Positions 1 through 64,000 of a stretch of 64,000 bases of DNA are shown here, in pieces. The stretch spans positions 1 through 64,000 of the forward strand of contig SUXG01000003.1 of the NCBI GenBank assembly GCA_015061085.1, given 5' to 3'. Position 1 is the first letter of the stretch, and the number at the start of each line of letters is the position of its first letter. Source of the stretch: Bacteroidales bacterium (GTDB lineage: Bacteria; Bacteroidota; Bacteroidia; Bacteroidales; Muribaculaceae). The translations under genes and the position numbers were made by a program. Below the pieces are notes generated by a model. It had not been told where the DNA came from, did not search any database, and worked only from the letters and a program-made list of their open reading frames with translations.

Positions 1-511
1 GATCGCTCGCTGACGTCGAGTGTCCCAGTCCCAATAGTTGGATAAATCCATGGGACAGGGACGCATCTCCTTTAGCTTCGCTAATAATTATTTCTATTAA
101 AGATTCGCTAAACGCTCATCTCCAATCTTTTGGAGAATACTTCGCTAAACGCTTCGCTTCGGCTCTGCCAATCCCTACGGGATAAAGCTCCGCTAAACGC
201 TTCGCTTATTCTATAAATTTTAATTTATAATCAGGAGTGTTTAGTGATTGATGACTGACGCATCACGTTGCTTCGGCAAGACTGCCTGCCTCCAATCTTT
301 TGGAGAAAGCTTCGCTAAACGCTCTCCTCAATTTGGAGCAAAAGCACTGCTTAGGCTCCGCCTCCTCGCAGGGAGAGAGATATTATAGTATCTATAATCA
401 CTTTAATTTCTATCCCTTCTATGGCATCTATCGGGAAGTGATTCGGAGAGGAATTGGTGTTTAAAAAATGCAAATCCGACTATAAGTCTTGTCTGATTTT
501 TATTTTTTTGC

Positions 512-519
512 TAACTTTG
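512..519 (+). promoter_or_regulatory. Bacteroidetes-type promoter core TAACTTTG upstream of gpmI
   Basis: TAnnTTTG match, with TTG about 19 nt upstream (490-492) and the CDS starting about 49 nt downstream. Confidence 0.65.
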
Positions 520-567
520 TAGAGAAAAATTTGTTAATATAATAACACGCTAAATATTGATAAAGAA

Positions 568-2076
568 ATGGCAAAAAAAGCATTATTAATGATTCTCGAT
601 GGTTGGGGCATCGGCAATCAAGACAAAGGAGATGTGATTTTCAACACCCCGACACCCTACATTGATTATCTGACAAAAAACTACCCTAATTCGCAACTTA
701 TGGCATGCGGCGAGGATGTCGGTTTGCCTGACGGACAAATGGGTAACTCGGAAGTCGGTCACCTCAATATCGGTGCCGGACGCGTTGTCTATCAAGATTT
801 GGTCAAAATCAACAAAGCAATCGAAGACAAATCAATCCTTAAGAATAAAGAAATCATAAACGCATTCAGCTACGCAAAGCAAAATGGCAAGTCAATCCAT
901 TTTATGGGTCTTGCATCGAATGGTGGTGTTCACAGCTCGTTGGTTCACCTTTATGCTCTTTGCGACATTGCAAAAGAGTATGGCTTGCAAGATGTGTTTA
1001 TCCACTGCTTTATGGACGGACGAGACACCGATCCTAAATCGGGTGCAGGCTTTATCTCCGACATCCAAGAGCATTGTAGCCATAGCGCAGGGCAAGTGGC
1101 AACAATCATCGGTCGCTACTATGCCATGGACCGCGACAAACGTTGGGAACGAGTGAAAGAGGCATACGATATGCTCATCGACTCAAAAGGCAAACAAGCC
1201 GACGACATGGTCGAAGCCGTAAAAGAATCGTATGCTGAGGGTGTAACCGATGAGTTTATCAAGCCAATCGTCAACGCCAAAATCGACTCTCGCATCAAAA
1301 AGGGCGACGTGGTGATATTTTTCAACTATCGCAACGACCGCGCCAAAGAGCTCACAATCGTTCTTACCCAACACGAAGAAGGCGGCATGAAGCCCATCGA
1401 CAATCTTCAATACTACTGTATGACGCCATACGATGCGTCGTTCACAGGCGTCCATATCCTCTTCGACAAGGAAAATGTCAACAACACTTTGGGCGAATAT
1501 CTCTCGGCAAACTCCAAGAACCAGCTCCACATCGCAGAGACAGAGAAGTATGCCCACGTCACATTCTTCTTCAACGGCGGACGCGAGAAAGAGTTTGAAG
1601 GCGAAGAGCGCATCCTTGTGCCATCGCCAAAGGTGGCGACATACGACCTTAAGCCTGAGATGAGTGCCTACGAAGTCAAAGACAAACTTGTCGAAGCAAT
1701 CAGCACAGAGAAGTATGACTTCATCGTTGTCAACTATGCCAACGGCGACATGGTGGGACACACAGGCGTAATGGAAGCAATCGAAAAGGCAGTCATCGCA
1801 ATCGACGAATGTGTCAAAGAGACAGTCGAAGCAGCCAAGGCTCACGGCTACGAGACAATCATCATTGCCGACCATGGAAATGCTGACAATGCCCTCAACC
1901 CTGACGGCTCACCACAACCGGCACACTCGCTTAACCCTGTGCCATTTATCTACGTCACTGAGCACAAAGACGCAATAGTGGAAAACGGCAGACTTGCCGA
2001 TGTAGCTCCTTCATTACTCCAAATCATGGGTCTCCCTCAGCCAAAAGAGATGACAGGCAAATCGCTTATTAAGTAA
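568..2076 (+). CDS. gpmI: 2,3-bisphosphoglycerate-independent phosphoglycerate mutase
   Basis: 502 aa; [40 protein letters not shown] motifs. Confidence 0.97.
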
Positions 2077-2104
2077 GCACTTTTTCATAACCATTCATAT
2101 TCAA

Positions 2105-2137
2105 GGCAGCCGACATTCAGCACGACTGCCTTTTTTT
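2105..2137 (+). terminator. Intrinsic terminator after gpmI
   Basis: GGCAG...CTGCC hairpin followed by a T7 run. Confidence 0.6.
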
Positions 2138-2183
2138 GCGCATAATTTTGGCACATATCATCGCAGTTACAGAAAAAAATCGC

Positions 2184-2191
2184 TAACTTTG
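2184..2191 (+). promoter_or_regulatory. Promoter core TAACTTTG upstream of typA
   Basis: TAnnTTTG match 19 nt before the typA start. Confidence 0.6.
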
Positions 2192-2209
2192 TAGTTTAAA
2201 TCGAAATTT

Positions 2210-4006
2210 ATGCAGGATATTAGGAACATAGCAATCATTGCTCACGTTGACCATGGCAAAACGACACTTGTCGATAAGATGCTACTTGCCGGTCACCTAT
2301 TCAGAGAAAACCAAAACACCGGAGAGTTAATCCTCGACAATAATGATTTGGAACGCGAACGTGGCATAACAATCCTATCTAAAAACGTTTCTATCGACTA
2401 TAAAGGTACAAAGATAAACATCATCGACACTCCGGGTCACGCCGACTTCGGAGGCGAGGTGGAACGCGTGCTTAACATGGCAGACGGCTGCCTTCTGCTT
2501 GTCGATGCTTTTGAGGGTCCGATGCCGCAGACTCGTTTTGTGCTTCAAAAAGCCATTCAAATGGGGCTTAAGCCGGTGGTCGTTGTCAATAAGGTGGATA
2601 AGCCGAATTGTCGTCCTGAGGAAGTCAACGAAATGGTGTTTGACCTTATGTTCAACCTCAACGCCACTGAAGAACAGCTTGACTTTCCGACTATTTACGG
2701 CTCAGCAAAACAAAATTGGATGAGCAAAGATTGGAAAAATCCGACTACCGACATCACCGCATTGCTTGATACTATCATCGAACACATCCCTGCTCCGACT
2801 CAGCTCGAAGGCGACTCGCAGATGCTTATCACTTCGTTGGACTTCTCTAACTATGTCGGACGTATCGCAATCGGACGCGTACATCGTGGCGTAATCAAAG
2901 AAGGCATGGACATCGCTCTTTGTAAAAAAGACGGCTCTGTGCAAAAGCAACGCATCAAGGAGCTTCATACGTTTGAAGGCATGACACGTAAGAAGACCGA
3001 CCAAGTCGGCAGTGGCGACATTTGCGCTATCGTCGGACTTGAAAGCTTTGAAATCGGCGATACAATCTCGACAATTGAAAACCCTGAGCCTCTGCCTCGT
3101 ATCGCTATCGACGAGCCGACAATGTCGATGACTTTCACTATCAACGATTCTCCTTTCTTTGGCAAAGACGGAAAATATGTCACCTCTCGCCACATCGCCG
3201 AGCGTCTGACCAAAGAGCTTGACCGCAACCTTGCGCTCAGAGTCAGCAAGTCGGAGACTGAAGATATATGGACTGTCTATGGTCGTGGCGTGTTGCACCT
3301 CTCAGTGCTCATCGAGACCATGCGTCGCGAAGGCTACGAGCTACAAGTCGGTCAGCCACAAGTCATTATCAAAGAAATCGACGGAGTGAAATGCGAGCCT
3401 ATCGAAGCGCTGTCGATAAATGTCCCTGAAGAATATTCAAGCAAGGTGGTCGATATGGTGACACGTCGCAAAGGCGAAATTGTCTCTATGGAAACACAAA
3501 ACGACCGCATCCACATCGAATTCAATATCCCGTCGCGAGGAATCATCGGATTGCGCAACAATGTGCTGACAGCCACTGCCGGCGAAGCAATCATGGCTCA
3601 CCGATTTGCCGAATACCAACCATGGAAAGGCGACATCGAACGACGCACCAACGGCTCTCTAATCGCTATGGAAGCCGGTACTGCCTACGCCTACGCTATC
3701 GATAAGCTCCAAGACCGCGGACGTTTCTTCATCTTCCCTCAAGAGGAAGTCTATGCAGGACAAGTGGTCGGCGAAAATGCCAAGGATAACGACATTGTTG
3801 TCAACGTCACCAAATCCAAGAAGCTGACCAACATGCGTGCCAGCGGTGCCGACGACAAAGCGCGTATCATCCCTCCGGTGGTGTTCTCTTTGGAAGAAGC
3901 GTTGGAATACATCAAGGAAGACGAATACGTCGAAGTCACCCCTAACCATATTCGCCTGCGTAAGATTATCCTCGACGAAATCGAACGCAAACGTGCCAAC
4001 CGATAA
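2210..4006 (+). CDS. typA: Translational GTPase TypA/BipA
   Basis: 598 aa; [42 protein letters not shown]. Confidence 0.97.
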
Positions 4007-4097
4007 GTCCGACAGGGGGATATGTCGCCTATGGCATACTCGTCAATCGACATCACGTCGCACTCTTATTCAGACAAGACTAACGACTAATATTATC

Positions 4098-4133
4098 AAA
4101 GGCTTTCAGTCACACCCGACGAAAGCCTTTTTT
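4098..4133 (+). terminator. Terminator after typA
   Basis: AAAGGCTTTC...GAAAGCCTTTTTT. Confidence 0.7.
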
Positions 4134-4183
4134 CTGCACCGACTATTATTCGGAGAGCACTTAAGGTCTCTAATGACACACAG

Positions 4184-4261
4184 TGTCCCAGTGTCCCATT
4201 TGTCCCGCTTGTCCCGTTTGTCCCATTTGTCCCGTCCCCCCCGGGTGGGACAAGTGGGACA
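4184..4261. repeat. 9-bp periodic TGTCCC tandem array followed by an inverted copy (GGGACA x2)
   Basis: TGTCCC at 4184, 4192, 4201, 4210, 4219 and 4228; GGGACA at 4247 and 4256; forms a ~19-bp near-perfect stem. Confidence 0.85.
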
Positions 4262-4338
4262 GTCGTTGACACAATGCGAACACAATAGCCCGAGAATGCG
4301 TTGTAACTATAGAAAAGACACTATGCTTAAACACTGCT

Positions 4339-4833
4339 ATGAAAAAACTTCTTCTGCTGTCTATTGCATTTTTTACGCTGACTCTGCCTGCTCAAAAGAC
4401 TTGGCAGACGACTGAGCCTGTCGAGCAAATCAGCATACGCTCCAATCAGTTGCCGATCGCAGCCCAAACGTTTATCAACACCCTTTTTCCATCGATTGCC
4501 ATAAAATCGGCAATACGCGACATCGCTGACGATGAGTACGACGTCACGATGACCAACGGCTATGAGATGATTTTCGACAACGAAGGATATTGGCTTGAAA
4601 TCGATGCTCCGGACAACGCGATGTTTCCCTGTGGCATCATCGAGCAAATTGTCGAGACCGATGTATTTATCTCCCTTTTGGAAAACGAAATATCTGCCGA
4701 GCCGATAGCCTGCTACGTCAAGTCGGTGGCCTATATCCCCGACTATGGCTATGTCATCCTATACTCTCTTCCAAATCGCGAGGAGGAGAATATCATCATC
4801 GATACCGAGGGAAACATTTGGGGTTGGCACTGA
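4339..4833 (+). CDS. Secreted PepSY-like domain protein
   Basis: 164 aa; signal peptide MKKLLLLSIAFFTLTLPAQ and DVTMTNGYEMIFDNEGYWLEID-type repeat. Confidence 0.65.
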   Translation: MKKLLLLSIAFFTLTLPAQKTWQTTEPVEQISIRSNQLPIAAQTFINTLFPSIAIKSAIRDIADDEYDVTMTNGYEMIFDNEGYWLEIDAPDNAMFPCGIIEQIVETDVFISLLENEISAEPIACYVKSVAYIPDYGYVILYSLPNREEENIIIDTEGNIWGWH

Positions 4834-4836
4834 CGA

Positions 4837-6216
4837 CTACGACATCAGTTGGTAGGCAAAGACCGATAGTATCATTATCGGAGCAAGGTATCTGACCAAG
4901 ACTCTGACTATCGGGAAAAAGCGTACGGCGACTTTGCCATTGTTAGTAACCTCATTGCGGAAAAAGCCCTTAGGCACTACCCAACCGACATAAATACACG
5001 TCAGCAAAGCCGCTATCGGAAGCATGTAATTGGTCGTCGTCGAATCCAAAAAGTCAAAAAGGTTTTTGCCAAACAAAGTCATATCCGAAAGCACACCTTG
5101 CGACAATGAGCATAGAGGGCTGAAAATCAGCAACGGCAATATCACCAATAACGTTGCTTTCTTTCTCGAAAACCTCATTTTCTCCTGAAAAAACAATATT
5201 GACACCTCCGAAATCGACACCGTCGAAGTCAAGGCCGCGATGACCAGCAAAAGGAAGAATAATGCCGACCACACTTGCGTCAATGGCATTTGTGCAAACA
5301 CTTGTGGCAGAGTGACAAACACTAATGCAGCGCTTTGCAATTCACTGCCGTCACCACCAATTCCGAACGACCTCACTGCCGGAAAGATGATGAAGCCCAT
5401 CAACAATGCCACCAAGAAATCGCAGAACGACACCGAAACAGCCGTCGTCGTCAAATTGTCTTTCTTCGGAAAATAGGAGCTGTAAGTAATCAATATTCCC
5501 ATTCCCAACGATAGAGAGAAAAATGCCTGACCTAATGCACTGATAAAGACGCCTGCATTCAATTTACTGAAATCAGGACGCAAGAAAAATTCCACTCCTT
5601 CGTCGGCGTTAGGTAACGACAAAGCCACACCACAAAGCACCAATAAAATAACAAAAAGCAACGGCATCAACGCATTCGACATCCTTTCTATCCCGCTCTT
5701 TACGCCTTTAAGCAGAATAAACATATTGACAGCCAACACTATTACAATCCACAACATTGGCGACCATGCAGAGCCGACAAAGTCTGAAAATTGCGTAGCG
5801 AACACATCTTTCATATCCGATGCTGTAATGCCTTCACCCACACCTGCATACAGCGAGCCGTCGATTGAGCCCCACAGGTAGTGCATCGTCCATGCCGCCA
5901 CCACCATATAAAAACATGTTATCATATATGATGCGAGCAACGAGATTACGCCTATACCCCACCACGGCTTCGAGGGCGTCAATCGTTTGAAAGCACCGAC
6001 TGTGTCCAACCCCGTCCCTCTACCAAGCGAAAACTCTGCCAACATCACCGGTATTCCAAGCAATAAAATACAGCCGATATAGACCACTAAAAAAGCAGCA
6101 CCTCCATTTTCTTGCACTTCATTCGGAAAACGCCAAACATTTCCCAATCCGACTGCCGACCCTACTGTCGCAGCTATCAGACTTATCTTGCTGCCAAAAC
6201 TCACTTTTTCACTCAT
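4837..6216 (-). CDS. Sodium-dependent transporter, NSS/SNF family
   Basis: 459 aa; SKISLIAATVGSAVGLGNVWRFPNEVQENGGAAF is the typical TM1 of the NSS family. Confidence 0.93.
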   Translation of the reverse strand: MSEKVSFGSKISLIAATVGSAVGLGNVWRFPNEVQENGGAAFLVVYIGCILLLGIPVMLAEFSLGRGTGLDTVGAFKRLTPSKPWWGIGVISLLASYMITCFYMVVAAWTMHYLWGSIDGSLYAGVGEGITASDMKDVFATQFSDFVGSAWSPMLWIVIVLAVNMFILLKGVKSGIERMSNALMPLLFVILLVLCGVALSLPNADEGVEFFLRPDFSKLNAGVFISALGQAFFSLSLGMGILITYSSYFPKKDNLTTTAVSVSFCDFLVALLMGFIIFPAVRSFGIGGDGSELQSAALVFVTLPQVFAQMPLTQVWSALFFLLLVIAALTSTVSISEVSILFFQEKMRFSRKKATLLVILPLLIFSPLCSLSQGVLSDMTLFGKNLFDFLDSTTTNYMLPIAALLTCIYVGWVVPKGFFRNEVTNNGKVAVRFFPIVRVLVRYLAPIMILSVFAYQLMS

Positions 6217-6253
6217 ACGAATAATACCTTTATCGTTGCTAAACTATTACAAA

Positions 6254-8578
6254 TCAGAATGGATAACCGATAGCGAGATGAAACGCAAAAGCGTTTTTAA
6301 ACGGAATGTTGAAATAGTGTGACGAGCCGGTGTTGTAGGGAGCATGAAGACCATATCCCAAGTCGCCTCGCACAACAATCATTCCCAAGTCGCATCGCAG
6401 ACCGATGCCGGTGCCTAAAGCCAAATCCTTTAAAAACGTAGAGCCTTTCAACAGCCCTCCCGGTCGTTGAGAATCCTCTTTGAGCAACCAAATATTTCCG
6501 GCATCAAGAAAGACTGCCCCATGAATAACACTAAACAATGGAAACCGATACTCTGCATTCAGTTCAACCTTGAACGTACCCGTCTGGTCGAAATATCCGT
6601 TCACCTGATCATGCGGTGCGCGATAACTGCCCGGACCTATCGAGCGAACAGTGAATGCACGTATCGAATTGGCCCCTCCGATGTAGAATTGCTCAGCGTA
6701 GGGCACTTCCTTCGAATTGCGATAAGCATGTGCCACTCCCAACGACGCTCTGACCACAAACCAATGCTCCGTTCTCGGAATTAATCGTCGGCTATAGACC
6801 ACTTGTGCCGTCCCCTTGACAAACTGCGAGAACGGTGTACCAAACAAATGCTTTTCACCCTTAGCCCCACACAACGTATAAATTCCGTCAAAGATATTGC
6901 CTGCCTCAGTCAATGTCGCTGTGAAATTTATACGATTTATCTTTTCACGTTCAAGATACTTATCCAACGTGTAGGAATAACTCAATTTCGGGATAAACTG
7001 ACTCTGAAAACTCAATGCGATAGCCGGATTGCTCTGCATTATCGAATCAAAAGCCGTTGTCGTATTTATCAGCTTTGTGTATGCCAATTTAAACGGAGTG
7101 AACGTGTGACGAGTATTTCTCGTTGCCCGCCATTCGTAGGAAATTCCCGTTTCAAACTGCGCCATCTTAAAATAATGAGGGCGATTAAGCAGTCGTCCGC
7201 TCAACGATATTGTAGTCCAATTCAGCTCGCGCTGACTACGTGGGATAAACTTCGGAGCAAGCAATCTCGGAAACGACAGCGAACTTGTCAACCCAAATTC
7301 ATAACTATTGAACAGCGACGACTTGTTGCGCCCCGTCTGCCATTCATACGTCGCATCCAACACCACCGACAGTTTTTCCGCTCCTCCGAAAATATTGTGA
7401 TGAGTCAACCCAAGACTTACACCCGGACCAAGATAGCTATTCGACTTTGATGCCACATTGACCTCAATCGTAGCCTCCATCGGCTGATCCATACGACAAT
7501 TGACAACCAAATCAAGCGTATCAATTAGCAACGCTGTGTCTCGCGGCACAGCCTGAATGTCGATAGCACTGAATATCCCAAGACGTGAAAGACGTGTCTG
7601 GGTGCGGTCCATCTCTCTGACAGCAAACAATCTGCCCTTCTTGAATGTGATGCACGACGGCACAAGATTATCGTCAAGATTAGTCGGACGCATCACGACG
7701 ACCTTTGCCTGTGGAGAATCAATCGTGTCGGCAAAATCTGTCGCCATCGGGTTTGCTCGCAATACGTTTACCTCGACATTCCCCGTTTTGTATTGACGCA
7801 ATGCCACTTGCGGCGTTGTTGCCGCGTATGCCAGCTTCAGAGTTACGCCTCCGGGATTAACCATCGTATCGGCAAGAAATTCGATATATTCCGGTCGGAA
7901 GAAATAATAGCCCCTATTTCGCATCCTATTGGCAACTACTGTCCTGACCGAAATCAAAGAGTCTGTGCAAAACTTCTCTCCCACCCTCAGATAGTCACTC
8001 TTCTTAAGCAACGAATCCACAAATTGGCTTGTCGGATTGCTCCTATCGTTGAAATAGATAATCGAATCTATAAGATACGGTTTCGACACACTCACTGCAT
8101 AGTTGACTCGCGCCTTCTTCGGATTCTTTTTATTATACTCCAACTCATATTTTGCAGTCGATGCGAAATAGCCGTTATTATCCAAAATATCTTCTATCAT
8201 TTTAACTCTGGCATCAGGTCGAACATCACTGACAAGCACCGGCATCGCCACCAACTTGTCATAGAGCCAACCCTCAATACCCTTGGCAGAATCGTTCCAA
8301 TTATTATAAACCCACAGCCCGATTGGAAACGGCGTGCGAACGTATGGCGACATGAACGGCATCGGATTATTCGGCGCAACATCGACTGCACCCTTAATTT
8401 CAGAAACCAAATCCGAATTAAGTTTCTCTCCTCCTGTCGTACTGATATTTATGTGATTAACACCGGTGTATAGCACCTCTCCTTCGTCCAAACGCTTGGT
8501 TGTAGAGCATGAGACTGCCATACAAACCACGACAATCAACAATACTATTATCCGACCATATTTCCTAATTGAGAACAT
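6254..8578 (-). CDS. BamA/TamA-family outer membrane lipoprotein (TamL-like)
   Basis: Lipobox AVSCSTTKRLDEGEVLYTGV; POTRA-like region; C-terminal YIGGANSIRAFTVRSIGPGSY ... FHLAIGYPF beta-barrel end. Start set at the internal Met (8578). Confidence 0.88.
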   Translation of the reverse strand: MFSIRKYGRIIVLLIVVVCMAVSCSTTKRLDEGEVLYTGVNHINISTTGGEKLNSDLVSEIKGAVDVAPNNPMPFMSPYVRTPFPIGLWVYNNWNDSAKGIEGWLYDKLVAMPVLVSDVRPDARVKMIEDILDNNGYFASTAKYELEYNKKNPKKARVNYAVSVSKPYLIDSIIYFNDRSNPTSQFVDSLLKKSDYLRVGEKFCTDSLISVRTVVANRMRNRGYYFFRPEYIEFLADTMVNPGGVTLKLAYAATTPQVALRQYKTGNVEVNVLRANPMATDFADTIDSPQAKVVVMRPTNLDDNLVPSCITFKKGRLFAVREMDRTQTRLSRLGIFSAIDIQAVPRDTALLIDTLDLVVNCRMDQPMEATIEVNVASKSNSYLGPGVSLGLTHHNIFGGAEKLSVVLDATYEWQTGRNKSSLFNSYEFGLTSSLSFPRLLAPKFIPRSQRELNWTTISLSGRLLNRPHYFKMAQFETGISYEWRATRNTRHTFTPFKLAYTKLINTTTAFDSIMQSNPAIALSFQSQFIPKLSYSYTLDKYLEREKINRINFTATLTEAGNIFDGIYTLCGAKGEKHLFGTPFSQFVKGTAQVVYSRRLIPRTEHWFVVRASLGVAHAYRNSKEVPYAEQFYIGGANSIRAFTVRSIGPGSYRAPHDQVNGYFDQTGTFKVELNAEYRFPLFSVIHGAVFLDAGNIWLLKEDSQRPGGLLKGSTFLKDLALGTGIGLRCDLGMIVVRGDLGYGLHAPYNTGSSHYFNIPFKNAFAFHLAIGYPF

Positions 8579-11500
8579 CATATCCTTCACTTTCAGGGAT
8601 TTCATCACCCATGATAGAATCCGGAGTTACAACCACTTTTGTCGGCTTATCTTCCTTTTTAATGCTATCTGTGAGCGATTTTGTTTTCTTCTTTCCTATA
8701 TCGAAAAGCTGCTTTAAATTAGTCAAACGACGCTTCATCACAAAGCCGGCACCGGTCTCTATGATTTCTCCTTCGAGAATACTTTCATATTCGGCATGAC
8801 GAAACAGCTTAAGATACATGCTCAAATTATTCGCCTGCTTAAGCATATACTCAAACGATATGTTCGAAATCAGATTTTGAGCAAAATTCTCGTCGGCAGT
8901 GGCATCTGTGGTGTAATTACCACCGACCACAATCTTAAACTTATTATTAAACAACGACTTTGACACCTGATACGAATAACTCATCGACGACGAACTTCGG
9001 CCATTGACTGTCTTGTCGTATTGATCTATACCGAATGACAAATCCACTCCGCGAATATTGCTTGCCGCCCACGAATTAAGTTTTGAACTTAAGAACGAAT
9101 ATAGAGCATTTTCCCCTATATCAGACGCCGATGTCGCAGCCCCTCCGATATAGGCGTTAGTTATAAGCATATTCATAGCTTGATTGGAACGCTGATCCTG
9201 ACTCATCGACTTCAATTCGTTCTGGACCGTCACATCATCATCTGTCGTAACATCAAACAAAATGCCCATATTACTCAACGTGTTAGACAAGTTCAACGAA
9301 ATATCAAAATTCACAACTCTCGAATTTTGTCCATCTTGCTTCACCGATGCTTTCATCTTATTGATAGCCTTAATGTTTAGTATCGGATTCATCAGCTCGC
9401 CATTCCATAGCACATAACTGTTTGGCTCCAACGTAAACAATTTTTCACCCATAATCGGTGGCGTATATCTTACATATCCTGTCCCCAAATTCAGCTGACC
9501 ATTAAGTCGCATATCGCCCATATAGCTCTGACTATACACAAGATTGCCATACGGCGTCAGTTGCACCCTGTCTGCTCCGGACGCCGACAGATTAACCGTC
9601 GCTTTGGCGCCATTCACTATGTTGAGATTTGCATTGATTCGCATGCTTGTCGAGGACACAGCCTCTGTATCAACCTCTACTCGCTTCGTAGTATCCGAAA
9701 ATGCCACAAATTTCACAACCTCCGACGAACCTTGCTCCGTGATTATGGACTGTGCATCAGGAATTGTGTAATAGACATCTGTCGCAGGCAATACCGATGT
9801 AGTCAATGCTATATCAAGCGCACTGAGACTGCCTTTTGCCGATGCATCAAACGTCAGGAACAATTTGCCATAAATATCGCTCTTCGCTCGCTTGTCATTA
9901 TTAATCACCTGCATTTCTTTTGCCGACAACTTCAAATCCACACCGATACCATCAATCCTTCGCGCATCGATATCGCCTGTGACCACCAACGGATTATCAT
10001 TGGCACCCCACACCTTAAAATCATTAAATCTTATCACATTATCACTCACCGGCACATCCTCACTATCCAACGCCAACGAACTGCCCATTATCGGAAGAAA
10101 CACCGATGCCTCATCAAACCGAATATGACCATTCAGCAACGGCTCCGTCAGACTGCCCGTCATCGTCATATCACCACTTACCGTGCCTGCGACTTGCGCC
10201 ACATCCTTGCCTAAAAAAGCATTGGCTATCTTCATCGGGAATGAATCCAATTTAAGCCCAAGACGTGTCTGCGTATTACCGACCGAATCGGCTACATTCT
10301 TCAATCCATATCCCGTCAATACCTTCTTGTCATCGACAAGCAACGACACTCGCGCTCCTGCCTTGCCTTCATAACCCATGCCGGCAGCAAAATCCAAATC
10401 AAAATCGCCAAGCTTCTTTCGCTCATAGGTCAACGCATCGACGCCTATGCTCCCCTTTCCTCCGATGGAGTTTCCTCGGAACACAAGTTTCATATCCGAA
10501 CTGACTGTGCCCTGAATCGGTGGTGCCAAAGCCGACATTTTCAAAAAGTCCTCAATGTGCAAATTCGACAGGTTGACTTGCAACGCTTCTCCTTTATCGT
10601 CAGTGACTGTCTGTAATTTTATATAGCTATCCTGACTATGCGCCTCAAGATTGGCATCGACGTGCGACGACGTCAGTGTGTAGTCCAAATGATTATCATC
10701 ATTGAACGACCATGGCATATAAGCAATCGTCGCATTCAACGGTGTAAAGTGAACCGACACTACCGTGTCCTGCATTGCAGCAGTAAATCCCAAACGATAA
10801 CCGACTTCTCCGGCTATGTTTTTCTGAGTCAACGATGCCGATGCTCTATTGCCACCTATATAACCCTTCAAATCCACTTGCGCAAACTCATCAAGATTAC
10901 CCTTCTGATTACCGACATGCAAACGATAGTCGATCATTTTGCCCCTGTCGCCCATGTTAAGAGTCACCGTATCCAATCGCATTGCACCGAAATCAAAATT
11001 CTGAACATATCCATCAAATGCCAATTTCTCCGATTTGCTGAATTTGAAATCGACAGAATCTACCGACATCCCTGCCACTGCAAGCACTTGCTTTATCATT
11101 CCTTTTCCCCTTGCTTTGACCTCCATATCCATAGGCGGCATCAGCCTTTTTACTTCCTCGACAGATATATTTCGCCTATCAATCTGCAACTTCAACGAAT
11201 CAGTCATGGACATCAATCCGCCGACAAGCGAATCAAGAGCACACCGACTCGCAAATGTTGCCGAAACATTAGGAGCTTTGACATTCAAACCGACTCTCTG
11301 CACCTCACTTTCAAATTTAAACGAAAGCCCGTCAGGCAAATGTATCGCACGATTATTTAAATCCCAATCTATCGAACTCAATTTCAAATCGATGTCATAA
11401 ATATGTCTGTCTATATCAGCATTCCCCTTCAATGAAATTTCTGCCGAACCGGAATTGGCCTCATCTGTCAGACCGAGCTTTCGCAAATCGACATAATTTA

Positions 11501-13496
11501 TCTGTGCCTTTACGTCTGCCTCATAACTCTCTGCCATGCGTCCTACAGCTTTAATGTCGATATCTGCGTATGGATTGTACGACACCAAATCAATATCGAA
11601 ATTCCCTCCTTCAAGCATCGCCGACAATTCAATATCGCTATACATTACTCCGCCATATTCCAATTCACTGACATCCAACATTATTTCACTCCATGCCATA
11701 GCACTATTCGGATTGAAACCACTGCCTTGAGCATGAAGCTCACACCCGACAACTCCCAATCCTAACGACGGCATTATACTATTCATTTGCAATTGATTCA
11801 CACTCAAATCAGCATAATAATATTCCTTATTCAGATTCAACTCTCCATCAAGCACCACATCGCCATATTCGGTCAGCATCTCCAAATCTGCCTTATAATT
11901 ACCGGATGCCATATCCACACGTCCGTCAATACTAAACGCCGGCACACTGACCCCGACACCATAAACAATCTGATTTACAAACGATGAATTCGACAACTCT
12001 CCATTCAAATCCAAATACCCCGACAAGCGATTGAAATCTAATGGATTTCGCACCTCTCCTCGAGCCGTCAACGACAAATAATCCTTCATACGCACATCGA
12101 CCACATCAATGACGACATCAGATAGATTTCCACCGACATCTAATTCCAAATCCAACGAATTATGCGTAGGGACTCCCTTTACAAAATCCTTTACTGACGG
12201 CATAAAACAATAAATATCTCTCCAACCGATACTTGCCGAAACGACAGCCTCTATCGGTGCAGTTTTCTCAATTGCCATAAGAGAATATGAAACATCGGCA
12301 TCGGCATACACGCTTGAATTCTCTGTCTTAATCCTAAAGTCATCAAGACCAATACCATTATCACTCACTTCCAACACTCCTTCCCCCTGTGTGATAGCAA
12401 GTCCACATCGTTCTCGTGCCGACACATGTCGTAACGGCACAACGACATTTGCTCCATCAATCCTCATCCCTGAAATCTCTACATTGACACTGTCAGCTTC
12501 AATATATGAAGCATCAAAACCATTTTGTGGTACAACACCCTTAGTCGCATACAACGCCCGATAATTTCGCATCGACACACTATCGGCAACGATAACCATC
12601 GGTTTGCTTGACCTCACCGACGAATCTTTCGGTGCCGGATGAGATGCCACATAATCAGCCGTCGGAACAAAATATTTCAAATCACCACCCTCCGTCGATA
12701 AATATGACGCTGAAATTTTATTTTGTTGCAAATCGATAATTCCATCCTGCAACAACGTATGACCAAGTCTGACATCCAATGCCTCAATCGTAGGCAACAT
12801 CGACATCGAAAAATCCACATCATTCAACTCTGCCTCCTTAATCTTAATAAGCCATTTCGCGGCATTCACATCCTCAGGCTCCGGCTTCGCTTTCCAAACA
12901 TCCATATCAAGACTGATCTGACCACCGTCAATGACCGCCTTATCCAAATCTATAACGCTATTCTTAAGCGACACTTTGCTCGCATCGCCGACTATCAACG
13001 CCTCAATCTCAGCCTTCAACACCATGGACGAGTCCGCCGAAACCATTCGATACATCCCCTCCTTCAACTTCAACGTCTTAGGCGAAATATCCAATTCAAG
13101 CAATGGCTTCAACTTAAGGTCAACAATAGCCTCCTTGGCTCTGACCATTGTATCGCCCGACGATTCAACAACCACAACTCCTTGCAACGACACATCAAGA
13201 GGAAAACTTAGACGAAACTTTTCTATCGAAATTTGCATGCCTGTGGCATCAGAAACCAACGCACATGCCGTATCCTTCAAAAAACTTTGAATTGGCGGAA
13301 CATAAATCAGTACAGGCAGAAACAATAAAAATGCCAATATGCCTAACAGTATTCTCATAGCCCGTCGAATCGGGCTCTTCTTCGTTTTCTTTGACGGTGT
13401 ATTTCCAGACACATTGACATCCTCGACACCTTCTGTGGCATCGATTTTATCCGGTAAGAAATCTTTTTGCTTTAATTCTTTTCCCTTTTTCTGCAT
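8565..13496 (-). CDS. Translocation/assembly module TamB (DUF490) family protein
   Basis: 1643 aa with N-terminal TM, long beta-helical AsmA/TamB-like repeats, C-terminal GVDLSFGIDQYD...; overlaps the tamL start. Confidence 0.9.
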   Translation of the reverse strand: MQKKGKELKQKDFLPDKIDATEGVEDVNVSGNTPSKKTKKSPIRRAMRILLGILAFLLFLPVLIYVPPIQSFLKDTACALVSDATGMQISIEKFRLSFPLDVSLQGVVVVESSGDTMVRAKEAIVDLKLKPLLELDISPKTLKLKEGMYRMVSADSSMVLKAEIEALIVGDASKVSLKNSVIDLDKAVIDGGQISLDMDVWKAKPEPEDVNAAKWLIKIKEAELNDVDFSMSMLPTIEALDVRLGHTLLQDGIIDLQQNKISASYLSTEGGDLKYFVPTADYVASHPAPKDSSVRSSKPMVIVADSVSMRNYRALYATKGVVPQNGFDASYIEADSVNVEISGMRIDGANVVVPLRHVSARERCGLAITQGEGVLEVSDNGIGLDDFRIKTENSSVYADADVSYSLMAIEKTAPIEAVVSASIGWRDIYCFMPSVKDFVKGVPTHNSLDLELDVGGNLSDVVIDVVDVRMKDYLSLTARGEVRNPLDFNRLSGYLDLNGELSNSSFVNQIVYGVGVSVPAFSIDGRVDMASGNYKADLEMLTEYGDVVLDGELNLNKEYYYADLSVNQLQMNSIMPSLGLGVVGCELHAQGSGFNPNSAMAWSEIMLDVSELEYGGVMYSDIELSAMLEGGNFDIDLVSYNPYADIDIKAVGRMAESYEADVKAQINYVDLRKLGLTDEANSGSAEISLKGNADIDRHIYDIDLKLSSIDWDLNNRAIHLPDGLSFKFESEVQRVGLNVKAPNVSATFASRCALDSLVGGLMSMTDSLKLQIDRRNISVEEVKRLMPPMDMEVKARGKGMIKQVLAVAGMSVDSVDFKFSKSEKLAFDGYVQNFDFGAMRLDTVTLNMGDRGKMIDYRLHVGNQKGNLDEFAQVDLKGYIGGNRASASLTQKNIAGEVGYRLGFTAAMQDTVVSVHFTPLNATIAYMPWSFNDDNHLDYTLTSSHVDANLEAHSQDSYIKLQTVTDDKGEALQVNLSNLHIEDFLKMSALAPPIQGTVSSDMKLVFRGNSIGGKGSIGVDALTYERKKLGDFDLDFAAGMGYEGKAGARVSLLVDDKKVLTGYGLKNVADSVGNTQTRLGLKLDSFPMKIANAFLGKDVAQVAGTVSGDMTMTGSLTEPLLNGHIRFDEASVFLPIMGSSLALDSEDVPVSDNVIRFNDFKVWGANDNPLVVTGDIDARRIDGIGVDLKLSAKEMQVINNDKRAKSDIYGKLFLTFDASAKGSLSALDIALTTSVLPATDVYYTIPDAQSIITEQGSSEVVKFVAFSDTTKRVEVDTEAVSSTSMRINANLNIVNGAKATVNLSASGADRVQLTPYGNLVYSQSYMGDMRLNGQLNLGTGYVRYTPPIMGEKLFTLEPNSYVLWNGELMNPILNIKAINKMKASVKQDGQNSRVVNFDISLNLSNTLSNMGILFDVTTDDDVTVQNELKSMSQDQRSNQAMNMLITNAYIGGAATSASDIGENALYSFLSSKLNSWAASNIRGVDLSFGIDQYDKTVNGRSSSSMSYSYQVSKSLFNNKFKIVVGGNYTTDATADENFAQNLISNISFEYMLKQANNLSMYLKLFRHAEYESILEGEIIETGAGFVMKRRLTNLKQLFDIGKKKTKSLTDSIKKEDKPTKVVVTPDSIMGDEIPESEGYDVLN

Positions 13497-13574
13497 CTGA
13501 GAAACACAACTATTCTAAGAAAACGTAAATTTACAACAAATAGTTGACATTATCCTATTCAGATACAAAATATT

Positions 13575-13979
13575 TTATTCCACTCCATATTTTTTTAACA
13601 ATATGCGAATAATAAAAGTAAAAATCAATACACCGACAACATCTGCTACAATATCATAAGCCTCATAAGTTCGTCCATTAGCCATCCAATATTGCAACAT
13701 TTCTACTATTATACCGACGACTGACGAAATCACAATTGCGACAATCATACTCCCAACCCCTATCAGTACTGACCAATTCCTGCGCTGAATATCCAAACAA
13801 ATCGACATCGCCAATCCACCAAACATTATGCCATGCACCATCTTGTCAATACCAACAATATTAGGCAAATCTATCTTCACAGGATTTGAATCCAATGTCA
13901 AAATCAAAATCACAATCAGCACCACCACAGATATACTCCAACTTGGCAGTTTATCAAATATATGAATTAACTTTCTCAT
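13575..13979 (-). CDS. VanZ-family membrane protein
   Basis: Four TM segments; IDKMVHGIMFGGLA, DIVADVVGVL. Confidence 0.75.
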   Translation of the reverse strand: MRKLIHIFDKLPSWSISVVVLIVILILTLDSNPVKIDLPNIVGIDKMVHGIMFGGLAMSICLDIQRRNWSVLIGVGSMIVAIVISSVVGIIVEMLQYWMANGRTYEAYDIVADVVGVLIFTFIIRILLKKYGVE

Positions 13980-14104
13980 ACTCACTCCACACGTTTTATC
14001 GACACCGCTTTTTATCGGCAACGACTACAAAAGACTTTCCCTTAAAAAGAATCGGCAATCCTCAAAAAAAGACTGCCGACCCTCTAATATTTATCTCTTA
14101 ATTT

Positions 14105-16951
14105 TTACCAATTCACCTTGGCAACCTTTGAGCCCGCCTTAACAATGAACATTCCATTGTGTGGCAATCTGAATTCTCCTGCGACGTTCAACGCTATCAC
14201 TCTGCCATCGATAGAATAAACCGAGAACAATTCAGAAGAATCGCTAAGACTTACTACGCCATTCGCAAATTTGATAGCCAAACCATTATTTACAACACTA
14301 TTGACTGACGCAGAGTCCTTTGTCACAAAACTGATCGGACGTGAATACTTCGATTCTACACCGCCACCGACCGCTCTAACGTAGGCTACATACTCTGTCA
14401 ACTGATTCAATCCACTAACGCTGCAGTTTGTTGCATCTACTCGCAAATTATCATAACCCACTATCGGAGTATCAACCACGTCACTTGCAAAGTTAATCTT
14501 GATATCATCAATATACAAAACAGCATCCTTAGAAGCAAAATAATAATTAAGCGTGATTTGGCGTGTTCCGTATGGGATATTATCTATTGCCAATCTTGTA
14601 CCCTCTTCATCGCCTGCTATCTCTGTGATTGTTGTAATATAGTACTTTGAGATGCCATCGCTACCATAAACTTCCAATCGTGCACTTATATCTTCACGAG
14701 AGAAACGCGACCAAAATTCAACTGACTTGATATCCTTATCATACACCGGAGACTCAATCATATCGCCAATGCTTGAGAATTTCAACGATGGTGCAGATTC
14801 TCCAACGTAGCCTGTTCTTGTTTCCCAACCACCGAATGAGAACCATTGTGATGAAGGCAATTTCTTACCATCGAATGTCGCTGTTTCTGATTCTGTCGAT
14901 TCGCCGACAGTGCGTGTTGCTACTGTCAATTCATAATATTCTGCATCCTTAAGCGATGTCCACCACAAATCGACTTTGTCTGAACCAAGATTTCCCACAT
15001 TAATCAATGGTGATGATTCCTCCATATTTTCCGAAATTGTCGATACATTCACCTCACTTGCCGACGACATATTAAATCTATTATAAGCATACAAGCGCGT
15101 AACGTATGGAGTGTTTGAATCCAAATCTTCAATCACAATTGACGTAACATTGCCCAGATCCTTTGTCAAATAATCACCGACATGACCATATAACTCAGAA
15201 CCATCGCTATCTTCAAACGCATAGACTGTCAACATATAACCTTCTGCGACATCCACTGCATCCCATTCCAATTTAAATGACTCACTATCGACTGCCGCAA
15301 CTCTGACTTTAGGCACAGGCAAATAATAAGGAGATGTCTCATCGCCTCCACCTTTGACTTTAAACGAAATAACACCATCTACACTCTCCGAAATCTCCGT
15401 AATTGGACAATCTACTGCTTCATTTGCCCAATTTCTGAATGCAGGACGAGATTTTGATGTAAACTCAAAAACACTGCTTGTCCCAGGGAATGTATCGCCG
15501 GCACGCGTCTGTGAAGTCTGTGTATTATCTGCTTCTTCAATGTCCACACACTGATGACCAGCCGAATTATTTACCGTATTATAGAACCATTTATCCTTAT
15601 CAAAATCTATATGCCAAATCAGCATACCATGACCAGGAATATATGTATCCCAAATCTCGCGCTGACGATTTTCAAGCATAAAATATTCTTTAGGATTTGA
15701 TTCGCTTGCATTTATCTTATATGCTATATTTGCACGTGTCAATGGTGCCATATTGACTGTCATCGGCTGATCCACCAACACAGGATTTATCCATTCAAGC
15801 GCATAACGCTCGTATGACGAGAATGTCGGTGGCACATAACCATCGCCATTATATGGGCCTGAGTCCATTGCTGAATATTCGCCCGGTGTGAATGCTCCTG
15901 TTGAATATGTAGTCTCATACAAGTCTGGCAAACCTAACACATGGGCAAATTCATGGCAAAACGTACCGATACCATCAAACGTATCATCTCTATTAAGCTC
16001 ACTTGAAGTAGCATATTTGTCAACCTTTACACCATCCACTATTATCGGCGCACCCAATGCATACTGCAACTGGAATGAGTGAGGCCATATTGTTTCTTCC
16101 ATACCGGTATCCGCTTGTCCATAACCTGCATAGAACACATAAACGTTATCAACAAATCCATCATTATTTCTATCATATTGTGTATAATCGATTTGATCGT
16201 CAAGCAATTCAATGACATCCACTATCATTTCTGCTGCACGATAGTCGATATCAGAACCTCTGTCTGCTCCATAATAAGAGTACGACTTTGGCAACGCCAC
16301 CGGTCCATAAATATCAAATTTCGGCAAAAACTTACCTGCACTTGATGCATAATAGAAATCGTATGCACTACCCGATGCGCCATAGTCGCTATAACCGACT
16401 TGATTCATCATATTGACCATAGCAGTATGTGGATCTGCATCAAAACTGAATTTCACATCCGAGAAATTAACGCATATCACAAGCACATTCTGCTCTCCCT
16501 CTGTCGGGAATACTCGAATATCGTGACCATCTGAATTATCAAATTCATCACCATTTGCTCGTTGCATCGGAGCACGCATAGCCTTCTGTGAATTCCACAT
16601 CTTCGATGTTGCCAATGTGGAGGCTTTTAATTCATTGAACGTCTTCTCCGGATTCAATGCTACTAATGTTTGCTTAACTGCATCCGTACGTTTTGAAGCA
16701 TCACATGCCATGACATTCATTGCATTGCCTTCATTATCGACAAAATAATATACACCATCCGACGAACGCTTTACCAAATATCCGTCCTCTGTCATCATAC
16801 AATGAAAAAATTCATCGCCGATCATTCTGACTGTAAGCGTGCTTCCATCAGGTTGTGTTACCACAAATGGTCGTGGATCTGCAGGCACAGCAAAACACGC
16901 AGAAGCCCCTATTAGCCCTGCGCATACCAAGGTTAAAACTTTTTTCAACAT
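14105..16951 (-). CDS. M6-family (immune inhibitor A-like) secreted metalloprotease, probable T9SS cargo
   Basis: 948 aa; GTFCHEFAHVLGLPDLYE zinc site; FVVTQPDGSTLTVRMIGDEFFHCMMTEDGY pro-region; C-terminal FSVYSIDGRVIALNVAGEFRLPHNGMFIVKAGSKVAKVNW, T9SS type-A-like. Confidence 0.9.
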   Translation of the reverse strand: MLKKVLTLVCAGLIGASACFAVPADPRPFVVTQPDGSTLTVRMIGDEFFHCMMTEDGYLVKRSSDGVYYFVDNEGNAMNVMACDASKRTDAVKQTLVALNPEKTFNELKASTLATSKMWNSQKAMRAPMQRANGDEFDNSDGHDIRVFPTEGEQNVLVICVNFSDVKFSFDADPHTAMVNMMNQVGYSDYGASGSAYDFYYASSAGKFLPKFDIYGPVALPKSYSYYGADRGSDIDYRAAEMIVDVIELLDDQIDYTQYDRNNDGFVDNVYVFYAGYGQADTGMEETIWPHSFQLQYALGAPIIVDGVKVDKYATSSELNRDDTFDGIGTFCHEFAHVLGLPDLYETTYSTGAFTPGEYSAMDSGPYNGDGYVPPTFSSYERYALEWINPVLVDQPMTVNMAPLTRANIAYKINASESNPKEYFMLENRQREIWDTYIPGHGMLIWHIDFDKDKWFYNTVNNSAGHQCVDIEEADNTQTSQTRAGDTFPGTSSVFEFTSKSRPAFRNWANEAVDCPITEISESVDGVISFKVKGGGDETSPYYLPVPKVRVAAVDSESFKLEWDAVDVAEGYMLTVYAFEDSDGSELYGHVGDYLTKDLGNVTSIVIEDLDSNTPYVTRLYAYNRFNMSSASEVNVSTISENMEESSPLINVGNLGSDKVDLWWTSLKDAEYYELTVATRTVGESTESETATFDGKKLPSSQWFSFGGWETRTGYVGESAPSLKFSSIGDMIESPVYDKDIKSVEFWSRFSREDISARLEVYGSDGISKYYITTITEIAGDEEGTRLAIDNIPYGTRQITLNYYFASKDAVLYIDDIKINFASDVVDTPIVGYDNLRVDATNCSVSGLNQLTEYVAYVRAVGGGVESKYSRPISFVTKDSASVNSVVNNGLAIKFANGVVSLSDSSELFSVYSIDGRVIALNVAGEFRLPHNGMFIVKAGSKVAKVNW

Positions 16952-17212
16952 ATTTATCTATTTAATTTTGACGCAAAGTTAAGAAAAGCAAGTCAGAGTG
17001 CAAAATAATTAATTATTTTTTACATTACAAATGCCACATATCTTTTAAATTTGACATAAACAAAACACTCACAAATACTTCTATTTATCAAAACAAAATC
17101 ACCTCTTTATTTAAGACATCCCGACTACTATTCGAAAATTACCATCATTTATTTCAAAAAAAATATAAAAAATTTTTAGAAACACTCCTTTTTTGCTATC
17201 TTCGCATTCATT

Positions 17213-18058
17213 ATGAAGAATCTATCAATCAACATAAAAGGAAAACTTCATTATTTTCACAACCCCTGGGTTATGGGAATAGTCAACGTAACGCCTGACT
17301 CTTTCTATGCCGACTCTCGAACTTTCGACAGCCAATCAATCTACAATCGAATTGCAGACCTCATCGAACAAGGAGCCGACGCAATCGACATCGGTGGATA
17401 CTCTTCTCGCCCGGGAGCTGCAGACGTGTCTGCGCAAGAAGAATACTCCCGACTTGCCTCTGCACTCGAAATTATACGAAAACATTTTCCCGACACAATC
17501 GTTTCTATCGACACTTTTCGTGCCGACGTCGCCCGCAAATGCGTCCTCGATTGGCAAGCTGATATTATAAACGACATCTCCGGTGGCATCGCCGACCCCG
17601 AAATGTGGAACACTGTAGCAGAGCTAAAAGTGCCATACATCCTCATGCACATGCGCGGCACACCTAAAACAATGCAATCACTCTGCGACTACTCCGACGT
17701 AACCGCCGACGTTATCAAAGATTTGGCTGCCAAAATTGACAAAATGCGTCAACTCGGAATTGCAGACATTATCATCGACCCGGGATTTGGATTTGCTAAA
17801 ACATTAGAACAAAACTACACTCTGATGTCAGAACTGCAAGAATTCAAACGCCTAAACATGCCTTTACTCGTCGGCATCTCCCACAAATCAATGATATACA
17901 AAGCACTTGACATAAAACCCGAAAACGCGCTGAACGGAACGACCGTCCTAAACACAATTGCACTCTCCAAAGGAGCAGACATCCTTCGAGTTCACGACGT
18001 CAGAGAAGCTAAAGAAGCCGTCAAAATAATAAATCTTCTAAACGAAAATTCACGATAA
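17213..18058 (+). CDS. folP: Dihydropteroate synthase
   Basis: 281 aa; WVMGIVNVTPDSFYADSR, DIGGYSSRPGA, IIIDPGFGFAKTLEQN. Confidence 0.96.
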   Translation: MKNLSINIKGKLHYFHNPWVMGIVNVTPDSFYADSRTFDSQSIYNRIADLIEQGADAIDIGGYSSRPGAADVSAQEEYSRLASALEIIRKHFPDTIVSIDTFRADVARKCVLDWQADIINDISGGIADPEMWNTVAELKVPYILMHMRGTPKTMQSLCDYSDVTADVIKDLAAKIDKMRQLGIADIIIDPGFGFAKTLEQNYTLMSELQEFKRLNMPLLVGISHKSMIYKALDIKPENALNGTTVLNTIALSKGADILRVHDVREAKEAVKIINLLNENSR

Positions 18059-18070
18059 ATACTCAACAAC

Positions 18071-18838
18071 ATGATCGACTTTGGAATAAAAGACATAATT
18101 GACATTATCCTCGTTGCCCTATTACTCTACTACCTTTATCGAGTAATGAAAAAAAGCGGCACCATCAACATCTTCGTCGGAATATTGTCAATAATTGGCG
18201 TTTGGATTGTCACATCCGGTATATTCGAAATGAAACTGACCGGAACAATCCTCGACAAATTCATGAACATCGGTCTGATCGTTTTGGTAATCCTATTTCA
18301 AGACCAAATCAAACGCTTCCTCGTCGATCTCGGTTCGCAAAACAAATGGCGTGCAATCCGACGACTAATATTCCGTCAAGAAGAGACATCCGAAGAAAAT
18401 CATGCTGACATCATGACAATCGTTTACTCATGCATGAACATGGCAAAAACAAAAACAGGCGCACTAATCGTAATACAACGAAAAATGCCACTCTCCGACT
18501 ACGAAAAAACCGGCGATGAAATCAACGCAAACATCAACGTCCGACTCATCGAAAACATATTTTTCAAAAACTCACCACTTCACGACGGTGCAATGATAAT
18601 TGCTCAACGTAAAATAACAGCTGCCGGATGCATCCTGCCTGTAAGCCACGACATGAACATACCCAAAAGCCTCGGACTGCGCCACCGTGCAGCACTCGGA
18701 ATGTCACAAGTCACAGACGCCATTTGCATAATTGTCAGCGAAGAGACCGGCAAAATATCTGTAGCCAAAGACGGCGAAATCAAAGTCCACGTCTCAGCAA
18801 TCGACCTCGAAAACATCCTCTCCCAATCCCTCTCCTAA
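18071..18838 (+). CDS. cdaA: Diadenylate cyclase CdaA
   Basis: 255 aa; N-terminal TMs, DAC motif SPLHDGAMII, LGLRHRAALG. Confidence 0.95.
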   Translation: MIDFGIKDIIDIILVALLLYYLYRVMKKSGTINIFVGILSIIGVWIVTSGIFEMKLTGTILDKFMNIGLIVLVILFQDQIKRFLVDLGSQNKWRAIRRLIFRQEETSEENHADIMTIVYSCMNMAKTKTGALIVIQRKMPLSDYEKTGDEINANINVRLIENIFFKNSPLHDGAMIIAQRKITAAGCILPVSHDMNIPKSLGLRHRAALGMSQVTDAICIIVSEETGKISVAKDGEIKVHVSAIDLENILSQSLS

Positions 18839-18866
18839 CCCCTTTTAGTCAAATATTACAAAACAA

Positions 18867-18920
18867 AAGTGCTTGACCATAAACAAATTACAGCCAAGCA
18901 CTTATCATTTATTATTTTTT
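18867..18920 (+). terminator. Terminator after cdaA
   Basis: AAGTGCTTG...CAAGCACTT followed by a T-rich stretch. Confidence 0.5.
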
Positions 18921-18939
18921 ATTGGTGTCCGATAAAAAT

Positions 18940-19164
18940 TTAATCGTTTCTGTCGTAACGTTTTATTTCTAATTTGGATACATTTAGTTTCCCTTTTACA
19001 TATTCTTCATACAACTTCTCTGCAGATGTAGATTTTCTTACTTTTGGTAATACTGAATGCCTATGGCAATTAGCGCAAAAATAGCGCTGGCGACCCGCAT
19101 TAAATCCATGTTTTACAAGGGCATTTTGTCCACATTTTGGACATACTTTTTATCCATTTTTAAC
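18940..19164 (-). pseudogene. Relic of an IS1-like/InsA zinc-ribbon transposase N-terminus
   Basis: Minus-strand translation CPKCGQNALVKHGFNAGRQRYFCANCHRHSVLPKVRKSTSAEKLYEEYVKGKLNVSKLEIKRYDRND*; ATG (MDKK) lies in another frame, joined by AAAAAG. Confidence 0.6.
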
Positions 19165-19254
19165 TCAAATACTACAAAGATATGTATTTCAATTAATTAT
19201 AGCGCTTTTATGTACTATTTTTGACTAATAAGCCTGATTTTGAATATATACAAA

Positions 19255-19290
19255 AATAGGAGTAAAGTTCTTTACAACTTCACCCCTATT
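19255..19290 (-). terminator. Terminator of the lipoprotein gene
   Basis: AATAGGGGTGAAGTT/AACTTTACTCCTATT stem followed by TTTT on the minus strand. Confidence 0.6.
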
Positions 19291-19299
19291 ACTCGATTA

Positions 19300-19743
19300 T
19301 TATTCTCTTCTACCATTAAAAGTAATTGAATAACCTTCTTCCCCACCAACTGTTATGTTAGGATTATAGTAATGCATATTACCACTCTTGTCAATAGTCA
19401 CTTCCACATTTGGAGCATTTGAGTCACGAAGCATATACCCAGTACTTGTTTCAATTACATTATATACTCTATCACTTTGCAAAATAGTTGTCCCGTCAGC
19501 AAATCTAAGTGTAAGGATAACATACTCGTTTGATGAGCGAACAACATCGATTTTCATACCATTCCACACTTCTTCATCTAAAATGTCCATCCAACTTAAT
19601 TTACCATTACCAACGTATGTACCTTGAATTGCACCTGCTGGATTGTCGTTCCACTTCGGTTCATCTTCTTTACTACATGAGTTTAAACCTACACACATTG
19701 TCAATGCTATGAGAAGCATTCCTAAAAATTTAATCTGTTTCAT
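19300..19743 (-). CDS. Hypothetical lipoprotein (lipocalin-like size)
   Basis: 147 aa; lipobox LNSCSKEDEP. Confidence 0.65.
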   Translation of the reverse strand: MKQIKFLGMLLIALTMCVGLNSCSKEDEPKWNDNPAGAIQGTYVGNGKLSWMDILDEEVWNGMKIDVVRSSNEYVILTLRFADGTTILQSDRVYNVIETSTGYMLRDSNAPNVEVTIDKSGNMHYYNPNITVGGEEGYSITFNGRRE

Positions 19744-19830
19744 ATTGTTAAAATAGTTTAATTAATATTGTTGCAAATTTAACAACTGTACACAACAACA
19801 ACACAAAACTTATGTCGCGAATAAATCACA

Positions 19831-20064
19831 TTATTGTTGCATCTTTTTCACAGATATTTTCTCTTCTGCTTCTCTTGAAAGGTCGTCAAAAAAATTATGA
19901 TTCAATATTATTGAAATTCTCATCAGCTGGTCAGTATCAATGCTGTGTTTTTCAAATATGCGATAAATATTTGTGCGATCGCACGCCAATTTTCGTGCAA
20001 ACCACACAATACTCCTCTCTTGTTTTAGAAATTCTATTTTAATCAGCTCTCCTATCGGAGTCAT
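19831..20064 (-). CDS. Small XRE-type HTH DNA-binding protein
   Basis: WFARKLACDRTNIYRIFEKHSIDTDQLMRISIIL matches an HTH pattern common in Bacteroidetes. Confidence 0.75.
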   Translation of the reverse strand: MTPIGELIKIEFLKQERSIVWFARKLACDRTNIYRIFEKHSIDTDQLMRISIILNHNFFDDLSREAEEKISVKKMQQ

Positions 20065-20114
20065 AAAATACACTCCTTATTATGCCATTAGATTCCCCAG
20101 ATATGGCAATATAT

Positions 20115-20391
20115 AAAAAAGGCGCAGGAATCTGTACTTTCACTTATCCTGCACTTCAGGCTCTCGCATTGCCTATGCCACAAGGATAAGCAACTCAGTT
20201 AGCCCACGCCAGAATGTATATAGCATTAAATTCCAACATCTTTCGACATTGGTAAAACTATAAACATACCGCGAACGCTCCCGGTTGCTTTATCTTCTGT
20301 GACCTATGAATTTGCGAGATTCGAAGTGCTGAAGATAATGCTTGGTAAACGTCTTATTTTATCTACCTCAATAACCCTCCGGCTACTGAGT
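20115..20391 (-). ncRNA. Structured leader/ncRNA, copy 1 (homologous to 29719-30041)
   Basis: Minus-strand stems: P1 20121-20128/20203-20210, P2 20142-20149/20184-20191, P3 20159-20161/20171-20173; U6 tail; promoter core TAACTTTG at 20397-20404. Confidence 0.75.
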
Positions 20392-20396
20392 CGCTA

Positions 20397-20404
20397 CAAA
20401 GTTA
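20397..20404 (-). promoter_or_regulatory. Promoter core TAACTTTG for the copy 1 RNA
   Basis: CAAAGTTA on the plus strand, just upstream of the conserved RNA. Confidence 0.6.
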
Positions 20405-20461
20405 ATCATTTTTTAGTACTACACCATAAAAAATATTATTTTTTGGTATAATACTATAGTA

Positions 20462-20494
20462 AGAGGGCAGAACCTCGAAAGATTCTGCCCTCTT
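20462..20494 (-). terminator. Terminator of the rplU-rpmA operon
   Basis: AGAGGGCAGAA...TTCTGCCCTCT inverted repeat. Confidence 0.6.
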
Positions 20495-20516
20495 TAATTT
20501 CTTTAATTCTGCAATA

Positions 20517-20780
20517 TTAGTTAGCAGCGTGTGGCTCAACGTTGATGTATTTGCGGCCTTCTTTACCTGTTGTGAAGACTACTACTCCATCAATAAGAGC
20601 GAACAATGTGTGGTCTTTACCCATACCCACGTTCAAACCTGGGTGGTGTACTGTACCACGTTGACGCTTGATAATGTTACCTGCTTTACATTTAGATCCA
20701 CCATAGATCTTAACACCAAGTCGTTTGCTTTCTGATTCGCGGCCGTTCTTAGAACTACCGACACCTTTTTTATGTGCCAT
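20517..20780 (-). CDS. rpmA: 50S ribosomal protein L27
   Basis: [24 protein letters not shown]. Confidence 0.98.
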
Positions 20781-20798
20781 ATCCGAGAGTGGTTTTAA

Positions 20799-21122
20799 TT
20801 AAGCTTTAACAATTGATTTAACTAACACTTTAGAGAAGCTTTGACGATGACCGTTCAAACGGCGATAGCCTTTACGTCTCTTTTTCTTAAACACTAATAC
20901 TTTTTCACCTTTTACAAGTGATTCAAGTACTTCACATGTTACTTTTGCGCCTTTAACGGTAGGCATGCCAACTTCTACAGCACCGTCGGCATCTACGAGG
21001 AGTACTTTTTCGAAGTCAATTGCTTCGCCATTTTTTACTGCCTCACCGAGATAGTGGACATAAAGGTATTTACCTTCTTCAGCTTTGAACTGTTGTCCTT
21101 GAATTTCTACGATAGCGTACAT
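20799..21122 (-). CDS. rplU: 50S ribosomal protein L21
   Basis: [22 protein letters not shown]...[14 protein letters not shown]. Confidence 0.97.
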
Positions 21123-21368
21123 TGCTAATTAATTGATTTACAAATTAATCCGTTGGGCGGCATCCCCTATTTGGGCTGCTCTTATTCGTGCCTTGGCGGA
21201 ATGAGCGGTGCAAAATTACTACTTTTATCCGAATTGAGCAAGTTTTTTCACTAATTTTCAAAAAAATCACAAAAAGATAGATTTTTTTGCCCAAAAATTT
21301 GGTGGTTCCAAAAAATAGTCGTAACTTTGCATCGCTTTTGAGAGATAGACCTCTCGGAGACTAAGGAT

Positions 21369-21439
21369 AGTCTTATGGTGTAATGGTAGCACTACAGGTT
21401 TTGGTTCTGTCTGTCCAGGTTCGAATCCTGGTAAGACTA
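21369..21439 (+). tRNA. tRNA-Gln (anticodon TTG)
   Basis: Cloverleaf AGTCTTA/TAAGACT acceptor; ACAGG-TTTTGGT-TCTGT anticodon arm; CCAGGTTCGAATCCTGG T-arm. Confidence 0.95.
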
Positions 21440-21441
21440 CG

Positions 21442-21473
21442 AAAGGGTTGGGATTCCAACCCTTTTCTTTTTT
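21442..21473 (+). terminator. Terminator after tRNA-Gln
   Basis: AAAGGGTTGG-GATT-CCAACCCTTTTCTTTTTT. Confidence 0.8.
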
Positions 21474-21618
21474 GTATATCCTCAATCCACAATACACCCT
21501 ATAGCTGCTATTGATACCATAAAAAGTCCACCCAATCTCAATCCGGCAACTATAAACAAAAAATCCGAACCCACTGAGTGAGATCGGACTTTGTTTCTTT
21601 CTTCGCTTGCGTCTAAGA

Positions 21619-21894
21619 TTACTTACGGATACCGAGTTCTTTCTTAGCGATGATTGCACGGTAGCGATTGATATCCTTACGGATAAGGTAGTCAAGAAGG
21701 CTACGACGCTTACCTACAAGTGCTTTCAACGCGCGAGCTGTCTTATGATCTTTGTGATTTGACTTAAGGTGTTCAGTCAAATGAGCAATACGGATAGAGA
21801 ACAATGCTATCTGCGCTTCTGGTGAGCCGGTATCAGTCTTACCCTGACCGTATTTCTCGAAGATCGCTTGTTTGTCTTCAGAACTTAAGAACAT
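21619..21894 (-). CDS. rpsO: 30S ribosomal protein S15
   Basis: GSPEAQIALFSIRIAHLTEHLKSNHKDH...GKRRSLLDYL. Confidence 0.97.
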   Translation of the reverse strand: MFLSSEDKQAIFEKYGQGKTDTGSPEAQIALFSIRIAHLTEHLKSNHKDHKTARALKALVGKRRSLLDYLIRKDINRYRAIIAKKELGIRK

Positions 21895-22201
21895 TCTTCT
21901 AAAAATTTTAATTGTTAATAATTTGGTTTACTTTGTTTTGAAAAAGACCGAAATCCGACGAGTCAAATCATCCGACCGCGACCTTTCGTCAAAAAGCGGT
22001 GCAAAGTTAGTGTTTTATTCCAACATAGACAAATTATCCGACATATTTTTTACTCAATCAATCTATAATTCTCTCTTTTTCTTGTTAATAAGCTTTAATG
22101 CATACCTCTGTTTTCAAGTTTTTCATTATCTTTGCACCTTATTATATACATCACTTATTTTGCTATAAATTATAACTAAATAAATTATTACGAATTTAAA
22201 A

Positions 22202-24241
22202 ATGAAAAAATCAGTTTTTGCTTATTTTATGGCAGCCACAATGATTTCTACATCATTGACTGTTGCTCCTACTGAAGCATCAGCTCAAAGCAAATTTGAC
22301 GAACAATTTGTTGACTACCCTTCTTATGCAGGCGACGACCTCGAAATGCGCGTTGACAAGTCGGGCACTCACTTCAAGCTTTGGAGTCCTAAAGCCGACA
22401 AGGTCAACCTCCACCTCTACAACGATGGTCGCACCGGCGAAGCCTACAAGACTATCGCCATGACTTTCAATAGCGCCGACGGCACTTGGAGTACTTCGGT
22501 TGCCGAGCAGCTCTACGGCAAGTTCTACACTTTCCAGATTGAGCAAGGTGGCAAACTATACGCTGAAACTCCGGGCGTCTGGGCAAAAGCCGTAGGCGTA
22601 AACGGCAAACGTGCCGCTATCATCGACTTCGCAAATACCAACCCTAAGGGCTGGACTGAAGACCGCGGCCCTAAAGTGGACTATTTTACCGATGTCATCA
22701 TCTACGAAATGCACCACCGCGACATGTCGGTTCACACCAACTCAGGCATCGCCAACAAGGGTAAATTCCTCGCTCTCACCGAAGAAGGCGTGCGCTCTCT
22801 CAACGGCGAAAAGACCGGCATCGACCACCTCAAAGAACTCGGTATCACTCACGTGCATATCCTCCCTTCTTACGACTACAACTCTGTCGATGAAACTCAG
22901 CTCCCATCAAACGTTTACAACTGGGGCTACGACCCGATGAACTACAACACTCCTGAGGGCTCTTACTCTACCAATCCTTCCGACCCTGAAACTCGCATCC
23001 GCGAAATGAAGGAGATGATTAAGGCGCTCCACGATGCAGGCATCGGCGTTATCCTCGACGTAGTATATAACCACACTGCAGAAAACGACGGTTCAAACTT
23101 CCACCTCACTGCTCCGGGCTACTACCACCGCCATTGGGAAAACGGCAACTACGGCGACGCTTCAGGTTGCGGCAACGAGACAGCTTCCGACCGTCAACAA
23201 ATGCGTAACTACATCATCAACTCTACCAAATACTGGGTTAACGAATACCACATCGACGGCTTCCGTTTCGACCTCATGGCTATCCACGATATCGAAACTA
23301 TGAACCAAGTCGCTGCAGAACTCAAGAAAATCGACCCACGCATCTTCGTTTACGGCGAAGGTTGGACTTGTGGCGACTCGCCTCTCAAAATCGAAAAACG
23401 TGCACTCAAAGAACACGTTTCTCAGATGTCGGGCATCGCTGTCTTCAGCGACGACCTCCGCGATGCTGTCAAGGGCCACTACTCTAACGCTGCCGACCGT
23501 GGCTTCGCTTCAGGCAAACCGGGCAACGAAGAGACCGTAAAAATCGGTATCGTAGCTGCTACTGCTCACCCTCAAGTTGACTACAGCAAGGGACAAAACT
23601 CTAAATTCCCTTACGCAGCATCACCTCAAATGATTGTCAACTATGTGTCATGCCACGACGACCTTTGTCTCACCGACAAACTCCGTCTCTCAATGCCTGA
23701 TGCTACAGACGCTGAACGCATGGCTGTCGCTAAACTCGCACAGACTATCGTCTTCACATCTCAAGGCACTCCATTCATGTTCTGCGGCGAAGAAATTTTC
23801 CGCGACAAGAAAGGCATCCACAACACCTACAATCAGCCTGACCACGTCAACGCTATCGACTGGAACCTCAAAGCGACAAACAAAGACCAATTCAACTACT
23901 ACAAAGGTCTCATCGCACTCCGAAAGGCTCACCCTGCATTCCGAATGCCGACTGCCGAAATGATTGCAAAACACATCGTTTTCGACAAAATCGACTCTAA
24001 AAAGCAACCAAACCTCATCGCTTACTCTCTCGTTGACAACGCCAACGGCGACAGCTGGAAAGAGATTAAAGTCGTGCTCAATGGTGCAGCCACAGCTCAA
24101 GAAGTAAAGATTAAGAAAGGCGACTGGATGATCGTAGCACAAGACGGCAAAATCTGCCCTGAAGGCCAACTCGGCACTACCAAGGGTGGCAAAATCACCG
24201 TTGCTCCTTACTCAGCACTCATCATCGCCCGCACAAAATAA
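22202..24241 (+). CDS. Secreted GH13 glycosidase, type I pullulanase-like
   Basis: 679 aa; CBM48-like FKLWSPKADKVNLHLYNDG; VILDVVYNHT, GFRFDLMAIHD, VYGEGWTCGD. Confidence 0.92.
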   Translation: MKKSVFAYFMAATMISTSLTVAPTEASAQSKFDEQFVDYPSYAGDDLEMRVDKSGTHFKLWSPKADKVNLHLYNDGRTGEAYKTIAMTFNSADGTWSTSVAEQLYGKFYTFQIEQGGKLYAETPGVWAKAVGVNGKRAAIIDFANTNPKGWTEDRGPKVDYFTDVIIYEMHHRDMSVHTNSGIANKGKFLALTEEGVRSLNGEKTGIDHLKELGITHVHILPSYDYNSVDETQLPSNVYNWGYDPMNYNTPEGSYSTNPSDPETRIREMKEMIKALHDAGIGVILDVVYNHTAENDGSNFHLTAPGYYHRHWENGNYGDASGCGNETASDRQQMRNYIINSTKYWVNEYHIDGFRFDLMAIHDIETMNQVAAELKKIDPRIFVYGEGWTCGDSPLKIEKRALKEHVSQMSGIAVFSDDLRDAVKGHYSNAADRGFASGKPGNEETVKIGIVAATAHPQVDYSKGQNSKFPYAASPQMIVNYVSCHDDLCLTDKLRLSMPDATDAERMAVAKLAQTIVFTSQGTPFMFCGEEIFRDKKGIHNTYNQPDHVNAIDWNLKATNKDQFNYYKGLIALRKAHPAFRMPTAEMIAKHIVFDKIDSKKQPNLIAYSLVDNANGDSWKEIKVVLNGAATAQEVKIKKGDWMIVAQDGKICPEGQLGTTKGGKITVAPYSALIIARTK

Positions 24242-24345
24242 TCGCCACATAAGTCAATTAGATTAATTAGATTACACAAAGAAAGACACTCCTCTTGATA
24301 ATCATAGTGAAAACTATCAAAAGAAAGTATCTTTCCCTTAATAAA

Positions 24346-24379
24346 AAAAGTCTCGACACCACTCTGTGCCGAGACTTTT
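24346..24379. terminator. Terminator between the pullulanase gene and tatC (bidirectional-looking)
   Basis: AAAAGTCTCG...CGAGACTTTT; on the minus strand followed by T7. Confidence 0.7.
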
Positions 24380-24455
24380 CTATTTGCGCTAAGACAATAT
24401 CACCTTATATTATATCTATCTATACTATAGCTACTATAAATACTATCCCGCAAAT

Positions 24456-24509
24456 CTACTGCTTGAAGAGCTCTTTGATTGAGCCAATTGAGCCGAGCAC
24501 GCCGGATAC
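24456..24509 (-). pseudogene. Displaced 3'-terminal fragment of an SPFH/band-7 gene
   Basis: Minus translation VSGVLGSIGSIKELFKQ* versus ASGVLGSIGSIKELFKQ* at the end of the intact gene at 30538. Confidence 0.85.
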
Positions 24510-24532
24510 ATCCAAGCACGCCTATCATCTTC

Positions 24533-25324
24533 CTAATCAGCTTGCACTCGCTTCGCTATGAGTACCCCAAGCAAATACAACAGATACATCGGTAATGTCA
24601 CAATAACCAAAGTAAATGCATCCGGAGGCGTAATAATCGCCGCTATAACGAGTATCACGATAAACGCATGTTTCTTATAACGTGCCAACATATCACCACT
24701 CACCAAGCCCATCTTAGCCAAGAAGAAACAGATAACCGGCAATTGAAACACAACGCCCATCATAAACGACAACGTTACAAATGTCGAAATATAAGACGAC
24801 AAGGTGATTGTATTTTCAATCGATGAATCTACTTGATAGTTTGCTAAAAACTGAAACGATATAGGAAAAAGCAAAAAATAGCTCAACAAAATACCTATAA
24901 TAAACAGGCCATAGATCGATAGCGCTATTTTGACTGAATGTTTACGCTCATCATCGTATAGAGCCGGCAATATAAACCTAAACAACTCATACACCAAAAA
25001 TGGCGAACCCATCAGCAGTCCTAAATAAAGCGATGTCGAAATGTGAGTCATAAACTGAGCTGACAAATCCGTACTGATAAGCTTAATGTCATACTCCGGA
25101 AATCTAAAATTCCAACCAAGTTCTTTAGCCAACCACTCTATAAATTCAAATGTCACAAAGTGGTTATTCTGTGGAGCAAGCAATATATCGAAAGTAATAT
25201 CCTTAAAGCAGAATATTACGACGGCAAACGTTGCGATTACCCCTATAACTCTGAAGAGCATCTTGCGTAAAACCTCAAGATGCCCTCCAAATGTCATCAT
25301 TCCTTCTTGTGTGGAATCACTCAT
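24533..25324 (-). CDS. tatC: Sec-independent (twin-arginine) translocase TatC
   Basis: 263 aa; MTFGGHLEVLRKMLFRVIGV, LIMGSPFLVYELFRFI-type region, TPPDAFTLVIVTLPMYLLYLLGV. Confidence 0.95.
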   Translation of the reverse strand: MSDSTQEGMMTFGGHLEVLRKMLFRVIGVIATFAVVIFCFKDITFDILLAPQNNHFVTFEFIEWLAKELGWNFRFPEYDIKLISTDLSAQFMTHISTSLYLGLLMGSPFLVYELFRFILPALYDDERKHSVKIALSIYGLFIIGILLSYFLLFPISFQFLANYQVDSSIENTITLSSYISTFVTLSFMMGVVFQLPVICFFLAKMGLVSGDMLARYKKHAFIVILVIAAIITPPDAFTLVIVTLPMYLLYLLGVLIAKRVQAD

Positions 25325-25578
25325 TTGCTTTCTTTATTAGACTCCGCATCGATTTTTACATCCTTTGCAGAATCAAGTTCCTCTGTTTTTTCAGCCACCG
25401 ACTGCTCTTCATCTTTCTTCTCTTCCGGCAGGCCTTCTGCCATTCCTTGCTTAAAGCTTCTGACACCCTGTCCCATGCTACGCATAAGTTCCGGTATCTT
25501 CTTTCCACCAAAGAGCAACAACACTGCGCCACCGATAATGAGCAACTCGGTAGTGCCTATCATACATAATATACTCAT
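25321..25578 (-). CDS. tatA: Twin-arginine translocase subunit TatA/E
   Basis: 85 aa; TTELLIIGGAVLLLFGGKKIPELMRSMGQGVRSFKQGM. Confidence 0.93.
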   Translation of the reverse strand: MSILCMIGTTELLIIGGAVLLLFGGKKIPELMRSMGQGVRSFKQGMAEGLPEEKKDEEQSVAEKTEELDSAKDVKIDAESNKESK

Positions 25579-25590
25579 ATCTCTTCCGTT

Positions 25591-25866
25591 TTAGTCATTA
25601 GTCACCAAAAATATCTCACATGTCTCAAAATTGATTTCCCAATGACCATTTTCAGCAGATTCCCACTGGTAATTACGGGCCATCGTGTCCCACCAATTCT
25701 GGAACTTTGCACCTGTTTCGCCCATATCGGCAACAAGTTTTTCATACAAGTCTTGATTGTCGGCTGTCAAGATTTTAGCCAACTCATTCAGACCGTTTCT
25801 TCTCTCAAAAAGGCTTTGAATATCATTCTTCTCTACCTCTGTCACTTTTCCTACTAATTTTTTCAT
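25591..25866 (-). CDS. Small accessory protein of the CXXX-repeat peptide system (putative)
   Basis: 91 aa between a CXXX peptide and tatA; resembles, from memory, proteins named 'CXXX repeat peptide modification system protein'. Confidence 0.65.
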   Translation of the reverse strand: MKKLVGKVTEVEKNDIQSLFERRNGLNELAKILTADNQDLYEKLVADMGETGAKFQNWWDTMARNYQWESAENGHWEINFETCEIFLVTND

Positions 25867-25867
25867 A

Positions 25868-26221
25868 CTATCTTTTAAACTTTATTGTATCACTTCCAAC
25901 TGATGATGCTTCACAAGTAGCATGACATGAACCATGACAACTTCCTTTGCAAATATCCGAGCACTCATCACATTTACCGGAATATCTACACGTTCCTGCA
26001 CAACCTGAGCATCCGTCTACGCAAAGCCCCTTACACGTTTTAATACAAGTAAAACTACATGTACCCGTACAAGATTGTGAACAGGATGCACTACAGTAAC
26101 CTTCACACGATGTGGGGATATTTGCAATAGTCTTAATTGGATTAGACATAGCCGACAACAGTATCACTGGTAATACTGTTGCCACCCTCTTGAAAAATCT
26201 TCTTCTATCAAATTTACCCAT
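25868..26221 (-). CDS. CXXX-repeat peptide precursor C with twin-arginine leader
   Basis: MGKFDRRRFFKRVATVLPVILL leader, then CEGYCSASCSQSCTGTCSFTCIKTCKGLCVDGC...; 17 Cys, mostly every fourth residue. Confidence 0.85.
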   Translation of the reverse strand: MGKFDRRRFFKRVATVLPVILLSAMSNPIKTIANIPTSCEGYCSASCSQSCTGTCSFTCIKTCKGLCVDGCSGCAGTCRYSGKCDECSDICKGSCHGSCHATCEASSVGSDTIKFKR

Positions 26222-26222
26222 G

Positions 26223-26705
26223 TTACCAATACATATTTCCAAATTTATCTACATACCAATATCCATAACCATTACAAATATTACACAAACGGATATGACC
26301 AGACCCTCCGCATGAGGAGCATGCTCCATCGTAACACCATATGCAATCTTTTAATGTATAGCCATATCCATCACACGCATAACATGATTCATCATTATCA
26401 CATACAGGACAATCTGACTTTATATCTCCATATCCTCCACAATGATAGCAGTCACCAGATCCATGGCACACAGGGCAGTCAACATATCCGCTACCACCAC
26501 ATGAATGACAGCTTACATATTTAAGACTACCCGTTCCTCCGCAGTATTCACATGTACCAACCTGACCCCCAAAGTCATTCATTATGTAGCCTATTCCGTT
26601 CTCACAATAGGGACAATCCATTCCGTTTGATGAATAAGATGGTCCATCATCATTACATGAAACAAGAAAGAATAATACAGCGAAAAACAATAACAATTTT
26701 TTCAT
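26223..26705 (-). CDS. Lipoprotein with ~10 CXXC (DnaJ zinc-finger-like CxxCxGxG) motifs
   Basis: Lipobox FFLVSCND; CEYCGGTG, CHSCGGSG, CPVCHGSG, CYHCGGYG etc.; ATGA overlap with the upstream gene at 26702-26705. Confidence 0.85.
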   Translation of the reverse strand: MKKLLLFFAVLFFLVSCNDDGPSYSSNGMDCPYCENGIGYIMNDFGGQVGTCEYCGGTGSLKYVSCHSCGGSGYVDCPVCHGSGDCYHCGGYGDIKSDCPVCDNDESCYACDGYGYTLKDCIWCYDGACSSCGGSGHIRLCNICNGYGYWYVDKFGNMYW

Positions 26706-27667
26706 TGCCATTCTTCTTTATTTTCAAATGGGTCTAAATATGCGATCTCTTTTATTTCAATCTCAGGCATAAACACGCCATGTTTGCGAATATTCTGCAA
26801 GAGATTGCGACTTACGTTTCGCTCTGTGTGAGCCACTATACACTGTTCATGGCTTGGGGTATTAACTTCAAGCGTCATCTTGCGATTAAGCCAAACGCAA
26901 CGCTTACATTGGTTGGCATCACAATTGCGACATATCGGAGCATGCGATAACTTGTAAAGCTGTGGATTTCTGACATTTAATCCCGATTTCAAATCTCCAA
27001 TGCTCTGCGCCTTATTCTCAATTGTTGTTGCAGTTTCTGCTTGATAGAACGCAGGACAAACATAGAACTTACCATCAGATACCAACGTGATATTCTCATC
27101 TCCGGCATTACAATTGTTCATTGCAGAGAGCATCATACGATCGGTAAGCAAATTGAATTGCACTGCATGACATTTCGTATATTCAGATTCAACCACTTCC
27201 GATAAATCAGACAGCAATGCTTGATATGTTTGTAAATCATCATCTGAGAACGTCTCCACATCGGTAATCACCACGTTCAATCGCTCCAATTTCTCTAAGA
27301 ATGGTATCAAACACTTATAGTTAGCAAACAATTCATCCTTCTGAACTCGGAATACAACAGCCGATGCGCCCTGATATTCCTCCGGATTTTCATCAGTCAA
27401 TCCATCGACAACCACGACATCAGCATCCTTTGTCAACGATGCAGGCACTATATTGGCATGGTCTATCGAATGAATTGCGTCCTTGTATTCTTGTGGCAAT
27501 TCATAATCTGGATAGACAAACTGAATCATTAGATTTTGCTTCATTGCAAAGAGAATACCAGCCTGCAAATCCTCCAATGCAATTAATTTACGCTCAGTCT
27601 TCTGATTTTCATAATGACAATATGACACGCTCGTATCATCTAATAAAACTACAAGATATTTCAGCAT
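26702..27667 (-). CDS. Putative CXXX-repeat peptide maturase: SPASM-like Cys tail, no CX3CX2C radical-SAM motif
   Basis: 321 aa; GKFYVCPAFY...CRNCDANQCKRCVWLNRKMTLEVNTPSHEQC; no CxxxCxxC in the N-terminal half. Confidence 0.75.
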   Translation of the reverse strand: MLKYLVVLLDDTSVSYCHYENQKTERKLIALEDLQAGILFAMKQNLMIQFVYPDYELPQEYKDAIHSIDHANIVPASLTKDADVVVVDGLTDENPEEYQGASAVVFRVQKDELFANYKCLIPFLEKLERLNVVITDVETFSDDDLQTYQALLSDLSEVVESEYTKCHAVQFNLLTDRMMLSAMNNCNAGDENITLVSDGKFYVCPAFYQAETATTIENKAQSIGDLKSGLNVRNPQLYKLSHAPICRNCDANQCKRCVWLNRKMTLEVNTPSHEQCIVAHTERNVSRNLLQNIRKHGVFMPEIEIKEIAYLDPFENKEEWQ

Positions 27668-27671
27668 AGCA

Positions 27672-28928
27672 TCAACATATTACATCGTTTGACTTCTTTT
27701 TATTGCTCTCAAATGCTTCTCGTTCACCTTCAAGTTCGAGTTTGCGATAGAGTTTGTTCCAATAGTAGTTATTGGCACGAACACGAGCCTTGTGCATCTT
27801 GCATATAGCAGTTGAGCGTTGATAGATGGTCGGAGTCTCAGCCGCATCATAGTTTTCACCTTGACACCAAGCGCAACCACTACCTACCTCGCAATCTATA
27901 CACTCTTGTGTTGACTGAGTGCAACGATCAAGTGTCAAGAATGGGCGAAGCTTATTCTTATCAATACCATCACGCACATTACCGATAATCCAAGCCTTTT
28001 TATCACGCAAAGAGTATTGTGCAAAACGAGTACAAGGATAGAAATTACCTGCTGCATCTACCGACAACATTTTACCTGCACCACACCAATTCTGATTTTC
28101 AAGAACACAATCGAGAGGTTTACCCATGTTTTCAGTAAAGAACGAGCAAGCGTTATTTTCGTAAAGTTTGCCGTCAATGATAGCATCAGCAAGTTGCATC
28201 AACTGCTCCTCAAATTTCACATCATCACCTTCTGTCCACACATCCTCAAAAACGCAATTGATATTAACCTCATGGATACCAAGATCAAACAGGTGCAATA
28301 CGCTTTCCTTTATATATGGTATATCCGCACTACTGATTGTTACCTTGGTACCTGCATTTGGGAATTGACTTAACCACAATGGAATATTTCGTACAACATC
28401 TTTGTAAGACCCTTTCTCGTCCTCAGGCGCCGGTGCTATACCGGCTTCCATCTCAGGCGTCTTATAGATGCGATTGAGGTCGTGTTTTCGTTCTGTGCCA
28501 TCGATTGTAATACCAATAGACAGATGATCACGATTTTTCGCTATAAATCGTTGAACCTTATCCTCATGGTAATTAATGCCATTTGTAGAGAACGAAAAAC
28601 GATAGGAATTAAACCAATGGTGATTGCGTCTAAAAAGCTCCACCTTAATATAGTCACATATCTTATCAATAAGGTCTATTTCAAGGAATGGCTCTCCACC
28701 GATAAAATCCCATATTACAGACTCCTCACGAAAGTCCTCCTCATGGTCGAGAATGTAGTCAATTGCTTGCTTTGCTACATTCCACGACATTCGCTCCTTG
28801 ATGTTTTTACCCACCAAGTAACAATACTTGCAAGCAAGCTGGCAATCCTTAGTAACAATAAACGTAATATTTTTGGCTATTCCGGATTGCCAAGCTTCAC
28901 TATTTGTTTTAATACTCATTTTTAGCAC
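27672..28928 (-). CDS. Radical SAM/SPASM peptide maturase (CXXX-repeat target type)
   Basis: 418 aa; CQLACKYC cluster; IGGEPFLE; SPASM CGAGKMLSVDAAGNFYPCTRF...CIDCEVGSGCAWC. Confidence 0.9.
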   Translation of the reverse strand: MLKMSIKTNSEAWQSGIAKNITFIVTKDCQLACKYCYLVGKNIKERMSWNVAKQAIDYILDHEEDFREESVIWDFIGGEPFLEIDLIDKICDYIKVELFRRNHHWFNSYRFSFSTNGINYHEDKVQRFIAKNRDHLSIGITIDGTERKHDLNRIYKTPEMEAGIAPAPEDEKGSYKDVVRNIPLWLSQFPNAGTKVTISSADIPYIKESVLHLFDLGIHEVNINCVFEDVWTEGDDVKFEEQLMQLADAIIDGKLYENNACSFFTENMGKPLDCVLENQNWCGAGKMLSVDAAGNFYPCTRFAQYSLRDKKAWIIGNVRDGIDKNKLRPFLTLDRCTQSTQECIDCEVGSGCAWCQGENYDAAETPTIYQRSTAICKMHKARVRANNYYWNKLYRKLELEGEREAFESNKKKSNDVIC

Positions 28929-29009
28929 GAATTTAAACCTATTAATGCAAGTTTCATTTATTAACTATTATTACAAAATAGATTTTAGTCTTTACTCATT
29001 ACAATTGAA

Positions 29010-29336
29010 TTATAAATATGCACTACTTCCGCATCCTGTGTAACAAGTTCCGTCACAACCACCTCCGCAACTTCTTTCACAGCCACCAAGACAACTTCTA
29101 GCACATCCACCAGAACAGCTATAATCACATCCTCCACAACCGTTCTTACATCCACCGTAACATGAACTATCACACCCCCACTTGCAACCATAGTCACAAT
29201 AAGATGTTGCTTTACTTTCATGAGATTTTGCCACAAACGGCAATTGAGTCAATGCAATAGCACCAAAAATTGGAAGAGCCTTTTTGACTGCACTTTTGAA
29301 GAATTCCCTTCTACTTTGTATTTTATTGTCTTTCAT
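29010..29336 (-). CDS. CXXX-repeat peptide precursor B with Tat leader
   Basis: MKDNKIQSRREFFKSAVKKALPIFGAIALTQLP leader; CDYGCKWGCDSSCYGGCKNGCGGCDYSCSGGC... Confidence 0.88.
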   Translation of the reverse strand: MKDNKIQSRREFFKSAVKKALPIFGAIALTQLPFVAKSHESKATSYCDYGCKWGCDSSCYGGCKNGCGGCDYSCSGGCARSCLGGCERSCGGGCDGTCYTGCGSSAYL

Positions 29337-29363
29337 ACTATCCAGTTATCTATTTATTAATAT

Positions 29364-29669
29364 TTAATATGATGATCCGCCGGTACATTTATTTTGACAT
29401 GTATTTTTGCATGTACTTCTACATGATGACTTGCATCCCGAGCTACATTCATATTTACATGCGCCTTTACATTCTCCATAGCATGAACCTTTACATGAAG
29501 CCATACATGTTCCATGGCACCCATTACAACCCATCTCGACTTTCGATGCTGTAATATCAAGAGGTAGATTTGCTAATGCGATAACGCCAAGGATTGGGAG
29601 CGCTTTTTTAGCCGCACTTTTGAAGAATTCGCGTCTTGACTGAACTTCTTCCTTTTTGTTTTCTTTCAT
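29364..29669 (-). CDS. CXXX-repeat peptide precursor A with Tat leader
   Basis: MKENKKEEVQSRREFFKSAAKKALPILGVIALANLP leader; CNGCHGTCMASCKGSCYGECKGACKYEC...; start placed at the internal Met (the longer ORF runs into the upstream RNA). Confidence 0.88.
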   Translation of the reverse strand: MKENKKEEVQSRREFFKSAAKKALPILGVIALANLPLDITASKVEMGCNGCHGTCMASCKGSCYGECKGACKYECSSGCKSSCRSTCKNTCQNKCTGGSSY

Positions 29670-29718
29670 GATTAATAAAGAGTTTTTTTCGATAGGCTCC
29701 CCATATCGGTAACACAAT

Positions 29719-30041
29719 AAAAAAGACGTGGGAGTCTGTACTTCTTCGCTTATCCCACGCTCAGGCCTTCGCATTGCCACCCACAAGGATAAGCAACTCA
29801 GCTAGCCCACGTCAGGATACGATTATAGACGGACACACCACGCACTGCGCAATGATTCGTATATTTTCATATACCATTAATGGACGCTTCCGTTGCTATT
29901 TCTTCCTGTGGTTCAAAGTTGCGAAGTTTGAGCGTAGAAGAAAACGCTTTGGTAAACGTCTTTTTAAAACAATTAAACACCTTAGATTCAGACTATTATC
30001 TTTATCCAAAGTCCCACCCACACACCCTCCGGTCCGCGAGC
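29719..30041 (-). ncRNA. Structured leader/ncRNA, copy 2 (homologous to 20115-20391)
   Basis: P1 29725-29732/29806-29813, P2 29748-29755/29787-29794, P3 29764-29766/29776-29778; U6 tail; conserved GTTTACCAAAG, CGGAGGGT and GAGTTGCTTATCCTTGTGG. Confidence 0.77.
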
Positions 30042-30046
30042 TATCG

Positions 30047-30054
30047 CAAATTTA
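30047..30054 (-). promoter_or_regulatory. Promoter core TAAATTTG for the copy 2 RNA and peptide operon
   Basis: TAnnTTTG with TTG about 20 nt upstream on the minus strand. Confidence 0.6.
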
Positions 30055-30467
30055 GAACATTATTTTAAATTACACAACATTTTTTGTAATTTATTTTTCC
30101 ACTTACCGACCAAGAATCGCACATTTTCATCGTCAACAACATTCGACACCTCACGAAATTCCATTGTCGCCCAATAACAAATTCATGACTTACAGGTCAT
30201 TTTTGCAAATTCGAAATGAGTATGTGCTATTCTATATAAATTAATATATATTAACTCTACTGACGAAATTTCAGATTTTTCGAATTTTCGTCAGAAGAAA
30301 TAAAATCAGCACCATGGCTTGCTATTCGCGAAGAACTTATCAATTTCGCACAACGAAGCAGCGAAAATCGGTCAATCAGATCTATTCTTGCCGAATTAGT
30401 GATTCGCATTTTTTACATTACGCTTCATCTACTAAAAGTTCGTTTTGTTTAACTCGGTATATAGCTA

Positions 30468-30504
30468 CAAAAAAGGTGGTCCGACTGCATGATGCAACCG
30501 GACC
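30468..30504 (-). terminator. Terminator of the nfeD-SPFH operon
   Basis: GGTCCG...CGGACC stem followed by ACC and T6 on the minus strand. Confidence 0.75.
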
Positions 30505-30537
30505 GAAGCCTAAACGTATTATGAAAAAACTAAAAAT

Positions 30538-31503
30538 TTACTGTTTGAAAAGCTCTTTGATTGAGCCGATTGAGCCAAGCACACCAGAGGCTTCGTATGG
30601 CACATAGACAGTCTTGTTGTCTTGACCTGAAGTCATCTCTTTGAGCGTCTCGATGTATTTCATTGCGAGCATGTAGGTCGCAGGGTCAGTCTGCGATTCC
30701 TTGATGGCTTCAGCGACGCGACGTATTGCTTCTGCTTCAGCCTCTGCCACAAGCACCTTAGCGCGTGATTCACCTTCGGCTCTTAAGATTTCAGCTTGCT
30801 TGATAGCTTCTGCCTGGTTGATTTGTGATTGTTTTTCACCTTCAGAACGCAGAATCAAAGATTTCTTTTCACCCTCTGCGTTAAGGATTTCAGCACGACG
30901 ATTACGCTCTGCCTGCATCTGCTTTTCCATAGCTACGCGCACACTTTCCGGAGGCGTAATATCTTGAAGTTCAACGCGATTAACCTTTACACCCCACTTG
31001 TTGGTAGCTTCGTCAAGGATAGCTTGTAACTTAGAGTTGATGGTGTCGCGTGATGTGAGCGTTTCATCGAGTTCGAGTTCACCGATTACGTTACGAAGCG
31101 ATGTTTGCGTCAACTTTTCGATAGCGTTAGGGAGGTTTTCGATTTCATAGACCGACTTTTTAGGATCGACGATTTGGAAGTATATCAAAGCGTTGATTTC
31201 GGTGGTCACGTTATCCTTGGTGATCACTTGCTGAGAAGGGAAGTCATAGACTTGCTCACGAAGGTCGATTACAGAAGTCGATACGATACGCGCATAGTTG
31301 CCCACCATACTGCGAGTATAGACCATCTTAGGTTTATCGATAAACGGCCAAATGATATTCAATCCAGGAGGCAGAACAGCATGGAAGCGACCGAGACGCT
31401 CGATGACGCGTGTTTCCGACTGTGGCACCACCTTTACTCCGGCAGATACCAATACAATCACTATCAAAGCCAAAAGACCTAAAAAAATCATTGAACTTGT
31501 CAT
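30538..31503 (-). CDS. SPFH/band 7 (stomatin/QmcA-like) membrane protein
   Basis: 321 aa; VVPQSETRVIERLGRFHAVLPPGLNIIWPFIDKP; ITPPESVRVAMEKQMQAERNRRAEIL. Confidence 0.95.
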   Translation of the reverse strand: MTSSMIFLGLLALIVIVLVSAGVKVVPQSETRVIERLGRFHAVLPPGLNIIWPFIDKPKMVYTRSMVGNYARIVSTSVIDLREQVYDFPSQQVITKDNVTTEINALIYFQIVDPKKSVYEIENLPNAIEKLTQTSLRNVIGELELDETLTSRDTINSKLQAILDEATNKWGVKVNRVELQDITPPESVRVAMEKQMQAERNRRAEILNAEGEKKSLILRSEGEKQSQINQAEAIKQAEILRAEGESRAKVLVAEAEAEAIRRVAEAIKESQTDPATYMLAMKYIETLKEMTSGQDNKTVYVPYEASGVLGSIGSIKELFKQ

Positions 31504-31516
31504 AATATACTGGTTT

Positions 31517-31960
31517 TTAATTGATTGATTCTACATCTAATATAATACTGTCATAACCGACCACCCTGACTTTGTCGCCTACCGAGAATGCACCTCCATC
31601 GACACTTCGTGCTTGCCAACGGTCGCCATCGACGCGTACTCGTCCAAAACCACCGTCAGACGGAATTGTCTCCACGACCTCCGCCACGCGACCCTTCAGC
31701 GCATCCATATTGCTCACTTCTGTAGCTGCCTTACCTCTGCGACTTTGCAATCGACGAATCAATGGAGCAAACGCTATGAACGCAATCACCGTACCGATAG
31801 CCAACGCTCCCAATTGCCACTCTATGCCACAGCCAAACAATGTCAAAACCATTGCCAGTAAGCAACCGAACGCCAAGCAAAATGTCGCAATCATTCCGGT
31901 AAATAATTCTATCAAAATCAAAACGGCTGTTACAATAAGCCATAATATCCAACTTTCCAT
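31517..31960 (-). CDS. NfeD-family membrane protein
   Basis: 147 aa; N-terminal TMs plus OB-fold GRVAEVVETIPSDGGFGRVRVDGDRWQARS; partner of SPFH. Confidence 0.9.
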   Translation of the reverse strand: MESWILWLIVTAVLILIELFTGMIATFCLAFGCLLAMVLTLFGCGIEWQLGALAIGTVIAFIAFAPLIRRLQSRRGKAATEVSNMDALKGRVAEVVETIPSDGGFGRVRVDGDRWQARSVDGGAFSVGDKVRVVGYDSIILDVESIN

Positions 31961-32157
31961 AGTTATATTTTTCTATTTACTGCAAATTTAATAAATCTTA
32001 GGTTATCCACCAAATCCGATAAAACATTTTTCAATTATTGCGCACAAAAACATTCCAAATTACCAAAAATATCCATATATAATACCTATTTTCATTAATA
32101 AATGTTAATATCAAGATTTTTTCCACCAAAACATATACAACATATCAATTTTATCAC

Positions 32158-32165
32158 TAACTTTG
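32158..32165 (+). promoter_or_regulatory. Promoter core TAACTTTG of a candidate sRNA
   Basis: TAnnTTTG followed about 45 nt later by a terminator, no ORF. Confidence 0.5.
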
Positions 32166-32170
32166 CAGTG

Positions 32171-32237
32171 AGTTTTTCATGGTATTAGATTTTAAGGTTA
32201 ACATTAGATTGGTTGTCGAGAGACAATCAATTTTTTA
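32171..32237 (+). ncRNA. Candidate short RNA (~65 nt)
   Basis: Promoter core at 32158-32165; terminator ATTGGTTGTC-GAGA-GACAATCAAT + TTTTTT (32208-32236). Confidence 0.5.
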
Positions 32238-32379
32238 TTTATATTCCAACCCTCAATTTAAATCCCTATCGTTTTGTGGCATCATATTATAAAGGATAGC
32301 ATGGTGTTGTACCCTCCCTAAAACAAGAAACAAAAATCGACCGTCCTGACTAACAAGACGATCGAAACAAATCTTATGG

Positions 32380-32451
32380 TACGCCCATGGGGAGTCGAAC
32401 CCCAATCGAAGGAACCGGAATCCTTTATTCTATCCATTGAACTATAGGCGC
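32380..32451 (-). tRNA. tRNA-Arg (anticodon CCG)
   Basis: GCGCCTA/TGGGCGT acceptor, AAGGA-TTCCGGT-TCCTT anticodon arm, encoded CCA. Confidence 0.94.
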
Positions 32452-32521
32452 TTCTGCCATTATTGATAGCAAAGTTACGCATTTTTTGTGAGATTTGGAA
32501 TTTTTTACCTAAATTTGTGCG

Positions 32522-33184
32522 ATGAATGTACAAATAGAAGATAGTTGGAAACGTCAGCTCAGCGACGAGTTTGAGAAGGAATACTTTTACAAACTCACAG
32601 ATTGGGTAAGACACGAATATGCCACTCAACAGGTATTTCCACCGGGCAGAAACATCTTTGCCGCATTTGATGCTTCTCCCTTTGACGCTACAAAAGTTGT
32701 TATAATAGGCCAAGACCCCTACCATGGCCCCGGTCAGGCAAACGGGCTATGCTTTTCCGTCAACCCCGGAGTAGAAATGCCCCCATCATTGGTCAACATC
32801 TTCAAAGAAGTGCAATCCGACACCGGTGCTTCATTTCCCGCCGACGGCGATCTTTCGCGTTGGGCTAAGCAAGGCGTGTTGCTGCTCAACTCCACGCTAA
32901 CCGTCAGAGCTCACACCCCGAAATCGCATAGTGGCAAAGGTTGGGAACGCTTCACCGACCGTGTGGTGCATGAACTCGCTGAAAATCGTGAAAATCTGGT
33001 ATTCATCCTATGGGGAGCCGATGCCAAGCGCAAATGTGATTTCATCGATCGTTCGAAACACCTTGTCCTCACTTCTGCACACCCATCGCCACTCTCCTCC
33101 TATCGCGGATTTTTTGGCAACCACCACTTTTCTCTCGCTAACGACTATCTTAAAAGACACAACAAACAACCCATAATTTGGTAA
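32522..33184 (+). CDS. ung: Uracil-DNA glycosylase
   Basis: 220 aa; VVIIGQDPYHGPGQANGLCFSV, HPSPLSSYRGFFGNHHFS. Confidence 0.97.
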   Translation: MNVQIEDSWKRQLSDEFEKEYFYKLTDWVRHEYATQQVFPPGRNIFAAFDASPFDATKVVIIGQDPYHGPGQANGLCFSVNPGVEMPPSLVNIFKEVQSDTGASFPADGDLSRWAKQGVLLLNSTLTVRAHTPKSHSGKGWERFTDRVVHELAENRENLVFILWGADAKRKCDFIDRSKHLVLTSAHPSPLSSYRGFFGNHHFSLANDYLKRHNKQPIIW

Positions 33185-33189
33185 ACAAT

Positions 33190-33588
33190 ATGAAACCAAA
33201 CGAAAGAATAGAAATAGCTAACAGGCTTCGTGCTCAAGGACTTAATTGCTCACAATGCGTAGCAATGGCTTTCCCTGACATCCACAAACTGCCCGACGAA
33301 ATAATGGCAAAACTATCAATCGGCTTCGGAGGTGGCGTCGGTGGTCAAGGTGAAGTGTGTGGTGTCGTGAGCGGAATGGCTATAATAGAGGGCTTCAGAA
33401 GCCAAGGCTCTGCACAAGACAAACGAATGGTTTATCCACGCGTTTCAAACCTTTCGGAAATTTTCAAGTCTAAACATGGATCTATCATCTGCAGAGAGCT
33501 AAAAGGGATGACTCCTCCACGCCCTTGCAACGATTTGATTTTAAATGGTATTGAAATATTACACAACTTCATCAACGAGACCAAATGA
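33190..33588 (+). CDS. C_GCAxxG_C_C family protein (putative redox protein)
   Basis: NCSQCVAMAF...GGGVGGQGEVCGVVSG. Confidence 0.7.
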   Translation: MKPNERIEIANRLRAQGLNCSQCVAMAFPDIHKLPDEIMAKLSIGFGGGVGGQGEVCGVVSGMAIIEGFRSQGSAQDKRMVYPRVSNLSEIFKSKHGSIICRELKGMTPPRPCNDLILNGIEILHNFINETK

Positions 33589-34853
33589 GACGCTTTTATT
33601 CTCTCCTCTTTTTGTCGCTGTTATGTTGCACTCTAAACATTTATGCACAATCAGTTGACACTGAAACAAAAATATTCTACCCCGATTTTAAGACTCTTAA
33701 AATTCAGGTGGCAGATGACTTTCTTGCGCCTCCAATTATTCATCTAAACTCAAACGAACAGATAACAATCACATTCGACGAAATATCCGACGATGTGAGA
33801 TACATGCAATATCGACTCATCCACTGCAATGCTGATTGGCAACCGTCGCAATTGCTTGATAGCGAAATCGTTGATGGCTTCAACATCGCCAATGTCAATG
33901 ACTATGCCTTTTCGAGCAACACGTTCATCCATTATGTGAATTATCTGATTACGATACCCAATCAAGACATCAAGCCATTGGTGTCAGGTAATTTCCTTCT
34001 TCAAGTTTTCCCTGAAAATGACCCGGACGACATTATTCTGCAAGCTCGTTTTTGCATAGACGAAGCGAAAGTGAAAATATCGGGAGAGACCACATCTCGC
34101 ACTGACCTCGGATATAACGATATATACCAACAAGTCAATTTCAAAATCGACCAAAAGAATTATACCATCCGCGACCCATACAACGATATTATTGCCGTCG
34201 TTGAGCAAAACGGACGCAATGACAATAAAGCCATTATAGCTCATCCGCAACGCGTGCTTGGCTCGGAGATATATTATGAGCATATCCCTCAACTAATCTT
34301 TAAAGCTGGCAACGAATTTCGGCGTTTCGAAACAGTACGTGCCAACTACCCCGGGATGAATGTCGACTCTACAAGATATATCGACGACTCATATAATGCC
34401 TATTTAAAAATAGATGAACCTCGTGCAAATCAATCATACTATTACGACCAAACTCAATATGGCAGATACATGATTGACGAGTATAATTCTACCGACGCAA
34501 ATCTTGGAGCAGACTACATTATGACCCATTTCTCGCTTGACTTACCATACGTTATGAATGCAGACATCTACATCGACGGAGAACTTTCAAACCACAATTT
34601 CTCCGACGAAAACAAGATGGTATATAACTATAACACCAACCTCTATGAAAAAACAATGCGTCTCAAGCAAGGGTCCTACAATTACCAATATCTTGCTATC
34701 CCTCGCAATGGCAATACTATCGGCGACCCGACTTTAGTCGAAGGAAACTATTACGAAACAATCAACGAATACGTCATTAAAATATATCAACGCCAACCGG
34801 GAAGTCGTGCCGACAGACTGATTGGTTCATACACTATTTACTCAGGAAAATAA
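33585..34853 (+). CDS. Type IX secretion system plug protein (DUF5103 family)
   Basis: 422 aa; signal peptide; TLKIQVADDFLAPPIIHLNSNEQITITFDE...YRLIHCNADWQPSQL. Confidence 0.85.
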   Translation: MRRFYSLLFLSLLCCTLNIYAQSVDTETKIFYPDFKTLKIQVADDFLAPPIIHLNSNEQITITFDEISDDVRYMQYRLIHCNADWQPSQLLDSEIVDGFNIANVNDYAFSSNTFIHYVNYLITIPNQDIKPLVSGNFLLQVFPENDPDDIILQARFCIDEAKVKISGETTSRTDLGYNDIYQQVNFKIDQKNYTIRDPYNDIIAVVEQNGRNDNKAIIAHPQRVLGSEIYYEHIPQLIFKAGNEFRRFETVRANYPGMNVDSTRYIDDSYNAYLKIDEPRANQSYYYDQTQYGRYMIDEYNSTDANLGADYIMTHFSLDLPYVMNADIYIDGELSNHNFSDENKMVYNYNTNLYEKTMRLKQGSYNYQYLAIPRNGNTIGDPTLVEGNYYETINEYVIKIYQRQPGSRADRLIGSYTIYSGK

Positions 34854-34862
34854 AAAACGACA

Positions 34863-35453
34863 ATGATTCAGATAGACAAAACTCTCGTATCTTTAGACCT
34901 AATAGAAGAATTCTTCTTGTGTGATTTAGACACTTGCAAAGGTGAATGTTGTATCGAAGGAGATGCCGGTGCTCCTATCACAAACGATGAATATGAAATC
35001 CTAAAAAAATTGTTACCCATCGTATGGGACGACCTTACACCGGCAGCCAAACAAATAATTGAAGAACAAGGTGTGGCATACATCGATGAAGACGGTGACC
35101 TTGTGACTTCCATAGTCAACGGTCGAGACTGCGTTTTCACAACCTACGCTCCAAACGGCATGTGCTTCTGCGCTTTAGAAAAAGCGTATCGGGAAGGTCG
35201 CAGCGATTTTTATAAACCAATATCGTGCCACCTATATCCTGTACGCCTCAATCGTTATCCCGATTTCACAGCCGTCAACTATCATAAATGGAGCATTTGC
35301 AAATGTGCTGAAGTGCACGGAAAAAAACAAAACGTCAGAGCATACCAATTTCTAAAGGAGCCTCTCGTCCGTCGCTTTGGTCAAGAATGGTATGACGAAC
35401 TATGCACCATTGCCAATGAATATCTTACACAAAAAAGAGAAGGTAAAATATAA
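34863..35453 (+). CDS. DUF3109 family protein
   Basis: FFLCDLDTCKGECCIEGDAGAP; Cys-rich, ISCHLYPVRLNRY. Confidence 0.85.
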   Translation: MIQIDKTLVSLDLIEEFFLCDLDTCKGECCIEGDAGAPITNDEYEILKKLLPIVWDDLTPAAKQIIEEQGVAYIDEDGDLVTSIVNGRDCVFTTYAPNGMCFCALEKAYREGRSDFYKPISCHLYPVRLNRYPDFTAVNYHKWSICKCAEVHGKKQNVRAYQFLKEPLVRRFGQEWYDELCTIANEYLTQKREGKI

Positions 35454-35555
35454 ATACATTGGTCTCAAACAATACCTAAACACAACAATATAATATTATC
35501 AGTAAAATTAAGTTTTTTTAATTAAAAATATATGTATTTTATTTTAAATTATAAC

Positions 35556-35563
35556 TAACTTTG
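35556..35563 (+). promoter_or_regulatory. Promoter core TAACTTTG of a candidate sRNA
   Basis: TAnnTTTG in a noncoding gap. Confidence 0.5.
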
Positions 35564-35569
35564 CACTCG

Positions 35570-35667
35570 ATTTAAACATAGGTTATACTATAAACCTAGC
35601 ATGTAAGAATTTATTTAGTTAAGCTAAAAAAGAGTGAGACAATTGGGAAATTTTCTCACTCTTTTTA
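35570..35667 (+). ncRNA. Candidate ~95-nt small RNA
   Basis: Hairpin TAGGTT...AACCTA (35579-35598) and terminator AAAGAGTGAGA...TCTCACTCTTTTT (35629-35665). Confidence 0.5.
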
Positions 35668-35839
35668 TTTCCTATCTCAAATATCTATAAATCAAACACA
35701 CTGCCACATTCTTCCCTTATATAGCATTAACCCTTACTCATAACGTCTTATTCCGAGCGAACAAAATCACATAATTCTATTTTTTGTACCTTTATTAGCC
35801 ATTATATCCAAAAAAATTATTACCTTAGCCACAATTTAT

Positions 35840-37285
35840 ATGGATGTATTTAACAACATATCAGTAGACCAATGGATGTCAAATATTTTTTTGGCAATAT
35901 ATATTGTGATTATAGTCAGCTGCATTTATGTAATTCTGACTGAAAATAGAAATCCAATAAAATCATTAGCATGGGTAACCGTATTAATATTCATGCCGAT
36001 TGTAGGTTGGATTTTTTACATCTTCTTCGGACGAAGTATTAAAGGATTGCACTTGATCTCTCTTCAAAAAAAACGCAAACTACTTAATACACATCATAGT
36101 AAACACGAAAATCTTAATGACATTGATATTTCCGAAACTAACAAACAAATAATCAAACTGGCACATTCTTTATGCGGGATGCCAATATACACCAATAATG
36201 ATATTACAATCTTTAATAACGGCAAAGATAAATTCGAACAGTTAAAAACAGACTTACGTAATGCAAAATCTTCCATAAACATTCAATATTATATTTTCAA
36301 CAATGATAAACTCGGCAGCGAAATAGCCGACATATTATCTAAAAAAGCTCAAGATGGAATCAAAGTCAGAGTTATATATGACCACGTGGGAAGTTTCAAC
36401 GTTAACAATAGCTTCTTCAAAAAGCTACGACAAAATGGCGTCGATGCACAACCCTTCTTCAGAGTGACATTCCCTCAATTAGCAAATAGAATCAATTGGC
36501 GCAATCACCGTAAAATTATAATCATAGATGGTGAAATCGGATATATCGGAGGAATGAATATAGCCGACAGATATATTGACGGACCATCACCAAATAAAAA
36601 ATGGCGCGACACCCACATTAGAGTGACCGGAGACATTGTCAACTCACTGCAAGTATCGTTTGCCACAGATTGGAATTTTGTCAGAAACGACTTGATAATT
36701 GACCAGAGCATACCTTCTAACAAATTTTCGCAAGAAAAAAATGTTATGCAACTCATCACAAGTGGTCCGACTTCCACTTGGTCAAACATTGCATTGATAT
36801 TTCATAAAGCAATTGCAGGAGCAAAAAAATCCATCTACATTCAGACTCCGTATTTCTTGCCGACAGAAGCACTAATGAAAGCCCTACTAACGGCAGCACT
36901 ATCCAAAGTCGATGTAAGAATAATGCTACCACGTAAAAGTGACTCAAAAATACTTAAATACGCATCATACTCCTACATTGACGAATGTCTTAAGGCAGGA
37001 ATTAAAATTTACCTTTATGACGCAGGTATGCTACATTCAAAAAACATAATTATCGACGACGATTTTTATTCCACTGGCTCAACAAACTTTGATTTTAGAA
37101 GCTTTGAACACAACTTTGAAGCCAATATGCTGATATACAATAAGCAGACAAATCAAATAATGAAAGAGCAATTTTTTGACGACATAAAAGACTCATCAAA
37201 AATCACATTATCAAGCTGGCAAAAACGTCCTAAATCACAAAGTCTTTTAGAATCAATTGTGCGTCTCTTCGCCCCGATTCTCTGA
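35840..37285 (+). CDS. cls: Cardiolipin synthase
   Basis: 481 aa; two HKD motifs NHRKIIIIDGEIGYIGG and HSKNIIIDDDFYSTGSTNFD. Confidence 0.93.
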   Translation: MDVFNNISVDQWMSNIFLAIYIVIIVSCIYVILTENRNPIKSLAWVTVLIFMPIVGWIFYIFFGRSIKGLHLISLQKKRKLLNTHHSKHENLNDIDISETNKQIIKLAHSLCGMPIYTNNDITIFNNGKDKFEQLKTDLRNAKSSINIQYYIFNNDKLGSEIADILSKKAQDGIKVRVIYDHVGSFNVNNSFFKKLRQNGVDAQPFFRVTFPQLANRINWRNHRKIIIIDGEIGYIGGMNIADRYIDGPSPNKKWRDTHIRVTGDIVNSLQVSFATDWNFVRNDLIIDQSIPSNKFSQEKNVMQLITSGPTSTWSNIALIFHKAIAGAKKSIYIQTPYFLPTEALMKALLTAALSKVDVRIMLPRKSDSKILKYASYSYIDECLKAGIKIYLYDAGMLHSKNIIIDDDFYSTGSTNFDFRSFEHNFEANMLIYNKQTNQIMKEQFFDDIKDSSKITLSSWQKRPKSQSLLESIVRLFAPIL

Positions 37286-37329
37286 GATAGTAATCCAATC
37301 TAACACATACAAAATTTACAATATGCACA

Positions 37330-37358
37330 AAAAGACCGCCACTAAATGACGGTCTTTT
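37330..37358. terminator. Bidirectional terminator between cls and rplQ
   Basis: AAAAGACCG...CGGTCTTTT. Confidence 0.75.
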
Positions 37359-37386
37359 ATATCTCATGTCGTATGATGACTTAAGA

Positions 37387-37851
37387 TTATTCTGCAGTTT
37401 CAGCTGGAGCTTCAGCAGCAGGAGCTGCCTTTTTACTACGAGAACGGCGAGTCTTTGGAGCTTTCTTTTCAGTCTTTTCTTTAAGCATAGCTTCGTTGAA
37501 ATCAACAAGCTCTATAAAGCAAGTTTCTGCGTTGTCACCAAGACGATTACCAGTCTTAAGGATACGAGTATAACCACCCGGACGATCTGCGATCTTATCA
37601 GCGATTACACCGAAAAGTTCCTTAACAGCTTCCTTGTTTTGAAGATAGCTAAATACAAGACGGCGGTTTGCCATATCATCTTTCTTAGCACGATTGATGA
37701 TAGGTTCAGCAAAGATACGAAGAGCCTTTGCCTTAGCCACTGTTGTATTGATTCTCTTATGCATGATAAGAGAGATAGTCATATTTGACAACATCGCATC
37801 ACGATGTGCCTTTTTACGACCTAAATGATTGAATTTTTTATTGTGTCTCAT
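37387..37851 (-). CDS. rplQ: 50S ribosomal protein L17
   Basis: [24 protein letters not shown]. Confidence 0.97.
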
Positions 37852-37856
37852 CGTTT

Positions 37857-38855
37857 TTAGTCTTTATCTAATTTATACTTTGAAATGTCCATGTCGAAAG
37901 ATAGGTTCAAACTTGCGAGCAACTCATCAAGCTCAGTGAGGGATTTCTTACCGAAGTTACGGAACTTCAACAAATCTTGCTTGTTAAAGACAACCAATTC
38001 GCCAAGAGTTTCAACCTCTGCTGATTTCAAGCAATTAAGTGCACGCACAGAAAGATCCATATCAACAAGTTTGCTCTTTAACAACTGACGCATGTGAAGA
38101 ACTTCTTCATCAAACTCATTAGACGCATCATCTTGTTGCGAGTCAACAGTGATTTTCTCATCGCTGAAGAGCTGAAAGTGATGAATCAAAATCTTAGCTG
38201 CTTCTTTTAAAGCTTCCTTTGGTTGAATAGAACCATCTGTAGTAACTTCCAACACAAGTTTTTCGTAGTCGGTCTTTTGCTCAACGCGATAGTTTTCAAC
38301 AGCATATTTCACATTCTTTATAGGAGTGTAAATAGAGTCGATAGCAATTACGTTTACATCCTCTCCGACCAACATTTCGCGATTTTCATCGGCTGGCACC
38401 CATCCACGACCCTTATTGATGCTGAATTCCATTTGGAATCCGGCTTTAGGATCTAAATGACAGATTTCCAACTCCGGATTCAATACTTCAAATCCGGACA
38501 AAACTTTGTTGAGGTCACCGGCTTTGAACACATCTTGACCCGACACGTTGACTGTCGCCTTTTCGGTCTCTGTCTCTTCAACAATATGCTTGAAGCGAAC
38601 TTGCTTAAGGTTTAGAATGATGTTTGTAACATCCTCTCTAACTCCCGGGATAGTTCCCAACTCATGAGCAACGCCATCAATACGAATTGAGCATATTGCA
38701 AAGCCTTCCAATGAAGACAACAATATACGACGCAATGCGTTGCCTATGGTCTGACCATAACCAGGCTCCAAAGGCCTAAACTCAAACTTTCCGTAGAAGT
38801 TATCAGCCTCCAACATTAAAACTTTGTCAGGTTTCTGAAATGCTAAAATAGCCAT
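37857..38855 (-). CDS. rpoA: RNA polymerase subunit alpha
   Basis: [28 protein letters not shown]. Confidence 0.98.
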
Positions 38856-38871
38856 GGATCTCTATAATTTA

Positions 38872-39477
38872 TTATTTAGAATATAACTCAACGATCAACT
38901 GTTCCTTAATTGTTTCAGGAATATCTTCTCTTTGTGGAAGATGTAGGAATTTACCGCCTTTCACACTTTCATCCCATTCAATCCAAGGATATTTGCTGTG
39001 ATTGAAGCCTGCAAGGCAATCTGCAATTACTTCAAGTGATTTTGATTTTTCACGTACAGCGACTACATCACCTGGTTTTACTTGATATGAAGCGATATTT
39101 ACTACTGCACCATTCACTGTGATGTGTTTGTGCAACACAATTTGACGTGCTGCAGGACGTGTTGGTGCAATACCCAAACGATAAACTACATTGTCAAGAC
39201 GGCTTTCGAGCAATTGAAGAAGTACTTCACCGGTAATACCTTTTGTTCGTGCTGCCTTATCAAATAGATTGCGGAACTGACGTTCCAAAACACCATAAGT
39301 GTATTTTGCTTTCTGCTTTTCACGCAACTGCATACCGTACTCTGATGTTTTCTTTCTACGATTTACACCGTGCTGACCAGGAGGATAGTTTTTCTTGCTT
39401 AAAACTTTATCCTCGCCATAAATAGCCTCACCAAATTTGCGGGCAATTTTTGATTTTGGACCAATATATCTTGCCAT
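38872..39477 (-). CDS. rpsD: 30S ribosomal protein S4
   Basis: [17 protein letters not shown]...[13 protein letters not shown]. Confidence 0.98.
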
Positions 39478-39617
39478 TGTTTTTGCTTTTATTTAAATTA
39501 AAGTCTAAAGTCCGCTCCTTAGCGCAGCCGCGACTATCGAGAGAAAGCTTATCAGATAGTCTATTCGCATTCAGAGCGCACTATAAGGTTTTAATCTAAG
39601 AAAAAATTAATTTGTTA

Positions 39618-40007
39618 TTAAACTCTTCTTCTCTTAGGAGGACGGCAACCGTTGTGTGGTAATGGTGTTACGTCGATGATTTCTGTTACTTCAATACCGG
39701 CACCATGCACTGTACGAATTGCTGATTCACGACCGTTACCAGGACCCTTAACATAAGCCTTTACCTTACGTAAACCAAGGTCGAATGCAACCTTAGCACA
39801 ATCTTGTGCGGCCATTTGTGCTGCGTATGGAGTGTTCTTTTTAGAACCACGGAAGCCCATCTTACCAGCTGATGACCATGAAATTACTTGACCTTCACTG
39901 TTTGTCAAGCATACGATAACGTTGTTGAAAGATGAGTGAACGTGTAGTTGACCCATTGCGTCAACCTTAACATTTCTCTTCTTTGCTGCGACTGTCTTTT
40001 TTGCCAT
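39618..40007 (-). CDS. rpsK: 30S ribosomal protein S11
   Basis: [43 protein letters not shown]. Confidence 0.98.
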
Positions 40008-40016
40008 ACTTTAATT

Positions 40017-40397
40017 TTATTTAGTAGCTTTTTTCTTATTAGCAACTGTTTTCTTACGACCCTTACGTGTACGCGCATTGTTCTTTGTGCTTTGTCCACG
40101 TAGTGGAAGACCGATACGGTGACGGATTCCACGATAGCAACCGATGTCCATCAAACGCTTAATGTTAAGCTGAATTTCTGAACGAAGATCACCTTCTACT
40201 TTATAGTTCGCTTGAATTACTTCACGAACTGCTGCTGCTTGATCGTCTGTCCAATCTTTTACTTTTATATCACGGTCAACGCCTGCTTTTTCTAAAATTG
40301 TATTCGCTGCACTGCGTCCAATACCGAAGATATATGTCAAGGCTATTTCACCTCTTTTGTTTTGCGGCAAATCAACGCCGACGATTCTTACTGCCAT
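40017..40397 (-). CDS. rpsM: 30S ribosomal protein S13
   Basis: [27 protein letters not shown]. Confidence 0.98.
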
Positions 40398-40428
40398 ATT
40401 GTTAATTACAATTTTTTAAGGAATAAAA

Positions 40429-40545
40429 TTATCCTTGACGAGTTTTATATTTTGGATTCTTTTTGTTAATTACATATAATCTACCCTTACGGCGAACAAT
40501 CTTGCTGTCCGGGGTACGCTTCTTAACTGAGGCTCTTACTTTCAT
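40429..40545 (-). CDS. rpmJ: 50S ribosomal protein L36
   Basis: 38 aa read directly: [38 protein letters not shown]; missing from the ORF track. Confidence 0.95.
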
Positions 40546-40560
40546 ATCTTGTTTCTTTTT

Positions 40561-40779
40561 TTATTTGTATCTAAAAGCTATTCTTCCCTTTGACAAATCG
40601 TATGGAGACATTTCTACTCTCACTTTGTCGCCGGGTAAAATTTTAATGTAATGCATTCTCATTTTTCCGGAGATATGAGCTGTAATCTCATGCCCATTTT
40701 CTAATTCAACCTTAAACATAGCATTTGACAATGCTTCGAGAATTACTCCGTCTTGTTCAATTGCAGCTTGTTTTGCCAT
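40561..40779 (-). CDS. infA: Translation initiation factor IF-1
   Basis: [45 protein letters not shown]. Confidence 0.97.
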
Positions 40780-40790
40780 ATATTTTTTTA

Positions 40791-41573
40791 TTAAATAAAT
40801 CTTTCTCCAAGTGATTCCTTGATATAATCAAATGTTGTCAACACTTCTGTCTTTCCATCTACTATGGCAATCGTATGCTCATAATGTGCCGATGGCTTTC
40901 TATCCTTTGTTCGGCATTGCCAACCATCTCTCTCTATGACAATATTTTTACTTCCCATATTTATCATAGGTTCGATAGCAATACACATGCCGTTTCTTAA
41001 TATCGGACCGATACCACGACGTCCGTAATTCGGAACTTCAGGATCTTCGTGCATCTTTTTTCCAATACCATGTCCACACATTTCACGAACCACACTATAT
41101 CCGTGTCGTTCGCAATATGTTTGGATAGCATTTGCAATGTCGCCAATTCGCTTACCTTCTTGCGCTACAGCAATTCCCTTATATAAAGATTCCTTAGTCA
41201 CTTTACAGAGGTCCATTACTTTTGAATCAATTTCTCCAATAGCAAAAGTGTAACAACTATCACCATGGAATCCATTTAATTCAACAACACAATCGGTTCC
41301 GACTATATCCCCATCCTTTAATGTATATGTACTTGGAAAACCATGCACAACAGTCTCATTGACTTCTATACACAAAGTTCCGGGAAAACCACCATATCCT
41401 AAACATGCAGGTCTGCCACCATTATCAAGAATAAATTCTCTTGCGATGGTATCGAGTCGCTGAGTAGTTACACCCGGAGCCACCCACTTGGCAACTTCGC
41501 CAAGTGTTCGGCTCACAAGAGTATTTGCTGCTCTCATCAATTCGATTTCTTCCGATGTTTTGAGATAGATCAT
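40791..41573 (-). CDS. map: Methionine aminopeptidase type I
   Basis: 260 aa; [20 protein letters not shown]. Confidence 0.97.
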
Positions 41574-41602
41574 TTACTTTATATAGTATAAAAAGTTACA
41601 AT

Positions 41603-42940
41603 TTAAAATGCAGCATTACCGGTTGTACGACCTTTAATTCTTCCGTCTTTCATCAATCCGTCATAATGACGCATCAACAAGTGACCTTCAATGATACGAA
41701 GTGTATCAAGAATTACACCTACCAAGATCAAAAGAGAAGTACCACCGAAGAATTGAGCAAAGCTACGATTAAGACCGCATACAGTTGCAATTGCTGGAAG
41801 GATTGCAACCAAACCCAAGAAAATAGATCCAGGAAGTGTGATGCGAGACATAATCGAGTCAAGATAATCAACTGTCGGCTTACCAGGTTTTACCCCAGGT
41901 ATGAAACCATTATTTCGCTTCATATCTTCAGCCATTTGTGCCGGACGCACTGTAATGGCTGTGTAGAAATATGTAAATGCCACAATCATAAAGAAGTATA
42001 CAAGATTGTACCAGAAGCCATACATATCAGAGAATGTACGTGCAAACCAGCCTTCACCACCTGTAAAACCAGTCAATGTGATAGGGATAAACATAATTGC
42101 CTGAGCAAAGATAATAGGCATTACACCGGCTGCGTTAACTTTCAATGGGATATATTGGCGCGCACCACCATATTGCTTGTTGCCTACAATGCGTTTTGCA
42201 TATTGTACTGGCACCTTACGTGTTCCTTGTACCAACAATACCGCACCTGCAATTACTGCAAGCAAGATGACTATTTCAATCAAGAAGATTACAAGACCTC
42301 CTCCTTCTGTATTTAGAAGACGACCTGTAAATTCTTGAATGAATGCTTCAGGCAAACGAGCAATAATACCTACAAGGATAATGAATGAAATACCATTACC
42401 TATACCCTTTTGGTCAATTCGTTCACCCAGCCACATAATGAACATAGAACCGGCTGCAAGAATCAATGTCATGTAGGCAATTGTCCAATAACCTAATTCT
42501 ACATTACCACCTGCAGACATGACTTGATACTTCAAGTTAAGAAGATAAGCAGGACCTTGAACCAAAAGAATCAATACAGTCAAATATCTTGTATACTGAT
42601 TCATCTTCATTCTGCCACTCTCTCCTTCACGCTGCATCTTCTGGAATGCAGGTAATACCATACCCAATAATTGGATTACGATAGAAGCCGTAATATATGG
42701 CATAATACCTAAGGCAAAAATTGATGCTTGTGCAAATGCACCACCTGAGAACATATCAAGCAATTGCATCAATCCATCCTTTGTGAAATCCTTTAGCGCC
42801 ATAAGTTCATTTGGATCAATACCCGGAAGAACTACATAGCAACCAAAGCGATAGATAATCACAAGCAATAGGGTAATCCCTATTCGCTTGCGAAGATCTT
42901 CTACACTCCAGATATTTTTAACTGTTTGAATAAATCCCAT
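41603..42940 (-). CDS. secY: Preprotein translocase SecY
   Basis: 445 aa, 10 TMs; LLDMFSGGAFAQASIFALGIMPYITASIVIQLL. Confidence 0.98.
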   Translation of the reverse strand: MGFIQTVKNIWSVEDLRKRIGITLLLVIIYRFGCYVVLPGIDPNELMALKDFTKDGLMQLLDMFSGGAFAQASIFALGIMPYITASIVIQLLGMVLPAFQKMQREGESGRMKMNQYTRYLTVLILLVQGPAYLLNLKYQVMSAGGNVELGYWTIAYMTLILAAGSMFIMWLGERIDQKGIGNGISFIILVGIIARLPEAFIQEFTGRLLNTEGGGLVIFLIEIVILLAVIAGAVLLVQGTRKVPVQYAKRIVGNKQYGGARQYIPLKVNAAGVMPIIFAQAIMFIPITLTGFTGGEGWFARTFSDMYGFWYNLVYFFMIVAFTYFYTAITVRPAQMAEDMKRNNGFIPGVKPGKPTVDYLDSIMSRITLPGSIFLGLVAILPAIATVCGLNRSFAQFFGGTSLLILVGVILDTLRIIEGHLLMRHYDGLMKDGRIKGRTTGNAAF

Positions 42941-42946
42941 TGTTTT

Positions 42947-43393
42947 TTATTTTTTAGTTACTGTACCACCTGCTGCAACAATAGCTTCCTCAGCTTTCTT
43001 TGAGAATGCATTAGCTTCAACTTCGATAGCTTTTGTCAATGCACCATTGCCAAGAATCTTGACAAGCTGATTTTTAGAAACTAAACCTGCTGCCAACAAG
43101 TCAGCAACTGTAATTTTGCTTAAGTTCTTAGCTGTTGCTAATACTTCAAGCACATCGAGATTAATTGCTTTATATTCAACTCGGTTAAAGTTCTTGAAAC
43201 CGAATTTAGGAACACGACGTTGCAAAGGCATCTGACCACCTTCAAAACCTACTTTATGTTTGTAGCCTGAACGTGATTTTGCACCTTTGTGACCACGTGT
43301 AGAAGTACCACCGTAGCCTGAACCTGGACCACGTCCTATTCTCTTCCTGTCTTTGTTGCTACCAACTGCAGGTTGCAAATTACTTAAATCCAT
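42947..43393 (-). CDS. rplO: 50S ribosomal protein L15
   Basis: RKRIGRGPGSGYGGTSTRGHKGAKSRSG. Confidence 0.97.
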   Translation of the reverse strand: MDLSNLQPAVGSNKDRKRIGRGPGSGYGGTSTRGHKGAKSRSGYKHKVGFEGGQMPLQRRVPKFGFKNFNRVEYKAINLDVLEVLATAKNLSKITVADLLAAGLVSKNQLVKILGNGALTKAIEVEANAFSKKAEEAIVAAGGTVTKK

Positions 43394-43407
43394 ATTCTTA
43401 TTTAATT

Positions 43408-43587
43408 TTAGGCGTTGATAACTTCAACCAAGTGACGTACTTTATTTACCATTCCCATAATTGCAGGACTATCTTCCTTTACAACTACTTGGTTCATTTT
43501 TCTCAATCCAAGAGCATCAAGCGTTCTCTTTTGAACGGCCGGACAATTGATGCGGCTCTTTACTTGTTTAATTTTAATCTGTGCCAT
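43408..43587 (-). CDS. rpmD: 50S ribosomal protein L30
   Basis: [35 protein letters not shown]. Confidence 0.96.
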
Positions 43588-43595
43588 ATTCAATA

Positions 43596-44117
43596 TTATT
43601 TGCCGTTAAACACTTTTTCTACTGATACTCCACGATTTTGAGCGATTTGTGCAGGACTACGCATTTCACCAAGTGCTGCGATAGTCGCTTTCACCAAGTT
43701 GTGAGGGTTAGATGATCCTTTTGATTTTGCAAGTACGTCTGTGATACCTACGCTTTCAAATACGGCACGCATCGCACCACCTGCTTTTACCCCTGTACCG
43801 GTAGATGCCGGTTTCATCAAAACACGTGAACCACCGAATTTTGCAACTTGTTCATGAGGAATTGTTCCTTTATGTACCGGAACTCTGATAAGGTTCTTCT
43901 TTGCTGATTCTACGCCTTTTGCGATTGCTGCAGTTACTTCATTTGCCTTACCAAGACCCCAGCCTACTACGCCATCTTCGTTACCTACGACAACGATAGC
44001 AGCAAAACTGAAAGCACGTCCACCCTTTGTAACCTTTGTTACACGATTGATGGCTACAAGACGGTCCTTCAATTCCAAATCATTTGTTGACTTTACTCTG
44101 TTATTCTTATTTGCCAT
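43596..44117 (-). CDS. rpsE: 30S ribosomal protein S5
   Basis: [27 protein letters not shown]. Confidence 0.98.
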
Positions 44118-44125
44118 GATTCCAA

Positions 44126-44467
44126 TTAAAATTTAAGACCGGCTTTGCGTGCTGCATCGGCCAATGATTTAACTCTACCATGGAAAAGGTAACCATTTCT
44201 GTCGAATACAACTTCTGTGATACCCATTTCCATTGCTTTTTTAGCAATTGCTTCACCAACTCTTTCTGAGATCTCGCATTTTGTTCCTTCTGCAATTCCT
44301 TTTGAAGATGCTGCACAAAGTGTCTTGCCTGCCAAATCGTCAATTAGTTGAACATAGATTGCTTTATTACTGCGAAATACTGTCATACGTGGACGCTGAG
44401 CAGTGCCTGAAATTTTACCGCGAATACGCGTTTTAATCTTATTTCTTCTTGCTATCTTAGATACCAT
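44126..44467 (-). CDS. rplR: 50S ribosomal protein L18
   Basis: [20 protein letters not shown]. Confidence 0.97.
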
Positions 44468-44483
44468 GATTTCTTAATTTTAA

Positions 44484-45038
44484 TTATTTAGCACTTGCCG
44501 ATTTACCCGACTTACGACGAATTACTTCGCCAACAAACTTAATACCCTTACCCTTGTATGGTTCAGGCTTACGCAATGAACGAATCTTTGCGCATACTTG
44601 ACCTAGCAATTGCTTGTCAGCAGACTCAAGAATGATAAGAGGGTTCTTATTTCTTTCTGTCTTTGCCTCAACCTTTATCTCTTTAGGCATTTTAATATAA
44701 ATTGCGTGAGAGAAACCGAGAGCCAATTCTAATACTTGACCGGTTGATGTTGCACGATAACCGACACCTACAAGTTCCATTTCCTTCTTATAGCCTTCTG
44801 AAACACCAACTACCATGTTGTTAATCAATGCACGATACAAACCATGAAGTGAACGATGTTCGCGAGCGTCTGATGGACGTGTCAACTCGATTTTTCCTTC
44901 TTCAACATTTACTGTGATTTCAGGATTTACTTCTTGAGAAAGTTCTCCCTTAGGGCCTTTTACTGTTACTACGTTATCCTTAACCTGGATGCTTACGCCA
45001 GCAGGTACTGTGATCGGTGATTTACCTATTCTTGACAT
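44484..45038 (-). CDS. rplF: 50S ribosomal protein L6
   Basis: MSRIGKSPITVPAGVSIQVKDN. Confidence 0.98.
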   Translation of the reverse strand: MSRIGKSPITVPAGVSIQVKDNVVTVKGPKGELSQEVNPEITVNVEEGKIELTRPSDAREHRSLHGLYRALINNMVVGVSEGYKKEMELVGVGYRATSTGQVLELALGFSHAIYIKMPKEIKVEAKTERNKNPLIILESADKQLLGQVCAKIRSLRKPEPYKGKGIKFVGEVIRRKSGKSASAK

Positions 45039-45056
45039 ATCAATACCTCCTTCCGA

Positions 45057-45455
45057 TTAATAAACATAACATAATACTTCACCACCGATTTTCTTCTCTT
45101 TAGCTTCCTTGTTTGTCATAACACCTTGAGAAGTTGAAATGATGGCAATACCTAAACCATTCAATACACGTGGCATTTCCTTGTAGCCTGTGTATTGACG
45201 AAGACCAGGACGAGATACGCGACCAAGAGCCTTGATTGCGTTTACTTTGTCAACCGGATCATACTTAAGCGCAATTTTAATCGCACCTGAAGGAGTGTTG
45301 TTCTCAACAAACTTATAGTTGAGGATATAACCCTGTTCGAATAGGATTTTTGTAATCTCCTTCTTCATTTTTGATGCAGGAACTTCTACTACACGGTGAC
45401 CCGCCTTAATAGCGTTCCTCAATCTTGTTAAATAATCTGCTATTGGATCAGTCAT
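45057..45455 (-). CDS. rpsH: 30S ribosomal protein S8
   Basis: MTDPIADYLTRLRNAIKAGH. Confidence 0.98.
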   Translation of the reverse strand: MTDPIADYLTRLRNAIKAGHRVVEVPASKMKKEITKILFEQGYILNYKFVENNTPSGAIKIALKYDPVDKVNAIKALGRVSRPGLRQYTGYKEMPRVLNGLGIAIISTSQGVMTNKEAKEKKIGGEVLCYVY

Positions 45456-45531
45456 TTTATTGATGTTTTAAATTGATTCAGATGTACTGAACAATATTTA
45501 ATACTCTCTTTTATAAAATTTGATGTAAAAA

Positions 45532-45834
45532 TTACCAACTTGCTTTCTTTACACCTGGGATAAGCCCCGCTGAAGCCATTTCACGGAATTGAATACGTGA
45601 AATTCCAAATTGACGCATAAAGCCTTTTGGACGGCCTGTGATTGAACAACGATTGTGAAGGCGTACTCTTGAAGCATTCTTTGGGAGCTTTTGAAGCTTT
45701 GTCAATGCATCATAGTCGATGTTGCCGTTTTCGTCAGCAAGTGCAGCTTTCTTAAGCGCAGCCTTGCGTTCTGCATACTTTGCAACCATTCTTTGACGCT
45801 TCACCTCGCGGGCTTTCATTGATTCTTTTGCCAT
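45532..45834 (-). CDS. rpsN: 30S ribosomal protein S14
   Basis: [26 protein letters not shown]. Confidence 0.97.
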
Positions 45835-45837
45835 ATC

Positions 45838-46386
45838 TTATTTCTCGTTTTTAAATGGTAAGCCGAATTGTTTGAGAAGAGCAAAACCTTCTTCATCTGT
45901 GTTTGCAGATGTTACGAATGTGATATTCATACCCATCATCTTAGATACTGAATCAATATTGATTTCAGGGAAAATGATTTGCTCTGTAACACCAAGTGTG
46001 TAATTTCCACGTCCATCAAGTTTTGCATTAATACCCTTGAAGTCACGAATACGTGGCAATGCGACACGTACCAAACGTTCCAAGAATTCATACATGCGCT
46101 CGCGTCGAAGTGTTACCATTACACCAACAGGCATTTTCTTACGCAACTTAAAGTTAGAAATATCTTTACGTGAAAGTGTTGCTACTGCCTTTTGACCTGT
46201 GATAGCAGTCAATTCATTGATTGATGTTTCAATCAATTTCTTGTCTTGAGTTGCTGCACCCAAACCTTGATTGATAACGATCTTTTCAAGTCTTGGAACT
46301 TGCATCACTGTCTTGTAGTTAAACTCTTTCATTAGTGCAGGTACAATTCTTTCATTGTAATCCTTGCTAAGTGTTGTGCTAGCCAT
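45838..46386 (-). CDS. rplE: 50S ribosomal protein L5
   Basis: [14 protein letters not shown]...[11 protein letters not shown]. Confidence 0.98.
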
Positions 46387-46706
46387 TACTTAATCTCCTC
46401 TCCTGATTTTTTTGAATAACGTACTAACTTACCTGCATCATTCAACTTACGACCGATACGAGTAGGCTTGCCACTCTTAGGATCTACAAGATTAAGATTA
46501 GAAATGTGTACAGGAGCTTCTATTTTCACGATTCCACCTTGTGGATATTTAGCACTAGGTTTTGTGCTCTTAGAGACGATATTAACACCCTCTACAATTG
46601 CACGGTTTTTCTTAACCTGCACAGAGAGTACTCGTCCTGTTTTGCCCTTATCATCACCTGCAAGGACAGAAACGATATCACCCTTTTTAATATGTAATTT
46701 TGCCAT
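46386..46706 (-). CDS. rplX: 50S ribosomal protein L24
   Basis: [23 protein letters not shown]. Confidence 0.97.
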
Positions 46707-46726
46707 TACTTAAATTCTTTAGCTGA

Positions 46727-47092
46727 TTAGAGAACTTCTGGAGCAAGTGATACTATCTTCATGTTCACTGCACGCAATTCACGCGCTACAGGGCCGAAAA
46801 TACGGCTACCACGAATTTCACCTGCATTATTCAATAACACACAAGCATTGTCATCAAAACGAATGTAGCTACCATCTGCACGACGAATTTCTTTCTTTGT
46901 GCGAACAACAATCGCTTTTGATACTGTACCCTTCTTAACATCTGATGAAGGGATAACGCTCTTAACCGAAACTACGATAATGTCGCCAACTGATGCGTAA
47001 CGACGACCTGTACCGCCTAGTACGTGGATACAAAGTGCTTCTTTTGCACCACTGTTATCTGCTACTGTCAAACGTGATTCACTCTGTATCAT
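46727..47092 (-). CDS. rplN: 50S ribosomal protein L14
   Basis: [22 protein letters not shown]. Confidence 0.98.
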
Positions 47093-47094
47093 AA

Positions 47095-47355
47095 TTACTT
47101 AACTTTTTCGATTATTTCAACAAGTCTCCATCTCTTAGTCTTGCTCAATGGACGAGTTTCCATTAGACGCACTGTGTCGCCGATTGAACACTCGTTGTTT
47201 TCATCATGAGCATGATACTTCTTTGTCTTATTGACAAACTTACCATAAATTGGGTGTTTCTCTTTCCACTTAATCTCAACAGTGATTGTCTTATCACCCT
47301 TGTTGCTAGAAACAACCCCAATTCTTTCTTTTCTTAAATGTCTTTTTACTTCCAT
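47095..47355 (-). CDS. rpsQ: 30S ribosomal protein S17
   Basis: [33 protein letters not shown]. Confidence 0.97.
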
Positions 47356-47376
47356 TTTCTTAAATACTTAATGGGA

Positions 47377-47592
47377 TTATTCAACTACAGAAGCATTTTG
47401 AGCTTCAATTTCCTTTTGACGCAACACGGTCTTCAGACGAGCAATCTCGCGACGATCAGAAGTGATCTTCGCGGGATTGTCTATAGGAGATATCGCGTGC
47501 GTTACTTTCAATTCACGATAAGCTTTCTCAGCAACCTCAATTTGGGCTTTGAGTTCTTTAATGCTTAATTCCTTGATTTCTTCCTTTTTCAT
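47377..47592 (-). CDS. rpmC: 50S ribosomal protein L29
   Basis: Position between rplP and rpsQ; ELKAQIEVAEKAYRELKVTHAISPIDNPAKITSDRREIARLKTVL. Confidence 0.95.
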   Translation of the reverse strand: MKKEEIKELSIKELKAQIEVAEKAYRELKVTHAISPIDNPAKITSDRREIARLKTVLRQKEIEAQNASVVE

Positions 47593-47608
47593 TGTTAAAA
47601 TTTATTTA

Positions 47609-48040
47609 TTATACGTTCTGTGAAGGATCATAGTCTCTTCTCACAACGAATTTTGTAATAACAGGAAGTTTTTGTGCAGCAAGACGAAGTGCTTCTTTTG
47701 CAATGTCATAGCTTACACCTTCAACTTCGATAAGGATACGTCCCGGAGTAACAGGCGCTACGTAACCTTCCGGGTTACCTTTACCTTTACCCATACGTAC
47801 TTCTGCAGGCTTCTTAGTGATTGGTTTGTCCGGGAAAATACGGATCCAAATCTGACCTTGACGCTGCATATAACGTGTCACAGCGATACGAGCTGCCTCA
47901 ATTTGACGTCCTGTAATCCATTTTGCTTCAAGAGTTTTGATGCCAAAAGATCCAAAAGCCAATTGATTGCCACGTTGAGCCTCACCTTTCATGCGGCCCT
48001 TTTGTGATCTACGATATCTGGTTTTCTTTGGTTGTAACAT
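47609..48040 (-). CDS. rplP: 50S ribosomal protein L16
   Basis: [19 protein letters not shown]. Confidence 0.98.
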
Positions 48041-48060
48041 TGTTCTGTAATCTCAGTTAA

Positions 48061-48801
48061 TTAACGATTGTTGTTTTTCTTATTACGGAAACCACCCTTG
48101 CGAGCGCCACCACCTTGACGTGCGCCTTCCTTAGAATTTGCAGTGTATTGTGGTGTAAGATCACGTTTGCCATAAACTTCTCCACGGCAAATCCAAACCT
48201 TGATACCGATAATACCTACTTTAGTTAATGCTTCAACAAGTGCGTAATCGATGTCTGCACGTAATGTATGAAGCGGTGTTCTACCTTCTTTATACATTTC
48301 AGAACGCGCCATTTCAGCACCATTCAAACGTCCGCTTACTTGTACTTTGATACCTTCAGCGCCCATACGCATTGTTGATGCAATTGCCATCTTAACAGCA
48401 CGACGATAAGCAATCTTGCCTTCTACTTGACGTGCAATGTTAGCTGCAACGATTTCAGCATCCAATTCAGGACGTTTGATTTCGTGGATATTAATCTGAA
48501 CTTCCTTGTCTGTAAGTTTCTTGAGTTCTTCTTTAAGAGCATCAACATCCTTACCGCCCTTACCGATAATCATACCAGGACGAGAAGTGCAGATTGTCAC
48601 TGTCACCATCTTAAGCGTACGCTCAATGATAATTCTAGAAACGCTAGCTTTAGAAAGACGAGTTTGGAGATATTTACGAATCTTACTGTCTTCAAGAAGA
48701 GTTTCACCAAACTTCTTACCTTTCTTGCCACCATACCAGTTAGAGTCCCAACCGCGGATGACACCTAAACGATTTGCAATAGGATTTACTTTCTGACCCA
48801 T
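48061..48801 (-). CDS. rpsC: 30S ribosomal protein S3
   Basis: [24 protein letters not shown]. Confidence 0.98.
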
Positions 48802-48808
48802 CTTTTAA

Positions 48809-49216
48809 TTAAGCTTTAGCGTTATTATCTTTTGTATCCACAAACAATGTCACATGATTAGAGCGCTTACGAATTCTGTAGCCTCTACCTTGTGGAGCAG
48901 GACGAAGACGCTTAAGCATCGGAGCGCAATCTACAAAAATTGTAGTTACAAATAATTCACCTTGCTCAGCCTTGCGTTCGTTCTTTTGCTCCCAGTTAGC
49001 GATTGCAGAGCGGAGAAGTTTTTCTACACGCTGTGCAGCCTCTTTATTTGAGAATTTAAGGATGCCAAGAGCTTTGAATACTTCTTGACCGCGCACCATG
49101 TCAGCGACTAAACGCATTTTACGTGGAGATGTCGGAACATTGCGCAGCTTAGCGAAGCTCTGAGATTTACGGGCCTCCTTTATCATTTCAGCTGATTGTC
49201 TTTTTCTTACACCCAT
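48809..49216 (-). CDS. rplV: 50S ribosomal protein L22
   Basis: [22 protein letters not shown]...[16 protein letters not shown]. Confidence 0.97.
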
Positions 49217-49259
49217 TGTATTTTATTCTTTATTTTTCTTGAATTAATATTACGGGCCA

Positions 49260-49529
49260 TTATTTCTTCTTGTTACCACCGTGACCACGGAAGTTACGAG
49301 TCGGAGCAAATTCTCCGAGCTTGTGACCAACCATGTTTTCAGTTACGTAAACAGGAATGAACTTGTTACCATTGTGTACCGCGAAAGTGTGACCTACGAA
49401 ATCCGGAGAAATCATTGAAGCACGACTCCATGTCTTAATTACAGACTTCTTGCCTGATTCTTCCATTGCAGCCACTTTCTTTTCGAGCTTAACGCTGATA
49501 AATGGTCCTTTTTTTAATGAACGACTCAT
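49260..49529 (-). CDS. rpsS: 30S ribosomal protein S19
   Basis: [19 protein letters not shown]. Confidence 0.98.
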
Positions 49530-49548
49530 AGTTGTTTAATTAATCAAT

Positions 49549-50376
49549 TTACTTTTTTCTTCTTTCAATAATGTACTTAGAAGACTGTTTCTTAGGAGCA
49601 CGTGTCTTCAAGCCCTTAGCATACAAGCCTGTACGTGAACGTGGATGACCTCCGGAAGCACGTCCTTCACCACCACCCATAGGGTGATCTACTGGATTCA
49701 TTACAACACCACGGTTGTGTGGACGTCTGCCGAGGTGACGAGTTCTACCTGCCTTACCTGAGCGTTCAAGAGCATGGTCAGAGTTACCAACTACGCCTAC
49801 TGTCGCTTTACAAGTAGCAAGGACTTTGCGTGTTTCTCCTGAAGGTAATTTGATAATTGCGTAATCGCCTTCACGCGATGTCAACTGAGCGAACGTACCT
49901 GCTGAACGAGCCATAGAAGCTCCTTGTCCAGGACGTAGTTCAATACAATGGATTACTGTACCTACAGGTATCTTATTTAGTGGCAATGCATTACCTACTT
50001 CAGGTGCTGCATCAGGACCACTTACGACTGTAGTGCCAACTTCCAATCCGTTGGGTGCAATCATATAAGCTTTTGTTCCATCAACATAGTAAAGCAATGC
50101 GATACGAGCCGAACGGTTAGGATCGTATTCGATTGACTTAACTACTGCTGGTACACCGTCTTTTGTTCTCTTAAAGTCTATGATACGATATCTACGTTTG
50201 TGACCACCTCCACGATAACGTGTAGCAAGGTGTCCTTCAACGTTACGACCACCAGTAGAACGCTTTCCTACTGTTAGAGATTTTTCTGGTGTAGTAGCAG
50301 TGATTGTTCCTTTAAATACACCAATAATTTTGTGACGTTGCCCCGGTGTAGTGGGCTTAAATTTTCTAACTGCCAT
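49549..50376 (-). CDS. rplB: 50S ribosomal protein L2
   Basis: [16 protein letters not shown]...[21 protein letters not shown]. Confidence 0.98.
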
Positions 50377-50384
50377 TCTTTTTA

Positions 50385-50675
50385 TTAAATATTGCTATAG
50401 TAGTCAATTGTTTGTCCTTCAGCAACCATTACAATGGCTTTCTTGAAAGCAGCTGTTTTTCCTTTAAGCAATCCACTCTTAGTATAACGCTGTTTTCTTT
50501 TGCCGGCAAAGTTTGCTGTGTTTACTTTAACCACTCTGACGTTGTACAATTTCTCTACAATGTCCTTGATTTGAAATTTGTTTGCGTCTGGAGACACAGC
50601 AAAAGTGTAACGATTTAGCTTTTCAGTAAGTGCTGTAGCCTTTTCTGTTACGATTGGTCTAATTTGAATATCCAT
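50385..50675 (-). CDS. rplW: 50S ribosomal protein L23
   Basis: [29 protein letters not shown]. Confidence 0.97.
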
Positions 50676-50697
50676 AATTTTCTATATCTCCTTTGAA

Positions 50698-51333
50698 TTA
50701 AAGTTCATTTATTTGATTTACGCTATCTTCTGTCAATACTAACGCGTTATTATTCAATATTGCGTATGTATTTAGCTCTCTTGCAACGATTGTTTTTGCA
50801 TTCGCCACATTTCGAACAGACAAATATACGTTTTTATTTGCTTCTGACAAAACTAAAAGGACTTTTTTATCATCTATTTTAAGATTTTTTGCCAAATCCA
50901 TGTAGTTTTTAGTCTTTGGAGCCTCAAAAGTGAAGTTTTCCACTACAATTATCTCATTGTTCTGAGCTTTTGCAGTAAGAGCAAGTTTACGAGCCAATCC
51001 TTTCACTTTTTTATTGATTTTGAATCTATAGTCACGAGGTTTTGGACCGAATACTCTACCACCACCGATAAGCACCGGAGAGTTGATGTCACCACGACGT
51101 GCACCGCCACCACCTTTTTGACGACCGAGCTTGCGAGTTGATCCAGAAACTTCACTACGTTCTTTGCTCTTGTGAGTTCCTTGACGTTGGTTAGCGAGGT
51201 ATTGTTTTACGTCGAGATACACTACGTGTTCTGGATTAGCCTCGTTACCGGATGTATAAGCGAAAACTTCATCATTCAGGGTAATTTTACGCCCTGTATC
51301 TTGTCCTTTAATGTTATATACTGCTACTTCCAT
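50698..51333 (-). CDS. rplD: 50S ribosomal protein L4
   Basis: [40 protein letters not shown]. Confidence 0.97.
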
Positions 51334-51950
51334 TATTTCTCAACTATAACGATTGAACCTTTACTACCTGGGATAGAACCCTTAATCATTAACAAATTGT
51401 GCTCTGGGAGGATCTTGATAACTTGAAGGTTTTGAATTGTAACACGTTCGTTACCTGTTTGACCCGCCATGCGCATACCCTTGAATACTTTTGCAGGGTA
51501 AGAACAAGCACCAATTGAACCCGGTGCACGAAGACGATTGTGTTGACCGTGCGTTCTTTGACCAACACCACCGAAGCCATGACGTTTTACAACGCCTTGG
51601 AATCCTTTACCCTTTGAAGTACCTACTACGTCAACAAAACCTCCTTCTTCGAAGATTTCTACTGTGAGAGTTTCACCTAAAGCAGGCAAATTTGTAAATG
51701 ATTTGAACTCGGCCAAGTGTCTCATTGGAGCTACTCCTGCTTTCTTGAAGTGACCAGCTTCAGGCTTAGTTGTGTGCTTTTCCTTCTTTTCTTGGAAACC
51801 AACTTGAACAGCTTGATAGCCATCATTTTCAATAGTCTTGATTTGAGTAACTACACAAGGACCTACTTCGATAACAGTGCACGGAATATTTTTTCCGTCG
51901 GCACTGAAAACGGATGTCATTCCGATTTTCTTTCCTAATAATCCTGGCAT
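51333..51950 (-). CDS. rplC: 50S ribosomal protein L3
   Basis: [32 protein letters not shown]. Confidence 0.98.
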
Positions 51951-51977
51951 TTCTACTAATTTTTTAAATTAAATTAA

Positions 51978-52283
51978 TCACACTTTAATTGACACATCTA
52001 CGCCGCTAGGCAATTCAAGTTTCATAAGAGCGTCTACAGTCTTAGATGTAGAACTGTAAATGTCGATAAGACGCTGGAATGAAGACAACTGGAACTGTTC
52101 GCGTGACTTTTTGTTTACGAAAGTCGAGCGGTTAACAGTAAAGATACGTTTGTGAGTGGGAAGCGGAATTGGACCGCTTACCACTGCACCTGTAGCCTTA
52201 ACTGTCTTTACAATCTTTTCAGCTGATTTATCAACCAAGCTGTGATCGTAAGATTTCAATTTAATTCTAATTTTTTGGCTCAT
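51978..52283 (-). CDS. rpsJ: 30S ribosomal protein S10
   Basis: [25 protein letters not shown]. Confidence 0.98.
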
Positions 52284-52299
52284 ATATTTTTAAATAAAT

Positions 52300-54420
52300 T
52301 TATTTCAACAAATCAACACGACCTTGACATTCTGTAAGAACGTTCCTAGCGATTGAAGAGCTAACCTCAGCATAGTGAGAGAATGTCATTGTAGAAGTTG
52401 CACGACCTGATGTGATTGTACGGAGTGCAGTCACATAACCAAACATTTCAGCAAGTGGAGATTTAGCTTTCACGATACGAGCACCGCTACGGCTTGTTTC
52501 CATACCTTCTACTTGACCACGACGCTTGTTAAGGTCACCAATTACATCACCCATTGATTCTTCCGGTGTAACAACTTCAATCTTCATGATAGGCTCTTGA
52601 AGCACAGGACCTGCCTTTTCACAAGCCTTCTTGAATGCTTGGATAGCACAAAGTTCGAATGAAAGTTGGTCAGAGTCAACCGGGTGGAAGCTACCATCGA
52701 GAAGTGTAACCTTGAGTTGTTCTACAGGATAACCAGCAAGAACACCATTCTTCATTGCAGTTTGGAAACCCTTTTGAACAGATGGGATATATTCCTTCGG
52801 AACGTTACCACCCTTAACTTCGTCGATGAATTGCAAGCTACCTTCGAAGCCTTCATCTACAGGCTCAACGCGAACGATAATGTCTGCAAACTTACCACGA
52901 CCACCGGTTTGCTTCTTGAATGTTTCACGAAGTTCAACAGCTTGTGTAATAGCCTCTTTGTAAGTAACTTGTGGACGACCTTGGTTACACTCTACCTTGA
53001 ACTCACGACGGAGACGGTCGATAATAATATCGAGGTGAAGCTCACCCATACCGCTGATAACAGTTTGACCTGTTTCCTCGTTAGTTTCAACGCGGAATGT
53101 CGGGTCTTCTTCAGCAAGTTTTTGAAGACCTACTCCAAGTTTATCAAGGTCTTTTTGAGTCTTAGGCTCTACTGCGATACCAATCACAGGATCTGGGAAT
53201 TCCATTGCTTCAAGTACAATTGGAGCATCCTCTGCACAGAGAGTGTCACCTGTGCGAATATCTTTAAAGCCAACTCCTGCGCCAATATCACCACATCCGA
53301 TAACTTCTCTTGGATTTTGCTTATTAGAGTGCATTTGGAAAAGGCGTGAGATACGTTCTTTCTTTCCTGAGCGACTATTGAAACAGTAACTACCAGCAAC
53401 CATTTCACCAGAGTAAACACGGAAGAAACAAAGACGACCTACGTATGGGTCTGTCGCAATCTTAAATGCAAGAGCAGCCAAAGGCTCTTCTGCACTTGGT
53501 TTACGTGTGATGATTGATTCAGGATCGCCAACCTCATGACCTTCGATAGCACTTTGGTCAGCAGGTGATGGAAGGTAAGCACATACGTTATCAAGCAATG
53601 CTTGAACACCCTTGTTCTTGAAAGATGAACCACAAGTCATTGGGTTAACGTGCATACCGAGAGTTGCTGTACGGATTGCTGATTTGATTTCCTCTACTGT
53701 GATTGTAGATGGGTCATCAAAGTATTTTTCCATAAACGCTTCGTCAAACTCAGCAAGAGTTTCAAGCATTTTATCTCTCCACTCTTCAGCTTCAGGAAGA
53801 AGGTTAGCAGGAATATCTTCGATTGAATATTCAGCACCCATAGTTTCATCGTGCCAGAAGTATGCCTTCATCGTAACGAGGTCAACTACGCCCTTGAATG
53901 TTTCTTCAGCACCGATTGGAATTTGGATTGGAAGCGGGTTAGCACCGAGCACTTCACGTACTTGGCGAACCACCTCAAAGAAGTTAGCACCAGAACGGTC
54001 CATCTTGTTGACATAACCGATACGTGGCACATTATATTTGTCAGCTTGACGCCAAACTGTTTCTGACTGAGGCTCAACACCACCTACTGCACAAAATGCA
54101 GCTACAGCACCGTCGAGTACACGCAAAGAACGTTCTACTTCCACTGTAAAGTCAACGTGTCCCGGAGTATCAATAAGGTTAATCTTGTATTGAGTACCAT
54201 TATATTTCCAGAACGCTGTTGTTGCAGCAGATGTAATTGTGATACCACGTTCTTGTTCCTGTTCCATCCAGTCCATTGTAGCTCCACCATCGTGAACTTC
54301 ACCAATTTTGTGAGTAAGACCTGTATAGAAGAGGATACGTTCAGAAGTAGTTGTCTTACCGGCATCGATGTGAGCCATGATACCGATATTTCTGGTAAGT
54401 TTAAGATCTTCTTTTGCCAT
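52300..54420 (-). CDS. fusA: Elongation factor G
   Basis: 706 aa; [47 protein letters not shown]. Confidence 0.98.
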
Positions 54421-54442
54421 TGTGAAAAGTGTCTATCAATTA

Positions 54443-54919
54443 TTAAAATCTGAAGTGAGCGAATGCACGGTTAGCTTCTGCCATACGATGCATATCTTCT
54501 TTACGTTTGAAAGCACCACCTTGCTCATTGAAAGCATCAACGATTTCTGCAGCAAGTTTGTCTGCCATAGTTTTACCACCACGCTTACGAGCGAAGATGA
54601 TAAGGTTCTTCATTGAGATAGACTCTTTACGATCCGGACGGATTTCAGTTGGAACTTGGAAAGTTGCACCACCGATACGGCGTGACTTAACTTCCACTTG
54701 AGGAGTAATCTTTTCAAGAGCTGCTTTCCAGATTTCGAGAGCAGTCTTCTCCTCGTTAGGCAATTTAGACTTCACAGTCTCAAGAGCTGTATAGAAAATT
54801 GTGTATGCAGTATTCTTCTTACCATCATACATCAAGTGATTTACGAATTTTGTAACTCGCACATCATTAAAAACAGGATCCGGAAGGATCACTCTTTTTT
54901 TGGGTTTTGCTTTTCTCAT
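54443..54919 (-). CDS. rpsG: 30S ribosomal protein S7
   Basis: [35 protein letters not shown]. Confidence 0.98.
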
Positions 54920-55057
54920 TTTTAAAAATTTGTGTTTTTGTTTTTGGCTGCATTTACTTCTTCAACGACATACTCTTATGTCATTTACTCAACCTTAGCC
55001 ATCCAATAAATCAAAAACTAGTTTTAAATTGTGATTTAATTGAATTTGCAGTTAATC

Positions 55058-55441
55058 TTATTTCTTAGCTGCTTTAGGACGTTTTGCTCCATATTTTGAG
55101 CGACGTTGCGTACGGCCGTTTACACCTGCAGTATCTAAAGTACCACGCACGATGTGATAACGAACACCCGGAAGGTCTTTAACACGACCACCACGTACCA
55201 TTACGATTGAGTGCTCCTGAAGGTTGTGACCTTCTCCCGGAATGTAAGAGTTGACTTCCTTACCGTTAGTCAAGCGCACACGCGCCACCTTACGCATAGC
55301 CGAGTTAGGCTTCTTAGGAGTTGTTGTGTAAACTCTCACGCAAACGCCACGACGTTGTGGGCATGAATCCAATGCCGGTGATTTGCTCTTATCCTGCAAA
55401 GCCACACGTCCTTTTCTTACTAATTGTTGAATTGTAGGCAT
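55058..55441 (-). CDS. rpsL: 30S ribosomal protein S12
   Basis: [12 protein letters not shown]...[34 protein letters not shown]. Confidence 0.98.
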
Positions 55442-55690
55442 TCTTTGTCTTTTTTACGTTTATTTTTATTAATAATTTAAAATTTATTGGCTCTTTAATA
55501 CACCACACAAACGCCACCAAAAACCTATTAATCAGGCAATTAGCAACATTTGACCTCTAAATATCTTTAAAAGCGATGCAAAGTTACTAATAATTAACGA
55601 ATTACACAAACAATAAAGACAAAAAAATTGAGCACAAATTTTATTCTGCACTCAATCTTGCACTAATTCGCATTTCTTGCATCAAACCAT

Positions 55691-56866
55691 TTACTTATAT
55701 GTAGATGCTATTTTATATATTTCTTCAAATATTTCATAGTCGATTTCCGTCAGCAACATTCCTCGACGAGCCATAGCCCTATTGGCAATTTCAAAAAATT
55801 TCTTCAACTGCACATCAACAAATCCTCCGACAGGAGAGCCTTCACTAAAGGATGGAATAAATGTTCGAGGAAATCCCGAACCATGAATATTCACCCCTAC
55901 CCCCACGACCGTCGCTGTATTAAACATGCAGTTTATTCCAACTTTTGAATGATCACCCATTATCAACCCACAGAATTGCAAATCTGTACGCATAAACGTA
56001 TGATCAGGATAATTCCAAAGACGTATTTTCGAATAATCATTCTTTAGATTAGAAGCATTAGTACCGGCTCCTATATTACACCACTCTCCGATAACCGCAT
56101 TACCAAGAAAACCGTCATGAGCTTTATTACTATAACCAAAAACCAAAACATTATTTAGCTCACCACCCATTTTAGACCATGGACCAATTGTTGTATCACT
56201 ATATATTTTTGCCCCCATATTAATATATGAGTGTTCACACAAAGCCATAGGACCCCTCACACAACTACCTTCCATTATTTGAGAATCCTTTCCTATATAT
56301 ATAGGACCACCGAGAGTATTTAGACACGCGCCCTCTACGCTTGCCCCCTCTTCAACAAATATCAGCGATTTATCACCTATTATTGTATTTGATTCTGAAA
56401 TAGCACAACTAATTCTATCTTTGGTTATTGCATCGAAATCGTCCTTTATCATCGCTCCGTTATTTGTAAACAATTCATACAAATAATGCAAAATCAGACA
56501 ATCGCCTTCGTACGACACCTGTTTATAGCGTCCATTTTCAAAATCATCAATACTTCCTTTGTATGCAATCATATCATCGCCTTTAAACAAAGCCTCACCA
56601 ACGCTCAACGACTCTATAACTCCAACCACATCTTTGTTTGGAACCACATTACCGGCTATCACCAAATCTTCATCACCTTTGGTCAATGTATACTTTTTCT
56701 CAAGAAACGACACTGTCTTATAACTGTAGTTTCCTGAGATAAAAAGTTCCCATTTCTGACGAATTGTAGTTATACCTATTCTAAAATCCGCAATAGGTCG
56801 AGTGAACGACATCGGCAGCAAATCCGCATGCACTCTTGGAACATCATATAAAATTATATTTCTCAT
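55691..56866 (-). CDS. GlmU-like putative sugar nucleotidyltransferase with left-handed beta-helix
   Basis: MRNIILYDVPRVHADLLPMSFTRPIADFRIGITTIRQKWE; hexapeptide-repeat C-terminus. Start placed at internal Met 48. Confidence 0.82.
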   Translation of the reverse strand: MRNIILYDVPRVHADLLPMSFTRPIADFRIGITTIRQKWELFISGNYSYKTVSFLEKKYTLTKGDEDLVIAGNVVPNKDVVGVIESLSVGEALFKGDDMIAYKGSIDDFENGRYKQVSYEGDCLILHYLYELFTNNGAMIKDDFDAITKDRISCAISESNTIIGDKSLIFVEEGASVEGACLNTLGGPIYIGKDSQIMEGSCVRGPMALCEHSYINMGAKIYSDTTIGPWSKMGGELNNVLVFGYSNKAHDGFLGNAVIGEWCNIGAGTNASNLKNDYSKIRLWNYPDHTFMRTDLQFCGLIMGDHSKVGINCMFNTATVVGVGVNIHGSGFPRTFIPSFSEGSPVGGFVDVQLKKFFEIANRAMARRGMLLTEIDYEIFEEIYKIASTYK

Positions 56867-57053
56867 ACAAAATCCACTTTTAGTTACTAAAATCCCCAAA
56901 AACAAGAGATTTACATTGTGCAAAAGTAATCTTTTTTTCACATATAGCACTAAATAGCACCCTAAAATCATTAAATTATCCAAAAGATTTGCATATAACA
57001 CTATCATTTCGTATCTTTACACCATTAAATTAACATCAATTGAAATCATAAAT

Positions 57054-58847
57054 ATGAAAAAGAATTTCGAATATCTGACTCGTCTGCGCCAAGTTATGGC
57101 AGAACAAAAAATTGATGTCGTAATTATCTCCGGCACGGACCCTCATCAAAGCGAAAATCCTCCACACCATTGGAGAGATCGTGAATGGATTACCGGTTTC
57201 TGGTCAACAAACGGAACAAACGGAACAGCTGTAGTCCTTCAAGACCAAGCATATTGTTGGACTGACTCTCGTTATTTCATCCAAGCCGAAGAACAACTTG
57301 CCGACACCGGCTTTAAAATGATGAAAGAAGATGGTCCGGAAGCGATTGACCTTATCGGATGGATCGCTCAAAACGTTACAAAAGGCTCCACAGTTGCAAT
57401 CGACGGCATGACTTTCTCCACATCACTTGCCAACAAGATTCAAAGCGAACTAAATGCCGCAAACCTTAAGTTTGCAACAGATTTTGCACCATTTGACATC
57501 ATTAACCCGGAGCGTCCTAAACGTCCTCTCAACAAACTATTCGTTCACGACGAAAAAATTGTCGGAGAGTCAGTCGACTCAAAGGTAAATCGCGTCATTG
57601 AGCAAGTTACATCCGAAGGCGCAGAAGCCATCATTATGGCATCGCTTGACGACATCGCTTGGACTACAAACTTACGCACAGCAAACGACATTTCTTACAG
57701 TCCGATGTTTGTGTCATACGTATTCTTAAGCAATAAACAAAGAATACTTTTCATCGACGAGGAAAAACTCACAGACGAAGTTAAAGCCCACCTAAATAAA
57801 TACAACTTCGAAATCAAACCATACGATGCAGTTCTCGACTTTATTGCATCACTCCCTGAAAACACTCGTCTGCTTGTCGACCCTGATAAAGTATCAAGAG
57901 GACTTTTCGACAAAGTGAGATGCAATGCTGTATTTGGGGGTACAAAAGTCGCCAAACTAAAGAGTATCAAAAACGACTCAATGCTTCGCAGCATCGACAC
58001 TGCAATGGAAAAAGATGGCGTGGCGCTCACTCGTTTCTTCATGATGGTAGAAAGAGAACACCAAAAGGGCGAACTCACAGAGCTCATTCTCAGCGAACGT
58101 CTTCGCGAAATACGTCTTTCTGACCCAAGCTGCGTAGACGAAAGTTTCGCATCAATTCTTGGGTTCAAGGAACATGGCGCTATCATCCACTACGAGGCTA
58201 CCGAAGAGAGCAACATTCCTGTCGTAGGCGACGGCCTTCTCTTGGTGGATTCAGGCGGTCAATACATCTACGGCACAACCGACATTACTCGCACAGTAGC
58301 ATTAGGCACACCGACTGCTGAAGAAATTCACGACTATACACTCGTGCTCAAGGGCCACATCGCAATTGCAAACGCTGTATTCCCTGAAGGCACAACAGGC
58401 CACCAACTTGATGCAATGGCACGCCAATATCTCTGGAAAGAAGGTAAAGCTTACTATCACGGCACAGGTCATGGTATCGGATTTTTTATCAATTGCCATG
58501 AAGGTCCGCAAAGCATTCGTCTCAACATCAACCCTACTCCACTCGAAGTCGGTATGGCTACAAGTAATGAGCCTGGCGTTTATTACGAAGGCAAGTATGG
58601 CATCCGCACCGAAAACATCATTATCACAGTTCCTGCAATGGAGACAGAGTTTGGCAAGTTTTTCAAGTTTAAAACAGTGACACTCTTTCCATACGATCGT
58701 CGCTTGATCGACACAAGCATCATGAGTGACAATGAAATCCAATGGGTGGACGACTACCACAAAATGGTCAGAGATCGCCTGACTCCTCTTTTGACAGCAG
58801 AAGAAGCTGCATGGATGGAAACTAAAACGCAACCACTAAAACGATAA
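57054..58847 (+). CDS. Aminopeptidase P family (Xaa-Pro aminopeptidase, M24B)
   Basis: 597 aa; DSGGQYIYGTTDITRTVALG, YYHGTGHGIGFFINCHEGPQSI, ATSNEPGVYYEGKYGIRTENI. Confidence 0.95.
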   Translation: MKKNFEYLTRLRQVMAEQKIDVVIISGTDPHQSENPPHHWRDREWITGFWSTNGTNGTAVVLQDQAYCWTDSRYFIQAEEQLADTGFKMMKEDGPEAIDLIGWIAQNVTKGSTVAIDGMTFSTSLANKIQSELNAANLKFATDFAPFDIINPERPKRPLNKLFVHDEKIVGESVDSKVNRVIEQVTSEGAEAIIMASLDDIAWTTNLRTANDISYSPMFVSYVFLSNKQRILFIDEEKLTDEVKAHLNKYNFEIKPYDAVLDFIASLPENTRLLVDPDKVSRGLFDKVRCNAVFGGTKVAKLKSIKNDSMLRSIDTAMEKDGVALTRFFMMVEREHQKGELTELILSERLREIRLSDPSCVDESFASILGFKEHGAIIHYEATEESNIPVVGDGLLLVDSGGQYIYGTTDITRTVALGTPTAEEIHDYTLVLKGHIAIANAVFPEGTTGHQLDAMARQYLWKEGKAYYHGTGHGIGFFINCHEGPQSIRLNINPTPLEVGMATSNEPGVYYEGKYGIRTENIIITVPAMETEFGKFFKFKTVTLFPYDRRLIDTSIMSDNEIQWVDDYHKMVRDRLTPLLTAEEAAWMETKTQPLKR

Positions 58848-58851
58848 TACA

Positions 58852-59376
58852 ATGGCATTAATCAGACCCGTCAGAGGTTTTACACCGGAAATAGGGAAAG
58901 ACTGCTTTTTAGCAGAAAACGCAGCCATAATCGGCGACGTAATTATGGGAGACGAGTGTAGCATTTGGTATGGAACAATTCTACGTGGAGACGTAAATTC
59001 TATCAGAATAGGCAATCGCGTAAATATCCAAGATGGCTCAGTACTGCACACACTCTATCAGAAATCAACTATCGAAATTGGCGATGATGTATCGATCGGA
59101 CACAACGTAGTGATTCATGGAGCCAAGATTCGTGATTTTGCTCTCATAGGCATGGGGGCAATCGTAATGGACGATGCCATAGTCGGCGAAGGCGCATTAG
59201 TTGCAGCCGGATCTGTCGTTTTAGGCAAAACCGTTATCGGCCCTAACGAAATGTGGGCAGGAGCTCCTGCCAAATTTGTAAAAATGGTAGAACCGGAAAA
59301 AGCCAAAGAGATGAATCAGAAAATTGCCCGCAATTATCTGATGTACTCAAAATGGTATGATCAGGAAGCAGAATAA
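58852..59376 (+). CDS. Gamma carbonic anhydrase family / hexapeptide-repeat protein
   Basis: CSIWYGTILRGDVNSIRIGNRVNIQDGSVLH, IGHNVVIHG. Confidence 0.92.
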   Translation: MALIRPVRGFTPEIGKDCFLAENAAIIGDVIMGDECSIWYGTILRGDVNSIRIGNRVNIQDGSVLHTLYQKSTIEIGDDVSIGHNVVIHGAKIRDFALIGMGAIVMDDAIVGEGALVAAGSVVLGKTVIGPNEMWAGAPAKFVKMVEPEKAKEMNQKIARNYLMYSKWYDQEAE

Positions 59377-59400
59377 TGCAATTTACACCTTAATATATAA

Positions 59401-59436
59401 GAGGCCAAGTTTGGAGTAAAACTTGGCCTCTTTTTT
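59401..59436 (+). terminator. Terminator after the gamma-CA gene
   Basis: GAGGCCAAGTTT...AAACTTGGCCTCTTTTTT. Confidence 0.85.
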
Positions 59437-59679
59437 GCCATTCAAGACTTCATACAAACATTTTTCTTAGCTGTGTTAGAGGCCCTCAAAGCACAAAAAT
59501 CGCTTCTTATATCGCCAAAGAAGCTCAAAACGAATAAATTGACAACAAAAAACAAATATTTTCCCCAAAAAATTTTGCTATTAGAATAAAGTTGCCTAAT
59601 TTTGCACCGCTAAATCTCTAAGTAATATCATTACTTGGAAAATAAATTTGATTAATAACTAAAAACAACAATAAAAAAC

Positions 59680-59871
59680 ATGATCATTGTACAAGTAAAA
59701 GAAGGTGACAACATCGAAAAAGCATTAAAAAGATTCAAACGCAAATTTGAAAAAACAGGTATCGTAAAAGAACTTCGTAGCCGTCAGGCATTCGAAAAAC
59801 CATCTGTAGCAAACCGCAAAAAAATGATGAAAGCGGTTTATGTTCAAAAACTTCGCCAAGTAGAAGAATAA
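59680..59871 (+). CDS. rpsU: 30S ribosomal protein S21
   Basis: MIIVQVKEGDNIEKALKRFKRKFEKTGIVKELRSRQAFEKPS. Confidence 0.97.
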   Translation: MIIVQVKEGDNIEKALKRFKRKFEKTGIVKELRSRQAFEKPSVANRKKMMKAVYVQKLRQVEE

Positions 59872-59961
59872 TTTTTCAAATTTATTTGGGTATCTCAAAA
59901 AAAACGATTATCTTCGTAAAATAAATCCATTCTATACAGAAATGGAGAAAATACGAAGATT

Positions 59962-60861
59962 ATGACAGTTGACAACTTCTTGAAATATATACGGTATGAG
60001 TTGAATTATTCAACACATACCGTTTTGTCATATTCTATCGACTTAAATCAATTTGTCAACTACCTCACAAACAACGAAGCTGACAAATTCAATCCCACCG
60101 ACATAACATCTAATGACATCCGCAGTTGGCTCGGCAAATTAGCAAAAGAAGGATTAAGTCCACGTACCCTTCGACGTAAAGCTCAGTCAGTAAGGGCTTA
60201 TTTCAAATATTTGATCAAATCAAAATTCATAACTACAAATCCAGCCGTTGACATTACATTATCCAAAACGAACAAACCATTACCGGAATTTGTTAGAGAT
60301 AATGAAATACAAGAGATAATAGCACTATTGGAGCCATCAGACAACGACTTCTTCAGTCATCGCAACTACCTAATTTTCTTGTTATTATACACAACAGGAA
60401 TTCGACAATCCGAGCTATTAGGAATTAGCGATTGCGACATTGACTTCACAAGAATGGAGGTAAAGGTTACAGGAAAGCGCAACAAACAACGTCTGATTCC
60501 TATTGCCAATGAAATTGCAGAAGTTATAACAAAATATCAACAGTTACGAAACGCGCAATACCCGGATTTAAAGGATTGCAAATTAATAATCCACAAAGGC
60601 AAACCCATGACAACAAATACGTTGTACTACATAGTGAGTCGCATTCTCAAAGGCACATCCTCCCGACAGAAGGGTGCACACGTCATACGTCACACATTTG
60701 CCACTGCAATGCTTAATAACGGTGCCGGACTGAACTCGATAAAGGAAATACTGGGACATAGCTCTATAGCAACGACCCAGATATATACACATATAACACT
60801 CAGAGAGTTACAAACTAATTATGAACACGCTCACCCAAGAGCACTAAAAAAGGAGGTTTAA
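59962..60861 (+). CDS. Tyrosine recombinase XerC/D-like (core genome position)
   Basis: 299 aa; TTGIRQSELLGI, HVIRHTFATAMLNNGAGLNSIKEILGHSSIATTQIYTH. Confidence 0.93.
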   Translation: MTVDNFLKYIRYELNYSTHTVLSYSIDLNQFVNYLTNNEADKFNPTDITSNDIRSWLGKLAKEGLSPRTLRRKAQSVRAYFKYLIKSKFITTNPAVDITLSKTNKPLPEFVRDNEIQEIIALLEPSDNDFFSHRNYLIFLLLYTTGIRQSELLGISDCDIDFTRMEVKVTGKRNKQRLIPIANEIAEVITKYQQLRNAQYPDLKDCKLIIHKGKPMTTNTLYYIVSRILKGTSSRQKGAHVIRHTFATAMLNNGAGLNSIKEILGHSSIATTQIYTHITLRELQTNYEHAHPRALKKEV

Positions 60862-60862
60862 T

Positions 60863-61156
60863 ATGGAAACTAAGATTAAAGCCATTCATTTCGACGTATC
60901 TGAAAAACTTGTTGCATTCATCAACAAGAAAGTAGAAAAACTCACTCGCAGATTTGATGCAGTGACAGAAGTAGAAGTGACACTCAAGGTGGTTAAGCCG
61001 GAAACAGCTATGAACAAGGAAGCTGCTATCCAACTTGCTGTACCTCCAACAGATGATCTTTTTGCATCAAAGACTGCTGATACATTTGAAGAAGCCGTTG
61101 ATTTGTGCCTTGACGCACTTGAAAAACAACTTGAAAAAAATAAAGCTAAGAAATAA
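60863..61156 (+). CDS. hpf: Ribosome hibernation promoting factor / RaiA family
   Basis: HFDVSEKLVAFINKKVEKLTRRFDAVTEVEVTLKV. Confidence 0.9.
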   Translation: METKIKAIHFDVSEKLVAFINKKVEKLTRRFDAVTEVEVTLKVVKPETAMNKEAAIQLAVPPTDDLFASKTADTFEEAVDLCLDALEKQLEKNKAKK

Positions 61157-61190
61157 AACTTTTATACCAAAATAATAATCTAAACCAGAA

Positions 61191-61218
61191 TTGCCGGCAT
61201 ATAAAGTCATGCCGGCAA
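61191..61218. repeat. 10-bp perfect inverted repeat after hpf (terminator-like, weak T tract)
   Basis: TTGCCGGCAT-ATAAAGTC-ATGCCGGCAA. Confidence 0.7.
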
Positions 61219-61244
61219 TCTTACTAAAACAATTCATTGCCATT

Positions 61245-61661
61245 ATGTCACTGCTTGATTTAGCACGAACAATTGAATTTCCCAAAATTTGCGACCCCAG
61301 AGGTAATCTTTCGTTTGTAGAAAGCGCACGCCACATTCCATTCTCAATAAAACGAGTTTTCTACATCTACGACGTACCCGGAGGCGAAACAAGAGGTGGA
61401 CATGCCCATAAAGAATGTTGGTGTATTCTGATTGCAGTATCAGGCTCTTTGGAAGTAAGATTAACTGATGGCACAAATGAAAAGATTGTCAAATTAAATC
61501 GTTCCAACAAAGGATTGATTATTCCCCCGGGCGTATGGGACACCATGCACGACTTCACGACCGGGACTGTTGTACTGGCATTAGCATCTCACCCATACGA
61601 AGAGGAGGACTACATTCGCGATTACGACGAGTTTCTCGAATATGTAAAAACACAAAAATAG
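61245..61661 (+). CDS. FdtA/QdtA-type cupin, dTDP-4-oxo-6-deoxyglucose 3,4-ketoisomerase-like
   Basis: DPRGNLSFVESARHIPFSIKRVFYIYDVPGGETRGGHAHKECWCILI. Confidence 0.88.
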   Translation: MSLLDLARTIEFPKICDPRGNLSFVESARHIPFSIKRVFYIYDVPGGETRGGHAHKECWCILIAVSGSLEVRLTDGTNEKIVKLNRSNKGLIIPPGVWDTMHDFTTGTVVLALASHPYEEEDYIRDYDEFLEYVKTQK

Positions 61662-61662
61662 A

Positions 61663-62784
61663 ATGAAATACCCATTTCTTCAACTCAGCGATGTAAACGT
61701 CCCATACGCAAAGCAACTAAAAGAAGCCGCAGCAAGAGTAATCGACTCGGGATGGTATCTCAACGGCAATGAAAACAAAGCATTCGAACAAGAATTAGCC
61801 CTGAAATGCAATTCTAAATATGCTGTAGCCACGAGCAATGGCCTTGATGCTTTAAAATTGATTTTCAGAGCATACATAGAGCTCGGCAAACTATTACCCG
61901 GCGACGAGGTGATTGTTCAAGCGAATACATATATTGCGTCTATTTTATCAATCAGCGAAACAGGACTGACACCAATATTAGTCGAACCCTGCGAGACAAC
62001 TTTCAATATAGACTCTTCTCTTATTGAGAAATCAATCACTTCGAGAACAAAAGCCATTTTGGTTGTTCACTTATATGGAACTCCTTGTTGGGACGAAAAA
62101 ATAAAAAATATCGCACAACGATACAATCTGCTTATTATTGAAGATAATGCACAATCCATTGGTGCATCTGCCGATACAAGCGGTATAAACGGGCACTATA
62201 CCACAGGATCACTTGGAGATGCTGCAGCATTCAGTTTTTACCCCACCAAGAACATAGGAGCATTAGGCGATTCCGGAGCTATAACATCATCCGATGAGGA
62301 GTTGATAAAAACTATACGCGCATTGGCAAATTATGGAAGCGACCGAAGATACCACAATATATACAAAGGTCTAAACTGTCGTATGGACGAGATACAAGCA
62401 GCCTTCCTTAGAGTAAAACTGCAACATCTCGATTCTGAATCAAAGCATCGCAATGAAATTGCAAAAACATACGATACCTACATCACCAACCCTTTGATTA
62501 TAAAGCCATTAATTTTTGATAGCATGACACAGGTATGGCACCAATATGTCATCCGATGCACTCATCGTTCTGCACTATGCAAACATCTTGAAGAAAACGG
62601 CGTAGGCACAGACATACATTATGCCACACCACCACATCTGCAACCTTGCTATAGAGATTTTTTCAAAAGCACCTATCCTATTACTGAACAATTAGCTAAC
62701 GAGGTTATAAGCCTTCCTATAGCATCCATTGACAATGATGCCGCCAAAGAAATTGCGCAAATCATCAATTCATTTAAAGTCTGA
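61663..62784 (+). CDS. DegT/DnrJ/EryC1/StrS aminotransferase (FdtB-like)
   Basis: 373 aa; AFSFYPTKNIGALGDSGAITS, NCRMDEIQAAFLRVKL. Confidence 0.93.
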   Translation: MKYPFLQLSDVNVPYAKQLKEAAARVIDSGWYLNGNENKAFEQELALKCNSKYAVATSNGLDALKLIFRAYIELGKLLPGDEVIVQANTYIASILSISETGLTPILVEPCETTFNIDSSLIEKSITSRTKAILVVHLYGTPCWDEKIKNIAQRYNLLIIEDNAQSIGASADTSGINGHYTTGSLGDAAAFSFYPTKNIGALGDSGAITSSDEELIKTIRALANYGSDRRYHNIYKGLNCRMDEIQAAFLRVKLQHLDSESKHRNEIAKTYDTYITNPLIIKPLIFDSMTQVWHQYVIRCTHRSALCKHLEENGVGTDIHYATPPHLQPCYRDFFKSTYPITEQLANEVISLPIASIDNDAAKEIAQIINSFKV

Positions 62785-62957
62785 CACGTTGACCATATTC
62801 TCTCGTTAATTTTACGCCATATCGATTTGAACTAAACAGGAAAAATCTCAGATTTTAAGGCGTATTGAGCAGCAGACTTTTGCATGATAATTTCCTGGAC
62901 ACAAAAACAGTGAGATAGCTTTTACTACCTCACTGCCTTAAAATATTAACATTCGTC

Positions 62958-63350
62958 TTATTTCTTTTCACACTGCTTTTTGCATTCTTGCTTCTTAGCG
63001 TCGCATTGTTTCTTGCAAGCTTGTTTTGGCTGAACTTTTGCACGCTTATCGCACTTTGTCAACTTGCAATCTTTTTTCTTTGCATCGCATTGCTTCTTGC
63101 AGTCTTGTTTCTGCTTATCGCATTGCTTCTTGCATTCTTGCTTCTTAGCGTCGCATTGCTTCTTGCAAGCTTCTTTGTTTTGCTTACACTCTTTCTTGCA
63201 ATCTTTGCAATCCTTAGTGCATTCTTTCTTGCATTCTACTTTTTCACATTTTGCTTTCTGACATTGCTTTTCACATTGCTTTTGAGTTTGAGCAACACTA
63301 ACTGTTGCCATTAATACTAAAGCAAAAAATAATACTGTTAATTTTTTCAT
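62958..63350 (-). CDS. Secreted Lys/Cys-rich repeat protein
   Basis: 130 aa; signal peptide MKKLTVLFFALVLMATVSVAQ; repeated CKKQCDAKKQE (11-residue period). Confidence 0.8.
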   Translation of the reverse strand: MKKLTVLFFALVLMATVSVAQTQKQCEKQCQKAKCEKVECKKECTKDCKDCKKECKQNKEACKKQCDAKKQECKKQCDKQKQDCKKQCDAKKKDCKLTKCDKRAKVQPKQACKKQCDAKKQECKKQCEKK

Positions 63351-63432
63351 ACTGTCTTTTATTTACATTGATTATTATTTGAGCACAAAGTAAACACTTT
63401 AAACCGAAAACACCAAAATCTATGGCATTAAT

Positions 63433-64000
63433 TTATGTTAATAATGATTTCGATTTCTTATTTCTACTCCACAATCTCTTTAACGGACGTAAATAAAACA
63501 TTGCACCCATAGGTAAGACAACAAGACTAAACCACATTGGCATCTCATTCATTACCCAATATGCCAACAATGTTGAAACAATACTTACAACTATCGTTTT
63601 ATAAACCTCTGACGACAGTCTAAGTTTGTATTTACCAAAATAGACTATTCCGACTATAACACAATAGGACAAGAACCATAATATATACGCAATTCCTATT
63701 CCTTCCAATCCCCAGTATTTATAAAATAATATATTGAGCACCAAACCGATTATCGCATCCACACCCTCAGTAATGACATAATACTTACCATCCCCTTTCG
63801 CAATAATAGAAAATGCCATACACCACGAAACAGCCTTAAAAATATTACACATAATAGCCCACGATATAAAAGGTATTATCGCATAAAATTCAGGCGTATA
63901 AAGAAGCCCTACAATCCACTTTCTTGCCCACAAGAACAAAATCATCATTGGGGTCACAACAAGCAACAACAAGACTATCTCGTGCGAAACAAAAAGCCTC
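63433..64000 (-). CDS. Polysaccharide biosynthesis/flippase (Wzx-like), C-terminal part; 5' end outside the window
   Basis: Multi-TM; VTPMMILFLWARKWIVGLLYTPEF; reading frame open to the window edge. Confidence 0.7.
   Translation of the reverse strand, partial: RLFVSHEIVLLLLVVTPMMILFLWARKWIVGLLYTPEFYAIIPFISWAIMCNIFKAVSWCMAFSIIAKGDGKYYVITEGVDAIIGLVLNILFYKYWGLEGIGIAYILWFLSYCVIVGIVYFGKYKLRLSSEVYKTIVVSIVSTLLAYWVMNEMPMWFSLVVLPMGAMFYLRPLKRLWSRNKKSKSLLT

Follow-up and report, generated by a model that had tools for sequence, protein, structure and literature searches.

A pseudoknotted leader RNA family of Bacteroidales proposed to act as a strand-exchange terminator switch

The minus strand of a contig from a Bacteroidales bacterium (Muribaculaceae; GCA_015061085.1, SUXG01000003.1) carries at about 29719-30054 a large structured RNA that recurs across the order. 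We consider it probable that this RNA is a cis-acting regulatory leader, representing a new attenuator- or riboswitch-like class whose terminator is switched by strand exchange. A promoter motif lies at the 5' end of most copies, a gene on the same strand follows most of them and the structure between the two covaries, as expected of a putative cis-regulatory leader. The window analysed here is positions 1-64,000 of the contig. A sequence-only reading had described a promoter core, three stems (P1, P2 and P3) and a terminal U-run, and all were found where it had put them when the minus strand was read and mapped. The parts of the window copy, together with features found in the present analysis, are as follows.

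30047-30054, minus strand: promoter core TAAATTTG, Bacteroidetes type, at the 5' end of the element (read directly and mapped)
30035-30043, minus strand: 5' competitor strand UAGCUCGCG; its potential partner, CGUGGGCUA, includes 6 nt of the P1 5' strand
29952-29960, minus strand: P4 5' strand GACGUUUAC, its first bases shared with a local hairpin, HP0
29943-29948, minus strand: HP0 partner strand of the first bases of the P4 5' strand
29883-29891, minus strand: P4 3' strand
29936-29942, minus strand: P5 5' strand, partner at 29899-29906
29930-29935, minus strand: PX 5' strand ACGCUC, long-range partner GAGCGU at 29757-29762
29920-29926, minus strand: K1 5' strand CUUCGCA, located in the core hairpin's apical loop
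29767-29773, minus strand: K1 3' strand UGCGAAG, inside the P3 loop
29907-29913, minus strand: K2 5' strand AACCACA, long-range partner UGUGG at 29781-29785
29806-29813, minus strand: P1 5' strand (P1a) GACGUGGG
29725-29732, minus strand: P1 3' strand (P1b) CCCACGUC
29787-29796 with 29746-29755, minus strand: P2; inside it lie the K2 3' strand, the hairpin of P3 and the PX 3' strand
29776-29779 with 29763-29766, minus strand: P3, with UGCGAAG in its loop
29718-29724, minus strand: U-run following P1, terminator-like together with it
29691-29707, minus strand: hairpin 3' of the U-run (from the fold and a swap test)
29697-29702 with 29730-29736, minus strand: K3, hairpin loop GGGGAG with GACUCCC, overlapping the P1 3' strand
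29669, minus strand: ATG of pepA (gene 29364-29669), a CXXX-repeat radical-SAM target precursor (TIGR04117)
27672-28928, minus strand: radical SAM peptide maturase of the downstream operon (TIGR04115, 634 bits)
20113-20404, minus strand: second copy of the RNA; the gene that follows it encodes an HTH-like protein of 77 aa (19831-20064)

Fold and covariation across the family

Folding energies were compared with dinucleotide shuffles. The 327-nt RNA folded better than 100 of 100 shuffles (z = -4.41), and the 145-nt 3' part by itself had an unremarkable folding energy (z = -1.44). A covariance model of the 3' domain gave exactly two strong matches in the window, at 20113-20213 (E 1e-20) and 29717-29816 (E 8e-20), so the earlier designation of the element as a second copy was correct. 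Covariation was then assessed on an alignment of 149 distinct copies in which every column pair was scored with no prior structure given. The top pairs of this unprompted scan belonged to PX, K1, K2, P5, P2, P1 and one 5' hairpin. The highest score went to PX, which joins the strand 5' of the core hairpin to the strand 3' of P3, while K2 joins the strand 3' of the core hairpin to the strand 5' of P3. These long-range helices, which connect the P3 loop and the P2/P3 junctions with the 5' core, had been missed by the sequence-only reading.

Pairs were counted on a separate 103-sequence MAFFT alignment of divergent copies. Pair frequencies backed the scanned helices, with up to six well-populated pair types at one position. 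In the 60-pair structure 90.9% of cells were paired, and double changes occurred at 43 pairs; sliding the partners by 1-3 columns lowered pairing to 52% or less. Double-changed cells numbered 924 as compared to 292 in shuffles, and none of 500 shuffles reached the observed level. PX had double changes at all 8 of its pairs and K2 at all 7. K1 was paired in 99.4% of cells with double changes at 4 pairs, and its sequence varied from CUUCGC/GCGAAG to CUCGC/GCGAG or to unrelated strands such as CCUGGAA/UUCCAGG with complementarity always kept. P4 was supported and HP0 covaried as well, although one 5' strand serves both, suggesting that they are alternative states. Together these data support a nine-helix pseudoknotted fold, with strong covariation over the 103 divergent copies. 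In it PX, K1 and K2 are shown by comparison to be three long-range helices that dock the 5' core (P4, P5 and a hairpin) onto the 3' domain closed by P1.

Distribution and downstream genes

The window was searched with Rfam 15 (4227 models, including Bacteroidales-1, 6S-Flavo, tmRNA, cobalamin and other riboswitches). At gathering thresholds the whole window returned only FopS (32170-32240) and two tRNAs, none over the element. With E up to 10 the element itself drew only chance-level eukaryotic and unrelated models, and five related loci searched with E up to 5 gave nothing convincing at the element. A known RNA family was rejected on these searches at gathering thresholds and permissive E-values, and the match to a known housekeeping RNA that would have spoken against the earlier reading did not appear.

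A DNA search found three similar stretches in the element's own genome and more among relatives. Covariance model R1, representing the 3' domain and built from 14 sequences, detected 9 copies in the same genome. Among the 295 Bacteroidales genomes searched, 64 had copies (38 of 178 genera), with up to 10 per genome. When R1 was run on samples of the class and the phylum, matches were confined to Bacteroidales with none outside the order, which indicates that the model is specific. Named carriers were Bacteroides bouchesdurhonensis (from a pattern scan) and Xylanibacter rarus, Prevotellamassilia timonensis and Segatella hominis (from the locus list); others were many gut and rumen MAGs of Prevotella, Muribaculaceae, Parabacteroides, Paraprevotella, Phocaeicola and Odoribacter. 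Viral collections yielded only four matches (2 IMG/VR contigs and 2 unannotated faecal phage fragments) and a plasmid search found no copy; a phage or plasmid element was rejected on these counts.

The genes around the element were examined at 94 loci. An ORF of at least 80 aa on the same strand started no more than 200 nt downstream at 85 of them, a converging ORF ended there at 13, and the upstream side had no strand bias (36 versus 39). The median distance from element to ATG was 64 nt. Like the gap between the U-run and the pepA ATG, which had been described as lacking TAnnTTTG and does lack it, the gaps in general were not enriched for this promoter motif (7 of 141, with 7.5 expected from shuffles). 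Given a leader at the start of the transcription unit and a terminator-like P1 and U-run, transcription probably reaches the gene by readthrough. The same observations bear on a free-standing, trans-acting sRNA that would end at the U-run while the downstream gene used its own promoter. Such an sRNA would account for the element's own promoter, terminator-like end, multiple copies and unrelated downstream genes, but not for the nearby same-strand genes or the missing excess of promoter motifs in the gap, and we regard it as improbable as the main explanation. A terminated leader can nevertheless coexist with an sRNA role.

The downstream genes themselves were diverse. A scan of 129 downstream proteins matched 12 BspA-type LRR, 6 CXXX radical-SAM target and 3 PEGA proteins, with further matches to LytTR, DUF3575, restriction and other families. 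By eye, seven were small HTH-like proteins that closely resemble one another, and lipoprotein or signal sequences were seen in many of the others. These proportions rest in part on a motif scan and do not amount to an unbiased census. The mixture of surface proteins, lipoproteins, small HTH proteins and CXXX precursors indicates that the RNA is not peptide-specific, and as the genes have no common pathway they suggest no ligand. The surface genes raised the idea of c-di-GMP made by GGDEF enzymes, which is unlikely as these enzymes are nearly absent from carriers (12 of the 295 genomes had GGDEF, and only one of those 12 had the RNA). An RNA subtype tied to the downstream gene was rejected as well: the RNA tree was discordant with the downstream gene, and the RNAs preceding HTH or CXXX genes did not form one clade.

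This independence from the downstream gene, the several diverged copies per genome, and the size and multi-pseudoknot fold are what a ribozyme or mobile RNA element lying before genes by chance would show. We give that explanation very little credence, as copies begin at a promoter and stop before a gene, no intron or ribozyme family was matched, and the copies are old and diverged with none on plasmids and four matches in viral collections.

The window copy precedes a complete CXXX-repeat RiPP operon (24533-29669, minus strand), which was tested for its gene families in the window, while operons at other loci were judged by eye. It encodes two tandem precursors and a third at 25868-26242, the TIGR04115 and TIGR04119 maturases, TIGR04116, TatA and TatC. 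PepA matched TIGR04117 with E 7.9e-12 and 45 bits (cut-off 50) and has a twin-arginine-like N-terminus, SRREFFK; with TatA and TatC in the operon, the SRREFFK stretch at the N-termini of the precursors resembles a Tat signal. The RNA-led CXXX operons had a common layout of precursor, TIGR04115, TIGR04119, TIGR04116 and, where the locus reached, TatA/TatC. This layout fits a modified peptide exported by Tat. The element had been proposed as an attenuating leader of this peptide operon. A leader with readthrough remains likely, from the 85 loci, the lack of a promoter-motif excess in the gap and the pairings described below, and a tie to this operon in particular is not supported: very diverse genes follow the RNA, CXXX precursors follow only 6 of 129 copies, and the RNA lay upstream in 1 of 8 TIGR04115 loci sampled. 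A regulator specific to the peptide operon was therefore rejected.

Also within the operon, 26223-26711 (minus strand) encodes a 162-aa lipoprotein-like protein that carries zinc-binding CXXCXGXG repeats of the DnaJ type. Two copies of a 55-bp direct repeat, 6 kb apart and 87% identical, lie at 24452-24506, beyond tatC, and at 30534-30588, where the repeat forms the 3' end of a stomatin-like gene (30538-31503). It looks as if the CXXX operon with its leader had been inserted beside the stomatin-like gene.

The 3' end and the competing 5' strand

P1 covaried in the 103-sequence alignment, and at least 5 U were present among the 10 nt 3' of P1 in 145 of 149 copies. From this arrangement we infer that P1 and the U-run form an intrinsic terminator. 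At the other end of the element TAnnTTTG was present in 128 of the 149 aligned copies. P1 closes a domain of about 75 nt, which is unusual in terminators and counts against the attenuator reading.

A hairpin was found 10-60 nt 3' of P1 with a loop complementary to GANUCCC, a motif that overlaps the first bases of the P1 3' strand. This pairing (K3) was evaluated by swapping partners between loci, and a score of at least 14 was reached by 46% of own pairs and 16% of swapped pairs (p = 1.2e-19). The result was weak with a loose scoring window and clear when limited to the strand adjoining P1. The RNA had been described as ending at its terminator; P1 and the U-run are indeed terminator-like, but conserved structure continues past the U-run. 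Selection on a K3 partner beyond this point implies a role for transcripts that read through, and it speaks against an sRNA that simply ends at the U-run. At some loci, for example L168, L154 and L138, a short ORF begins directly after the U-run and crosses the K3 hairpin, so translation could unfold the hairpin.

Further long-range pairing was sought with a segment-swapping scan between loci, in which pairing of the 5' end with the P1a/J1-2 segment stood out. A strong helix of the 5' strand with P1a or J1/2 was present in 76 of 149 copies (51%) as compared to 16% of swapped and 4.6% of shuffled sequences (p = 3e-10; for duplex energies p = 1.5e-6). Two registers were seen. In the first, found in 31 of the 76 strong copies, the 5' strand mimics the P1 3' strand and covers 5 or more of the 8 bases in P1a. 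In the second (45 of 76) it pairs mainly with the segment just 3' of P1a and takes few P1 bases, and this helix could be compatible with most of P1. As only the 31 copies cover P1a to this extent, a strict antiterminator may not be family-wide. In the window copy, one of the 31, the 5' strand covers 6 of 8 P1a bases, although with G-U pairs in the helix, and the competing duplexes are nearly equal in energy (-15.2 kcal/mol for the 5' strand and -15.7 kcal/mol for P1). At L053, a locus in the same genome, joint changes are seen in P1a, in P1b and in the 5' strand (CGGCGTGAAG / CTTCACG / CTTCACGCCGA).

The K3 partner past the U-run and the 5' strand competing for P1a or J1/2 favor a switchable leader over a free sRNA. 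In the mechanism we propose, RNA polymerase would start at the TAnnTTTG promoter and produce an RNA of about 330 nt, in which the 5' core (P4, P5 and hairpin) would dock on the P2/P3 domain through PX, K1 and K2. In the OFF state P1a and P1b would be closed and with the U-run would act as an intrinsic terminator. In the ON state the 5'-end strand would hold P1a or the adjoining segment, leaving P1 open so that polymerase could read into the gene, and the freed P1b could pair with the hairpin loop past the U-run to form K3. The docked core would be the probable sensor, and a signal that stabilises or breaks it would set the ON/OFF balance. A small molecule is our leading guess for this signal, and a protein or another RNA could also serve. 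Different accessory genes may each have acquired the leader, here the CXXX RiPP operon. The base pairing in this scheme is shown by comparing copies; that the RNA terminates, switches and responds to a signal is what we infer.

Chief among the rivals is a leader with one static pseudoknot that acts after transcription, on ribosome access or mRNA stability, with the U-run as a linker. The K3 5' strand is followed by the P1 3' strand, a U-rich linker and the K3 3' strand, an order expected of a pseudoknot. Moreover, K3 covaries, many copies have a 5' helix compatible with P1, and the ATG is near. However, 145 of 149 copies retain a GC-rich stem with a U-run immediately after it, K3 draws bases from P1, and the 5' strand of 31 copies takes up most of P1a. 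On balance we think this static arrangement unlikely and prefer the strand-exchange switch. A broader form of the switch, which we put forward only tentatively, is a new class of large Bacteroidales riboswitches, with three docking helices and a strand-exchange platform (the 5' strand, the P1 strands and the downstream loop), that would sense a common cellular signal and pass it to scattered genes. These genes encode surface proteins, lipoproteins and small regulators or belong to RiPP operons.

Relation to known RNAs

Like riboswitches and attenuators, the element is a 5' leader with competing pairings and a gene immediately 3'. The closest parallel is the HMP-PP (thiS) riboswitch, described as a terminator-embedded aptamer (PMC6478431), in which the terminator-like stem likewise closes part of the sensor domain. 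Unlike HMP-PP, the element is about 330 nt with three long-range helices and conserved pairing 3' of the U-run, precedes diverse non-metabolic genes, and has no sequence or model match. Bacteroidales-1 RNA (RF01693) and other Bacteroidetes motifs (Weinberg et al. 2010, PMC2864571) are similarly restricted to Bacteroidales, but cmscan matched none of them to the element even at E 10.

A literature search found no description of the element, apart from a possible overlap with HMP2_1881. This is a 108-bp predicted motif, mostly from Bacteroidetes, found near radical SAM domains and expressed in 13 of 13 instances (Fremin & Bhatt 2021, PMC8040213). Compared by description only, its length is near that of the 3' domain, and its taxon and neighbours fit, so HMP2_1881 may be a fragment of the element, namely the 3' domain. 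Where that paper describes it, HMP2_1881 is an expressed candidate presented without full fold, pseudoknots or mechanism (PMC8040213). If the two are the same, expression is already supported and the motif was partly predicted, and the full fold and the switch elements would still be new.

Large, intricate and conserved RNAs found by comparative genomics, as the element was, include OLE, GOLLD and ROOL. Unlike these, the element is a leader running from promoter to gene, with up to about ten copies per genome. All three are covered by Rfam, and none gave a match. If our reading is true, the family would constitute a dispersed RNA regulon in about one fifth of sampled Bacteroidales genomes, outside Rfam, in bacteria that dominate gut and rumen and about whose riboregulation little is known. 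Its target genes would already be at hand for a search for the signal, and the complex RNA would lend itself to structure determination.

Two other features of the window were recorded. The FopS match (RF04319, plus strand) belongs to a Bacteroidetes paralogous-sRNA family and lies near a tRNA-Arg gene. At 62958-63350 (minus strand) a 130-aa secreted-looking protein is built of 11-residue repeats (CKKQCDAKKQE), forming a periodic peptide rich in Lys and Cys.
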